From Candidatus Poribacteria bacterium (GTDB lineage: Bacteria > Poribacteria > WGA-4E > WGA-3G), in contig JAJEAG010000076.1 of assembly GCA_022824265.1 (NCBI GenBank), positions 1 to 57,418 of the forward strand: a stretch of DNA of 57,418 nt, written 5' to 3'. Under the pieces are notes generated by a model that was given only the letters and a program-made list of their open reading frames with translations, was not told the DNA's origin and did no database searches. This document shows positions 1-57,418 of the stretch, in pieces; the first letter of the stretch is position 1; each line of letters opens with the position of its first letter. A program made the position numbers and the translations under genes.

Positions 1-335
1 TGAGGGTCGTTTTACAGCACCAATGCTTTTTGGAGGTGCTTGTGATACACTTGCTTTCAATGCGTGGCTTGAGAATGTGCTGTGTCCGCTACTTAACGCA
101 TCCCATGTTGTCATATTGGATAATGCGTCTTTTCATAAAAGTCCACAGACAAAGAGATTGATTGCTGCCTGTGGTGCGAGTTTACTTTTTTTACCTCCGT
201 ATTCGCCTGAACTCAATCCTATTGAAAGAGATTTCGCGAACATAAAGCGTAAATGGGAATACAATAGCGAAGCGTCAATTGATGAAATCATAAAAATGTC
301 CAAGTAATTATGGAGTCCACTATAATACACTACCA
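1..335 (+). mobile_element. Right-hand end of an IS630-type insertion sequence (truncated by window edge)
   Basis: The stretch is occupied by the end of an IS630/Tc1-mariner-type transposase frame, followed by a short tail that runs straight into a gene lacking its 5' half. The outer boundary must lie between the transposase stop (307) and the point where the amine-oxidase-like homology starts (about 350). The other end is outside the window, so terminal inverted repeats and the TA target duplication typical of the family cannot be checked here. Confidence 0.6.
2..307 (+). CDS. IS630 family transposase, C-terminal part (5' end beyond window)
   Basis: This is the C-terminal half of a DDE transposase that would cut and paste the element. 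The frame is open to the left edge, reading E-G-R-F-T-A-P-M-L-F before the first internal Met at 23. Landmarks of the IS630 DDE_3 domain are visible: the second catalytic Asp in VVILDNASFHKS, then LLFLPPYSPELNPIERDFA with its Glu as the third acidic residue, and the closing IKRKW. The first catalytic Asp and the DNA-binding N-terminus lie outside the window. The 3' end looks intact, so the element may be whole, but only this third of the gene is visible. Confidence 0.85.
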   Translation, partial: EGRFTAPMLFGGACDTLAFNAWLENVLCPLLNASHVVILDNASFHKSPQTKRLIAACGASLLFLPPYSPELNPIERDFANIKRKWEYNSEASIDEIIKMSK

Positions 336-884
336 TTGACCCTTTCTATGCAAATCTTAGAACCCGCACCACCACAGGAACTCTATGCCATCGCCAAAAC
401 AATTAAATACCGTAACCTTAGATTATGTGTCTACTGCCTGAACATAGATTCTTTCTCTCCCAATGCCTCACTCTATTTTCCGAGTGATGAATTTCCATTT
501 ACGCGCTTGTATGAACCCAAAAACCGTAGTCCTTACATGGCACCAGAAGGACAAACGGTAATCGTGCTTGAAATACCTTGCTTTAATGAAGATTCCTTGT
601 GGAAAATGTCAGAGGAAGTACTACACTCTAAAGTCTGGGAAGCATTGAATCGAGTCAAGCCGCTAAATTCTGATGAAATCATTCATTATCAAACCTATAA
701 GCTGCCATTTGCTTATCCTGTACTTGAAGTTGGATTTGAAGAAAAAGTGGGGTGTCTCGTCAGTTACTTCAAGCAGTTTGAAAATATGTATCTTACAGGG
801 AGAAGTTCACTTTTCCAATATCTACATTTACATGATTTATTTAGGTCGGGGAGAGAAGTTGTAGAACGGATTGTACATACATAA
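336..884 (+). pseudogene. 5'-truncated FAD-dependent amine oxidase / protoporphyrinogen-oxidase-like protein
   Basis: The readable part is the C-terminal half of a flavin amine-oxidase-type oxidoreductase (NAD(P)-binding Rossmann plus amine-oxidase fold). Family-like stretches are RLYEPKNRSPYMAPEG, a central VIVLEIPCF strand, a late FAYPVLEVGFEEK segment, and NMYLTGRSSLFQYLHLHD near the end, where the family has its second FAD contact (GRxGxFxY). The N-terminal dinucleotide-binding GxGxxG half is missing. The frame runs open back into the insertion-sequence tail, so the TTG at 336 is only the first available start. The simplest reading is that the IS630 element inserted into this gene and left a dead 3' fragment. 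If 5' sequence exists on the far side of the IS, it would be outside the window. Confidence 0.7.
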
Positions 885-931
885 TTAGTCTACATTTTAC
901 ATCACGCAAGGATGTTATTAGCATTAGAAAC

Positions 932-970
932 AATTAACGCCAAATGCATGTATGGCATTTGGCGTTAATT
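932..970. terminator. Perfect 16-bp hairpin between convergent genes
   Basis: AATTAACGCCAAATGC at 932-947 is exactly complementary to 955-970, with a 7-nt loop. It lies between the end of the truncated oxidase gene (plus) and the end of rpoC (minus). T-rich sequence follows on the plus side (ACTTTATTC) and a shorter run on the minus side (GTTTCT), so it could end transcription both ways. It is most likely the rpoBC terminator. Confidence 0.65.
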
Positions 971-1000
971 ACTTTATTCAAAAAACAGTTTATCTTATGA

Positions 1001-4000
1001 CTAATCTTCAACAATTTCAGCGATTTGCTCAGGAATTTCTTCTGGAATTGCTTCCGAATCTTGTTCCTCAATTGCGTCATAAGATACATCAAGTTCCTGC
1101 CACTGAGAGAAACCGGTTCCTGCGGGGATAAGTCGTCCGAGGATGACGTTCTCTTTCAGACCCGTCAGCATGTCAGTTTGACCTTCAACAGCGGCATCAG
1201 TTAGGACTTTAGGTGTCTGCTGGAAACTCGCTGCAGAAATGAAACTATCCGTGCTCAACGAAGCTTTACTAATACTTTGCAGGACAGGTTCACCTGTTGC
1301 GGGGATACCACCATCTTGCTCAACGCGTCTGTTTTCTGCATGGAACTTGACTCTTGTGACTTCATCATTCGCGTAGAACGTCGTATCACCGACAGTTAGA
1401 ATACGTATCTTTTGAAGCATCTGACGCACAATCACTTCCACGTGTTTGTCGTTGATTGTGTTGGTTCCATAGACAGTCTGCACTTCATCAACGAGATATG
1501 TCCACAGTGCTTCTTCACCTTCGAGAGAATGCCCATTCAACGTCGTTCTACCGATTGCAAGGATATCGTGTGGATTGAGATATCCGTCTGTTAAGGGTTG
1601 ACCCGCTTCCACCCAGTCGCCATCGTCTACACGGCGTTTCTCGTCCGGTATAGAATATAACCGACTTCTTGCAGCATCATCTACGATGCGGTATTGGGGG
1701 ACACCCGCTTTCTGTCCAGTGAGTTGGATACGTCCATCAATCTCAGCGATTTCGGCAGCATCCTCACGTTTTGGACGACGTGCTTCAAAAAGTTCGGTCA
1801 CACGTGGGATACCGACAACAATGTCAAGGTTAGTAGTTTTTTCGTGCAATTCTGCTAACGGTTGTTGAGCTCTGACTTCCTCACCATTTTTCACAGAAAC
1901 GGAATATCCAGCGGGAATAAGGTGTGATTTGTGTCCACCATCTGGATTTATGATTTCTATCCGGAATGTTTCGATGAGACCGTCAACATCAACACCCGTG
2001 TATTGTTCAAGAGCTGTGTTATATTCCCAGTCTTTTAGATCTTGTCCAATTTTGAGTGTGCAGTTCGGATGCAATACTTTTGTTACCTGATAGGTATTCC
2101 TTGAAGTGGATGATACTTCTTTTTTGTAGTCTGTATCACTGAGGATTTCACCTACTTTAACTTCCGCATCCGATGCGTTAACTTTCGTCACCTTATATAC
2201 GCGCTCAGTATCAAAACCCTTATAGAGACGTTGTGCGCGTTTATATTCAGTTTCATCAATTTGCTGTCCTGCGGTGAACTGACATTCTTCATGATGAACA
2301 GCAAGTACATGATACACAAGTTTTAATTCGGGCAGTGGTGTATCTGTATCTCGGTGCTGTTTAACGAGTAATTTGTAGTCAGCCTCAACTAATACTTCTT
2401 CAGTTTCATCACCATCAACAATTCGTATGTAAAGTTTCTCAAAATCAAATCCTTTATAATTGCGACGATAACGGTTTGACTCAGATTGTGTGATGAGTTC
2501 ATCTACAGGTACTGGAAAGTCTGGGTGATGTGAGGCAACAACGCGATATAACCGTTCAACTTCAAAAGCGTCTTCATTTTTTATCACATTTACTTCAAAT
2601 CCTGGATAAACCTTTAACACTGCTTTTTTCTCATTTTCTGTGAGCAGCGTTTCGGGATCTAAATTACATTCTGGATGATGCACAGCAGTTATTCGATATT
2701 TTAATCGTTCAGCAGTAAATCCGCTGAATTTATCCTGGAGTGCCTCTAACTTATCAATTTCAACGAGTTCTCCCGGCTTTAACGGACATTCTGAATGCGT
2801 AACATGTGTGACTCTGCATTGCGGTGTTGAGGGACGTTGGACATCAAATGCTTTGTGCATTTCTTGTAGCCGACGGAATTCTGCGGCAGACAATTCCTCA
2901 CCAACTTCTGTCTCAATACCTTCACTAACCTCAGTCACAGTATACACAGGTTCACTGAGTTCTAGATGGTATTGACTTTCTTCCTCTGGTGTAAGTAACT
3001 TACCTTCCTTATATGGACAACTTGAATGCGTTACCGACTTAATTAGAAACTTCATTTCAGCAGTAACACTGTTCTGCTTTTGTAAATATTCGCTTTCAGT
3101 CAGTGTAGTGCCATCATCTGTTAGGTACACCCATTCACCGTCAAAAGGTCGAATTTCCGCACGCCAAGTTTCTGCTTCACTATCTGTCAGCATCGTACCA
3201 GGTTTCAGAGATGTTTCTGGATGTTTTACACTCTCAACCCGATAAAGTGCTTCAGAGCATCGTAAAAGGGAGAACATTTGTGAAAACTTAACATATTCAT
3301 GCTCCGTTAGATACTGCCGCTCTTGTAACGAAATATCTTTTCCTGCATTCGCCTCAACGACATCAGGACGGTTCACTTTCGCTACCTGATATACGATGTT
3401 TTCCACCTCAAATCCGGGAAAACGTTCAAGGTTTTCCTGGTATTGTTTCTCAGTGAGAAGTTCGTCGGGTTGCAACTTACATTCAGGGTGTTCGACAGTT
3501 TTGACTTTATACTTTGCTTGGTCAAGATGTTCAGCGACTTGTTGTGCAATAAAAAGTCCGCTTTCTTCACGGACGGTGCGTCCTGGGATGAAATCTCGGT
3601 ATCGCACAGTTCCTGCTGACTTAGCCAGTATCTTTCGTGCGAGCCCTTCACTCACATCTTCAACCACACCACCTGTATGGAACGTCCGCATCGTCAACTG
3701 TGTGCCGGGTTCACCGATAGATTGTGCTGCAATAATGCCGATAGCTTCTCCGACATTAACGAGTTGTCCTGATGTTAAATCCGCACCGTAGCAGGTTGCA
3801 CAGACACCTTTCTCCGCTTCGCATGTCAGTATTGATCTAACTCGTACACTTGGAACTTCAACTTCTTCTATAACTTGTGCAATCTGTGGCGTAATTAAAG
3901 TATCACTTTCGACCATAATTTCTTCTGTCGTTGGATGTAGCACAGGTTCCACCGTAACACGTCCACTGATTTTGAAACTAATTGAACCAGCATCTGTGGT

Positions 4001-6604
4001 AAACTTGAGGATACCGTGTGTTGTGCCACAATCTTCTTCAGTAATCATAACATCTTGTGCGACATCAACAAGTTTCCGCGTGAGATAGCCTGATGCTGCT
4101 GTTTTCATAGCAGTATCCACCAACCCTTTACGTGAACCGTAGGTTGAGGTAAAGTAATCAAGCACATCTAATCCTTCCCGATAAGAGGATTGGATCGGCG
4201 TGGATAAAATTTCACCACTTTGTTTAGACTTCAATCCAACGATAGCACTAATTTGCGTGAATGGATTTTTACGTGCACGTGCACCACTGTCTGCCATCAA
4301 ATGAACGGGACTGAAACCTTCTACTTCTTTCCCTTGTTCAACCAGATGTGTTTCTGTTTCAGGAAGAACAGTGAACAGTGTTTCTCCTACTTCGTTAACT
4401 GCGTTAGACCATATTCTAATCTTCTGGTTCTCCAATTCCTCCACCTCAAGATTTTCTTGTGCATAGAGAAGTTCAATTTGTTTTCTTGCTTCAGAGAGAA
4501 TCTTTTCCTTTTCAGGTGGTATCAGATAGTCTTTTATTCCAGGAGAGATACCGCTGCGGGTAGCATACTCAAAACTAAGTTTCTGTAATCTATCCAACAG
4601 TGATACAGTTTCGGCGGTGCCAAGTTCGTTGAAACATGTTTTGATAAGTTCTGACAAACGCCTGCCGCGCGCCTCTTCATTGAAGAACGGCAATTCGAGA
4701 CCTGTTACTTCATCTTTCCATAGAAGTGAAGCAGATCCGTTTGTATGTGGAAGTACTTCATTAAAGATTACGCGTCCGACGGTTGTTAGAATCGGTTCAC
4801 GTACACCTTTAAAGAAAAGCACAACGGAATCATGCAGTTTGAGAGTTCCGCAACCGTGCGCGTGTGTTACTTCATCCAAAGTTGTAAAACGCCGTTTCGC
4901 CCAAACTTCGTTTTCCAATTTTGCAAACGTAGTCTTTTTCTTTGTCTTCTCAGTGTATGCAGCGTGTAACTGTTCCGCTCGTTTTTGATGTTCCGGGAGG
5001 TGTTTCGTTAGAAAACTCGCTCCCAAAATCATATCAAGTTCTGGTACTGAAATTGGTTCTCCATGTGAAGGCTTGAGTATATTTCCACTGCTCAGCAGCA
5101 ACATCTTTGCTTCGGTCCGTGCTTCAATAGACAGTGGCACATGAACTGCCATCTGGTCCCCATCAAAGTCAGCATTAAACGCTTTACAAACAAGCGGTGG
5201 AATTCGAATTGATTTTCCCTCAACAAGCACCGGCATGAACGCTTGTATACCAAGACGGTGGAGTGTTGGCGGACGATTTAACAATACCGGATGATCAGCG
5301 ATAACCTCTTCCAATGCTTCCCAGACAGGTGAGTCTGGTGTAACGTGTTCGGTCAAGTATTTTCCGCGTTTGATAGTCTGTACTTCTCCAGATGTCAAAA
5401 GTTTCTCTATAATAAATGGCTTGAAGAGTTCAACAGCCATTAATTTCGGTAATCCACACTGATGAAGTTCTAATTCTGGACCTACGACAATCACACTTCT
5501 ACCGGAATAGTCTACCCGTTTTCCAAGCAAGTTCTGACGGAACCTTCCGACTTTACCTTTGAGGATATCGGACAAAGATTTGAGTGCGCGTTTACCAGGA
5601 CCTGTTACACGTCGTCCATGTCTGCCGTTATCCAGAAATGCATCAACAGATTCTTGTAGCATCCGTTTCTCGTTACGCAGGATAACTTCTGGCGACCGAA
5701 GGTCAATAAGTTTCTGTAGACGGTTATTCCTGTTGATGACGCGACGGTATAGATCGTTGAGGTCACTTGTTGCGAATCTACCACCTTCCAGAGATACTAA
5801 AGGACGGAGGTCAGGACTAATGACTGGGAGGACGTCAAGAATCATCCAGTCAGGTTGCATTTCTGCCTTGTCAAAACCGGCGACCATTTTGAGCTGCTTA
5901 GAGAGTTTTACTTTTTTCTGATGACTTGATGTAGCCTCAAGTTCCTCTCTAAACTTTTTCACATCTTCCGGTAGATCAATATTGCGAAGTAGTTCCTGGA
6001 TCGCTTCCGCACCAGTTCCCGCTTTAAACGATTCTGGGTGTTCACGTAACTTAGTATGTACTTCTAATTCGGTGAGTATATCTTTTACTGCTAAGCCACA
6101 ACTGTCATCCATCACCTCTGTGACGATAAATGCATCAAAGTATAGCACACGTTCAACTTGTCGGGAGGCAAGTTCAAGAAATGTTCCGAGACGCGACGGT
6201 ATCCCTTTGAAAAACCATATATGCGAGACTGGGGTTGCAAGTTTGATATAACCGAGTCGTTCTCTACGGACTTGGGATTTTGTCACTTCAACGCCGCACT
6301 GGTCACAAATCAGACCTTTGTGCTTAATCCGTTTATACTTCCCACAACTACATTCAAAATCCTTTTGAGGACCGAATGTAGCTTCACAGAACAGACCTTG
6401 ATGTTCAGGACGAAAACTACGGTAATTGATCGTTTCCGCTTTCTTTATTTCACCGCAATCACAAGTGCCTTTTTCTGGACACGACCATGTATCATTTGCT
6501 GGATTTCGTCGTTTACAAGATGTGCGTTTTGCCCATTCTTTTATCTGCTCAGGTGAGGCGATACTGATAGATATACGATTAAAACGATTCTCTTTGTCTG
6601 CCAT
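1001..6604 (-). CDS. rpoC: RNA polymerase beta' subunit with a giant repeat insertion
   Basis: This is the catalytic beta' subunit of RNA polymerase: 1867 residues against about 1400 in E. coli. The N-terminal zinc site is present (CSCGKYKR...ICDQCGVEV), as is the active-site loop NADFDGDQ with catalytic Asp479, Asp481 and Asp483. The bridge-helix/trigger-loop stretch MRTFHTGG (972-979) is there, and the second zinc site appears as EEDCGT plus [13 protein letters not shown]. The C-terminal [15 protein letters not shown] begins at Gly1598. Between TFHTGG and GIPRV, about 620 residues replace the roughly 200 of E. coli SI3. An unusual Cys-rich insertion (C30, C42, C48, C50) precedes the normal start of homology. 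AAGGAG lies just ahead of the ATG. It follows rpoB by 95 bp and is surely co-transcribed with it. Confidence 0.98.
1970..3517 (-). repeat. About twelve tandem ~40-residue repeats nested in the RpoC trigger-loop insertion
   Basis: RpoC residues of about 1030-1545 consist of degenerate repeats with the pattern Y-x-V-x-x-V-x-H-P-E-C-x-L-x-x-G-x-x-L-T-E-x-E-Y, then a basic/acidic helix and Y-x-G-F-x-x-E. Clear units begin [33 protein letters not shown] and [11 protein letters not shown]; a few units have lost the Cys. The flanks look like ordinary SI3 sandwich-barrel sequence: [15 protein letters not shown] before, and [11 protein letters not shown]...[16 protein letters not shown] after. The repeats therefore appear nested inside an ancestral SI3-type domain rather than replacing it. 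The frame is unbroken and there are no splice signals. Fold and function are unknown. Confidence 0.85.
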
Positions 6605-6699
6605 TGTTCATGCTCCTTATAATATAATAGTGTCAGTTATCAGTTAAGAGGTACTAAATAATAAATCTACTTCTATAACCGATAACTGACAAAAGATAA

Positions 6700-9600
6700 C
6701 TATTCGGTATCGTCGGTGTCCCATGTCAGTTTCAAAGGCGGTTCATCTTCTATGGGTTCCATTGTATCCAATGTATGTAAGAGTGGGAAGTCGGTATCGT
6801 GAAGTCCTGCTTGTTCCGTGTCAGCATCTGACGGATCCCCCTCAGTTAATTCCACATTTAAACCGAGACTCTGCAGTTCTCTGACTAATACATTGAATGA
6901 TTCAGGAGTTCCGGGTTTCATAGGACTTTGCCCTTTTACAATAGATTCATAGATTTTGGTTCTACCTTTAACATCATCGGATTTGATGGTCAACATCTCT
7001 TGCAGGGTATGTGCAGCACCATAAGCTTCTAATGCCCACACCTCCATTTCACCGAGACGTTGTCCACCATGCTGTGCTTTACCGCCAAGTGGTTGCTGTG
7101 TTACCAGCGAGTAAGGTCCTGTCGACCGCGCATGCATCTTATCAGCAACAAGGTGATTCAATTTGAGGAAATAGACATAGCCAACAGTCACTTCCTGTCC
7201 GAACGGTTCACCAGTGCGTCCATCGTATAAAACACTTTTTCCGGTCTCCTTGACGTTATCCGGTAAATCCGTTTTATCCAGCATGTCAAACACTTCATCT
7301 TCCGTAGCACCATCAAATACGGGTGAGGAAATGTGTAATCCGAGCTCCTTGCATGCTAACCCTAAGTGAATTTCAAGGATTTGACCAACATTCATTCGAG
7401 AAGGCACACCGAGAGGATTTAAAACAATATCCACTGGTGTACCATCTGGCATGTAGGGCATATCTTCTTCAGGAAGTATCTTTGCCACCACGCCTTTATT
7501 ACCATAACGTCCTGCCATTTTATCTCCAACAGAGATAGGACGGCGGCTTGCAACATAAACTTTCACGAGTTTTAATACACCCGGTTTCAGTTCTTCACCA
7601 GCATCAAGCTTTTCCAAAGCATCATTTTTTTCCTTGGTATAGGCATCAATGCGACCTTTAGCAAGTTCTTGTAGGCTTTTTATATAGGTAGATGCATCTT
7701 TGTCAGTAACTTGAAGCGTTTCCAGTTCGCTTTTTGACAGTGTTTCCAGATACTCACGCGTCAATACATCACCTGCATTCAATTGTGTGGGTGTTTCGCT
7801 GTTGTCTGTACCTTCGCTGTCATTAGCAACCTCAAAAGTCGTTGGATATGCAAGTTCTTTGTTAATCAAAGTCTCGCGTAGTCCTTCAGTAAGACGTTCT
7901 AATACCTGTTGACACTGTTCCTGATATGTCTGCTCAATCTTTTTACGTTGTGCATCCTGCCTCCATGCCGTTCGTTCGCTATTAGGTGTCGCCTGTCGAG
8001 AGAACACCTTCACATCAATAACCACACCTTCAACGCCAGGACGTGTATATGCGGATGCATCTTTGACCTCCTTGACTTTTTCTCCGAAAATAGCCCGTAG
8101 GAGTTTTTCCTCTGGACCAGATTCACTTTCTCCTTTCGGAGATATTTTACCAACGAGTATACTACCTGTACCAACGACACTCCCTATCCGAATGATGCCT
8201 TCATCATCAAGTTGTGCAAGACTTCGAGGAGACATGTTCGGTATATCACGGGTAATCTCCTCGTCTCCCATCTTCGTTTGCCTCGCTGCAACTTCAAATT
8301 CTTCAATATGGATAGAGGTAAATGTATCGTTCTTGATAAGTGATTCACTGATGAGGATTGAATCCTCAAAGTTATGTCCACCCCACGGCATGTAGGCACA
8401 TAGAATATTTCTTCCGAGAGCAAGTTCACCACCTTCTGTAGCAGTGCCATCTGCAATTACATCTCCAGCCTCCACAACATCTCCGATATCCACGCGCGGA
8501 CGTTGATGAATGCAAGTACCACTGTTGCTTCGTTTGAAATTTTTCAGTTTATATACATCGTAACCCATTTCACTGAAAGTGTTTTCACCCTCTTCCAGAT
8601 GTAGTGCTTGTCCAGTACGTATCAGTATTTCTTCTGCATCAACGCTGGAAACAACACCTCCACGATTTGCAACAACCATCGCATTTGCATCGCGTGCAGC
8701 CCGATGTTCCATACCTGTGCCAACCCACGGTGCCTCCGGACAAATCAACGGAACAGCCTGACGTTGGTGGTTTGCCCCCATTAACGCACGGTTGGCATCT
8801 TCATGTTCTAAGAAGGGTACAAGTGCTGCAGAGACACCAACAATCTGTTGAGGCGCAATCCCAATGTAGTCAATCTCTTTTATGTCGCGTTCAATTACCT
8901 CTTCACCTTTGCGGCTGCGTAAACTTTTTGATCTACTGTCCTTTGCGATTGCGTCAGCAGGAGCAATGTTGTATTTGTCTTCCGCATCTGCAGTTAGATA
9001 TTCAACATCTTTAGAGAAAAAACGTGGATACTTTTCACATGCCAGTTTATATTCAGTTTCAGAAATAAGAGCACCAACCTTCAATGAACAATCTGGATGG
9101 TTAACCTCAATTATTTTTCTGTAATGTTCACTTTCTAATCCATCCCATGTTTTGAGTTTTTCCCATTCTATGGGAGTAAGTTCATCCCCCTCCTTGGGAG
9201 ATTGATATTTCTTATATACCTTCTCATATTCTGTATCCGTTACAAAATGATTAACCATATTCAAACATATTGGATTAAAAACTTTGTTGATTTGTTTACC
9301 TTGTTCTGTCTCTAAACCAACCCATGTTTTAAGAAGATTTACTCTTCTGGTCCTGGTGATTAAATCATCTTGTTTCACTTTACATTCATAATCCTTGCGT
9401 GTTTCTTGATATTTTGTATGAGAGATAACCTGCCCAATCTTTAGTGAACACTCTCTATTGTTAACCTCAGTAATACGCCATCGAAGTCCAGGTTTTAGTC
9501 CCTCCCATGTATCAATCAGATTTTTCCACTCATCCGGAGTGAATTCATCACCAAGTTCCACACAACATTTCTCATATTTCAATCCTTTCCAAGTCCTACT

Positions 9601-12138
9601 GAGAGTATCCCATATTTCCTGTGTGATTTGGTCACCCTTCTTCTGGGGAAAAACATATTTTTTCAGTACTTTTTCATAGTCGATATCAGAAATGACTTCT
9701 CCTTTCTTCAATGGACATTCTGAGTTGTTGACTGTAGTAATGCTCCAAAACGATTTTGTTTCAAATCCATTGTACTGTCCTTCAAGTTCTTCCAATTCCC
9801 TAGGACTGAGAATATCACCTACTTTCACACCACAGATAAGCTTATACAATTCCTCTTGGACTTCATCTGGAAGCGAATCTATATCACTTTTGAAAGAGTC
9901 AGGAGGATCCCATTTATCACTGTACTCATCAATAAAATTTATATAACGCTCAGCGTTTTTAAAATCGTGATCTGGTTGTAAATCATGACAACCGATGCAT
10001 AGTGCAGCTAGGTGTTTAGGATAGTTATCATGTATGCTATTTATATGGTGAACATCAAGATATTTCGTATGCCCCTTAAGGTCAATAGAACATTTCTCAC
10101 ATTTCCAATTGACATACTTACGATATTCCTGTGAGAGGTGCTTCCATGGTTTCGAATCATAAAATCTTTGTTTATCATCATCAAATTCGTTGGCAAAATC
10201 GTTGAGAGAGGAGTAACCATCAGGTACTGCGGTAACTTCATGATGTTCTGTTCCTACTATTGCATCAGGCACATGAGTTAACTTTATAATATCGTCAGGC
10301 ATTGCAATGACTTTATAGATTTTTGTTCCTACTATTGCATCAGGCACTGCAGAAACCTTGTAACGCTCAACCGCCTTAATTCCATCAGAATTCTCAGGAA
10401 CTTGTGTTATTTTGTATATTTCATTTCCAATTACACCGTCTACAATAGGTCGATAGGGTGTTTCTAAAAATCCATACGGATTAACTCGTGCAAATGTGGC
10501 TAAAGATACAATAAGACCAATAGAAGGACCTTCTGGAGTTTCTAAGGGACAGACACGACCATAGTGTGTGCGATGAACATCTCGCACGGCAGCAGTTGCA
10601 CGGTCACGGTGTAAACCTCCGGGACCGATTGCTGAAATCCGACGTTTATGGGTAAGTTCATCCAGTGGATTGATCTGTTGCATGAATTGCGAAAGTTGGT
10701 TAGAACCGAAAAATTCACGGAGTGACATCATGAGAGGTTTTGGTACCACTACATTCTTAGGGTTCTTGAGCTGCGCATCGGTGGTTGTGCTCAATTTTTC
10801 CCGGGCTGACCGACGAATCTGCAGTAACGCAATGCGAAATTGATTCTCAAGAAGTTCACCGATAACTCGCACCCTTCTATTTCCGAGGTGGTCTAAGTCA
10901 TCAACATTTCGGTGACCATTTCGGATATCCATGAGGTATTGCAGTGTAGCAGCAATATCTTCTTTCCGAAGCACACGTATTTCTTCTGACGGCATTTCCC
11001 CAGATTCTTCCTGATAGGTAGATAGATCACCGAGTTTTGAATTTATTTTATATCTACCGACGACACCTAAATCGTAGCGAGCACCATCAAAAAAGAGACG
11101 TTCCAAACATGATGAAGCGGCTTCACGTGTCGGGGCATCACCAGGTCTCAACGTACGAAAAATCTCAAGTAATGCACCTTCCTGCAACGTTCCACCTGCA
11201 TAAGCTTTGACCGTATCACGGGACAAGGTATTTCGCAAAAAGCGAAGTTCCTGTTCATCTGATTCTACCAGCACTTCTACTTCTGAAATATTAGCTTCCA
11301 TGAGTCTGTCAAATTCTATCTCAGACATCTTTGTATTTGCTTCAAGCAGAACTTCACCAGTTTTCTTATTAACCACAGATTCAGCAATTACGCGTCCGAC
11401 AACATCCTGAGTCATCGGAACGATCTCTGTGTTCCCGAATAGTTTTAGGATTTCCGCGTTTGTTTCCCAACCGAGTGCGCGTAAAAGCACAGTGACCAGC
11501 AATTTTTTCTTACGATCTAATCGGACATGAATGCAATCCTTCGAATCATATTCAAACTCTATCCAGGCACCGCGATAAGGGATTATTTGACCTGTAGGAA
11601 GTTTCTGGACACTTGACGCATGCGATTTATCAAGAAATATTACACCAGGAGACCTTTGCAACTGATTCACGATGACACGTTCCGAACCGTTAATTATAAA
11701 GGTGCCATTTTCAGTCATCAGTGGAATATCACCCAGATAAACTTCAGATTCAGTGATGTCTAACACACGCGTTTGACCTGTATCTTCATCTTTTTCACGC
11801 TCAACACACATCAGACGGGCTTGTAATCTGACCTGATAGTTCAGACCGCGTGCTTGGCAATCCGAAAGATCATGTGTCGGTGGACTGAGTGTGTAACTGA
11901 CAAATTCAAGACTTGTTGTTTCTTTAAAGTCATAGATCGGAAAAACTTCTTCGAACAATGCCTGAAGACCCTTAGACTCGCGTTCATTATCTGGAACAAA
12001 ACGTTGCAGAAATGCGGCGTATGAACGTTTTTGTGTCTCAATTAAATCAGGCAGTTCAAGAACTGATGGGGTTTTAGCAAAAGAGACGCGCTGTCGTAAC
12101 GCAGCCGGACTTCCATTAACTTTACTTATATTGGGCAT
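6700..12138 (-). CDS. rpoB: RNA polymerase beta subunit with an HNH-plus-repeat insertion
   Basis: This is the beta subunit of RNA polymerase: 1812 residues versus about 1340 in E. coli. Conserved landmarks appear in order: the rifampicin-pocket segment [20 protein letters not shown], then [75 protein letters not shown] and the C-terminal [20 protein letters not shown]. A 470-residue insertion (575-1044) splits the external domain between VIGNEI and [10 protein letters not shown]. Two changes fall in the rifampicin cluster: Gln487 where E. coli has Asp516, and Ile489 where it has Asn518. AAGGTG precedes the ATG. Unlike most bacteria, there is no rplJ-rplL directly upstream. Confidence 0.98.
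   Translation of the reverse strand: [1812 protein letters not shown]
9934..10107 (-). other. HNH-endonuclease-like zinc domain inside RpoB
   Basis: RpoB residues 678-735 show a treble-clef HNH pattern: WKCEKC (C680, C683), the strand LDVHHI (H697, H698), LAALCIGCH (C714, C717, H718), then LQPDH. The two CxxC pairs would hold structural zinc. H698 matches the general base and H718 the metal-binding His. In most HNH enzymes the middle position is Asn (N-L before the LC); here it is His709 (K-H-L). Activity is therefore doubtful, although His at this position is not impossible. HNH nuclease domains normally occur in homing endonucleases, restriction enzymes and CRISPR proteins, not in RNA polymerase. 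Confidence 0.8.
10250..10399 (-). repeat. 75-bp tandem duplication in the rpoB insertion
   Basis: A 23-nt stretch at 10250-10272 recurs exactly at 10325-10347, a spacing of 75 bp or 25 codons. The protein shows the same duplication: [12 protein letters not shown] then [12 protein letters not shown], with looser copies KITQVPEN and EVTAVPDG at the edges. Identity at the DNA level suggests a fairly recent duplication. Confidence 0.8.
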
Positions 12139-12774
12139 ATATTTTCACCTTGCAAGGTAGCGGATGGATTGAAGGTTTAACGATTGGACAATTGTTCCGA
12201 ACAAGTTGACAGAGAATAACATTTAGATTTTGGATAAAGGATTCTTACGGAAAACAGGGACACACTGTTTCTGAAAAACACCTTCACATCTTCTGACATA
12301 TAGTTGAATTACTTTAAAGGATATTCATATAAGAACAGTTCGGTATCGTGTTGCGTAGTGAAATAGTAGTCGGAAGCCTACGCAACCAACAATTGATAGT
12401 CAATTCGTGTTTCTTCAAGAGAGAAACGACTTCTCAGAAGAACTATTGTTCATTAATAGGTTACGGGGGTAGCATAAATTAAGACTTTTTTGTTGCCTCA
12501 ATTCCTCCATACATGGGAGTAGTAGGTCAATACAATAAGATTAGTTGATGATATCAGGTAGTAGGCGCGACAAATCCCTTGACTTCATATACCCGACAAG
12601 AAAAACGGATGAAGTACTAAACGACCTCCAGTATAAACGAAAAGATTATACATACTATCTTATCACTTAGTTTCAAAAACAGTTGCCTATTTTTTGTAGA
12701 AGTTATATACTTCCTTAAAAGTCACCTTTTAAATTTATAATTACGTATGATTTTAAAACTTCTTAAATGCGTAA
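12139..12774 (-). other. Long untranslated leader of rpoBC
   Basis: About 635 nt separate the predicted transcription start near 12774 from the rpoB start codon. I see no convincing gene here on either strand, no tRNA and no L10/L12 gene. A few short hairpins occur (for example CTTCT-G-AGAAG near 12430) but no clear terminator with a U-tract. Its length suggests a regulatory leader or an unrecognised small RNA, but no known riboswitch is recognisable. Confidence 0.4.
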
Positions 12775-12780
12775 CGTGAA

Positions 12781-12809
12781 ATTATACATCAAGGTTTAAT
12801 TAATGTCAA
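12781..12809 (-). promoter_or_regulatory. Consensus sigma70 promoter for rpoBC
   Basis: On the minus strand the sequence is TTGACA (12809-12804), a 17-bp spacer, then TATAAT (12786-12781), both hexamers perfect. It reads toward rpoB. The flanking DNA is very AT-rich, but an exact match to both hexamers with ideal spacing is unlikely by chance. Confidence 0.8.
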
Positions 12810-12908
12810 GAAAAAATGTAATATTTTGTAATTATTTTTCAATTTAATCTAATTTTTAGATTTTACTGTTTGAAATGTCTTATTTGGATTAACTATTACA
12901 CGAGAATT

Positions 12909-13439
12909 ATGGGAACACTTGTAGAACAATTACCTGTCAAAGCAATTATCGGTGTACTGACAGCAGAACCCCCAATATTACCAACCGTCTATCAACGACT
13001 CACAGATAAATTCGGTCCCTTAGACTATACCAGTGAACTTTTACCGTTCACCTATACTAACTATTATGAAGCGGAGATGGGACAAGGAATCCAAAGGCAA
13101 TTCATCAGTTTTAAAAACTTGATTGATGCAGGTACATTGTCGGACAAAAAACTCTTTACAAATCAGGTAGAACAAGAGTTTACGGAAGAAAATTCTCCAC
13201 GAAGACGTGTCAATTTAGATGTCGGTTATATCTGTATGGCAAAGTTAGTGCTCGCATCAACGAAGGATCATGCACACCGAATCTATCTCAGCAACAGTAT
13301 CTATGCGGAAATTACACTACGGTTTTATCATAAAACGTTCCAACCATGGGAATGGACATATCCAGATTATCGTTCCCAATCTTACATTAATATATTTAAT
13401 CATATTCGCACACTTTATCGGGAGCAGCTCAACTCATGA
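12909..13439 (+). CDS. DUF4416 family protein
   Basis: This is a conserved cytosolic protein of unknown function, about 176 residues, the usual DUF4416 length. Family features are visible: an opening VKAIIGVLTAEPPILPTVYQ, then FGPLDYTSELLPFTYTNYYE with the following EMG, the SFKNLID segment, RRVNLDVGYICMAKLVLAST, KDHAHRIYLSNSIYAEITL, and a C-terminal WTYPDYRSQ. A longer reading from 12870 adds 13 residues not seen in the family, so the ATG at 12909 is preferred; no strong ribosome-binding site precedes either. Its stop overlaps the start of the peptidase gene by 4 bp (ATGA), so the two are translationally coupled. Confidence 0.8.
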   Translation: MGTLVEQLPVKAIIGVLTAEPPILPTVYQRLTDKFGPLDYTSELLPFTYTNYYEAEMGQGIQRQFISFKNLIDAGTLSDKKLFTNQVEQEFTEENSPRRRVNLDVGYICMAKLVLASTKDHAHRIYLSNSIYAEITLRFYHKTFQPWEWTYPDYRSQSYINIFNHIRTLYREQLNS

Positions 13440-14629
13440 AAATATGTCTGTCGTCAATCAAAAAATACAATAAAAAACCTATCGGTTGTTCACATACACG
13501 ACTAAAATTCTTTTTATTATTGTCTCTCAGTGTATTATTAATGCAGATAGGATTATCTATCAATGCACAAGCGAAAGAAAGTTCCCGTGTACGTGTGCGT
13601 GAACTTGGTATCCATATAGGGATATATCCTACAGGTGAACATAATGCTATTACCGATATTCCGGGTGTGAAAGTCGGACATGTTACATTGAACGAGGGAG
13701 ACTCCATTCGTACAGGTGTTACTGCAGTCCTTCCACACGATGATATTTGGAGATCACGGTTATTTGGTGCTGGTTATACAATTCACGGAAACGGTGAAGC
13801 TACGGGTATTGCTCGAATCAACCAAGCAGGTTGGATTGAGTCACCAATTTTGCTGACAAATACGCTCAGTGTTGGGGCTGTACACGATGGAGTCGTCCGA
13901 TATATTGTCAAAAGATATCCTGACAATAACATCGTGCTACCGATTGTGGCAGAGTGCTACGACGGTGGTTTGAATGACATCAGTGGACTGCACGTAACAT
14001 CAGAACACGCAATTGAAGCGATTGAAAATGCAAAGTCTGGTCCGGTTGCAGAAGGGTGTGTCGGTGCAGGTACAGGTATGCGATGCTACGGTTTCAAAGC
14101 TGGAATCGGTACTGCCTCGCGAGTGCTACCAAATGACAGCGGCGGATGGAAAGTTGGAGTACTGGTAAATTCCAACGGTGGACGACGGCATCAACTACGT
14201 ATTGATGGAGTACCTGTTGGCAAGGTTTTGGAAAACGATCAATTAAAACCGGGTAGGGATGGTTCTTTTATTATTGTAATTGCAACGGATGCACCGTTGA
14301 CACACCGTCAGTTGAAACAGTTAGCAATTCGTGCAACACACGGGCTTGCACGTACGGGTACACCAAGTACAGACAGTAGTGGGGAGTTCGTCATTGCGTT
14401 TTCAACGGCAAATATTTTTCCACGTCGTACAGAGAACGGAACATTCCAGATTCAGATGGTCGTAAACAGTCGTTTAAGCTCTCTATTTCAGGCAGTTATG
14501 GAGGCAACTGAAGAGGCAGTCATTAATTCCATGACAATGGCAACCACAACAACTGGACGTAACAATCGAACCATGCATGCCATTCCATTGGATAAGTTAA
14601 AACAGATAATGAAACAGTATGGACGTTGA
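13436..14629 (+). CDS. P1 family (DmpA/S58-type) peptidase, exported
   Basis: This is an N-terminal nucleophile aminopeptidase of the DmpA/BapA family, which releases N-terminal residues from small peptides after self-cleavage into two chains. The family opening RVRELGIHIGIYPTGEHNAI and ITDIPGVKVGHVTL are present, as are EGCVGAGTGMRCYGFKAGIG and the self-cleavage region DGSFIIVIATDAPLTHRQL. Ser277 after Gly276 matches the nucleophile generated in DmpA. A hydrophobic segment (about 24-42) ending in NAQA predicts Sec export, giving a periplasmic or extracellular enzyme. Length is 397 residues. It is coupled to the DUF4416 gene upstream. Physiological substrates cannot be read from the sequence. 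Confidence 0.87.
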   Translation: MKICLSSIKKYNKKPIGCSHTRLKFFLLLSLSVLLMQIGLSINAQAKESSRVRVRELGIHIGIYPTGEHNAITDIPGVKVGHVTLNEGDSIRTGVTAVLPHDDIWRSRLFGAGYTIHGNGEATGIARINQAGWIESPILLTNTLSVGAVHDGVVRYIVKRYPDNNIVLPIVAECYDGGLNDISGLHVTSEHAIEAIENAKSGPVAEGCVGAGTGMRCYGFKAGIGTASRVLPNDSGGWKVGVLVNSNGGRRHQLRIDGVPVGKVLENDQLKPGRDGSFIIVIATDAPLTHRQLKQLAIRATHGLARTGTPSTDSSGEFVIAFSTANIFPRRTENGTFQIQMVVNSRLSSLFQAVMEATEEAVINSMTMATTTTGRNNRTMHAIPLDKLKQIMKQYGR

Positions 14630-14847
14630 TTCTGCAAGGAATCAATCTCCTATCAAATTCTGTAGTATGATAATTCAGTTTTCATGACTAACACACCACT
14701 GTTGACGAAACCGACACAAACCGCTATCATAAAACACACAAATATCAAACAGTATCGGGAGAAATCCTTATTTACGAAATACTTATCTTTTGTTTTGGGA
14801 CATGGTTAACAGGTGTAAGCAAAGCAGGCTTCGGGGGTGGTATCGGT

Positions 14848-15528
14848 ATGATAGTCGTACCACTATTTGCACAATTCCGTCCTGTTCGTAACCAAGTGCT
14901 TCCACTGATGGTTCTCCTTCTCATCTCAACCGATGTTATCTCTTTAGGACATTACTGGAAACAGTGGCATCAAAAAAGCATCTGGCGTTTGATCCCAGGG
15001 GCAATCATCGGTATCGTATTTGCAAGTTTTATCTTAAATGACATCTCTGATATTCATTTAAAGAAAACAATCGGAGGTATTGCTTGTCTATTTTCAGTAT
15101 TAGAATTTCTTCGTCCCCGGATAATACGACGACTCAACCCGGATGTCCCTGATGAAGCACCAGCACTACAATTCAAAGCATGGCACGGTGTCCTATTAGG
15201 TATCCTCGGAGGTGTTTTTTCAACACTCGCGCACATGGCTGGACCGGTCATCGTCATGTATCTTCTACCGCAAAGATTAGGCAACCGTAAATTCGTAGCA
15301 ACAACAACACTACTTTATTTCTGTATCAATCTTACAAAGATACCTGCCTATTACCAGCTCGGGTTATTTTCATTTGAAATCATTATTGAGGCATTGGTAC
15401 TGCTCCCGTTTGTTGGACTCGGGGTACAAGCAGGAGTATATCTAAACAGCCGTTTTTCGGAACGCAACTTTTCCAGAATTGTACTTATCGTTCTGTTTGC
15501 AACTGGGATACATCTTCTGTTAACCTAA
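14848..15528 (+). CDS. TauE/SafE-type membrane permease, start uncertain
   Basis: This is a polytopic membrane protein of the sulfite/organosulfonate exporter (TSUP) family, with about six or seven hydrophobic segments in the frame from 14848. The typical N-terminal element lies upstream in the same frame: codons from about 14761 read EILIYEILIFCFGTWLTG then VSKAGFGGGIG before the ATG at 14848. That stretch clearly belongs to the protein, as the first helix plus Gly-rich turn. Yet between the in-frame stop at 14689 and 14848 there is no ATG, GTG or TTG. An ATG at 14684 leads into the region in another frame. Either a rare start codon is used or a frameshift has separated the start from the body. 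Substrate unknown. Confidence 0.75.
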   Translation: MIVVPLFAQFRPVRNQVLPLMVLLLISTDVISLGHYWKQWHQKSIWRLIPGAIIGIVFASFILNDISDIHLKKTIGGIACLFSVLEFLRPRIIRRLNPDVPDEAPALQFKAWHGVLLGILGGVFSTLAHMAGPVIVMYLLPQRLGNRKFVATTTLLYFCINLTKIPAYYQLGLFSFEIIIEALVLLPFVGLGVQAGVYLNSRFSERNFSRIVLIVLFATGIHLLLT

Positions 15529-15688
15529 TACGTATACAGTAAAAGTAGGTCTATAGTAGTGCAATTATGGTGATTTTTGACATAAATTAAACATTCACTC
15601 GTAGACTTGACTCAGGAAATGCTATTGATATTCATACCTTGGATTTGATAAGCCTTGGTTCAGACAACCTTATAACGGAGTAATAATT

Positions 15689-16666
15689 ATGACATTAAAA
15701 TGGGGTGTTCTTGGTGCGGGTAGCGTTGCACAACGACGTGCTATGCCTGCTATTCACAAAGCAACAAACGCAGAACTACACGCACTCTTCTCACGTGATG
15801 CAGCACGTGCCAAACAACTTGCAACAGAACATAACGCTACAAAAGCATACAGCAATATTGACAACTTACTTGACGACAGTGAACTTGATGCAATCTACGT
15901 CTCAACACCGGTTAATCTCCACTGCGAACAGGTCATTGCTGCCGCAGAACGCGGATTACATGTCCTTTGTGACAAACCGATGGCACTCACTCCACAGGAA
16001 TGTGAGAGGATGATCGCCGCATGCAATGCAAACAACGTACATCTTCAAGTATGTTTCTTATTCCGATTTCACTCTTGCTTTCAACAAATCAAAACATGGA
16101 TTGACGAAAATCGTCTCGGAAAAATAGTTCATGCAAGGATGCCTTTCCTAAAAAAATACCTATTGACAGCAGATGAATGGCGTGCACTACCCGACCAAGG
16201 TGGTGGTGGGTGTCTGATGGACTTGGGACCACACAGCGTTGATTTACTGCGTTATCTCATCGGTGAAGTAACAGAGGTATCGGCATTTTGTAACAGTGCA
16301 ATCCATAATTATAAGGTTGAAGAAACTGGGGGGATTTTCGTACAGTTTCAGAACGGTGCACAAGGATTCACTGATCTCAGTTTCTCTGTTGCCCAGTGCG
16401 ACATAGTCCTCGAAATCTACGGTACAGAAGGCACCGTGACTGTAATCAACGACGATGGATGGAAAATCCAAACATACTTTGACGGTGAAAAACAGGTTAT
16501 CGCATCCCAATACGAAGACTTATACCAACATCAATTTGAGCATTTCGCAGAATGTATAAGCACTGGCGTTGCCCCGCTTGCAAGTGGTGATGATGGTCTG
16601 AGAGCAAATGTCATCTTAGATGCAGCCTACCAATCTGCACGTACTGACAAAGTAATTCATTGCTGA
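15689..16666 (+). CDS. Gfo/Idh/MocA family oxidoreductase
   Basis: This is an NAD(P)-dependent sugar or cyclitol dehydrogenase-like enzyme, 325 residues, the usual size. The Rossmann opening is KWGVLGAGSVAQRRAMPAI (GxGxxA type). The family motif around the catalytic Lys is LHVLCDKPMALT, with Asp in place of the more common Glu of E-K-P. The substrate-side DLGPHSVDLLRYLIGEV matches the usual G-x-H-x-x-D helix. The C-terminal alpha/beta domain includes GTEGTVTVINDDGW. ACGGAG precedes the ATG at a suitable distance. It stands alone, so its substrate cannot be guessed. Confidence 0.88.
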   Translation: MTLKWGVLGAGSVAQRRAMPAIHKATNAELHALFSRDAARAKQLATEHNATKAYSNIDNLLDDSELDAIYVSTPVNLHCEQVIAAAERGLHVLCDKPMALTPQECERMIAACNANNVHLQVCFLFRFHSCFQQIKTWIDENRLGKIVHARMPFLKKYLLTADEWRALPDQGGGGCLMDLGPHSVDLLRYLIGEVTEVSAFCNSAIHNYKVEETGGIFVQFQNGAQGFTDLSFSVAQCDIVLEIYGTEGTVTVINDDGWKIQTYFDGEKQVIASQYEDLYQHQFEHFAECISTGVAPLASGDDGLRANVILDAAYQSARTDKVIHC

Positions 16667-16732
16667 TAACAGCAGATAAATTCTGCAGAATAATGCAATT
16701 ATTCATCGTTAATATTTGTCAGTTTCCAAATT

Positions 16733-16751
16733 GTGTGCCAAAATGGCACAC
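16733..16751. promoter_or_regulatory. Perfect inverted repeat upstream of groESL, possible activator site
   Basis: GTGTGCCA-AAA-TGGCACAC is an exact 8+8 inverted repeat. It lies about 104 bp upstream of the -24/-12 promoter of groES, the usual distance for a sigma54 activator (enhancer) site, and is loosely reminiscent of NtrC-type sites (TGCAC...GTGCA). It could instead be a weak terminator for the oxidoreductase gene ending at 16666, although the T-run after it is poor. Confidence 0.45.
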
Positions 16752-16854
16752 TTATTTTGCATACATCATAATGCGGGACAAATTGTCATAGATTTTACAT
16801 ATTGAAAATACTGTCAAACCCTCTAACTGTGTGTTACGTCTGGATTCTTCAAAT

Positions 16855-16870
16855 TGGCATATATCTTGCT
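16855..16870 (+). promoter_or_regulatory. Sigma54-type (-24/-12) promoter for groES-groEL
   Basis: TGGCATATATCTTGCT matches the sigma54 consensus TGGCAY-N5-TTGCW exactly, with GG and GC ten bases apart. It is about 100 bp before the groES start. A weaker sigma70 reading of the same bases exists (TTGGCA, 16-bp spacer, TATACC). No CIRCE operator, the usual HrcA site for groESL, was found in this leader. Confidence 0.65.
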
Positions 16871-16967
16871 ATATCTATACCATTACTGAAAAACTAAGTT
16901 CGGGTTTTTATGAATCTAAATAAAGCCCGGTATACGTTCAATTATTCATTAGGAGGAAATATTTAAT

Positions 16968-17258
16968 ATGGCACTTGTACCCCTTGGCGATCGTATCCTC
17001 GTGAGACGTTCTGAAGAGGATGAGCAGAAAACCAGTGGCGGGATCATTATTCCAGACACCGCTAAAGAGAAGCCTCAAGAAGGTGAGGTTGTTGCGGTCG
17101 GTAAAGGTCGTATACTTGATAGTGGCGAACGTCAAGCCGTTGATGTAGAAGTCGGTGATAAGGTCTTGTTCGCAAAATACGGCGGTACCGAAGTTACATA
17201 CGATAATGTTGAATTTCTCATCTTGCGCGAAGATGATATCTTAGCCAAGGTTAACTAA
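16968..17258 (+). CDS. groES: Co-chaperonin GroES
   Basis: This is the 10-kDa lid of the GroEL chamber, 96 residues, full length. The start [19 protein letters not shown], the mobile-loop [18 protein letters not shown] and the closing [15 protein letters not shown] are all typical. AGGAGGAAAT lies 7 nt before the ATG. A 17-nt stretch covering this site (16944-16960) is identical to the one before glnA. groEL follows after 21 bp, so the pair is one operon. Confidence 0.98.
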
Positions 17259-18905
<1,647 letters not shown>

Positions 18906-18931
18906 TCTCAGAGACTATCTCATAAATAGTA

Positions 18932-18977
18932 AAAAGAAATCGGGTGGATGATAAATCTATCCGATTTCTTTTTTATT
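18932..18977 (+). terminator. Intrinsic terminator after groEL
   Basis: A 12-bp perfect outer stem (AAAAGAAATCGG at 18932-18943 with 18961-18972) continues through about six more pairs with two G-T wobbles to a GATAA loop, and runs into a T-tract. It closes the groESL operon, and its A/T symmetry could also stop transcription arriving from the minus side. Confidence 0.85.
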
Positions 18978-19056
18978 CTATACACTGAACAAACTATAGG
19001 ACTGGTCCTGGTTGAATCCTGTATTGAAACAATAATACTTTGAATTAGTTTAACAA

Positions 19057-20247
19057 TTACGACACTAAATGCAAATCACATGCTCTTAATACATCCTTTA
19101 CACTAATGGTATGCATACAAGGCGATGTCCCATCCGGTAAAGCTTGACAAGCATATTCAAATCCCAAATTGAGACATGGACTACACGGTAAATTTGACTC
19201 AAGATAGGTTGACTTTTCAGTCCAAGGACCCCACTGTTTTGAATTTGTCGGACCGTGAATAGCGACTATCGGTGTTCCTGCAGCAGCAGCAAGATGCATT
19301 GGACCGCAATTCCCGCAGACAACCAAATTTGCCCTTACAAACAGAGCAGCAAGTTGATTCACCTGTGTTTGACCAGCCAGAACAACTGTCTCACACTTTG
19401 TCCGTTCCGCAATCCACTCAGATACTGTAACCTCATTCGGTGCACCTGTTAAAACGATTCGTGCATTGTATTGTTCCGATAGTGTATCCGCCAACACCAC
19501 ATATTTTTCAAGAGACCATCTACGACGGGGTTCACCGCGTCTACCTGCTTCAGGATGAAGCACAATCAATAAGTCAGAAGGGTGGATATGTTTCTGTACT
19601 AACAAACTACGACACCATTCCTCTTCTATTTTATCTATCCAAGTATCAAGTTTCAAATCATCGGTATTGCAGCCTAATTCATGTGCAATGCTCAGAAAAT
19701 TAAGCACTTCATGCTTTCCTGGGATATGTGGAACGGTATCGTTAAATAGATAGTGCCGATATTGATGTGCAGCAGTGAATCCGATAAGACGGGACGCACC
19801 AGTCCCGTATGCAAGAAGCACACTAAACCGAGACCAATGTTCCAGATCAATCACCCAGTCAAAATGCTCACGTCGAACGGTTTGAATTAGTTGGTATAGT
19901 GGAGAACGGAACAGAATCTTACGGTCAATGTAGGGACACCGTTCTAAGTATGATAGATTTGTAGGTGATGCTAAAAACGAAAGCTCTGTATTCGGATAAC
20001 GACAACGTATGGCACGAACAGTGGGAATTGCCAAGATTGTGTCACCCAAAGCAGAGAGTTGTATAAATAATATCTTTTTCGGTTCATCTATAGAGTATAC
20101 GGATGCACTTTGAGATTGAAATTCACGGTTTTGTGCTTCAACTTCTCTATCTAGAAAAGCTCTAATGTATTTGATGATGGACAACAATATGCAGATCGGA
20201 ATACCGACAAATCTATCAAAGAATTTTAGAACTCTATTTGACTGCAT
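19057..20247 (-). CDS. Glycosyltransferase family 9 (heptosyltransferase-like)
   Basis: This transferase belongs to the lipopolysaccharide heptosyltransferase fold (GT9, GT-B). The N-terminal domain begins at about residue 58 with ILFIQLSALGDTILAIPTVR, the family's nucleotide-sugar enzyme signature. The C-terminal domain has VLHPEAGRRGEPRRRW and the donor-binding NCGPMHLAAAAGTPIVAIHG with the following WGPW. About 57 residues precede the domain and include a hydrophobic stretch (VGIPICILLSIIKYI), suggesting a membrane anchor. Several Cys sit near the C-terminus (PCSPC). It probably adds a sugar to a surface glycolipid. It is downstream of the lipoprotein gene on the same strand. Confidence 0.85.
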   Translation of the reverse strand: MQSNRVLKFFDRFVGIPICILLSIIKYIRAFLDREVEAQNREFQSQSASVYSIDEPKKILFIQLSALGDTILAIPTVRAIRCRYPNTELSFLASPTNLSYLERCPYIDRKILFRSPLYQLIQTVRREHFDWVIDLEHWSRFSVLLAYGTGASRLIGFTAAHQYRHYLFNDTVPHIPGKHEVLNFLSIAHELGCNTDDLKLDTWIDKIEEEWCRSLLVQKHIHPSDLLIVLHPEAGRRGEPRRRWSLEKYVVLADTLSEQYNARIVLTGAPNEVTVSEWIAERTKCETVVLAGQTQVNQLAALFVRANLVVCGNCGPMHLAAAAGTPIVAIHGPTNSKQWGPWTEKSTYLESNLPCSPCLNLGFEYACQALPDGTSPCMHTISVKDVLRACDLHLVS

Positions 20248-20356
20248 TCAATCTGTTAAGGTGCGGTATCAACGTAACCGGATCATTCTATCTCCGCAAT
20301 TTGTGTGGTGCTTTTAGCATATAATTCAGTCAAGTAACGCGTAGAATCTGTAGACA

Positions 20357-21370
20357 TCACTGTCTGTTCTGGTTTTGAATATATTGCAAAATATCGTCTT
20401 TATCTATTTTGCGTACATTAAACTTTAAGTTCTTAAAAAACGGCACCAGATCGACACCCGCTGCTTGACTAATATAATAAACAATAAAACTGGTCGGCAT
20501 TGATCCAGCCAATTTTTGATGTAGTTGGTCAGCCTCCATCAATTCAAAAACTTTGATGTAAAGTTCGTTTCCGAACCGTTTTCGAAGTTCTGACACAACG
20601 GTATATGCGTAACAATATCGCCAGTGTGTTAATGGCGTGGATTCTATATGTCCTCCCCAATTTTCTAATTCATTTATCCCGTTCAAATCAGTCTTCAAAC
20701 TACCTTCAAGACTTTCAAATTTAGGGTGTCCAGTTCCTTTAGCATACTCCATTTGCATCAGCACAGCGACACCTTCGTTAAACCACGTAGGTAAGAAATA
20801 GATATTGGTAAACGCATGCGTTAATTCATGCACCCTGACTTCATGCTTTTCGTACATTGCCATAGGAAAATGCATAGTAATGCCAGTGACAGTTTTGATA
20901 TTGTTACCATATTTATACTGAGTTCCAGTAACCGCAACTCGGTTTGTACCTCTATAGAGGTCATATAGGGTTACGTGAATTTTATGTTTCGGCTTAAAAC
21001 CGTAAATTCTGTGCAATTCATCGTACAGACTTTCCATGTAGCTAAGGGCACTACCTGTAAATATCTCCCGTTCTTTTTCTTCATCAAATTTATCCTTCGC
21101 AAGCAAATCTTTCGAGAATGTCAATGTATAGTGCTCGCTTTCACCGTGAGGTTTACCTTCAAGTGGGTTTGCATCAACACCAATTTTTCCTTTTGACGCA
21201 GTAAGCATGAAGCGTTTTTCCACTCGCTTCTCATCGAGTCGTTTTTGTCTCTTCTCTCCTGCTTCTTGTAATGCAGCACATCCATACAAAAATGATCCAA
21301 TTGCAACAAGAAATATAACTATATGTATTTTCACTGTCAAAGTATTTAGTAATCGGGTTCTATATTTCAT
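20357..21370 (-). CDS. Lipoprotein zinc metallopeptidase (gluzincin-like)
   Basis: This is a 337-residue lipoprotein with a peptidase-MA-like domain. The signal ends in a lipobox (F-L-Y-G-C31), so it is predicted to be lipid-anchored. The active-site helix is HELTHAFTNIYFLPTWFNEG: His181 and His185 bind zinc, Glu182 is catalytic, and Glu199 in NEG fits the third ligand of gluzincins. A charged coiled segment (about 32-50) follows the lipid anchor. The ATG at 21370 is chosen over the one at 21403 because a GAAAGGA site precedes it and the signal peptide then has normal length. Substrate unknown. Confidence 0.78.
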   Translation of the reverse strand: MKYRTRLLNTLTVKIHIVIFLVAIGSFLYGCAALQEAGEKRQKRLDEKRVEKRFMLTASKGKIGVDANPLEGKPHGESEHYTLTFSKDLLAKDKFDEEKEREIFTGSALSYMESLYDELHRIYGFKPKHKIHVTLYDLYRGTNRVAVTGTQYKYGNNIKTVTGITMHFPMAMYEKHEVRVHELTHAFTNIYFLPTWFNEGVAVLMQMEYAKGTGHPKFESLEGSLKTDLNGINELENWGGHIESTPLTHWRYCYAYTVVSELRKRFGNELYIKVFELMEADQLHQKLAGSMPTSFIVYYISQAAGVDLVPFFKNLKFNVRKIDKDDILQYIQNQNRQ

Positions 21371-21468
21371 CTTGTCTTTATATTCCTTTCTAAGAATCCC
21401 CATGTTTTAGCAGCGGGAGTATGTCAATAATTGTAATAGCCAACTATTATTAGATGTAAATGTCCTAA

Positions 21469-22839
21469 TTACGGTAACGGTACTGCTTTTGTTTTGTCTC
21501 CAATCTTCCGCATTGTAATTTCCTGTTTCACTGTTGGGTCTGGTAACCCTGTTTCAGACAATCGTCGTTTCAAAAATTCATCCATCTCGTTCTTCAATTG
21601 CAGAACAACGTCCTCCGCTTCCTCAGCCAAGTTGTATATCTCATCTGGGTCATCTTCAAGATCATAGAGTTCAACATCGGGTTTATTGTAAACAGCAGGG
21701 GTGCCACCTGTCTCGACAATTAGTTTCCACTTTCGCGTCTGCCATCCACGTTTTTTCATCCAACCACATTCAGTCAGATAGATTGCATCACACGAACCGT
21801 CATTTGATCCATTGTTTATCAAAGATCGAAGGCTTGTTCCCTCCATTTTTTCACGGGTTGCCAGTGATGTCTTTGATGCATAATCCAAAATAGTGGGGGC
21901 AATATCCTTCAACGTCACAATCCCTTCGAGACGTTGTCCTTTTGGAATAATGTTGGGACAGTGTAGGAGCAGCGGAATATGACAATTTGTCTGATACAAC
22001 CCGTGGTGGTCATACCAAAGTTCATGTTCGTCAAGTTCCTCACCGTGATCAGCTGTAATAACCAAAAGCGTCTCATTCATGAGGTCACAGTCGTGCAGAT
22101 ATTGAAAAAGTTGTGCTAAGGATGCATCCATATAGGCAATAGAAGCGTCATATTGCGAGTTCACATACCTACGGTCAGTCCATAACCGTTTTTTCTCAAT
22201 ATTGTCTGGGTCATCCGGATCTGGCTTACACATCCACTGACGAAAATAGTCTGTGAACGGTTCACAAGCATAAACGTCATCCATGCTCCGATTATTCGAA
22301 TCACATTCGTCACCACTATAGAACATACGCTCAAACGGAAGTGGTGGTAAGTATGGTGTATGCGGGTCCCAATAATGAAGAAATGCAAACCACGGTTTAT
22401 CCTGTGATTGCGCGAGGTCCAACAGTTCTATCGCTGTCTTATTTACTGCCTCTGCTTTTCGTGCATTTTGATAACGACTTTCCCAACTATAACCACGGTA
22501 TTGATTATCTGGAAAACCGCGTTGAAACCAACGTCCCAAATTGTCAGCTGCCACAGTAAAATATCCCGCCTCACTAAGCAACTCTGGAAGTGTTTTGATG
22601 TTTTCAGCAAGGTCTATACGTCCACCTTGCGTGATAATTTGGTGTGTCAGCACATCTTTCCCGGTAAACATCGTCGTATGTGCCGGGTGAGTCGGGATAT
22701 GTGGACTGATACAACTTTCAAAGAGAGTTGCATTTGCTGCAAGAGCATCAAGATGTGGTGTGGTTAGATGTTTGTTTCCATAACAACTCATACTCGACGC
22801 ACGTAATGTATCTAATGAGAAAAGGATGATATTACGCAA
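21469..22839 (-). CDS. Sulfatase-family hydrolase lacking the formylglycine cysteine
   Basis: This is an alkaline-phosphatase-superfamily hydrolase of the sulfatase type, 456 residues. Metal-site regions are visible: NIILFSLDTLRA at the N-terminus and LLVITADHGEELDEHELWYDHHG in the second half. At the place of the C-x-P-x-R signature, whose Cys becomes formylglycine in true sulfatases, the sequence is IPTHPAHTTMFTG. Thr50 stands at the nucleophile position and His replaces the Arg. A Thr/Ser nucleophile is known for phosphodiesterases and phosphatases of the superfamily, so phosphoester or phosphonate chemistry is as likely as sulfate ester hydrolysis. No signal peptide is evident, so it is probably cytosolic. 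Confidence 0.82.
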   Translation of the reverse strand: MRNIILFSLDTLRASSMSCYGNKHLTTPHLDALAANATLFESCISPHIPTHPAHTTMFTGKDVLTHQIITQGGRIDLAENIKTLPELLSEAGYFTVAADNLGRWFQRGFPDNQYRGYSWESRYQNARKAEAVNKTAIELLDLAQSQDKPWFAFLHYWDPHTPYLPPLPFERMFYSGDECDSNNRSMDDVYACEPFTDYFRQWMCKPDPDDPDNIEKKRLWTDRRYVNSQYDASIAYMDASLAQLFQYLHDCDLMNETLLVITADHGEELDEHELWYDHHGLYQTNCHIPLLLHCPNIIPKGQRLEGIVTLKDIAPTILDYASKTSLATREKMEGTSLRSLINNGSNDGSCDAIYLTECGWMKKRGWQTRKWKLIVETGGTPAVYNKPDVELYDLEDDPDEIYNLAEEAEDVVLQLKNEMDEFLKRRLSETGLPDPTVKQEITMRKIGDKTKAVPLP

Positions 22840-22901
22840 TATAGTCCTCCGGAGCGAATTTTTTATTCAAATGTAATGCTATATGGGAACTGAGGTAGAC
22901 A

Positions 22902-24047
22902 CTAATCGGCTGCAGCTGCATCAACTGCTGCTATCTGTGCGTTACGAATTGCATCTGCTAAATAGGTAATACCCTCAGGAACATCATCTACATGGCAATA
23001 AGCATACGCCAAACGTATTGCTTTCACAGGGTCACCGGCATAGTGAAATGCACTACCGTTACTATAGCCGACTCCTTTTGCAGATGCATACTCATTTAGC
23101 TTTTTCATATCGGTTGTTTCAGGAAGGTCAATCCACAAGAATAGACCACCACGCGGCTTTGTCCACGAGCATATATCACTGACATGTTCTTCAAGTGTGT
23201 CCACTACAGCCTTGCATTTAGCACCAACAGCAGCGTTCGTTTTTTCAAGATGTGCTTCAAGATGCTCCATAAAAAATTCTGCCACAATAGCACTTGCAAG
23301 CGCACTCGTACCACCATCCCATCGGTTCTGATGTATCATCCCGTAATAAGGTTGTTTTGCTACGAAGTAACCTTGTCTCACACCTGCACCCAGTATCTTT
23401 GAGAATGTCGCAATGAAGATAACCCGATTTGCTGTATCTAACTTAAAGAGTGATGCAGGAGTCGGATTCGGCACAAAATCGATATCTCCGTAACAGTCAT
23501 CTTCAATGATGAGCGTGTCGTATTCCTCTGCAAGTTCGAGCATACGGTGCCGCCGTTCAAGGGACAAAATAGCACCAGTAGGGTTTTGGTGGTTGGAAGT
23601 GGTGTAAATGAGAGAAGGTGTGACATTTTGTCGCTTAAGTTCTTTTAACTTCTCCTCAAGCGCGTCCATATCCATGCCATCTATATAATCCATTGGGATA
23701 CCGACAATATTTGCTTTGAGATGTCGCATAATACCGAGGGTACCACTGTAGGTATATTCCTCTGTTAATACCGTATCCCCAGGTTTAATGAATGTTCCCA
23801 ACACCAATTCAAGTGCCTGCATTGAGCCGGAAGTAATTGAGGTATTATCTACTGGAAGTGGAACGCCTTCTCTACGTTCAAAACGCATTGATGCCAGTTC
23901 ACGTAACCCGCGGTAGCCAGACTCACCCGGATAATTGACCAGTTGCCCTCCTAATTTACGTAGTGCCTTTGTACTTGCTTCAATCAACGCCTCGGTGGGA
24001 AATGTATAAGGGTCTGGTCTGCCTCCTGTAAACGCAAAATCTTTCAT
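22902..24047 (-). CDS. PLP-dependent aminotransferase (2-aminoadipate/MocR-type fold I)
   Basis: This is a fold-type I, class I/II aminotransferase of the group that includes LysN-like 2-aminoadipate transaminase and the catalytic part of MocR proteins. Typical elements are YPGESGYRGLRELAS, ITSGSMQALELV, TSNHQNPTGAILSLERR, LIIEDDCYGDIDF and the PLP-lysine segment ATFSKILGAGVRQGY (Lys217). The ATG at 24047 has AAGGAG before it and starts exactly where homology does (KDFAFTGGRPDPYTFP). The longer frame to 24113 is not needed. There is no N-terminal helix-turn-helix, so it is an enzyme, not a regulator. The amino donor cannot be told from the sequence. Confidence 0.87.
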   Translation of the reverse strand: MKDFAFTGGRPDPYTFPTEALIEASTKALRKLGGQLVNYPGESGYRGLRELASMRFERREGVPLPVDNTSITSGSMQALELVLGTFIKPGDTVLTEEYTYSGTLGIMRHLKANIVGIPMDYIDGMDMDALEEKLKELKRQNVTPSLIYTTSNHQNPTGAILSLERRHRMLELAEEYDTLIIEDDCYGDIDFVPNPTPASLFKLDTANRVIFIATFSKILGAGVRQGYFVAKQPYYGMIHQNRWDGGTSALASAIVAEFFMEHLEAHLEKTNAAVGAKCKAVVDTLEEHVSDICSWTKPRGGLFLWIDLPETTDMKKLNEYASAKGVGYSNGSAFHYAGDPVKAIRLAYAYCHVDDVPEGITYLADAIRNAQIAAVDAAAAD

Positions 24048-24127
24048 ATAGGTCTCCTTGACTGATTTCAATTTAACATTATTATAACAACAGGTCAGAA
24101 AAATAACAACCAATTAACACGGTTAGC

Positions 24128-24615
24128 CAGAACCATTCAGTTTTCCAAATCCTATTATTTTCAATAATATTGTGAAATCCAAAAATATGTTCACACGCCT
24201 TGGTAGGTGCGGTTTCTAATCGCACTATTTACAAAGGTTCGGTTAGGAAACCGAACCTATCAAGTGTATAATACCATTTCTAACAAATAATATCTCTTTT
24301 TTGTAGCACAAACTTTATGAAGATTAAAAAATAAATTAGGTAATTCGGACCTAAACCCGATAGATGCGGTTTCCTAACCACACCATAAGCGTCAATTTAA
24401 GGAAATTCAGTGGTTAATTTTGGGAGTTAGTTAGTATCTCTGTCATCGGATGCAAAGTAGTAGGCACACTCCGTGTGCCGTATACCATAAGAGTTTTCAA
24501 TGCAGATGTGGTATGGCGTATTCAAAAAGTTGTATGATGGACGGTACACGGAGTGTGCCTACTACCTTTAAATCCACACTAAATTGATGCCTATGGTGCG
24601 GTTTCCTAACCGCAC
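24128..24615. repeat. Cluster of palindromic intergenic repeats, no genes
   Basis: The gap from 24048 to 25105 holds no gene I can support. It contains several short palindromes built on the same words: GTGCG-N9-CGCAC (24207-24225), GGTTCGGTT-N4-AACCGAACC (24236-24257), a partial copy at about 24365-24382, and GTGCGGTT-N4-AACCGCAC (24596-24615). A larger inverted repeat is listed separately. Two pieces (24128-24145 and 24556-24596) recur near 40 kb, so this is a dispersed repeat family. Confidence 0.7.
24458..24565. repeat. 108-bp inverted-repeat element
   Basis: The 25 bases at 24458-24482 and 24541-24565 are reverse complements with a single mismatch (GTAGTAGGCACACTCCGTGT and onward). The 58-bp centre is itself partly palindromic (ATACCAT... 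/ ...GGTATGG). It has no coding capacity. It looks like a miniature inverted-repeat or REP/BIME-type element. Confidence 0.7.
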
Positions 24616-24831
24616 TGGACGCTAAAAAGAACTAAAATTTACCCGATTAAATTCTTAATCTTCATTTAGTTTGTGTCCTGAAGGATTACAACCATAAAAA
24701 CTGTAAATGAGACAATAAATTACAGAAATAGTATAAGTAATTACGAATTTTACTATAAGTCTTCCTTTGTAAAAGAACTCTCCGAATCGCGACCTTTTAT
24801 CCCAAAAATCCTGGTTCAGACAACATCGTAG

Positions 24832-24848
24832 GGCGAGGTCACCTCGCC
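24832..24848. repeat. 17-bp palindrome GGCGAGGTCACCTCGCC
   Basis: An exact palindrome of 8+1+8 lies in otherwise AT-rich intergenic DNA, about 120 bp upstream of the promoter for the VWA gene. It may be another short dispersed palindrome or an operator. The position gives no strong reason to prefer either. Confidence 0.45.
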
Positions 24849-24964
24849 TGTCTTCAAGGTATTATTATCGTAGGTTGGAACCAGCAAAGCGACCTCTGAC
24901 AATCCTCCGTTTTCCGCAATTCAGAAAGGAAAATCGACAATTGAATATCTCTGTACAATTTACC

Positions 24965-24993
24965 TTGATATTTCACAACGTTAATGAGATAAT
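24965..24993 (+). promoter_or_regulatory. Sigma70 promoter for the VWA / membrane glycosyltransferase operon
   Basis: TTGATA, 17-bp spacer, GATAAT: each hexamer is one base from consensus. Transcription would start near 25000, about 106 nt before the VWA start codon. Confidence 0.55.
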
Positions 24994-25105
24994 TATACAT
25001 TACTAATACGTATTCATGTGATTGAACGCATAGACAAATATCAATAACCTTACTTTTATCCTATCAGAGGAAAAACTTACATCTCTGAATATCTGGGTGC
25101 GCGAA

Positions 25106-26158
25106 ATGAAAGCCAAAGTTAGTAAGTCTATCCGCAGTGCCCTCCTTATTTCAATATGCATTCATGTTATTCTGGGTTTTGTTGTCATCGGTCTACATCA
25201 AAATGAACCGCGTTCGATTAGCGACATAACATACCTTGAAATCACCGAAGTGCATTCGCGACGTGCTTTACGACCTCTAAAACGAGACAAATTTATTCCA
25301 CCCAAAATCACACCAATAACATATAAACAGATTGAGGTTAACGTCAAACCGTCGGCACCATCAGTCCCTACACCACAACCGATTGCGCACCGAAATCCTA
25401 TCACCACGGACAGCGGTTTTTCACTTCCGACTTCTAACACTTTGGGAACTGGTAATTCAGTAATAGATTCTACAACCCCTACAGTCAATCAGGATATAGG
25501 AAATCAATCAAGCGTCGGAAAAATCATATCACCGCGTGTGCTTAGAAACACAAAACAGAAAACTTTCAAACCACCTATTGATAATGCACTTCCTCAGGTT
25601 AGTGATCTTCCGTTGCCACATGTAATTCTGGTAAAAATTGGACAGCACATCATAGCAAACCGTTCCAGTAATAATGTGGATATTACCTTTGTTATTGATG
25701 GCAGTGGTAGTATGAAAGATAACATCAATGCAGTCCGGAGTCATCTAAACCGTATGACAGAACTATTTGATGAAGCAGAAATAGATTTTACACTCGGTAT
25801 CGTTGTGTTCCGTGATAAAATGTTTGGTATTGATTTTGAAATATTTCCACAAACCCGTTCTGTACCGCAAACCAAAAGACTCCTCGCACAAGTGAAGTGT
25901 CAAGGTGGAGAAAAGGCTTTGGATGCACTTATTCGTGCTGCTGACGAAGTTGATTTTAGGCAGAACTCTGATGTCCACTTCATTCTTATAACAGATGAAT
26001 ATGTTAGTGGAAACTATTCAGCGAAAGATGTATTGAACAAAATCAGGCGTGCCAAAATCAAAGTGGATGTCATTGGTCGAGATGAACCGTTCCAAAAATT
26101 CATTGCAAGTAGCACTGGGGGGTTATGGCTACCTATTTCAAGTTTAGGTGCACATTAA
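25106..26158 (+). CDS. TonB-like N-terminal anchor plus von Willebrand factor A domain
   Basis: This inner-membrane protein of 350 residues has a single N-terminal helix (about 10-30). A Pro/Ser/Thr-rich periplasmic linker follows (about 60-170), then a VWA domain. The MIDAS motif is intact: VIDGSGSM with Asp198, Ser200 and Ser202, plus a later ITDEY. The helix reads LLISICIHVILGF, the S-x-x-x-H pattern of TonB. With the ATG at 25106 the residues are Ser16 and His20, the very numbers of E. coli TonB, which supports this start over the GTG at 25097. There is no TonB C-terminal receptor-binding domain. The gene is followed after 9 bp by the membrane glycosyltransferase-like gene. Confidence 0.8.
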   Translation: MKAKVSKSIRSALLISICIHVILGFVVIGLHQNEPRSISDITYLEITEVHSRRALRPLKRDKFIPPKITPITYKQIEVNVKPSAPSVPTPQPIAHRNPITTDSGFSLPTSNTLGTGNSVIDSTTPTVNQDIGNQSSVGKIISPRVLRNTKQKTFKPPIDNALPQVSDLPLPHVILVKIGQHIIANRSSNNVDITFVIDGSGSMKDNINAVRSHLNRMTELFDEAEIDFTLGIVVFRDKMFGIDFEIFPQTRSVPQTKRLLAQVKCQGGEKALDALIRAADEVDFRQNSDVHFILITDEYVSGNYSAKDVLNKIRRAKIKVDVIGRDEPFQKFIASSTGGLWLPISSLGAH

Positions 26159-26167
26159 AATCACACA

Positions 26168-27760
26168 ATGTTTCTTCAGCATTTTTCACAATCTCCGCAG
26201 CATGTAAATAGATCAACCTTCCCAAAATCCAACCGTCAGATACCCATAGTAACAAAAGATTTCTACGCAATAGGTGTGACCTTCCTTTTCCTTCTCGTTG
26301 GTGGATATGGTGCGATACACCATGAAATGTGGCGAGACGAAGTCCAAGCATGGCTACTCGCGAGGGACAGCACATCTATTATTGATCTTTTTGCTAATAT
26401 GAAATATGAGGGACACCCCGCATTCTGGCACCTGTGCCTTATGCCCCTCACACGTATAAATGCATCTCCTATTATGATGCAAGTGTTTCATCTCTTAATT
26501 GCTGCTACAACGGTTTTCCTATTTACACGATATGCCCCGTTCAACAAAGTCCAAAAATTTCTTTTCTCCTTCGGATATTTCGCACTCTACGAATACGCTA
26601 TTGTTGCCCGAAATTATGCTATTGGTATTCTATTAATTATAATCTTCTGTATACTCTATCGGGAACGTTATAAGCGATTTGTATGGATCGGTATCGTTCT
26701 AATTCTGCTTTCTCATACCAGCGTGCATGCATTAATTGTAACAATAGCCATCGGTTTAGGTCTCTTGTGTGAGTATCTCTATTTCTACTGCTGTAGGGAA
26801 GAAATACTTAACGCAAATAGACATCACATCTGGATCGGTTTTGTCCTCATCGGTTTTGGTATCGTAACTGCTGTGCTTCAACTCAACCCTCCTTCAGATA
26901 CAGGCTTTGCAGTTGGATGGAACTTTAACTTTACTATTCAACGCATGAATAACATTGTCAGAATCATAACAAATGCTTTTCTTCCGTTCACAAGACATGC
27001 AAGAGGTTTTTGGGGTAGCAATCGACTTTATAGTTTTGAGTTTTTTCAATTAATTCGTTTGTCACTCTGTTATTTGATCATTTTCTGGTGTATTTTACGC
27101 TTCTTGAAACGTCCTACCACGCTTATCATGTATGTTACTGCCACCGTTGGACTTCTCGCGTTCTTCTATGTAAAATATGGTGGTAGTATCCGTCATCACG
27201 GGTTTCTATTTGCAACATTCATTCTGACGAGTTGGATTTACTACGATTGTCCTGAGATAAAACTACCAACAAACTTTATTAGTAATTTAGCACAACGATG
27301 TTTCAGTTTTGTTTTTACGTGCATTCTAATTATTCATTATCTCGGCGGTATCACTGCCATTGCAATGGAAAAACGGCACGTATTCTCTTACGGAAAAGAA
27401 ACTGCCGAGTATATAAAACAACAAGACATGCAAGACCTGCCAATGGTAGGTGACACAGATTTTGCAGTCAGTACTGTTGTGGGATATTTAGAGAAGGATA
27501 AGGTTTACTATCCAAAGGGCTGCAGATTCGGTTCGTTTGTCAGATGGGATAAATTAAGAACACACGGTGTCTTTAACGAAGGTATCATCATTGATGCAAA
27601 AATGCTGAGCAAACGATATTCACAAGATGTTCTGATTATCATGAATCGTACATTCTCGGATGAGTTGAAAGAAAAATATCAACTCACACAGTTGGAATCT
27701 TTCACAGGTTCCACAATTGGCGATGAAGGATTTCACCTATATCTGATAAAATCTCCTTGA
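26168..27760 (+). CDS. Polytopic GT-C-like membrane glycosyltransferase (putative)
   Basis: This 530-residue protein has about ten hydrophobic helices followed by a soluble C-terminal part (about 410-530). After the first helix comes HHEMWRDEVQAWLLARDS; an acidic D-E pair in the first loop is characteristic of GT-C transferases (PMT/ArnT/oligosaccharyl type), which use lipid-linked sugars. The pattern KYEGHPAFWHLCLMPL resembles the H-P-P-x-x-x loop of that superfamily. It probably acts at the outer face of the inner membrane on a cell-envelope acceptor. It is in an operon with the VWA gene (9-bp gap). The assignment rests on topology and these loops only. Confidence 0.6.
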   Translation: MFLQHFSQSPQHVNRSTFPKSNRQIPIVTKDFYAIGVTFLFLLVGGYGAIHHEMWRDEVQAWLLARDSTSIIDLFANMKYEGHPAFWHLCLMPLTRINASPIMMQVFHLLIAATTVFLFTRYAPFNKVQKFLFSFGYFALYEYAIVARNYAIGILLIIIFCILYRERYKRFVWIGIVLILLSHTSVHALIVTIAIGLGLLCEYLYFYCCREEILNANRHHIWIGFVLIGFGIVTAVLQLNPPSDTGFAVGWNFNFTIQRMNNIVRIITNAFLPFTRHARGFWGSNRLYSFEFFQLIRLSLCYLIIFWCILRFLKRPTTLIMYVTATVGLLAFFYVKYGGSIRHHGFLFATFILTSWIYYDCPEIKLPTNFISNLAQRCFSFVFTCILIIHYLGGITAIAMEKRHVFSYGKETAEYIKQQDMQDLPMVGDTDFAVSTVVGYLEKDKVYYPKGCRFGSFVRWDKLRTHGVFNEGIIIDAKMLSKRYSQDVLIIMNRTFSDELKEKYQLTQLESFTGSTIGDEGFHLYLIKSP

Positions 27761-27995
27761 TGAATTAAAACCACCTTCGATTAATTGCGATAGATGTAAT
27801 GATGTGAATTAAAGAAATGCTTCATGTCTTTACACACAATTTGAACCTAAATATTCAAAACGCTCTTTTCTTATATGAACCAATAATTCCTTTGATTTCT
27901 ATCCTATTGTATGGTACACTAAAACTATACAGACTATAATCGCATCAGTGTAATATAAATTGTGAATTCTACTGTATTTTACGATTTCATTGTCT

Positions 27996-28773
27996 ATGAA
28001 AAATAAAGAAACAGAGGAACTATCATTTTTCGGTTTTCCGATTGAACAATTCCATGACCGAGGCACACGATGGCTGCTTGAAGATAGAGATAACGTTTGC
28101 GGTCTTTTAGAAATTGTATCCGAGAATTTGGTGTCACACATCGATTTTAGCCAACTCACACACATCAATAGAAGTTTTATCAGAGGAATTGTCGGAATTC
28201 ATTCCAAATTTTGAGACACTGTTTCTGGGGGTAAAAGAGGCTAACCTAGCAAAGTTAACAAAGACCGATCATCCATTCGGCTGGTTATTAACGGTACTGC
28301 AAAAGGAATACGCAAGTAAAGATGATATAAGTAATGCGTTGAAGGAAGCAGTTACTCATATTAACATTCTTAATGAAAACGATAGTCTACAATGGAAACG
28401 GGCGATTTTCTATTTATACTTACTAATTATGAATCGTCGACCACCAGAAGAGCATGATGAGTTGAAAACAGTGGTTCAACAACAAATTCAAGGACCATCT
28501 CGTAGAGAGGAGGGTGAAAAAATGGCACAAACAATGGCAGATTACTTATTAGAACAAGGTGAGAAAAAAGGTGAAACCCGTGCGAAACGAGAGTCTATCC
28601 TTAAACTTATCCATCTAAAACATGACACTGTCCCCAAACAAGTAATCAACAAGATTACCTCAATGCGTAGCCTCTCTCGGCTTGATACACTCTTTGAGAT
28701 AGTAGCAACCGCACAAACACTTGATGAAATTGATTGGGATAACCTAAATGGTAAAGATACACTAACTTCATAA
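27996..28773 (+). pseudogene. Rpn/PD-(D/E)XK-type nuclease gene with its catalytic core deleted
   Basis: The start (ATG 27996) reads KNKETEELSFFGFPIEQFHD, then SHIDFSQLTHINRSFI, the usual N-terminus of Rpn-family recombination-promoting nuclease/transposase-like proteins. This frame stops at 28214. From about 28180 another frame continues with the family's C-terminal half: EELSEFIPNFETLFLGVKE, then KTDHPFGWLLTVLQKEY and NRRPPEEHDELKTVV, ending at 28773. The middle, which in relatives holds the acidic nuclease residues and the I-E-H-Q-S stretch, is absent. About 100 codons have been lost with a frame change, so no active nuclease can be made. A TATAAT at 27935-27940 may be a relic -10 box. Confidence 0.75.
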
Positions 28774-28979
28774 TTACAATTAAAACAAAGTTAAGATAAT
28801 ATCAATAATCATGAATTAATGTTGCAATTTAGGTTACACTAAAACTGAAGTCTTTACCTGATTCAAAAATAATCAGAAGAGAATCCCTAATTGTAAAAAT
28901 AATTACGTTGCCAGGTGTAATTTACAATATCCCAAAAGATATCAAAGGTGAAGATTAGGTGAACGTAATACGTGTAAGC

Positions 28980-29930
28980 TCACCCATCATCATCCTCACG
29001 TGAGACAACCTCCACATCCTCAACAGATCCCGTTTCAAGTACATTCTGCTTAGAAGTTTTCAGCGCATGTGTCAACTGTTCTAATGCCGATACAAGAACA
29101 TCTGCATCACCACTGAATGAAAGTTGTTCAGGAGCATCCAACGCAACCGTCAGCCTTTCTAAAACAGCAACAAGCTGCGGGGCAGACATATTCTCCTCCT
29201 CCTGTTTCTCAGATTGTAACTTGTGTATTCCATCCAATGTCATTAACAGTGAATTCGTCAATATTTGCAACTCTTTCGCAGGTAACTTTTCATCTTCAAT
29301 TACCGAATTGATTTTCGCTGTATGCTTGGCTAACATCAAAACATGTTCCACTGAAGACGTAAACGCTACATTGTTAATCTCTTTTTTATATTCCTCACGG
29401 GCTTCACGCCATATATTTCCATATTTCTGCTCAGGCCAACGCGCCGTACCAGGTTTCAAATACGACAAACTATGAATCAATTTCTTCCGAAGTATATCCA
29501 CGCCTAACGCATCATCTCGTGCTAAACGGTTCAGTGTATAATCTTCATTCATCAATTCCCAAGCAGCTTCACTCGTAGACATACCACGGGCATGACATCG
29601 CACAACAAACGATCTATGTTCATCAATTACAAAATACTGCACCCAATGTTTCAATTCATCTCGCATCACATCTTCAATGAACTCCATTCCTGCATCACCT
29701 ATCTGTTGATTATCATCATCAACAGATTGAGACACACAGGCAACCGAATAACGAAATACACGTTTGACAACTGCATCTGCAAGTTCATATCCACTTAATC
29801 TCTTACTTTTAAACAACTCACTCAAATCTGAATGTAAATCCTTCTGCAAATCAACTACTTTCCGTTCTGATTCATTATCATGATTAGAGAAACCGTTAGT
29901 TTGGGTAATTTTAACTTTTCCATCGACCAT
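28980..29930 (-). CDS. Hypothetical protein, cytosolic, 316 residues
   Basis: I do not recognise the family. The protein is hydrophilic, with no signal or membrane helix. A conserved-looking core is rich in charged helices and aromatic residues (DELKHWVQYFVIDEHRSFVV, then STSEAAWELMNEDY, and KPGTARWPEQKYGNIWREAR), and the tail is acidic and Gln/Glu-rich. The AAWELMN stretch recalls small helical DNA-binding or phage-like modules, but this is only a resemblance. The start is set at ATG 29930 because GGAGG lies 6 nt before it; the TTG at 29945 overlaps that site and is unlikely. It stands alone between two AT-rich gaps. Confidence 0.6.
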   Translation of the reverse strand: MVDGKVKITQTNGFSNHDNESERKVVDLQKDLHSDLSELFKSKRLSGYELADAVVKRVFRYSVACVSQSVDDDNQQIGDAGMEFIEDVMRDELKHWVQYFVIDEHRSFVVRCHARGMSTSEAAWELMNEDYTLNRLARDDALGVDILRKKLIHSLSYLKPGTARWPEQKYGNIWREAREEYKKEINNVAFTSSVEHVLMLAKHTAKINSVIEDEKLPAKELQILTNSLLMTLDGIHKLQSEKQEEENMSAPQLVAVLERLTVALDAPEQLSFSGDADVLVSALEQLTHALKTSKQNVLETGSVEDVEVVSREDDDG

Positions 29931-30625
29931 CATTTTCCTCCACAATTACGATTTACATAAAAACCTTACAAAATTTTTTAAGACAAAGTTTTACAACACT
30001 TTAGCATTTCCAACTTTATTCTCAAACCTACAAGTCATATAAATTGTCTAACAAAAGAAAATTTATATATTATGACATAATAGACTTTGATTTATTCCTT
30101 TATGTTAATTATATCACATAATATTACTCTATGCAAATTTTTATTTATCTGACTGTTGGGTGTGTATAGTATTTCAACGATATTTAAAAATCTATATTCG
30201 TTATCGCTTAGACCAAAAATTAAAATGTATGAAAATAGCCTGCAAAATACCGTATGTTTTTTGTCATCAAATTGCATTTCAGTACATTTTGCACAATGCT
30301 GTCTGATCAAATAGAACTGGGTTAAAACGACAACAAAAACCTACAATATTCTCTCTGGTAAAATTATCCGAATTTTCAGAGTCATTCCTGACTAAATAAG
30401 TCATAATAAGCCTATAAACCCAACATCAATAACAATTCGTAGCACATTATAAATTCGTCTCATTTAACGCCTGACTCTGAAAACTCTGAATCTTTAGCAT
30501 GTTTTATAGATAGAATATTTACTATCAACTAACCTTTTTTACAAAGTGAATTATCCGATGAAATATCAGAAAAATGTATCTTTGTAACACAAACATTACA
30601 CACACTTCTATACCATAATTTTCAC
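29931..30625. other. AT-rich gap with a widely spaced inverted repeat
   Basis: No gene is supportable; a 72-codon minus frame at 30092-30310 has no recognisable features. A 12-nt sequence TTTTCAGAGTCA (30373-30384) recurs as its exact reverse complement at 30472-30483, about 87 nt apart. This could be the ends of a small decayed element or a long-range RNA stem. Confidence 0.4.
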
Positions 30626-30654
30626 TTGACATAACCCGCAACAGGTGTTAAGAT
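30626..30654 (+). promoter_or_regulatory. Sigma70 promoter for def-larE
   Basis: TTGACA (perfect), 17-bp spacer, TAAGAT (4 of 6). The predicted start near 30661 gives a leader of about 43 nt before the def ATG. Confidence 0.6.
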
Positions 30655-30703
30655 TTAATAAGACTTTACTTTGACGATAGAATTATGGAGTAATGACTAA
30701 GGC

Positions 30704-31297
30704 ATGTCAAAACCGAAAAGAAAACGCAAAAATAAACAACCTGAAGACATAAACGAAATACCGCGTTTAGCGAAAACAAAACCCTTACAACTTCGTTATT
30801 ATGGTGATCCTGTTCTCCGTAAAAGAGCAGAACCGGTTCAGGAGGTTACCGAAGTAGAAGTCAAACTTGCTGATGATATGTTAATGACGTTGTATGATAC
30901 CGGTAACGGTATTGGACTCGCAGCGACACAGGTAGGGATTTTAAAAAGATTTCTCATTGTAGATATAGGTGACACTGATGAGGAAACATTTGAACCGTTG
31001 TTGTTATTTAATCCGGAAATATTGAGTTATGAAGGGGAATCCGTTGCTGAGGAAGGTTGTTTGAGTATCCCTGATATCCGAGCAGATGTGAAACGACCAG
31101 AGAAGATCATCGTTAAAGCAATGAACCTAAAAGGTGAAGAAATTGGGATTGAAACGGATGGACTTATTGCCCGTGTGCTTCAGCACGAAATTGACCATCT
31201 TAACGGCACACTTTTTATTGATAGAATTAGCGGCTTGAAGAGACAACTACTCAGGGGTGATTTGAAGAAAATCCAACAAACCGAACACCCTATATAG
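30704..31297 (+). CDS. def: Peptide deformylase
   Basis: This metalloenzyme removes the formyl group from nascent proteins. All three motifs are intact: GIGLAATQVG (70-79), EEGCLSIP with metal-ligand Cys119, and HEIDHLNG with His161, catalytic Glu162 and His165. It has 197 residues. About 25 basic, Lys-rich residues precede the domain (SKPKRKRKNKQ), possibly a ribosome-contacting tail. No fmt lies beside it. It heads a tight operon with larE (19-bp gap). Confidence 0.95.
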   Translation: MSKPKRKRKNKQPEDINEIPRLAKTKPLQLRYYGDPVLRKRAEPVQEVTEVEVKLADDMLMTLYDTGNGIGLAATQVGILKRFLIVDIGDTDEETFEPLLLFNPEILSYEGESVAEEGCLSIPDIRADVKRPEKIIVKAMNLKGEEIGIETDGLIARVLQHEIDHLNGTLFIDRISGLKRQLLRGDLKKIQQTEHPI

Positions 31298-31316
31298 ATC
31301 GTAAGGATGCGAACAG

Positions 31317-32150
31317 ATGTTACCGATACCATTACAAACAAAAATAGATCAACTTTATGACTGTCTGCGTGGCTACCATAAGGTTATTGTTGCATTTTCA
31401 GGTGGTGTAGACAGCACATTTCTCGCAGAAGCTGCGCAAAACGCGTTAGGTGAAAATGCCCTTGCTGTTACTGCTATCTCTGATTCCTATCCTATCCGCG
31501 AGATGAAAGCAGCACAGGATATTGCCAAACAGATTGGTATCCGTTTTGAAACGGTCAACACAGAAGAGTTAGAACAGGAAGGATACGCGAGCAATCCTAC
31601 GAACAGATGTTTCTTTTGCAAATCGGAATTGTTTGATAAACTACGTCCGATAGCAGATAAATACGATGTGGGAACAATCGTTTACGGTGCAATTCCTGAT
31701 GATGTAGGGGATCATCGTCCCGGCATGGATGCTGCAAAACAGATGGGAATCAAAGCCCCTTTAATTGATGTTGACCTAACAAAAGCAGAAATACGTGAGG
31801 TTTCAAAAGCGTGGGATCTACCGACATGGGATAAACCCGCATTCGCTTGCCTATCCTCACGGTTTCCTTACGGTATGCGTATCACCCGTGAATTGCTACG
31901 TCAGGTGGATGCTGCAGAACAATTCCTCTACGATTTAGGTATACGTCAATTCCGTGTTCGCCATCACGGAGACCTTGCCCGTATTGAACTTGAAGCTGAG
32001 GAAATATCTCGGTTGCAGCAGAAAGAAAGACGTAGTCAAATCAGCGAACACTTTAAATCACTCGGATACGCACACGTCACACTTGATCTGCAAGGGTATC
32101 GCTCTGGTAGTCTAAATGAAGGGATAACAAAAATCATCACAGGAACATAA
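31317..32150 (+). CDS. larE: LarE-type sulfur transferase (PP-loop ATPase), three-cysteine form
   Basis: LarE builds the pincer-nickel cofactor by adding sulfur to pyridinium carboxylate intermediates after adenylation. The PP-loop VIVAFSGGVDSTFLAEAA is intact. Three Cys stand where cluster-carrying LarE proteins have them: Cys98 and Cys101 in NRCFFCK, and Cys178 in FACLSSRFPYG. In the one-Cys enzymes only the last is present and is sacrificed; three-Cys forms can hold an iron-sulfur cluster and may work catalytically. Length 277 is normal. AAGGA precedes the ATG. larB, larC and lactate racemase genes are not in the window. Confidence 0.88.
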   Translation: MLPIPLQTKIDQLYDCLRGYHKVIVAFSGGVDSTFLAEAAQNALGENALAVTAISDSYPIREMKAAQDIAKQIGIRFETVNTEELEQEGYASNPTNRCFFCKSELFDKLRPIADKYDVGTIVYGAIPDDVGDHRPGMDAAKQMGIKAPLIDVDLTKAEIREVSKAWDLPTWDKPAFACLSSRFPYGMRITRELLRQVDAAEQFLYDLGIRQFRVRHHGDLARIELEAEEISRLQQKERRSQISEHFKSLGYAHVTLDLQGYRSGSLNEGITKIITGT

Positions 32151-32155
32151 ATAAA

Positions 32156-32560
32156 ATGGATTCAACTCGAGCGGCTTACACTATAAGTAAGATTTTGTAC
32201 GCTGAACCGAGTCCTGTTGATCCGATTGAATTCCTACCATTTACAGATATTCTCATTATCGTCGCTGTATTATTCGGTACTGTGGGTTGTGTGGTAATTC
32301 TTCGTATTCTATACAGAAAGTGGAAAAGCAGAATTTATAGACGCAATCCATCTGACATATTACCTGCACAAAAAAAGAATATGACGGATTACGATAAGCG
32401 GATACTTGCAGATAAAATCAATGAGAGCAGAAGAGATAACATCAAGAAAAGTTTCGTTGGCACAGTCAGTTCTAAGGGTATGATATTCGCCACAATCGGC
32501 TTGATTCTGTTAGTATTGCTTTGGTTTACGCACATTATATTAGAAAGATTTCATAAATAG
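32156..32560 (+). CDS. Small two-helix membrane protein, unknown function
   Basis: The 134-residue protein has one hydrophobic segment near 31-52 (DILIIVAVLFGTVGCVVILR), a charged, basic cytosolic loop (about 53-105) and a second helix near the end (IFATIGLILLVLLWF). I do not recognise the family. It begins 5 bp after larE, so it is read as the last gene of the def-larE operon; its role there is unknown. Confidence 0.6.
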   Translation: MDSTRAAYTISKILYAEPSPVDPIEFLPFTDILIIVAVLFGTVGCVVILRILYRKWKSRIYRRNPSDILPAQKKNMTDYDKRILADKINESRRDNIKKSFVGTVSSKGMIFATIGLILLVLLWFTHIILERFHK

Positions 32561-32734
32561 CAAGTTTGTGACAAAAGGTTAACAACGTAGCGTGAGTTCG
32601 GTAGATGAGATTATATGTAACGCAAAATTCAGATTGTGCTACAGTGAACAGCACCTACCGTTGTTTCGGTGTAAAATACAAAGCATATACATTAAATCGT
32701 TTTCAGAACTCACGTTAAAGTAATAATTATAGAT

Positions 32735-34063
32735 ATGTCCAACCAACAAACACAACCTTTGATTGGCATGGAGACCTTCAATTGGAAAAAATGGGATGCA
32801 TGTACTCATTGCGGTCTCTGCCTACCTACTTGTCCAACTTACCGAGAATTAGGATTAGAAACCGATTCCCCCAGAGGACGATTGTATCTTATGGGGAGTG
32901 CATTCAAATCGCATGATGCCACGCCACTCAATGAAGATTGGGCAGAATACATTTACCGATGCTTGGATTGCAGAGCATGTGAAACCGCTTGTCCATCCGG
33001 TGTCCATTTCGGTGAACTTCTCGAACAGGCACGCGCAATATATGAACAAAACGCACACAGATCAACAAACCACAGATTCTGGAGTAACCTCGTTTTCAAA
33101 CAAATACTACCGAACAAAGCAAGGTTAGACCTAATCTTTGAACTGATGTGGCTTTACCAAAAACTTGGTATTAGATGGTTAGTCCAGAAATCCGGGATAC
33201 TCAAGTTAATGGGTCAACTCGGTCAGATGGAGTCGTTATTACCCAAAATACCACCCCCTCATCTCAAATATACTATACAGGACATCACACCAGCAGTAGG
33301 TGAGACTCGATATCGCGTAGGTTTTATTCCTGGTTGTATCATGAACCAAATGTTTACGGAAACCAATTTGGCAACGATCCGTGTATTAACAGAAAATGGA
33401 TGTGAAGTTGTTACACCGCGTAAACAGACCTGCTGTGGTGCGTTGCACCTACACAACGGTTCACGTGATCTTGCCTCAGACCTTGCAAAACAGAACATTG
33501 ATGCGTTTGAGGACGAACAATTAGACGCAATTATCATTAACTCCGCGGGGTGTGGTGCGACACTCAAGGAATATGAGGCACTACTTGAAAACGATAATGT
33601 TTACGCAGAGAAAGCGGAGCATTTCAGCAATAAAATGCGAGACATCAGTGAGTTCTTAGCTGAAATTGAGATGATACCTCCACAAGGTGAGATCCCGCAA
33701 CGTGTTACATACGATGAGCCGTGCCATCTATTACATGGACAACGCGTGAAAACACAACCTCGGAAAGTCTTGCAAACAATACCAGGACTTGAACTAATTG
33801 AGTTGACAGAATCGGAGTGGTGTTGTGGTAGCGCGGGTATCTATAATATTACACAACCTGAACTTTCACAGGAGATACTTGAACGGAAAATGGAACACAT
33901 TGCTGAAACCGATGCGGATATTGTTGCCACAGGTAACCCCGGATGCTTACTTCAGATTCAACTCGGAATCAAGAAGCATAATTTAGATATGAAAGCAATA
34001 CATCCTGTAACACTCTTAGACTATGCTTATCGCGGTATTGCCCCAGAAGATTGGGAGGAATAG
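32735..34063 (+). CDS. glcF: Glycolate oxidase iron-sulfur subunit (GlcF-like)
   Basis: This electron-transfer subunit of glycolate- or lactate-oxidising complexes has 442 residues. Two [4Fe-4S] motifs lie near the N-terminus: Cys23/26/29/33 in CTHCGLCLPTCP and Cys76/79/82/86 in CLDCRACETACP. Two CCG (DUF3483-type) domains follow, with CCGALHLHNGSRDLA and EWCCGSAGIYNITQ. This layout is shared by GlcF, LutA and GlpC; the spacing and length fit GlcF best. The FAD subunits (GlcD/GlcE) are not adjacent. It is separated by 174 bp from the preceding operon, so it is probably transcribed from its own promoter. Confidence 0.82.
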   Translation: MSNQQTQPLIGMETFNWKKWDACTHCGLCLPTCPTYRELGLETDSPRGRLYLMGSAFKSHDATPLNEDWAEYIYRCLDCRACETACPSGVHFGELLEQARAIYEQNAHRSTNHRFWSNLVFKQILPNKARLDLIFELMWLYQKLGIRWLVQKSGILKLMGQLGQMESLLPKIPPPHLKYTIQDITPAVGETRYRVGFIPGCIMNQMFTETNLATIRVLTENGCEVVTPRKQTCCGALHLHNGSRDLASDLAKQNIDAFEDEQLDAIIINSAGCGATLKEYEALLENDNVYAEKAEHFSNKMRDISEFLAEIEMIPPQGEIPQRVTYDEPCHLLHGQRVKTQPRKVLQTIPGLELIELTESEWCCGSAGIYNITQPELSQEILERKMEHIAETDADIVATGNPGCLLQIQLGIKKHNLDMKAIHPVTLLDYAYRGIAPEDWEE

Positions 34064-34140
34064 AATCGTAGGTTGAAGGTAAGAATCATTGTTCAAATAT
34101 CAGATATTGTAATCTCTACCCGATTTACCTTAATAAAAAC

Positions 34141-34169
34141 GTGACATCTTTAGGCAATTATGGTAACAT
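34141..34169 (+). promoter_or_regulatory. Sigma70-like promoter placing the start of transcription at the dcd start codon
   Basis: GTGACA (5 of 6), 17-bp spacer, TAACAT (4 of 6). The expected start of transcription, six or seven bases past the -10, falls on the dcd ATG at 34176. There is no ribosome-binding site before that ATG, so a leaderless message is possible. Confidence 0.4.
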
Positions 34170-34175
34170 TGATAT

Positions 34176-34769
34176 ATGGTTTTATCAAATGTTGACATTG
34201 AAAAATATATACGCGAAGGGAAAATTAAAATTACTCCTGATCCAGATTTTGATACACAGTTAGGAAGTTGTTCAATTGATTTCAGGTTGGGCAATACCTT
34301 TCGCGTTTTTGAGCATAGTAAATATCCATTTATTGATTTAAAGACAAAGGTTGACGCTGATGATCTGATGCGGAAAGTGGAGGTGCCTGATGGTGAGGCA
34401 TTCACGATGCAACCGGGTGAGTTTGTTCTTGCAGCAACCCACGAAAAACTGGAATTAGCGGACGACGTAATGGCACGGCTTGAAGGCAGAAGCAGTGTCG
34501 GCAGACTCGGAATTATTGTCCACAGTACCGCTGGTCTATTCGATCCTGGTTGGGTTGGGAACGCTACATTAGAATTAGGTAATCTCGGACGGATGCCTGT
34601 TTTACTCTATCCGGGTATGCGAATTTGTGCTTTTACTTTTGAACAACTATCATCGCCATCAAGTATGCCTTATCGTCTGAAACCTGCGAATAAATATGCC
34701 GGTCAAGATGGACCTGAAACCAGTCGTTTTGCTGAAGATGTAGAATTAAAACAAGAGAATGAATCCTAA
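34176..34769 (+). CDS. dcd: dCTP deaminase
   Basis: The enzyme converts dCTP to dUTP (or dUMP in bifunctional forms) for thymidylate synthesis. The family core is clear: VLSNVDIEKYIREGKI, QLGSCSIDFRLGN, EGRSSVGRLGIIVHSTAG (Arg104-Ser105-Ser106), FDPGWVGNATLELGN with Glu133 as the likely catalytic residue, and PYRLKPANKYAGQDGP at the C-terminus. Length 197 is normal. Whether it is mono- or bifunctional cannot be decided. No Shine-Dalgarno sequence is visible. Confidence 0.93.
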   Translation: MVLSNVDIEKYIREGKIKITPDPDFDTQLGSCSIDFRLGNTFRVFEHSKYPFIDLKTKVDADDLMRKVEVPDGEAFTMQPGEFVLAATHEKLELADDVMARLEGRSSVGRLGIIVHSTAGLFDPGWVGNATLELGNLGRMPVLLYPGMRICAFTFEQLSSPSSMPYRLKPANKYAGQDGPETSRFAEDVELKQENES

Positions 34770-34956
34770 TTCTGCTGAAAATTTGGGCAATTTTATGCCT
34801 AATAATTTAGCATATCTTGTCGCGCATTCTTGTATTTTTCTTTATAAACATTCTTTTACCGAAGGTATTATTACTATACTAAACTTTATACGCTGTGTGA
34901 TTCTGTTGTCATCACGGAGTGCGTTTAATTGCCGAGTTCAGCAAAACATATACAAT

Positions 34957-34972
34957 TGGCATAGACTTTGCA
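34957..34972 (+). promoter_or_regulatory. Sigma54 (-24/-12) promoter for glnA
   Basis: TGGCATAGACTTTGCA matches TGGCAY-N5-TTGCW exactly, GG and GC ten bases apart, about 100 bp before the glnA start. Sigma54 control of glnA by nitrogen regulators is well established in other bacteria. In the gap 34770-34956 there is a short inverted repeat GTGAT-N9-ATCAC (34897-34915), which could be an activator half-site pair. No gene was found in that gap. Confidence 0.75.
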
Positions 34973-35074
34973 TAGTTTAACCAAAGGATTCTTGTGAAAC
35001 ATAGTTATGCGCTCAATATGATAACACATCACGAGTTATAATTACTATATTTGATTCATTAGGAGGAAATGCGA

Positions 35075-36490
35075 ATGACACCAAGTGAGGTGGTTGCACT
35101 TGCAAAAGAAAAGAATATTAAAATAGTTGACCTAAAATTCATGGACCTACCAGGGATGTGGCAACATTTCTCTATTATGGTTGATGAATTGAACGAGGAC
35201 TTGTTCACAGATGGCATCGGTTTTGATGGGTCAAGTATTCGTGGTTTTCAGGCGATTAATGAGAGTGATATGTTGCTTTTTCCAGACCCAGCAACAGCCC
35301 TGGTTGATCCTGTCTGCCAAATACCGACGTTGAGTATTACCTGTAATATTAAAGATCCAATAACTTTAGAGAATTACACTCGTGACGTGCGGCATATTGC
35401 GCAGAAAGCGGAGGCTTATCTTCAATCCACAGGAATAGCTGATATAAGTTATTGGGGTCCTGAAGCTGAGTTCTATCTTCTCAACGATATACGGTATAGT
35501 CAGACCCAAAATTCTGGATTTTATCACGTTGATTCCGTTGAGGGAAGTTGGAATTCTGGTCGAGAAGAGAATCCGAACCTTGGTTATAAACCTCGCTATA
35601 AAGAGGGATACTTCCCCGTTCCACCGTCAGACACGCTTCAAGATATCCGTTCAGAGATCTGCTTAAAGCTTATTGAATCTGGCATTGATGTAGAAGTACA
35701 TCACCACGAGGTAGGCACAGCAGGACAAGGTGAAATTGACATTCGCTATGACACGTTAACCACTGTTGGCGATAAAATTGCTTTGTATAAATATATTGTT
35801 AAGAATGTTGCGCGTTCACATAACCTTGTGGCGACTTTCATGCCAAAACCGCTTTTCCAAGACAACGGTTCAGGAATGCACGTGCACACAAGTTTATGGA
35901 AAGACGGAAAGAACGTCTTTTTTGATCCACAAGGCTACTCGCTTTTGAGTGAGACAGCACTTTATTACATCGGTGGTTTACTTGCACATGCCCGGTCATT
36001 ATGTGCGATCATTGCTCCGACAACCAATTCCTATAAACGGTTAGTCCCCGGCTATGAAGCACCGGTTAATATCGCTTACTCACAGAGAAATCGTAGTGCT
36101 TGTGTTCGTATTCCCGTGTATTCCAAGAGTGAAAAGGCTAAGCGAGTTGAGTTCCGGACACCTGATCCATCTTGTAACCCATATCTTGCATTTAGTGCGT
36201 TGATGATGGCTGGTCTTGACGGAATTCAGAACAGAATTCATCCTGGTGATCCGCTGGATAAAGACCTCTATGATCTTGAACCTGAGGAACTTGATGAGAT
36301 TGAATCCACGCCAGTATCACTTGGAGACGCTCTTGATGCACTTGAGGATGACCACGAATATCTCCTCAAAGGCGATGTGTTTACAGAAGATGTCCTTGAT
36401 GTCTGGATCGATTATAAGCGTGAAAATGAGGTAGATGCAGTTAATATGCGTCCTCATCCGTATGAGTTCTTCCTCTATCACGATATATAG
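35075..36490 (+). CDS. glnA: Glutamine synthetase, type I
   Basis: This enzyme makes glutamine from glutamate, ammonia and ATP as a dodecamer; 471 residues. Signatures: [57 protein letters not shown] and [18 protein letters not shown]. It is the beta subtype: it has the extra segment after AEFYL and Tyr399 in LYDLEPEE, the position adenylylated in E. coli (Tyr397). AGGAGG lies 8 nt before the ATG at 35075; the ATG at 35069 is too close to that site. The gene is preceded by a sigma54 promoter and followed by a PII gene, a classic nitrogen-control pair. Confidence 0.97.
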
Positions 36491-36510
36491 GACATGATTA
36501 TTGTGTTGTA

Positions 36511-36610
36511 AGAACCCCGTTGCAAGGCATCACATAAGCGCGTGCGTTGAAATGGTGATACGCGTGAATTGGCTCGTAGTTTATCTGTTTAATTTGCAGG
36601 ACGGGGTTCT
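36511..36610 (+). other. Structured intergenic element between glnA and the PII gene
   Basis: AGAACCCCGT (36511-36520) pairs exactly with ACGGGGTTCT (36601-36610). The 80 nt between contain further pairing (ATCAC with GTGAT; GCGCG/CGCGT words). It could be a processed 3' stem of the glnA message, an attenuator or a small RNA. There is no U-tract right after it. No known riboswitch was recognised. Confidence 0.45.
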
Positions 36611-36769
36611 ACAGCACATTAACTCAATATGCTTCGTAATGAAACGTGTTTAAGTTGATGCCTTAATTCTTATGTAAAAACGGATTACATATCCGTTAAC
36701 AAAACAACCTTGTGGCTAATTAAGGCGAATCTCTGGATCCGCCAAGACAATCCTATCCAATTTGCGTAG

Positions 36770-37126
<357 letters not shown>

Positions 37127-37156
37127 TTCCTATTTCTGTTGAATATATCATTAGTA

Positions 37157-37190
37157 GGGACAGGTATTTATACCTGTCCTTTCTGTTTTT
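37157..37190 (+). terminator. Intrinsic terminator after the PII gene
   Basis: GGACAGGTAT at 37158-37167 pairs exactly with 37170-37179 and is followed by CTTTCTGTTTTT. It closes the glnA-glnB region. Confidence 0.8.
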
Positions 37191-37290
37191 GATTGTTATC
37201 ACAAAACGTTGACAGTTGATCAATTCATTGTGTCTTTATATTCAACATTATAGTAGGAGTTTCAAATTGCCATCAAGTTACCTAAATAGA

Positions 37291-37734
37291 CTAATAACGT
37301 TGTAGGTCATGATCAATTTCGCTTGCCCACTTGTCTATCCCACCGACTACGCTGAGTACAGACTTGAATCCGAGTTGTTGTAGAAGACATGCTGCATCAA
37401 GACTCCGCATGCCGTGATGACAATATACGATGATCTCATCTACCGGTGTGAGTTCTCGAAACCTTCTCGGTAATTCACCGAGTGGAATAGATACTGCCCG
37501 TTCAATGTGTACCAGTTCATATTCCCATTTTTCTCGAACATCAAGCAAAACAAAGTCTCTACCAGTCTCTATCATATATTTCAGTTCATGGGGATGAATG
37601 GTATAATCTTCTGGATCAAATGGTAATATTGCTTCTTCTACACTGGGTGCCGCTCGTGGTATTGCTTTGTCTCGTGAGCTAATTGTGGCTGATTCGTAGA
37701 TTCTATGCAGCAGTTCTTTAATACGCTTAAACAT
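37291..37734 (-). CDS. Single-domain rhodanese-like protein
   Basis: The rhodanese homology domain occupies residues of about 45-145, opening with IHPHELKYMIETGRDFVLLD and VREKWEYELVHIERAVSIP. The active-site loop is VYCHHGMRS with Cys105, so it can probably carry a persulfide. The loop has six residues after the Cys, as in thiosulfate sulfurtransferases. About 40 residues precede the domain with no signal peptide. It stands alone on the minus strand, so its sulfur acceptor is unknown. Confidence 0.87.
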   Translation of the reverse strand: MFKRIKELLHRIYESATISSRDKAIPRAAPSVEEAILPFDPEDYTIHPHELKYMIETGRDFVLLDVREKWEYELVHIERAVSIPLGELPRRFRELTPVDEIIVYCHHGMRSLDAACLLQQLGFKSVLSVVGGIDKWASEIDHDLQRY

Positions 37735-37897
37735 GTCTAGTTCTCATCTAAATAGGATTTACGCGATTGTTACGAATTCTCAAAAAATTATGACTAAAAT
37801 GTCGTAATTTTCAAGAGAATTGTGGGTTTCAAGTGTGGTTACAAAGCGCGCCTACCGTTTTGTGCATAAGTCCCGCTAAAATAAAAAACATATACTC

Positions 37898-39901
37898 CTA
37901 AAATGTAATCGTCATGCCCAACGTGGGAACAATTGGAAATTGTGGTTCCTCTTCAATAGTACATTCAACAATCGCACCTGTTTCCTCATCTAACACTTCA
38001 CTGAATGCATATTGGTCTACATTGGTGTGATTATACAAGTTTAAAATTTGGAAATACCATGTGAGGGTCCATCGTTTGTACGGACTTCGTTTTGTAATCC
38101 GAAAATTAAGACTGTGATAAGGTGGTAGTCGGTCAGAATGCGTTTCCCCGAACTGTCGGTTGCATGCGGTCCCATCATCTATAAGTTCGTGAATCAAGGG
38201 TGTTCTTGGGTCACCTGTGTGAAAACGCCAACTGACATACAGATGCCACGTTGAAGTTATCTGCTGGCTACTACTTAAAAAAATAGAATGTCGCCTGTCG
38301 TATTGCCGATAGATGGTGGTGTTTCCCGAAATTTCTTCTGCAATTCCATAAGCGTAGCCGAGTCCCCACGTCAACCTTGATGAAACGGCTTGTGTTGCGA
38401 AGACATCAAATCCTGTTGCCTCTGCGGATTTAGGGGAGGTAAAAATCTGTGTTTGCCGCCCAAATTCTCTAAGTCTACCTACGAGATTGTCAAATGTCTT
38501 GTAGTAACCTTCCAATTTGATAAGGAAATTGTTCCGGCTATATTCACCACCAAGAATGTAATGTGTAGACTGCTCCGCCAATCCAACAGTTTGAATACCG
38601 TCCTCAACTGGTACTGACATTAGATCAACGGGTTGATGATAGATGCCCCAAGCACCTCGAAACACTAAATTCTCCTTCGGACGCACTGCAATTGCAACAC
38701 GTGGTCCAATCTCATAGTTTTGAACATCTGGTCTTCTATAGTTTTGAACGACATAACGACCACCTACGTTGACAGCAAGTTTCGGATGAATTTGCCATTC
38801 ATCTTGCAAGAAGAATTTGATGTCGTTCCCATTGTCGTCAATATCTGCCATTATATGCTTGTAATTATTTATACCTGCTATACGTTCCGAAACATCGTAT
38901 TCATATTGTGCAGTCAACCAACGCCATTCAATACCACTTCGAATGGTGTGTTTCTCAAATACATTTGCTGTTAATTCCGCTTTTGTACCGATAAATCTGA
39001 AATCTCTATTGTCAAAATTAGTCTCTCTTGTTGTTCTTTCTTGACTTGATGTTCCGGCAAATAGATAAATATCTGTCCAATGCGAAGTGCCAAATGTATG
39101 TCTCCATTTTAACCAAGCGGTAGTATTATCATATTGGGAATCCAAATTGTTATCCACGTCCTCTATACGTATCCTATTCTTATCCCAACCGTACAAGCCG
39201 TTGAACGTGAGTGTATCCGCATCTGTCAACTGATACACAAGTTTTCCATAGACATCAGCGTATTGTGGCTTGTATTTCTCATCTATATCCATGAGTGTGA
39301 GAATGATGTCCACATATCCTCTGCGTGCTGACAGCAGCCACCCTCCTTTTTCAGTTAGGGGACCCTCCACCATAGCGGTTGCGTTGATAAGGTCAAGTCC
39401 GAAATTTGCAGAGACCTTTTCAGTATTTGGCATCTTTGTAGAGATGTCAAAAACCCCTGACATTTTTTGACCATATTCTGCTGGGAATCCGCCCATCAAC
39501 AAATCCGAACGTTGGATTAAACCCAGTCCAACTAATGAAACAGCTCCCCCGAAATCTTGCAGATGATACGGATTATAAAGTTCCATACCATCTAATCTAA
39601 CGGCGACACCATCCTTTTCTCCGCCCCGTACACTGAAACGTGCACTGTAGTCGCTTGCGATGACACCGGGGAAGACATGACCAGATCGCATTATATCATT
39701 GTCAATTAAGGGAAACCTTTCAATCTCCTGTTTTGAGAGTGAGATTTGCGGGGTTGCCCCATCATAGATAGTAAATCGTCCAGGAGTGACAATAATTTTC
39801 TCAAGTTCTACCGGTTTTTGGACATCCTGTGCATGAACCCAAAGAATACTTGAAATAAGAAAAAAAAGTATGTGGAAAATGAGAAACTTGAGGGTGGACA
39901 T
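37898..39901 (-). CDS. TonB-dependent outer-membrane receptor
   Basis: This is a 667-residue outer-membrane beta-barrel with a plug. A signal peptide (about 1-25, ending HAQD) is followed by a TonB-box-like stretch (LEKIIVTPGR), then the plug: HVFPGVIASDYSARFSVRGG, VAVRLDGMELYNPYHLQDFG and FPAEYGQKMSGVFDIST. The remaining 500 residues alternate aromatic-rich strands, ending in a terminal Phe (TLGMTITF). The ATG at 39901 is preferred because the strong promoter just upstream would start transcription near 39931. There is no riboswitch or Fur-like palindrome, so the ligand (siderophore, cobalamin or glycan) is open. Confidence 0.9.
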   Translation of the reverse strand: MSTLKFLIFHILFFLISSILWVHAQDVQKPVELEKIIVTPGRFTIYDGATPQISLSKQEIERFPLIDNDIMRSGHVFPGVIASDYSARFSVRGGEKDGVAVRLDGMELYNPYHLQDFGGAVSLVGLGLIQRSDLLMGGFPAEYGQKMSGVFDISTKMPNTEKVSANFGLDLINATAMVEGPLTEKGGWLLSARRGYVDIILTLMDIDEKYKPQYADVYGKLVYQLTDADTLTFNGLYGWDKNRIRIEDVDNNLDSQYDNTTAWLKWRHTFGTSHWTDIYLFAGTSSQERTTRETNFDNRDFRFIGTKAELTANVFEKHTIRSGIEWRWLTAQYEYDVSERIAGINNYKHIMADIDDNGNDIKFFLQDEWQIHPKLAVNVGGRYVVQNYRRPDVQNYEIGPRVAIAVRPKENLVFRGAWGIYHQPVDLMSVPVEDGIQTVGLAEQSTHYILGGEYSRNNFLIKLEGYYKTFDNLVGRLREFGRQTQIFTSPKSAEATGFDVFATQAVSSRLTWGLGYAYGIAEEISGNTTIYRQYDRRHSIFLSSSQQITSTWHLYVSWRFHTGDPRTPLIHELIDDGTACNRQFGETHSDRLPPYHSLNFRITKRSPYKRWTLTWYFQILNLYNHTNVDQYAFSEVLDEETGAIVECTIEEEPQFPIVPTLGMTITF

Positions 39902-39937
39902 TTTATATCCCAAGGCAGTGATTTACAAATCATGGGT

Positions 39938-39966
39938 ATTATATCATTCTATGTGAAGAATGTCAA
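39938..39966 (-). promoter_or_regulatory. Consensus sigma70 promoter for the TonB-dependent receptor
   Basis: On the minus strand: TTGACA (39966-39961), 17-bp spacer, TATAAT (39943-39938). Both hexamers are perfect. The leader before the ATG is about 30 nt. Confidence 0.85.
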
Positions 39967-39985
39967 TATTATAGAATTGATATCC

Positions 39986-40093
39986 CAGAACCATTCAGTT
40001 TTCTATAGATAACAATATCTTCTATAGATGTAGAGATGGTATTCAAGCATGTTGCCTATTACCTTTAAATCAACACTAAATTGACACCTATGG
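39986..40093. repeat. Second copy of the dispersed intergenic repeat
   Basis: CAGAACCATTCAGTTTTC (39986-40003) is identical to 24128-24145, and 40053-40093 matches 24556-24596 at 37 of 41 positions. The spacing between the two shared blocks is far shorter here (about 50 nt versus 410), so this copy looks like an internally deleted version. No gene lies in the 39902-40267 gap. Confidence 0.7.
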
Positions 40094-40195
40094 GTAGGGC
40101 AGCAGCGGCACCCAACCTACAATATAAACGCTTCGTAACACGTATCTACTTAGAAATCTTAAAACTGAATAGTCCTGTTCATTACCGTTGTCCTA

Positions 40196-40225
40196 TTGTC
40201 AAATGTCAACACCTTATGCTAAAAT
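40196..40225 (+). promoter_or_regulatory. Sigma70 promoter for the enolase-superfamily gene
   Basis: TTGTCA, 18-bp spacer, TAAAAT: each hexamer is one base off consensus. Transcription would begin about 35 nt before the ATG at 40268. Confidence 0.5.
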
Positions 40226-40267
40226 ACGTTCAAGTGTAGATAACTGACTTCTAAGTTGGAGGATTAT

Positions 40268-41395
40268 ATGAAAATTGATAAAATCGAGTCGTTTTTTATC
40301 GGTAACGGATATGTGGTTAGAATCTGGACAGATACGGGATTAAGTGGTGTTGGACAGACTGCATGTTGGGGATATCCAGAAGCGGTAGATAAGATTGTCA
40401 ATACCTTTGAGAAATATCTCATTGGACAAAACCCGTTACGTATTGAACATCATTGGCAATATCTCTACAGAATGGGTCCCTTTAAAGGCACCGCATTGAG
40501 TGGGGCTATAAGTGCAGTAGACATTGCCTTGTGGGATATCAAGGGGAAACATTTTGATGTACCTGTTTGGGAGTTGTTGGGTGGTAATTGTCGAGATAAA
40601 ATTCGGTTGCACCTACTTGGCGGAGGTGGCACGCCAGAAACAATGTTTGAGGCAGCAAAAGCTGCTGCTGCGGAAGGTTTTACTGCTCTCAAGTTTGATC
40701 CGTTGGTAGGGAATTTTCAGGATATGGCAGTAGACAGATTGGTGAAAACAGCACGCGACATCGTTGCAGCTGCCCGAGAAGGTGGTGGACCTGATCTCGA
40801 CCTTATTGTTGAAGTGCATCGTAAACTGACACCGATGAACAGTATAGTACTGGAGTCTGCATTAGCACCTTTTAATCTATATTTTATTGAAGACCCAATT
40901 CAGATAGATACGATAACAACACAAGCCGAATTAGCGAAACGGATGACAACGCCTCTTGCATTAGGTGAACGTAATGTTAGCATCTGGGAGTTTCGTGAGC
41001 TATTGGAAGTAGGTGGTCCGCAATATGTCCGTCCAGATGTCGGCTTAGCAGGCGGGTTGACACATTGTAAGAAGATTGCTGCGATTGCAGAATCGTATCA
41101 TAGCGCGGTTGTCACGCACAACTTTTTGGGTCCACTGATTACTGCTGCGTCTCTACATTTAGATGCAAGTATACCGAACTTTGTAACACAAGAATATACC
41201 AAAGGTGATGAATCAGATGCTTTTGCTGTTTACAAAGTTGCATATCAACGTGAAGGTGGTTACATTCCAATACCGGAAGTTCCCGGTTTAGGTGTCGAAC
41301 TTGATGATAGTCTTATAGAGGAGACACCGTTTCGTCCTATGAATACTGGCTCAACACCGTTGCGTGAGGATGGGTCAGTTGCGTATGCCGTATAA
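40268..41395 (+). CDS. Mandelate racemase/muconate lactonizing-type enolase superfamily enzyme
   Basis: This probable acid-sugar dehydratase or racemase has 375 residues. The capping domain opens with KIDKIESFFIGNGYVVRI and includes ALSGAISAVDIALWDIKGK. In the barrel, metal ligands fall at VEVHRKLTP (Glu of EVH), YFIEDPI and ALGERN, and VTHNFLGP supplies a late His as general acid/base. The E-V-H and H-N pattern resembles mannonate/galactonate dehydratase-like members. TTGGAGG precedes the ATG; the TTG at 40256 is part of that site. It leads a run of four plus-strand genes with short gaps, probably a catabolic unit. Confidence 0.87.
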   Translation: MKIDKIESFFIGNGYVVRIWTDTGLSGVGQTACWGYPEAVDKIVNTFEKYLIGQNPLRIEHHWQYLYRMGPFKGTALSGAISAVDIALWDIKGKHFDVPVWELLGGNCRDKIRLHLLGGGGTPETMFEAAKAAAAEGFTALKFDPLVGNFQDMAVDRLVKTARDIVAAAREGGGPDLDLIVEVHRKLTPMNSIVLESALAPFNLYFIEDPIQIDTITTQAELAKRMTTPLALGERNVSIWEFRELLEVGGPQYVRPDVGLAGGLTHCKKIAAIAESYHSAVVTHNFLGPLITAASLHLDASIPNFVTQEYTKGDESDAFAVYKVAYQREGGYIPIPEVPGLGVELDDSLIEETPFRPMNTGSTPLREDGSVAYAV

Positions 41396-41455
41396 GTCAT
41401 AAAATTGTAGCATAAAGACAAACAGAAAACAGTTTCTAAATCAGAGGAGTTTGAG

Positions 41456-42256
41456 ATGAATGCTGATGAGAAATATCTATTTGATCTGAACGGTTATATT
41501 ATCATAAAAGATGTATTGTCACCTGAAGAGGTAGCATTAGCAAACGAGGCAATTGACAAACATAGTGAACAGATGCGTTTGCGTCCACGTGAACAGACAC
41601 TTGATGGTGGGTCAGAAGAATTGAGAGGAGAACAGGGTAGAGGGGAACTCGGAGGGATGCTCGGATGGGAGGAACCGTGGTGTAACCCTTTCCGTCACAT
41701 GCTCGCGCACCCGACACTTGTTCCATACCTTAATATCATTTTGGGTAAAGGGTTCCGAATGGATCATCATATGTTCCTACTATCTATGGACAAAGGTGCG
41801 GAAGGTTTTATTTTTCACGGATCATCCGGTCCTGGGTTTGATCCTAATCAATACTACATTTTCCGTGATGGACGGATGCATAACGGTTTGACTGTGGTTA
41901 CTTTTCAACTCACCGATGTGCCACCCGGTGCTGGTGGTCTTATTGTGATACCGGGAAGTCATAAAAGCAATTTTCCATGTCCACAAGAGATGCGTCTTTA
42001 CCAGAAACACCAGGAGCACATCCGTCAACTCGTTTGTAATGCTGGTGATGTGATTATTTTCTCTGAAGCAACAACACATGGAACGCTTCCGTGGACAGCA
42101 GACCATCCGAGACGTTCAATTTTGACACGTTACACTGCAGGTAATATGGCTTATGTTCCTGCTTATGAGATACCTGAATGGGCAAATGAAAGACAACGAG
42201 CAGTAATGGAGCCTCCGTATCATTCCCGATTAAATCGTCCAATGTTGGATGCGTAA
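41456..42256 (+). CDS. Phytanoyl-CoA dioxygenase (PhyH) family protein
   Basis: This Fe(II)/2-oxoglutarate-dependent oxygenase-like protein has 266 residues. The family opening is YLFDLNGYIIIKDVLSPEEV. The core jelly-roll segment LTDVPPGAGGLIVIPGSHKSN is very typical of PhyH proteins, and the distal iron His is in TTHGTLPW with the Arg of RRSILTRY likely binding 2-oxoglutarate. The proximal motif is less standard: FIFHGSSGPGFD supplies His, with no obvious H-x-D. An acidic/basic insertion (about 45-70) precedes the core. It follows the enolase-superfamily gene by 60 bp. Such proteins are multiplied in Poribacteria-like genomes; substrates are mostly unknown. Confidence 0.82.
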   Translation: MNADEKYLFDLNGYIIIKDVLSPEEVALANEAIDKHSEQMRLRPREQTLDGGSEELRGEQGRGELGGMLGWEEPWCNPFRHMLAHPTLVPYLNIILGKGFRMDHHMFLLSMDKGAEGFIFHGSSGPGFDPNQYYIFRDGRMHNGLTVVTFQLTDVPPGAGGLIVIPGSHKSNFPCPQEMRLYQKHQEHIRQLVCNAGDVIIFSEATTHGTLPWTADHPRRSILTRYTAGNMAYVPAYEIPEWANERQRAVMEPPYHSRLNRPMLDA

Positions 42257-42368
42257 CATGAAATGGTAGGTTTACAATTCTGTAGGAGTAATCTCTGAAG
42301 CACGACCAAACATAATGATAGTCGGGAATCGGAGTTCCTCCTACTATTTTATTATAAGGAATACAATA

Positions 42369-43430
42369 ATGTCATCATCAACAAGTGCTATTTTTGGACT
42401 GATTTTTTTAGGTTTGGCGAATGCTTCAGTTTTTTTGATGTTTAAACTATGGGGATACCCCTTTAATAAGGAAACACATAAGAGTGAAGCCCCGCGATCA
42501 TTGACGATTTTGCATCGCTGCCTCGGTTATGCTTATGCATTACTCTATATTTTTATGATGTGGCACATGGTTCCCCGCTTATGGAGTTATCAGGTTGAAT
42601 TACCTCCGCGTACTGTCGCACATTTAATGCTCGGCATTACCATCGGAGTGTTGATTTTGGTGAAGGTAGCCATCCTTCGGTTTTTTCGACATTTTGAGGA
42701 ATCAATGCCTTATATCGGAGTATCTTTACTAATATGTACTTATCTTTTGATTGGGTTGTCAGTGCCATTTTCATTTCATGAAACTATCCTAAGCTCTCAA
42801 ACACGTGCATTTAGTGAGGAAGGGATCGCGAGGACACGCAAGTTGTTAGATACCGCAGAGTTACCAACGGAAGCACCACTTGATCAACTCGCTTCAAAAC
42901 GAAAACTACGGGAAGGACAACATGTTTTACAACGTAAATGTGTTGTCTGTCATGATTTACGCACAATTCTTGCTAAACCGCGCACACCACCAGATTGGGT
43001 GCGGTTAGTTCATCGCATGGCAATAAAACCTGTTATTGGTGAACCGATCACCGAACAAGAGGAATGGAGTGTATCAACATATCTGATTGCAATTACTCCC
43101 GATATCAAGACCGCAGTAAAACAGCAACGACAAGAGAAAATGCGGACAGATGAAGCAAAAGCTGCTATTGAAATTGCATCTACTGTAATGGAGGATGGTC
43201 CGATAAATGTAGGCTCTGCGGTTAATTACAATGAAACTGAGGCAAAAGCATTATTTGAGAATAAATGCTCACAATGCCACCCTTTTGAAGACGTAATAGA
43301 TTATCCACCTACATTCAAAGAGGAAACAGTTGAGATCATAAATCGAATGATTGATATTGGTCTCTATCTTGAAGAGGAAGAGATTGAGACGATTGCCCGT
43401 TATATTAACGAAAATATACTTGAAGAATAA
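42369..43430 (+). CDS. Membrane-anchored dihaem cytochrome c-like protein
   Basis: This 353-residue protein has four N-terminal helices (about 5-140) containing several His (ILHRCLGYAYALLY, MMWHMVPRLW, VAHLMLGI), a pattern reminiscent of cytochrome-b561/DUF420-like haem-binding bundles. Two c-type haem sites follow: CVVCHDL and CSQCHPF, each in a small cytochrome-like domain separated by a charged helix. It may pass electrons from quinol to a periplasmic acceptor. The b-haem idea is inference; the two CxxCH sites are seen directly. ATAAGGA precedes the ATG at 42369; the frame to 42315 adds nothing recognisable. Confidence 0.75.
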   Translation: MSSSTSAIFGLIFLGLANASVFLMFKLWGYPFNKETHKSEAPRSLTILHRCLGYAYALLYIFMMWHMVPRLWSYQVELPPRTVAHLMLGITIGVLILVKVAILRFFRHFEESMPYIGVSLLICTYLLIGLSVPFSFHETILSSQTRAFSEEGIARTRKLLDTAELPTEAPLDQLASKRKLREGQHVLQRKCVVCHDLRTILAKPRTPPDWVRLVHRMAIKPVIGEPITEQEEWSVSTYLIAITPDIKTAVKQQRQEKMRTDEAKAAIEIASTVMEDGPINVGSAVNYNETEAKALFENKCSQCHPFEDVIDYPPTFKEETVEIINRMIDIGLYLEEEEIETIARYINENILEE

Positions 43431-43466
43431 TCAGTACGGAACATAAAGATATATTATGAGGATAAA

Positions 43467-43910
43467 ATGAAAACCTTTACACTTACAACAGAACAGCGAA
43501 TTGAAAGACCTCTTGCTGAGGTATTTTCATTTTTTTCTGATGCACATAACCTTACAGAAATTACACCACCATGGCTTGATTTTGTGGTGTTAACACCGCG
43601 TCCGATTGAAATGGAAGTCGGAACACTTATAGATTATCGCTTGAAACTCCGTGGCATTCCTGTTCGATGGCAGAGCGAGATAACAGAATGGGACCCTCCG
43701 CATTTTTTCGCTGATAAACAACGTAGGGGTCCCTATCGATGCTGGATTCACCAGCACAAGTTCGTTGAATCGAATGGTGCGACACTTGTACAGGACGAGG
43801 TGGAATATGCTGTGTTGGGAGGACAATTGATTAATAAACTATTTGTTCGTCCTGATATAGAGAAGATTTTTGAATATAGATCGTCTAAACTGCAGGAATT
43901 GTTGAAATAG
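43467..43910 (+). CDS. SRPBCC (START-like) family protein
   Basis: This 147-residue ligand-binding helix-grip protein has an N-terminal strand TLTTEQRIERPLAEVFSFFS, a helix at AHNLTEITPPWLDF, then WQSEITEWDPPHFFADKQRR and GPYRCWIHQHKFVESNG. The C-terminal helix ends FEYRSSKLQELL. The pattern matches the subgroup often fused to or found beside epimerases. GAGGATAA precedes the ATG and the gap to the cytochrome gene is 36 bp, so it is the last gene of that run. Ligand unknown. Confidence 0.85.
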   Translation: MKTFTLTTEQRIERPLAEVFSFFSDAHNLTEITPPWLDFVVLTPRPIEMEVGTLIDYRLKLRGIPVRWQSEITEWDPPHFFADKQRRGPYRCWIHQHKFVESNGATLVQDEVEYAVLGGQLINKLFVRPDIEKIFEYRSSKLQELLK

Positions 43911-43966
43911 CTGTGGGTTGTACCTATACAATCTTAGGTAAATATGTGCTGACCGTTACTGCAAGA

Positions 43967-45418
43967 TTATTTTTCTTTATATTCAGAACGGTCAGTGTTC
44001 CCACCATATTTTAGTGCATAAACCATCAGGTTTGTCATAAACCGATATACATCAGTGGAGCGACGATTACGAAGTGCTGTTCTGGATTCTATTTCCGCTG
44101 TCTCCATTGCACAGAGATAATCTTTTCTATTGAAAATAACCCCTAACCGGTTAGTGGTTCGTAGGACACCTTTTGTATCTTTGTAGGTTAGGTTAGGTGA
44201 TTTCCTTGCACCTGGTGTGCGTGGCACATATATGCCACGTTGGAATTTATATTTTGTTGGACGTGCTTTATTTTCGCTTTCCCAAAATACTTCACCACCT
44301 TCAGGTGGTTTATCCAGTTGGTAGAAGATATTGTATATTTCGTGATCATGTGGAAGTTTCTCTAAGGCATACTCAGGAAATATCATATACAGTTCCCGTT
44401 CAATCAATCCAGAGAAACCTGCTTTCAAACCGCAATCATCAAAGAATAGGGTGCCGCCTCTTTCAAGTACATATCTTCGCAGTGCAGCACGTTCCTCGTC
44501 TGAGAAACCTTCTTTCCTTTTTTCACCGCGCATCAGGTTTCGGTTGGTTGTCATTTCCTTTTCATGTCCAGTCATAATAATGAGCGGCGCGTTCATTATT
44601 TCTTCGTCAGTCATTCTTAGAGCACCACCTGCGAAACTCATATCAGCACGTACTGGCGTGTTTTCTTTAAGCCACTTAATCAGAGATGGAATTGCAGTCG
44701 GGTCTTGCCACCAATCACTGAGTGAATGCTTTAGTCGAATTACACGTATATGTGCCTGTAGGTCTGAACCTGTTCCTTTTATGATACCACCTAATTTATC
44801 ACCAATTTCATCTTGCAGTGTTGGCAGCCTACCGTATCCTTCACCTAAATCGGCATATCCCGAACCTGTCCCTGTACCTTTTGTAAAATTACCAATTCCT
44901 GAACTTCCTTTCCCACGAGGGGCAATTCCTGCTGAACCGCTACTGCCTTTACTTCTTACGGATGAGACACTTTCAATAGGACCATCACCTCCACTCAATT
45001 TTGGTCCATCAAGTTCAGAACTGTTCAATATGCTTTCTGGTGATGGAGCCAGTCTTGTAACATTTTGTATCATGGATGGGGCATCTAAAGGTATTTCATT
45101 CTGAACAGGAGTAACAGGGTTAACAGGTGTAGGGACTCTTTCCGAACTTGATATACCTTTGACACCGGTTGTTGCAATTTTTCGTTCCACATTTGGTAAC
45201 GGTTTTGGTCTTGGTTTTGGTATATCTTTCCTAATCTGCCGTTGGTCTAATGATGTGTTCACAAAGTCCACATACATTCTATCTTCGCTTTCAAGTATGA
45301 GAGGTTTTAACAACCATATTCCTAACACAATAATAGCAACGCAATGAACGATAAATGATATTAATAATGCTTGGATCTGTCGCTTTTTTCTATTTACTCT
45401 TCGGATTTCATTTGCCAT
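43967..45418 (-). CDS. TonB-like N-terminal anchor plus DUF4159 domain
   Basis: This 483-residue protein has one N-terminal helix (LLISFIVHCVAIIVLGIWLL, about 18-38) with the S-x-x-x-H pattern of TonB (Ser21, His25), preceded by a basic cytosolic tail. A long Pro/Gly/Ser-rich region (about 60-220) follows, then a DUF4159 domain: HIRVIRLKHSLSDWWQDP, then NAPLIIMTGHEKEMT, LRRYVLERGGTLFFDDC and a late TNLMVYALKYG. DUF4159 proteins usually lie near MoxR, DUF58 and VWA genes; here DUF58 is two genes away. AGGAG precedes the ATG. It is probably periplasmic; function unknown. Confidence 0.8.
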   Translation of the reverse strand: MANEIRRVNRKKRQIQALLISFIVHCVAIIVLGIWLLKPLILESEDRMYVDFVNTSLDQRQIRKDIPKPRPKPLPNVERKIATTGVKGISSSERVPTPVNPVTPVQNEIPLDAPSMIQNVTRLAPSPESILNSSELDGPKLSGGDGPIESVSSVRSKGSSGSAGIAPRGKGSSGIGNFTKGTGTGSGYADLGEGYGRLPTLQDEIGDKLGGIIKGTGSDLQAHIRVIRLKHSLSDWWQDPTAIPSLIKWLKENTPVRADMSFAGGALRMTDEEIMNAPLIIMTGHEKEMTTNRNLMRGEKRKEGFSDEERAALRRYVLERGGTLFFDDCGLKAGFSGLIERELYMIFPEYALEKLPHDHEIYNIFYQLDKPPEGGEVFWESENKARPTKYKFQRGIYVPRTPGARKSPNLTYKDTKGVLRTTNRLGVIFNRKDYLCAMETAEIESRTALRNRRSTDVYRFMTNLMVYALKYGGNTDRSEYKEK

Positions 45419-45527
45419 TTTTTTCTCCTGATAGGTATGGTGAAGCGTGCTAAAATATATACGAATAAGATGTATTTAACTTTATACAGAACGACAAGGT
45501 TTTGAATTGTTTGAGTTCTTTTACCGT

Positions 45528-45680
45528 ATTTTAAGTGAGTTTGATATAAAACTTGTAGATTAGGTTGAGGCGCGAAACTGAACTTTTCTTGCTTGATGAC
45601 GAACTACATGTTGGGTTTCGTTCCTCGACCCAATCTACAATCTCATTCATTTCTGTTATACCGAACTCACGTTATTTTAA
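45528..45680. repeat. ~150-bp imperfect palindromic element
   Basis: Inner arms at 45553-45578 and 45615-45640 are reverse complements at 22 of 26 positions. Outer arms around GTGAGTT (about 45534-45546) and GAACTCAC (45663-45670) also pair. It has no coding capacity. The outer word GAACTCACGTT also occurs near 32707-32717 with a GTGAGTTC partner at 32591-32598, so this may be a family of non-autonomous elements. It fills most of the gap between the DUF4159 and macrodomain genes. Confidence 0.55.
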
Positions 45681-45729
45681 CATAATACTATCATACTATT
45701 CAAAATGAGATTATTGACAATGATTTTAT

Positions 45730-46272
45730 TTAAAGGTTGGTAAGCGCATCTGCGTAACAACTATAGGTTGCGTCATCGAAGAGAACAAACTGAATATTGG
45801 TGGGAACTGTTACACCACTTTCTGCTAAGTTCCGAATTGTTTGAAGTGCTTCAGCGGCTGCTTTTTCTGTTGGATAGCCGTAGACACCTGTACTGATTGA
45901 TGGAAATGCAATTGATTTTACGTCATTTTCTACAGCTAACTGAAGGCTTTCTTTGTAACAACTTGAGAGTAGGGCAGCCTCACCTGAATTGCCTCCGTGC
46001 CACACAGGACCGACGGTGTGGATGATGTATTGTGCGGGTAAATTTCCTCCGGTGGTAATAACCGCTTTGCCAGTTGGACAACCTCCTTGCTGTGCTCGGA
46101 TAACGTCGCATGCCTTGGTAACAGCATCACCACCAGCACGACGAATTGCACCATCAACGCCACCCCCTCCGATGAGTTTTTCGTTTGCTGCATTTACAAC
46201 AGCATCAACTTCTGCTTTTGTTATATCACCTTGGATGAGTTCTATAGTAGTTTGTTCCAATTGTTTCTGCAT
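45730..46272 (-). CDS. Macrodomain protein (MacroD-like ADP-ribosyl hydrolase)
   Basis: The protein removes or binds ADP-ribose, acting on O-acetyl-ADP-ribose or mono-ADP-ribosylated targets. It is 180 residues of macrodomain only: IELIQGDITKAEVDAVVNAA, the catalytic-loop NEKLIGGGGVDGAIRRAGG, and FPSISTGVYGYPTEKAA binding the diphosphate. These match the MacroD/YmdB group. AAGGAG is upstream of the ATG. It starts 31 bp after the DUF58 gene and is read as the last gene of that operon, though the two functions have no known link. Confidence 0.93.
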   Translation of the reverse strand: MQKQLEQTTIELIQGDITKAEVDAVVNAANEKLIGGGGVDGAIRRAGGDAVTKACDVIRAQQGGCPTGKAVITTGGNLPAQYIIHTVGPVWHGGNSGEAALLSSCYKESLQLAVENDVKSIAFPSISTGVYGYPTEKAAAEALQTIRNLAESGVTVPTNIQFVLFDDATYSCYADALTNL

Positions 46273-46303
46273 GAGGATTGCTCCTTACTTGTATCCTGTA
46301 ATG

Positions 46304-47182
46304 TTAGTATCTACGTTGTATGAATCCAGCACGTGTCATATCATTCATAACTACAGTATCAACTGCAGCATCTGTGCGTATACGGAGATAGCCGACACCT
46401 TTCCTTGTGCAAAAGCGTTGTAAGTTATCACAGAATTCTTTTTGACGATTTAGATATTGTGTGATCGTTTCTTCGTTAATCGTGATTTCCTTTGTCTCAC
46501 CGGTTTCAACGTCTTCCAACTGCCAATCTCCAGTAGGCGGCGGATCAGTTTCTCCAATGCTTTGAATGTGAATAAACATCAATGCATATCCACGACCTAA
46601 TAACGAATTAATACCTTCTGAGTATCCTTCCGAGTCCAAGAAGTCGCTGAGTATGATTACAACTCCGGCTTGTGGTTGGTAAGTAGCCAAATGCTTAAAA
46701 GATTCTGTCAAACGGGTAGTACCACTTGTCTCAATAGACATTAGTGCCTTTTGTAAACGCGGGAATTGTGATTTACCGTAAGTAGATGGTAAAGCTGGAT
46801 ATAGACGATCCGCTATTGTATATAACGATACCCGATCAGAATTTACCAATGAAATATAACCTAACGATGCAGCGAGTTGTTTTGAAAAATTCAACTTTGT
46901 TGGTTCACCAAACTGCATTGAGTTGCTTGTATCAATTAGAATAGAGATCGGTAATTCTTCATCCGCTTGGAACAACTTGATAAACAACTTTTCGGAACGT
47001 GCATAGATATTCCAGTCCAGATATCTGAGATCGTCTCCATGTTCGTAGAGACGGTAATCTGAAAATTCTACACCTGAACCACGATTGAGACTTCTGCGGT
47101 CACCTTTGAATTTCCCACGAAACGGCTGTGTACAACGAATGCGGAATTGCTCAAGTTGTGTGAGAAATTCAGGATTTAGCAT
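46304..47182 (-). CDS. DUF58 domain protein
   Basis: This 292-residue protein has the DUF58 signature GVEFSDYRLYEHGDDLRYLD followed by WNIYARSEKLFIKLF. A VWA-like part with a degenerate MIDAS follows (ILIDTSNSMQFG, so D-x-S-x-S is present) and VIILSDFLDSEGY. It is normally found with MoxR AAA ATPases and VWA membrane proteins in envelope-associated systems; no moxR is visible here. It is cytosolic or peripheral, with no signal or helices. It begins 4 bp after the LRR gene stop, a tight coupling. Confidence 0.9.
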   Translation of the reverse strand: MLNPEFLTQLEQFRIRCTQPFRGKFKGDRRSLNRGSGVEFSDYRLYEHGDDLRYLDWNIYARSEKLFIKLFQADEELPISILIDTSNSMQFGEPTKLNFSKQLAASLGYISLVNSDRVSLYTIADRLYPALPSTYGKSQFPRLQKALMSIETSGTTRLTESFKHLATYQPQAGVVIILSDFLDSEGYSEGINSLLGRGYALMFIHIQSIGETDPPPTGDWQLEDVETGETKEITINEETITQYLNRQKEFCDNLQRFCTRKGVGYLRIRTDAAVDTVVMNDMTRAGFIQRRY

Positions 47183-47186
47183 GATA

Positions 47187-49325
47187 TTATTTCAAAATCA
47201 ACATCTTCCGAGTTGCATTGAATTTTCCTGCTGTTAAGGTGTAGAAGTAGATTCCACTTGCAACAGGTTCACCTACTTCATCTTTACCATCCCAATGTGC
47301 TGCACGTTGTCGTGTCTTATATACTCCTTCGGACTGATGCCCTAATGGTAATATACGCACGACTGTGCCGGTTGCAGAATGGATCGTTAAAGTAACATCT
47401 GATGAATCCGCGAGTTGATAAGGTATCCAAGTCTCAGGATTGAACGGATTTGGAAAATTTGCGAACAGTTCAGTTTTCTTTGCTGGTATCTTTGTTGGTT
47501 TTTCTGACACCAGAGACTGATAGATTTTCTCCAAATTCGAAATACCTTTTTGAAATTCTATTGAACCATCGTATTCTGTCCAAGCAAGTGTTATCCATTC
47601 TTGAACTAATGCAGGAGAAAGTGGTGCAGCAGGGACATTCTTTAACTGTTCGTCTATATGTTGTGCTACACTGATGAGATCTCTGATGTCAACAACTTCA
47701 TCGTTATTTATATCAACAGGTGAACCACCGGGTTTGAGAACTCCAAATGACCGTGCTACCTGGATCATATCAAGGATATCCACTTTTCCGTCACCATTTA
47801 CATCTGCTGGATGTTGTTCTGGTATATGATAATTCGGAAGACGTACATTGAATTCTGCAGCGGGATCAAGTCCAAAAAAGCCTGACCACCAACCCTTACC
47901 CTCGTAGATGGCAACTAACATGATGTTATCCCCTTTTTTTAGTACAACACCAACAGTATCTTGATAATCGTCAGCGTCTCGATCTACAGCATTTTTATGT
48001 ACTAATTCACCGTTTAGCCATACCTTTACAGCATCACCGCTACCAATATACATAGTTGAAGGTTGTTCCCTCGGAGAATCCAAAATGATTGAACCGTATG
48101 CCACATGATGATTTATATCATCTATTCCAAGTCCTATCTCGTTTACAAGTTCATTGATGTTATTGCCTCCGCTTCGTGGGAGTCTACCAATTTTCCACCT
48201 CTTTTTCCCAACGGAATCACCTTCAACGGCACCTTGAGTTGCAATCATATCTTCAGTTACTTTGCCACCACTTGCTTGTTCCAGAAAATCTGTGTCAGAA
48301 TCTGCCGCTTCTGACCCGGATAGTTCTCCAGTTGGGGCAATCACCCATAGCCAGGGACCTCTTATTTTTGGAGCATCGACTATGAATCCTGGATTGTTGT
48401 TGCGTAAGATAATTGCTCCTCTACGAATTGCAGCATTCAAAGGTAAAAAATCCAATATATCATTATTATCAAGATTGACAAATGTCAAATTATGCAATGC
48501 GGCAAGCGGGGTAACATCTGATATCTCGTTCTGATTTAAGCTCAAACGTCTCAATCCTGTTAAAGTTTCTAATGGTTCTATGTCTTTAATATCGTTATTT
48601 GCAAGATGCAATTCTCTCAAACCTATTAATCCCTTTAACGGAGTCAGATCTGATATTTCTCCGTTATTCATAGTAATAAACTGTAGTTTAGGTAAGCTTG
48701 CCAAAGCTGTGAAGTCTAATATACGGGTATCTGAGGAACGAAAAATTCTCAGGCTGATTAATTTGTCCAGTGGCGATAGATCAGCAGAGGGGTTGTTGTT
48801 CATTGTTACTTCTTCGAGTCTTACTAAACCAGAGAGTGGAGATAGGTCGTTAATCACATTATTCGAGATGTTTAGAACTTCCAAATTTATTAAACCAAAT
48901 AAAGGTTTGAGATTAGATATGGAATTATTATCTATCGTTAGAACTTCCAAAGTGATTTTACTATCAAGAGGTGAAATATCAATAATAGCATTTCCTCCCA
49001 AATGAACTTCAGCCAGTTGGTTCAATTCTGTCAGTTCCGATAGATCATTAATCACATTATTACGAAGATCAAGATCTTGCAGGTTTGTAGCAAATGCAAG
49101 TCCTGTTAGATCTGTAATCTCTCTATCACGTGCTTCAAGGTTCACTAAGGTTTCCATATCTTCCTTAGTAATCACAACACCTTGTTGTTTGTTGAGTGTA
49201 TCAGCAATTGCGTCTCTCAAATTCGGGTCAGGTATGTTAACGGTTTGTGCAGATGTAACCAACGGAATGGTGAAAAGCACCACCCAAAATGTAAATATAC
49301 ATGTCAATAATTTCATTCGTAGCAT
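47187..49325 (-). CDS. Secreted leucine-rich-repeat protein with dockerin and C-terminal sorting-like module
   Basis: This 712-residue exported protein has a signal peptide (about 1-26, ending TSAQT). An internalin-like cap (IPDPNLRDAIADTLNK) is followed by about ten 22-residue leucine-rich repeats (x-I-x-D-L-x-P-L-x-x-L). A jelly-roll domain (about 350-495) carries INHHVAYGSIILDSPREQ and VKVWLNGELVH. A dockerin-like pair of calcium loops starts at about Asp508 (DVNGDGKVDILDMIQVA, DINNDEVVDIRDLISVA). The last 90 residues carry FPNPFNPETWIPYQLADSSD and VASGIYFYTL, a domain resembling T9SS type A sorting tails. AGGAG precedes the ATG. It lies 50 bp after the haem/cohesin gene. Confidence 0.88.
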   Translation of the reverse strand: MLRMKLLTCIFTFWVVLFTIPLVTSAQTVNIPDPNLRDAIADTLNKQQGVVITKEDMETLVNLEARDREITDLTGLAFATNLQDLDLRNNVINDLSELTELNQLAEVHLGGNAIIDISPLDSKITLEVLTIDNNSISNLKPLFGLINLEVLNISNNVINDLSPLSGLVRLEEVTMNNNPSADLSPLDKLISLRIFRSSDTRILDFTALASLPKLQFITMNNGEISDLTPLKGLIGLRELHLANNDIKDIEPLETLTGLRRLSLNQNEISDVTPLAALHNLTFVNLDNNDILDFLPLNAAIRRGAIILRNNNPGFIVDAPKIRGPWLWVIAPTGELSGSEAADSDTDFLEQASGGKVTEDMIATQGAVEGDSVGKKRWKIGRLPRSGGNNINELVNEIGLGIDDINHHVAYGSIILDSPREQPSTMYIGSGDAVKVWLNGELVHKNAVDRDADDYQDTVGVVLKKGDNIMLVAIYEGKGWWSGFFGLDPAAEFNVRLPNYHIPEQHPADVNGDGKVDILDMIQVARSFGVLKPGGSPVDINNDEVVDIRDLISVAQHIDEQLKNVPAAPLSPALVQEWITLAWTEYDGSIEFQKGISNLEKIYQSLVSEKPTKIPAKKTELFANFPNPFNPETWIPYQLADSSDVTLTIHSATGTVVRILPLGHQSEGVYKTRQRAAHWDGKDEVGEPVASGIYFYTLTAGKFNATRKMLILK

Positions 49326-49348
49326 GCATCTTCTCCTGTTATAGAATA

Positions 49349-49369
49349 GGCGCGCTTTAGCAGCGCGCC
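49349..49369. repeat. GC-rich hairpin between two secreted-protein genes
   Basis: GGCGCGCT-N5-AGCGCGCC forms an exact 8-bp stem in an otherwise AT-rich spacer of 50 bp. On the minus strand it lies just past the stop of the larger gene, but no T-run follows. It may stabilise the upstream message or lower expression of the LRR gene rather than terminate. Confidence 0.5.
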
Positions 49370-49375
49370 CTGAAA

Positions 49376-52300
49376 TTATTTCATTAGTAACATTTTACGG
49401 GTAGCAGTGAAATCCCCCGCTGTGAATGTATAGAAATAGATACCACTCGCAACAGATTCACCAATATCGTTTTTGCCGTTCCAATAGACTGCACGACCAC
49501 GACTCTGGTAAATACCAGTTGTCTGATGTCCTAACATCAACGTCCGGACCACTATTCCGTTCGCAGCATAGATAGTCAAAGTAACATCCGCGGGTTCAGC
49601 AAGATGGTACGGTATCCAAGTTTCTGGATTGAATGGATTCGGATAGTTCGTCAACAACTTTGTTTTCTTTGGTACTGTGATGCTCTCCAAAAGTTTTTGG
49701 AGATTTGCTATGCCTTGCTTGAAAGCAATAGAACCGTCATCTTCAACCTGTGCCTCTTGTATCCATGTCTGTATCATTGCGGGTGTTAGTTCCTCACTAC
49801 CTGAAACGACAGATGCAGGAGCAGATGCAGATGATTCACCAAAGTTCTGTGCCACAGTGATCAGGTCCAGGATGTTTATTTCACCATCTCCGTTTACGTC
49901 AGCATGCGAATTCACAGACGCATCAGAACCTATGGCTTGACCAACAATAATTAGATCCAAAACATTAATTTTTCCATCCTGATTTAAATCCCACGGCGGT
50001 CTGGTAGGTTCCTCACCTTCCACAGTAATTATATATTCTGGTGGAATAGAAGGAATAGGGTTACCGAAACCAGAACCTGCCAGAAAGTTTTCCAGTGTTA
50101 ATAGACACTCTCCGGGACCGATAACAGTGAAATTCACTGAGTACAACGTGCCTTTACCATTGACCCCACTGGAAAATCGTGTTACCTTAATACCAGTGAT
50201 TTTTCCGTTTTCGTTATCAATTGTACCGCCACTAAAATGGGTTTCTGTGTCCTCTGACTTCAAGAAATCACCTTCACTTACCTCAACTGCTTCAAGCACG
50301 TCAGGATTAAACACAAGGTCCGCTTGCCAACCGGTTAAATTTCGCACGTTTTCTGTTTTCAATTCCAAAGTAAACGTATCCCCAACTTCAAAACTCGTAG
50401 CATCTGTGTCAAACAAGAATCTGGTGCCCGCACGGAATAAATCATATTCAGCGTCGAGTGCAAAACCAAAATGACCGCTAAAACTACCATGTCCGTGATT
50501 GTCAAGGGCAACTAACAATACATTTTGACCTTGTTCCAACGTGACAGTGAAAAAATCTTCAAAATCGTTTGCACCACGGTTAACGAAGGCTTGGTGAACC
50601 AACTCACCGTTAAGCCAGACCTTGACAGAGTCGCTGCTGCCAACGAACATTGATGTCTGCTGTTCCCGAGGAGAATCTATGATGACAGAACCGTAAACGA
50701 TATGGTCATATATTTCTTCTCCTGTTCCCCAACCGAGTGATTCCGTCATTTCATTGATGTTATTTCCGCCGAATCCGAGGGAGTGCCATGTCCATGTGCT
50801 TTCCCCGACAGCTTTTCCTGCTATCGGACCATTGGTAGAAACCTTTATTTCCGTCGCTGCACCACCAGTTGCACGTGCAAGAAAATCTGTTCGTGAATCT
50901 AATCGTGTTCCTGGAACTATTGCCCATAACCACGGTCCGTTTATCTTTGGACCGCCAGTTGGGAACCCGGGATTCCCAACCATTCGCACAAATGTGTTAT
51001 CGGATAAACTATCTAAAGATGTAAAGTCGGATATGGCATTGTTGCGAAGATCTAAACGTTCTAAGTTACTTAACTTGTTGAGCGGTGATACATCTGATAT
51101 TACATTATTTTCAAGGTACAAGACATTCAATCTTGTTAACCCTGCAAGCGGTGATATATCTGAAATCAAATTAGCATCAAGATTCAGGATTGTCAAATTT
51201 GTAAGATTTTGTAATGGGGTTAGATCTGTGATGGCGTTGTTTACTAATTCTAACCATTCCAACTGCGTTAATTCTGATATTTCGGAAAGGTCAGAAATAG
51301 TGCAACCATGAATTTCCAAACGTCTTAAATGTTTCAATTCTTTTAAGGCGGGCATATCAGTGATATTTCTATCGTTTCCGTATTCTATCCACCTAAGTCT
51401 TGGCAATGATGACAACGTAGAGAAATCTGACACAGGTGTTCGCCAAGCATCAATCCTCTCTAAACTTGTTAAGTCCGCAAGCGGCGACACATCGGTTACA
51501 GGATTACCTGAAATACCTACACCCTGCAATTTAGTTAATTTCCCCAATGGTGATAAATCAGTTATCTGATTCTGCTCAAGTCCTAACCAATCCACTCTGG
51601 TTAAGTTTTCCAGAGGGGTAATGTCTGTTATCTGATTTCCCCGTAATTTGATATTGTTCAGTCGAGTTAGATTCCGCAATGGAGATAAATCTATGATGGA
51701 ATTGCGACGAAATTCTATCCGTTCAAGTTGGGTGGCAAATTCAAGTCCCCTTAAATCACCAATCTCTTGATCATCCGCTACAATAATCCTCAACCTTTCC
51801 ATATCTGCTGGTGTAATTGTAGCATCGGGTGCCATGTTGAGGGTCCGTTTAATTGCGCTACTGAGGTTCGGGTCAGGGATTAAGACTATACCTCCAGGAC
51901 CTGGTTCTGGACCTGGTGGTAATGGGTCTACGATGGTGTCATCATACAGCGTAGAAACCACATCTTGGAAGCCTACTGTCCACGCATCCCGCTGCATCTG
52001 TCCGTTCTCACCTACAAGTTGTATCAACCCTAAACTTTGTAAAGGTGAACTATTATTTATCTTATCAAGGAAGTCCGTTTTTTCCAAACCGACCGCTGCT
52101 GCTGCATGCACTGCATCAACCGGTTTTTGAAACACTTCATAGAATCGATGCACAGGTTCGATATCCTTAATGTCCCCTCCTGTCTTTTCAAGTGCTACTC
52201 TATAACGTTCAGCATCCTCATCTACAAGCATATCTATCACCGATTTTTCCACATATAGACGTAGTGCATGTGCTTTGTCGTAAGGTGGATTATCAGTCTC

Positions 52301-53584
52301 CTCAATTATTGCACGCACACCATCTTTAAAATCCTGTTTCATACCTTCAGTGTGGCACCCAATGCATGAAAGTCCGTTGCGAACGGCTGGATCGCTCGCA
52401 GCAGGATTTGAAACAATTTCTGTTGGTGCGACATCAAGTCTGTTACCATTTGCATCTACAAGAAAGTAAGCCTGTAAACCGTTTGGCAGGTTGAAAATAA
52501 TTTCGCCACCATCATGGGTAAAATTAAGTGGATAGTTAAAGATATTTTGCGTGCCTACACTTCCTGCGAAGTCATAACTTTTCCAATATGCTCCGTGATC
52601 GGATATGTGACGTTCGATGACTCTATTGTGTCGTGAAACGCCAGAATCGTTGAACCCCGCACGCCAAACGCGAATACCGGGTGCTGTCACTAAATTCGCA
52701 GCAACATCCACATTAAGTTCTGCCTCCAATGCGCGATCGGTCTCAGGGAATCCAAGGATATCGTTGTAAAGCGGTGGTAAAGAGGCAGTCGCAAGGAACC
52801 AATCCACATGCACAAACGGCACATTACACTCCATCGCTTCACGCAAATTTGTAAGTTTTCTAAGGGTTCCTGTTTCTGTTTCTAAATTAAAATTAAGGCT
52901 ATAAGGAAATGCTTCTTCAATCTGTGTCCACCGATTAATTCCTTGTTCCCATTGGTAGCGGCGTAGATCAATGTAATAGATTGTTTCTTCTGGATCAATC
53001 GGTTCAGGATTGAAGATATCACGTCCCCAAGAAAGACTGTTCACCAGTTTTGAGAGTGCATTCCTATAGTCAACGAGTGTCTCAGGAAGTACCCCCGCAT
53101 TGTAAAGATGTGTTATAGTAAAATACCGAGCATAAGGACGGTCAAATGGGGCAAGTGTGTCCAGATGTTGCTGTATAGAATCAAGAATTGCATCAGTTGT
53201 GACGAAACTACGGTCTAATTCAGGAACGATATTCCAATCTGGTGCCCCTGCCAAAATCCATTGACGTATTGTCTCAATTTGCTCTTGTGGCAACGGATCA
53301 CTGTTGAATGGCATTTGGAGACCGTTTTCGGTAGGTCCAAGTAAGCGTTTATAGAGTTCAGAATTAAGCGGATCTCCCGGAATAACGTGCCCATCATTGA
53401 TTACCGCAGGATATTCCATAAGAAGTTGCTCAGTGTAGGAACCCCCTTCCCCGTGACAATCATTACAGCTATTCTCAAAGATAGCATACGCTTCTTGTGC
53501 AATATTCTGTGCCTCTACATTTTGATAGCTTAATAATAACAATAATAGACAGTTGACTATGATGACATTCTTCAAAATTTTCAT
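49376..53584 (-). CDS. Giant secreted protein: cytochrome c sites, leucine-rich repeats, cohesin-like and dockerin domains
   Basis: This 1402-residue exported protein has a signal peptide (1-25, ending VEAQ). The N-terminal part (about 26-560) has two haem-binding CxxCH motifs: CNDCH with Cys40, Cys43 and His44, and later CIGCH. It resembles planctomycete-type cytochrome proteins that guard reductive or glycan enzymes. LRRs span 569-885, and a jelly-roll-like domain (about 920-1045) parallels that of the neighbouring protein. A cohesin-like domain (about 1055-1195: EVGDTFTLELKTENVRNLTG, then WQADLVFNPDVLEAVEV) precedes a dockerin pair from Asp1199 and the YPNPFNPETWIPYHLA tail. The ATG at 53584 is chosen because AAAGGAAA precedes it and it starts the signal peptide; 53686 does not. 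Confidence 0.85.
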   Translation of the reverse strand: MKILKNVIIVNCLLLLLLSYQNVEAQNIAQEAYAIFENSCNDCHGEGGSYTEQLLMEYPAVINDGHVIPGDPLNSELYKRLLGPTENGLQMPFNSDPLPQEQIETIRQWILAGAPDWNIVPELDRSFVTTDAILDSIQQHLDTLAPFDRPYARYFTITHLYNAGVLPETLVDYRNALSKLVNSLSWGRDIFNPEPIDPEETIYYIDLRRYQWEQGINRWTQIEEAFPYSLNFNLETETGTLRKLTNLREAMECNVPFVHVDWFLATASLPPLYNDILGFPETDRALEAELNVDVAANLVTAPGIRVWRAGFNDSGVSRHNRVIERHISDHGAYWKSYDFAGSVGTQNIFNYPLNFTHDGGEIIFNLPNGLQAYFLVDANGNRLDVAPTEIVSNPAASDPAVRNGLSCIGCHTEGMKQDFKDGVRAIIEETDNPPYDKAHALRLYVEKSVIDMLVDEDAERYRVALEKTGGDIKDIEPVHRFYEVFQKPVDAVHAAAAVGLEKTDFLDKINNSSPLQSLGLIQLVGENGQMQRDAWTVGFQDVVSTLYDDTIVDPLPPGPEPGPGGIVLIPDPNLSSAIKRTLNMAPDATITPADMERLRIIVADDQEIGDLRGLEFATQLERIEFRRNSIIDLSPLRNLTRLNNIKLRGNQITDITPLENLTRVDWLGLEQNQITDLSPLGKLTKLQGVGISGNPVTDVSPLADLTSLERIDAWRTPVSDFSTLSSLPRLRWIEYGNDRNITDMPALKELKHLRRLEIHGCTISDLSEISELTQLEWLELVNNAITDLTPLQNLTNLTILNLDANLISDISPLAGLTRLNVLYLENNVISDVSPLNKLSNLERLDLRNNAISDFTSLDSLSDNTFVRMVGNPGFPTGGPKINGPWLWAIVPGTRLDSRTDFLARATGGAATEIKVSTNGPIAGKAVGESTWTWHSLGFGGNNINEMTESLGWGTGEEIYDHIVYGSVIIDSPREQQTSMFVGSSDSVKVWLNGELVHQAFVNRGANDFEDFFTVTLEQGQNVLLVALDNHGHGSFSGHFGFALDAEYDLFRAGTRFLFDTDATSFEVGDTFTLELKTENVRNLTGWQADLVFNPDVLEAVEVSEGDFLKSEDTETHFSGGTIDNENGKITGIKVTRFSSGVNGKGTLYSVNFTVIGPGECLLTLENFLAGSGFGNPIPSIPPEYIITVEGEEPTRPPWDLNQDGKINVLDLIIVGQAIGSDASVNSHADVNGDGEINILDLITVAQNFGESSASAPASVVSGSEELTPAMIQTWIQEAQVEDDGSIAFKQGIANLQKLLESITVPKKTKLLTNYPNPFNPETWIPYHLAEPADVTLTIYAANGIVVRTLMLGHQTTGIYQSRGRAVYWNGKNDIGESVASGIYFYTFTAGDFTATRKMLLMK

Positions 53585-53706
53585 TTTATTTCCTTTATAA
53601 TGTTCAGATACATATACCTTAAGTTGATACCTACCGTTACTTACAATAGCCATATTAAGACAACAATAATAAAATGTCAAATACACTAATGCTTTTGTCT
53701 AAATAT

Positions 53707-53735
53707 ATTATATTTCAAATGTTTCTATAGGTCAA
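53707..53735 (-). promoter_or_regulatory. Sigma70 promoter for the haem/LRR/cohesin operon
   Basis: On the minus strand: TTGACC (5 of 6; 53735-53730), 17-bp spacer, TATAAT (53712-53707, perfect). The predicted leader is about 115 nt. This start would leave the ATG at 53686 only about 14 nt from the transcript end, further favouring 53584. Confidence 0.7.
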
Positions 53736-53856
53736 TGAAATTAAAAAAGATATTTTCATTTTTTTTATAGCAATTGAGTTATCAATTACAATAATAACAT
53801 TGGTAGAAGTAGTCTCCTACTTGGACATCGTTGAATAGTCCTGTTAACTTACTTAC

Positions 53857-55908
53857 TTACTTTTTTATTAACATTTTCCTTGTAGCGGAGAAATTCCCAG
53901 CTGTTAGTGTATAGAAATACACACCACTTACGACGCGCTCACTATGCATATTTAGACCATCCCAATATGCCGCACGGTCGCGACGAATATATCGTCCTGC
54001 CGTGCGCAAACCCAAATCTAACGTTCTTACTATCTGTCCGTTTGCGGCATAAATCGTTATCTGCACATCCGAATCCGATGCTAACTGATAAGGTATCCAT
54101 GTTTCTGGATTAAACGGGTTTGGATAATTCGCCAATAATTCTGTTTGATATGTATATATTGCTGGTGCGGCACGTCCTTCCAATGCTGCAAGAACTATCC
54201 GGATATCGTCACCATCAACCTTGCCATCACCATTTAGATCGGCTTTCGGATTAAATGATTCCGCTCCAAAGTTTATTGCCACAATAACAAGATCTATTAC
54301 ATTCACGACACCGTCGTCGTTGACATCTGCATCATTTGGGTCGTGTTCAGTTTCTACAGGTGACATGGGTGGGTCAAGTTCTGTATCATCTTTGGTAATG
54401 GTAGACGATGATGTTCCTACAAGCAATTTGGCATCGCCGAGAACCGCAGAATCACACCATCCTTTGTCCTCTATTGGGTCAACACTTATTTGCATTTCTT
54501 TTGCATCAATAGGTATATTGAATGACACTTTTACAGCCTCAGCATCTTCACCAGTAAGTTGTGGTGATGTATAAACATTATGTCCATCAATGTCGAAACT
54601 GAATATTACGCTACCACCAAGTGTACACCCTTTTAAGTTATTACCTATCTGTGCATCTTGTTCGTCTGCCGTCCCCAGATACGCTTCAAAACTGGTGTAA
54701 TCTGCACCAGTTAGGTCGTATACAAGAATAGCCTTGCGATGGTCATTACCCGGTACCATGCAGAGCCCACGCTGAAATCGTTGTCCTCCCACTACAAGTG
54801 GGTTGCCATCTGGTGTCTGATTTTCTGTCAGTTCATTATTTCGGTAGTGCGACCACTCCGCGCGATCGTTTTTCGGGTTAAGTCCAAACTCATTTGGAAT
54901 AGGTTGATCGCCATTGATAAATGATAAATATACAATGCGTTGATCAGTTGTGTTATTCGTTATAGTCGTCTCCTCTACAGTCTGTAAGGTCCAATCAGAG
55001 TTTTTTACATAGCCATGTTTATCAAACACACGGATAGAGATTTTATTTGATTTCACTGCTGTTGCACCTTCGGGCATCGTGAATTCAACATTAGTCGTGG
55101 TTGTATCCTCGTATTGTTTGCAGTGCTGTACCCCCGCTGGTTCACCTGCTAATACATGAAGTATAAACTGAATTTGGTAAATGCCGTCTGGATCAGTTAC
55201 TTTGAATTCGAGTTTTAAGTCTTTCTCGTTAGAAATGTATGTTAACGGTGTTAGCATCTCAATTGTTGCTGTTGTATTCGGTGTATTTGTGTGTGTAGAA
55301 AAATGTCTGTTAACGTTTAGAACGGACGCAGCACAAGTCGAAATTTCTGTTCTGTTTTGTCCATATGACATCATATAGGACTCACTTCTGAAATCATGCA
55401 CTAAATTGAAAGCGTGACCTAACTCATGCGCAATTGTCATTGCGCCTTGGTCGCCTTCCACACATGCACCTGTTGCTGGCACTAATATCATCCCGCCATC
55501 AAATTGACCTAATCCACAGAAACCTTCAATGAGTTCTGACCTTGTATCAAGAAACACAACATAGATGTCTGATCGAATATCGTAGCCAGCCGATATTTCT
55601 TGATAAACCTTTTCAAATGTATCAGTGAGATAGTATTCGTTGTTATATATTCCTGGTTGTATCCATTGCACAACTTGCCCGTGTGTGTTCACACTTAGAT
55701 CAAATGTCTTTCTGCCGAACCCATGTTTCTCCATTTCGTCAGCATAAAATGTATGAATCTTTCGCATTTGTGTGTCTAATATCGGTGGCAAATCCCACTG
55801 AATTGTTCGGTCATTTGGGACAAAGTAAACAACTTTCACTTGACGCTCGGCGAATGCACTAATAGAAAATAAGACAAACACAATATAGGCTATAATATAC
55901 ATCCGCAT
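53857..55908 (-). CDS. Secreted zinc metalloprotease with NPCBM-like and dockerin domains and sorting-like tail
   Basis: This 683-residue exported protease has a signal peptide (about 1-20, ending SAFA). The catalytic domain has HELGHAFNLVHDF: His161, Glu162, His165 and His171 follow HExxHxxxxxH, metzincin-like but with Asn instead of the usual Gly. A later Met (SYMMSYGQ) fits a Met-turn. Beta-sandwich domains follow, one resembling NPCBM (RGLCMVPGNDHRKAILVYDL). A dockerin pair begins at Asp528 (DVNDDGVVNVIDLVIVAINF), and the tail carries YPNPFNPETWIPYQLASDSD. The ATG at 55908 has GAGG before it and sits downstream of a promoter, so the longer frame to 55977 is rejected. Confidence 0.85.
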   Translation of the reverse strand: MRMYIIAYIVFVLFSISAFAERQVKVVYFVPNDRTIQWDLPPILDTQMRKIHTFYADEMEKHGFGRKTFDLSVNTHGQVVQWIQPGIYNNEYYLTDTFEKVYQEISAGYDIRSDIYVVFLDTRSELIEGFCGLGQFDGGMILVPATGACVEGDQGAMTIAHELGHAFNLVHDFRSESYMMSYGQNRTEISTCAASVLNVNRHFSTHTNTPNTTATIEMLTPLTYISNEKDLKLEFKVTDPDGIYQIQFILHVLAGEPAGVQHCKQYEDTTTTNVEFTMPEGATAVKSNKISIRVFDKHGYVKNSDWTLQTVEETTITNNTTDQRIVYLSFINGDQPIPNEFGLNPKNDRAEWSHYRNNELTENQTPDGNPLVVGGQRFQRGLCMVPGNDHRKAILVYDLTGADYTSFEAYLGTADEQDAQIGNNLKGCTLGGSVIFSFDIDGHNVYTSPQLTGEDAEAVKVSFNIPIDAKEMQISVDPIEDKGWCDSAVLGDAKLLVGTSSSTITKDDTELDPPMSPVETEHDPNDADVNDDGVVNVIDLVIVAINFGAESFNPKADLNGDGKVDGDDIRIVLAALEGRAAPAIYTYQTELLANYPNPFNPETWIPYQLASDSDVQITIYAANGQIVRTLDLGLRTAGRYIRRDRAAYWDGLNMHSERVVSGVYFYTLTAGNFSATRKMLIKK

Positions 55909-55955
55909 ATTGATACCTCGTCTATGATGAATATGATCATTGTCTGAATTTAGAT

Positions 55956-55984
55956 AGTAAACTCTCTGTTTTTGCATCTGTCAA
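55956..55984 (-). promoter_or_regulatory. Probable sigma70 promoter for the metalloprotease gene
   Basis: On the minus strand, TTGACA (55984-55979) is perfect. The -10 is weak: TTTACT at 17-bp spacing, or TACTAT at 19. The rest of the gap 55985-56195 holds nothing I recognise. Confidence 0.4.
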
Positions 55985-56197
55985 ATCCGGGTAAGTCTTA
56001 AGCAATTCCCTTTTTGTTATTTGAGTAAACAATCTTGTTCCCGTTATTCTTTGAACACGTATGGATTATATTCTAAGAGCAGTGCTACCTTATTGTAAAA
56101 CATACAATAAGACTCATTATAGTAAAGTGCAAACCCCGTTGCTATCTCTTTCTCACGTCCCTATAAAGTATATATTATTAGAATTTTGGTTTTATCA

Positions 56198-56237
56198 AAA
56201 AGAATCCGTTAGTCACTATCGGACTGATGGATTTCTT
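56198..56237 (-). terminator. Probable terminator of the second metalloprotease gene
   Basis: On the minus strand, AAGAAATCC...AGTC pairs with GACT...GGATTCTT, with two internal mismatches and a 7-nt loop, and runs into TCTTTTTG. It lies 26 nt past the stop at 56263. Confidence 0.6.
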
Positions 56238-56262
56238 GCGTTTTAGCAAGGGTTCTCATTCC

Positions 56263-57418
56263 CTAATCTATTCTTTTTATTCTTGCCCACGTCAGAACTA
56301 ATTTTGATTTTGCGTCAACAGATCTGGGTTCGTCTTTTTCTGTTTCATCAGTTTCCTTCTCTTCTTCAGGTTCGTCGGGTTCAATTGTTTTTAGTTTTGC
56401 ATTGGCTATTATGTAATGATCGCAAACTCCGTTATCACCTGCATCATTCATCTCTATCACAAATTCCTTTGTATTTTCTGGGATGTTGAATGTGATGTGT
56501 TTATTTTGTGCTTGCGCCCATCTGATTATTCCTGATCGGTATATTTCTACGTCATCTGCCTTACATATCATTTCTACGGATGCGATATTTCCGCAAGGAT
56601 TTGGCAAGTAAAAATAGGCATCAAATACTTTGTGATCAATATCTGTTAATGTTAAATCGTATATAAACTCACCTTCAACATGTACGTAAAACCAATGTTT
56701 CCATTGACCAACAAAAGGCATATTCCAAACATTAGCAAATCCTTGATGTGGTCTCGGAGGGACGTTTTCATTAGGTTTTCTCTCCCAATAGTGTTTCCAT
56801 CCGCCCCAATCCCAACCCCAATCTATTTGTGGGTTTATAGGTGTAAGTGCGTTTGGACTGTCGTATTCGAGTGTTAGATATGTAAAATCTAAATCTTTCT
56901 TTTCTGTGCCTGTGAGTTCATATTCCTTTGTCGTTTTATGACCGTTGATGTCTACGACGTGTATCCATATATGCGTTCTTTGAGACTTTATCGCATCGTC
57001 GGGCATATCAAACGTTATCTCTGCTATTAATTTATTAGAAATTGATTGACAACTGGCGATTCCTGCCATCCTATCTGGTGTTGAGTATTCTAAAAATACT
57101 TGATTTATTTTGTCTGGATCACTTGCCTTAAATTTAAGTTTATGTTCCCTATGGTTTATAGTGTAGAACTTTGGCGTTAACATCTCAATCTGTCCTTTGG
57201 TATTTTCATGCGTGTGGACTTCGTTTAAGAAATGACTAACAGACAAAAGCATTGCTGAACATTCCGAAAATTGTGTCCGTTGCGGTCCTCCCTTTGCCAT
57301 GATATATTTAACGTCACGGAAATCGTGGTTTAGATTTAGGGCATGTCCCAATTCATGTGCAATCAAATTCACAACGTCATCTTCTCTTACACAATTACCT
57401 GTCGAGGGAATGAAAACC
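56263..57418 (-). CDS. Second metalloprotease, paralogue of its neighbour (5' end beyond window)
   Basis: The frame is open to the right edge (V-F-I-P-S-T-G-N-C-V-R-E before the GTG at 57372), so the signal peptide and N-terminus are missing. HELGHALNLNHDF repeats the HExxHxxNxxH site of the adjacent protease, and VKYIMAKGGPQRTQFSECSA parallels its Met-turn region. The following NPCBM-like and beta-sandwich domains also align. The C-terminus differs: after a Glu-rich linker (about 40 residues from the end) it stops at DAKSKLVLTWARIKRID, with no dockerin and no PNPFNPETW tail. The two genes are tandem on the minus strand, most likely a duplication followed by loss or gain of the tail. Confidence 0.8.
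   Translation of the reverse strand, partial: VFIPSTGNCVREDDVVNLIAHELGHALNLNHDFRDVKYIMAKGGPQRTQFSECSAMLLSVSHFLNEVHTHENTKGQIEMLTPKFYTINHREHKLKFKASDPDKINQVFLEYSTPDRMAGIASCQSISNKLIAEITFDMPDDAIKSQRTHIWIHVVDINGHKTTKEYELTGTEKKDLDFTYLTLEYDSPNALTPINPQIDWGWDWGGWKHYWERKPNENVPPRPHQGFANVWNMPFVGQWKHWFYVHVEGEFIYDLTLTDIDHKVFDAYFYLPNPCGNIASVEMICKADDVEIYRSGIIRWAQAQNKHITFNIPENTKEFVIEMNDAGDNGVCDHYIIANAKLKTIEPDEPEEEKETDETEKDEPRSVDAKSKLVLTWARIKRID

Follow-up and report, generated by a model that had tools for sequence, protein, structure and literature searches.

The question raised by this locus is which promoter, and which kind of regulator, a member of the Poribacteria employs to transcribe its chaperonin operon. 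The window, i.e. the whole analysed stretch of 57,418 nucleotides, belongs to a Poribacteria draft genome of 4.45 Mb in 100 contigs. It harbours, on the forward strand, groES (16968-17258; Pfam PF00166, Cpn10, E 7e-36) and the groEL copy linked to it (copy 1, 17280-18905; PF00118, E 2e-75). Both genes form one operon at whose end a terminator scan places an intrinsic terminator (18931-18973, forward strand). The ribosome binding site of groES, AGGAGG (16951-16956, forward strand), is conserved in congeners. The closest named match of GroEL is encoded on an uncultured Poribacteria chromosome (90% identity), the next phyla reaching at most 72%. A further copy, groEL2, located on contig C19, is 63% identical to copy 1 and possesses a leader with a sigma70-type TTGACT-N17-TATAAT and without a sigma54 element.

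The sequence-only reading had assigned groESL to a sigma54-type promoter preceded by a palindrome. Indeed, an exact match to TGGCAY-N5-TTGCW is present at 16855-16870 of the forward strand (TGGCATATATCTTGCT, i.e. TGGCAT-N5-TTGCT). Since transcription from sigma54 promoters starts 11 to 13 nt downstream of the GC element, the predicted start of the groES transcript is at 16880-16882 on the same strand. Throughout the genome, whose promoter lists are based on pattern searches, TGGCAY-N5-TTGCW has 44 exact matches compared to five for the reversed pattern which served as control, so that most of the exact matches should be functional. The genome also encodes what such promoters demand and what the earlier reading had proposed to look for, namely a single rpoN (PF04552, E 1e-60) and six strong sigma54 activators, or enhancer-binding proteins (EBPs; PF00158); a seventh PF00158 match was rejected as it turned out to be ClpB. 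The earlier reading thereby survives one of its own tests, having named the absence of rpoN as a ground for refuting it. A comparison with the groES leaders of relatives, suggested by the same reading, reveals that the -24/-12 element is conserved across the phylum. Within the family, every one of the 51 groESL leaders contains it (0.01 would be expected from shuffled sequences), and so do 13 of 20 from other Poribacteria, several of the remaining ones containing near matches such as TGGCGC-N5-TTGCT, although such leader counts are not independent trials because the genomes are related.

The upstream palindrome is present as well. It comprises 19 bp, GTGTGCCA-AAA-TGGCACAC (GTGTGCCAAAATGGCACAC, 16733-16751), and its end is separated from the -24 element by 103 bp. 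While this distal site had been recognised, a second one, GACAAATTGTC at 16777-16787, had been missed. Both are predicted activator sites whose positions are conserved. The centre of the distal site is situated about 114 bp upstream of the -24 element, and in about 50 relatives the same place is occupied by GTGCCA-AAA-TGGCAC or close variants thereof. The centre of the proximal site is about 74 bp away from this element, a position retained in 47 relatives, and the sister genera contain a third site centred about 49 bp upstream. The form common to the array is TGNCA-N3-TGNCA, of which at least one copy is present in each of the 51 same-family groESL leaders, compared to 0.32 expected from shuffles. 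By position, the sites at about 74 and 114 bp fall into the range of roughly 70 to 200 bp upstream which characterises activator sites. Their GNCA-N3-TGNC geometry resembles that of sites recognised by NorR and similar activators, whose DNA-binding domains are of the Fis type. In the alignment of groESL leaders, conservation starts exactly at the distal palindrome: upstream of it the information content amounts to about 0.07 bits per position, at the sites it rises to 0.55 to 0.94 bits, and the key bases of the -24/-12 element are invariant (2.0 bits). This contrast with the neighbouring sequence is a stronger argument for the predicted promoter than the leader counts. A search of the genome for further copies of the palindrome, which the earlier reading had recommended, yielded none with fewer than three mismatches. 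The copy of the relaxed consensus that the window contains with one mismatch is located at 23619-23635 inside an aminotransferase-like gene and was taken as a chance occurrence.

Might the distal palindrome simply terminate transcription of the gene ahead of it, whose stop is at 16666, as an intrinsic terminator, so that it has no role for groESL and the sigma54 element acts alone? Its 8-bp stem and 3-nt loop are followed by TTATTTT, and the terminator scan flags it as terminator-like. Yet at least five T residues among the next ten bases are found in just 10 of 50 relatives, and the spacing of about 114 bp to the -24 element is fixed though the upstream sequence is unrelated. Moreover, sites of the same consensus recur at 74 and 49 bp as well as before dnaK, clpB and lon. 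Based on this comparison of relatives, we reject termination as the main role of the palindrome and consider this explanation very improbable, while the distal palindrome may well double as a terminator in this particular genome. Just as little probability is given to the assumption that groESL is mainly transcribed from a housekeeping sigma70-type promoter, with the palindromes as repressor operators. A candidate for it, TTGGCA-N18-TACCAT, overlaps the -24/-12 element, and the leader of groEL2 implies that such promoters are in use in this genome. In addition, a sigma70-type promoter seems to have taken over in family f3 (G062 and G064) with the palindromes kept: its groESL leaders carry, instead of the -24/-12 element, a sigma70-like sequence, from which it follows that the sigma54 arrangement is not indispensable. 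Sigma70-like matches in the region, however, do not exceed chance (10 compared to 6.8 ± 3.1), the profile contains no conserved -35/-10 pair while the key -24/-12 bases do not vary, and sites 70 to 115 bp upstream fit an activator rather than a repressor.

In the G062 groESL leader (L108; that of G064 is L105) the sigma70-like sequence reads TTGACA-N17-TAGAAT and follows the palindromes GTAACATATTGTTAC and GTGTCATATTGTTAC, which are thus kept, albeit with changed sequence. The leaders of this family suggest a promoter switch from sigma54 to the sigma70 type at groESL.

A third possibility, a sigma54 promoter situated beside a second, basal promoter, is compatible with the explanation we favour and would only modify it. 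It appears rather unlikely, even though a sigma66-sigma54 tandem is reported for hrcA-grpE-dnaK of Chlamydia (PMC8762339) and hsp20 of the present genome is preceded by two sigma54 elements in tandem. A chaperonin needs basal expression, part of which the sigma70-type promoter of groEL2 could supply; in the groESL leader itself, on the other hand, there is no second conserved promoter block.

The sigma54 control which the earlier reading proposed for groESL is not confined to this operon but would extend to dnaK, clpB and hsp20 and, in relatives, lon. Among the 44 matches in the genome, exact -24/-12 elements precede groESL, dnaK, clpB, hsp20 (two in tandem) and glnA, and the leaders of dnaK, clpB and hsp20 contain the same kind of sites as that of groESL. 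Within the family, 28 of 29 dnaK leaders possess an exact -24/-12 element and 26 at least one site; for clpB the corresponding numbers are 28 of 29 and 23. As a negative control, the same genomes provided 30 leaders preceding an EBP gene, and the -24/-12 element is absent from all of them. A composite pattern consisting of the -24/-12 promoter and one site 34 to 64 bp away matches about 95 times in 70 genomes, its reversed version not at all. These matches lead to groESL, dnaK and clpB; six genomes belonging to a sister genus add lon, and another family adds hsp20. The architecture shared by these genes, which make up a heat-shock set, argues for a sigma54-dependent heat-shock or chaperone regulon.

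We therefore arrive, with a probability of roughly 0.85, at the reading that groESL belongs to a sigma54-dependent chaperone regulon of the heat-shock type in which an EBP would act via tandem palindromes. The initial proposal, according to which groESL is under sigma54 and has an activator site upstream, is well supported by rpoN, the EBPs, the phylum-wide conservation and the fixed positions of the array. According to the favoured model, sigma54 RNA polymerase would be held as a closed complex at the -24/-12 element of groESL, while an AAA+ enhancer-binding protein would occupy the tandem TGNCA-N3-TGNCA palindromes 70 to 115 bp upstream. Upon a stress signal, the latter would loop over to the polymerase, hydrolyse ATP and open the promoter. 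The same activator, using the same sites, would serve dnaK, clpB and hsp20 and, in sister genera, also lon. From the sequences we infer that groESL is bound by sigma54 as well as by an activator, where its transcript starts and that heat induces it; likewise, the palindromes would function in activation, not in repression, via a single common activator, and the signal would presumably be proteotoxic or envelope stress. The main folding genes of Poribacteria appear to be controlled by sigma54 and an activator instead of the usual heat-shock controls.

The HrcA/CIRCE system, by which many bacteria control this set of genes, differs from the present one in being repressor-based. The earlier reading had seen no CIRCE at groESL, which is correct and extends to the repressor itself. 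The CIRCE core GCACTC-N9-GAGTGC is absent from all 51 same-family groESL leaders, including that of the present genome, and HrcA (PF01628) is found in none of the 53 same-family genomes searched. Thus, both parts are missing from this family, in contrast to five other Poribacteria families, most members of which possess HrcA. The groESL leaders of two relatives within the class which both belong to one of these five families, G078 (L125) and G079 (L124), contain a CIRCE core together with a sigma54-like TGGCGC-N5-TTGCG, an apparent case of dual control by HrcA and sigma54.

As a point of comparison, the sequence-only reading had put forward groESL3 of Bradyrhizobium, which is controlled with NifA, and had deemed sigma54 control unusual for a main chaperonin operon. 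NifA sites conform to TGT-N10-ACA, whereas the distal palindrome displays TGT-N11-ACA and the proximal one GACA-N3-TGTC; furthermore, the genes co-regulated in Poribacteria are chaperone and not nif genes. The RpoN promoter of groESL3 (PMC4842269) has its predicted equivalent at the poribacterial groESL, but Bradyrhizobium possesses several groESL copies, of which groESL3 is a member of the NifA regulon, while in Poribacteria it is the groES-linked copy which is concerned. The closest counterpart is found in Flavobacterium psychrophilum, where sigma54 starts have been mapped at groESL, lon, dnaK, grpE-dnaJ, htpG and clpB (PMC9723704). A main chaperonin operon under sigma54 is therefore not without precedent. 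As in Flavobacterium, several chaperone and protease operons share sigma54 promoters in Poribacteria, with -24/-12 elements at groESL, dnaK, clpB, lon and others, and in five flavobacterial groESL leaders (L186, L191, L198, L200 and L202) a TGGCAY element has TGNCA-N3-TGNCA sites as well as half-sites in its vicinity. The two cases differ in that the starts are mapped in F. psychrophilum and predicted from sequence in Poribacteria. Beyond belonging to another phylum, the poribacterial case is distinguished by an array of ordered sites at fixed distances and by a documented loss of HrcA. A 2025 survey reports predicted sigma54 chaperone promoters to be enriched in Bacteroidota and Planctomycetota and does not mention Poribacteria (PMC12316311). 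Judged against the open-licence literature searched, the added phylum and the TGNCA-N3-TGNCA array at fixed distances are new. Sigma54 control of core chaperones, known from flavobacteria, would accordingly extend to a separate and largely uncultured phylum, in which it is conserved from the genus to the class level and, depending on the family, coexists with HrcA or replaces it. In the HsfBA-lonD system of Myxococcus, an NtrC-like activator drives lonD, a lon-family gene of the heat-shock response (Ueki and Inouye 2002, as cited by PMC9109919). HsfBA is a two-component pair whose targets are lonD and secondary metabolism, and the passage on it describes no groESL-dnaK-clpB regulon (PMC9109919).

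Which protein could be the activator? No named one was found for the sigma54 chaperone regulon of either flavobacteria or Poribacteria. A tree of the EBPs from five genomes contains four groups common to all of them (L032, L033, L034 and L036), and one of these four is most likely the activator. In our judgement L036 is to be preferred, although with somewhat less than even odds. This orphan EBP (G000:C90:2899-4323) has an orthologue, almost invariably a single one, in 56 of 60 genomes, and its receiver domain contains Pro or Gln at the position of the phospho-accepting Asp in all 31 orthologues which are readable at this column. L033, which we place behind L036 and regard as a rather doubtful choice, has a membrane sensor kinase as its partner; the L033-type EBP is the only one beside which a sensor kinase gene is conserved. 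None of the EBPs is seen beside a chaperone gene, no consistent or convincing site precedes any of the four universal EBP genes as would be expected for autoregulation, and neither these two approaches nor co-loss decides between L036 and L033. A more far-reaching and distinctly improbable version of the preferred choice holds that L036, since its receiver lacks the phosphorylatable Asp, runs the regulon in a phosphorylation-free manner, for instance upon release from a chaperone, and that such a positive switch made HrcA dispensable in this family. If true, L036 would be freed from the chaperone as unfolded protein accumulates, which would constitute a heat-shock switch based on sigma54. With the site code and four candidates at hand, the activator question of sigma54 chaperone regulons becomes directly testable in vitro.

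In other phyla, an EBP beside groESL was encountered solely in Eisenbacteria (L162); being 35% identical at best, it was judged a weak lead. The gene in question is located directly upstream of groESL, and in the leader the site TGCCATATTGGCA overlaps a sigma70-like promoter.

Within the 5' untranslated region of groES, a possible hairpin, CGGGTTT...AAAGCCCG (16901-16929, forward strand), was noticed by eye. Consensus folding across genera predicts no structure for the groESL leader RNA. Five congeners (L041, L042, L051, L052 and L058) retain the CGGGTTT...AAACCCG hairpin with sequence differences, and different hairpins occupy the same place in sister genera.

The exact element belonging to the glutamine synthetase gene glnA, TGGCATAGACTTTGCA, is found at 34957-34972 of the window, about 96 bp upstream of this gene. 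Elsewhere in the genome (L219, G000:C95:21053), an exact element precedes a gene for a NasT-like response regulator which adjoins a nitrite/sulfite-reductase-like gene. About 230 bp upstream of this element, TGACA-ATT-TGTCA is present, possibly the similar site of another activator. Finally, small stand-alone receiver-domain proteins are encoded directly behind sigma54-plus-site promoters in two relatives (L386, G062:C296; L387, G076:C2), the gene in G076 being situated between the promoter and dnaK; they are possible feedback partners of the activator.
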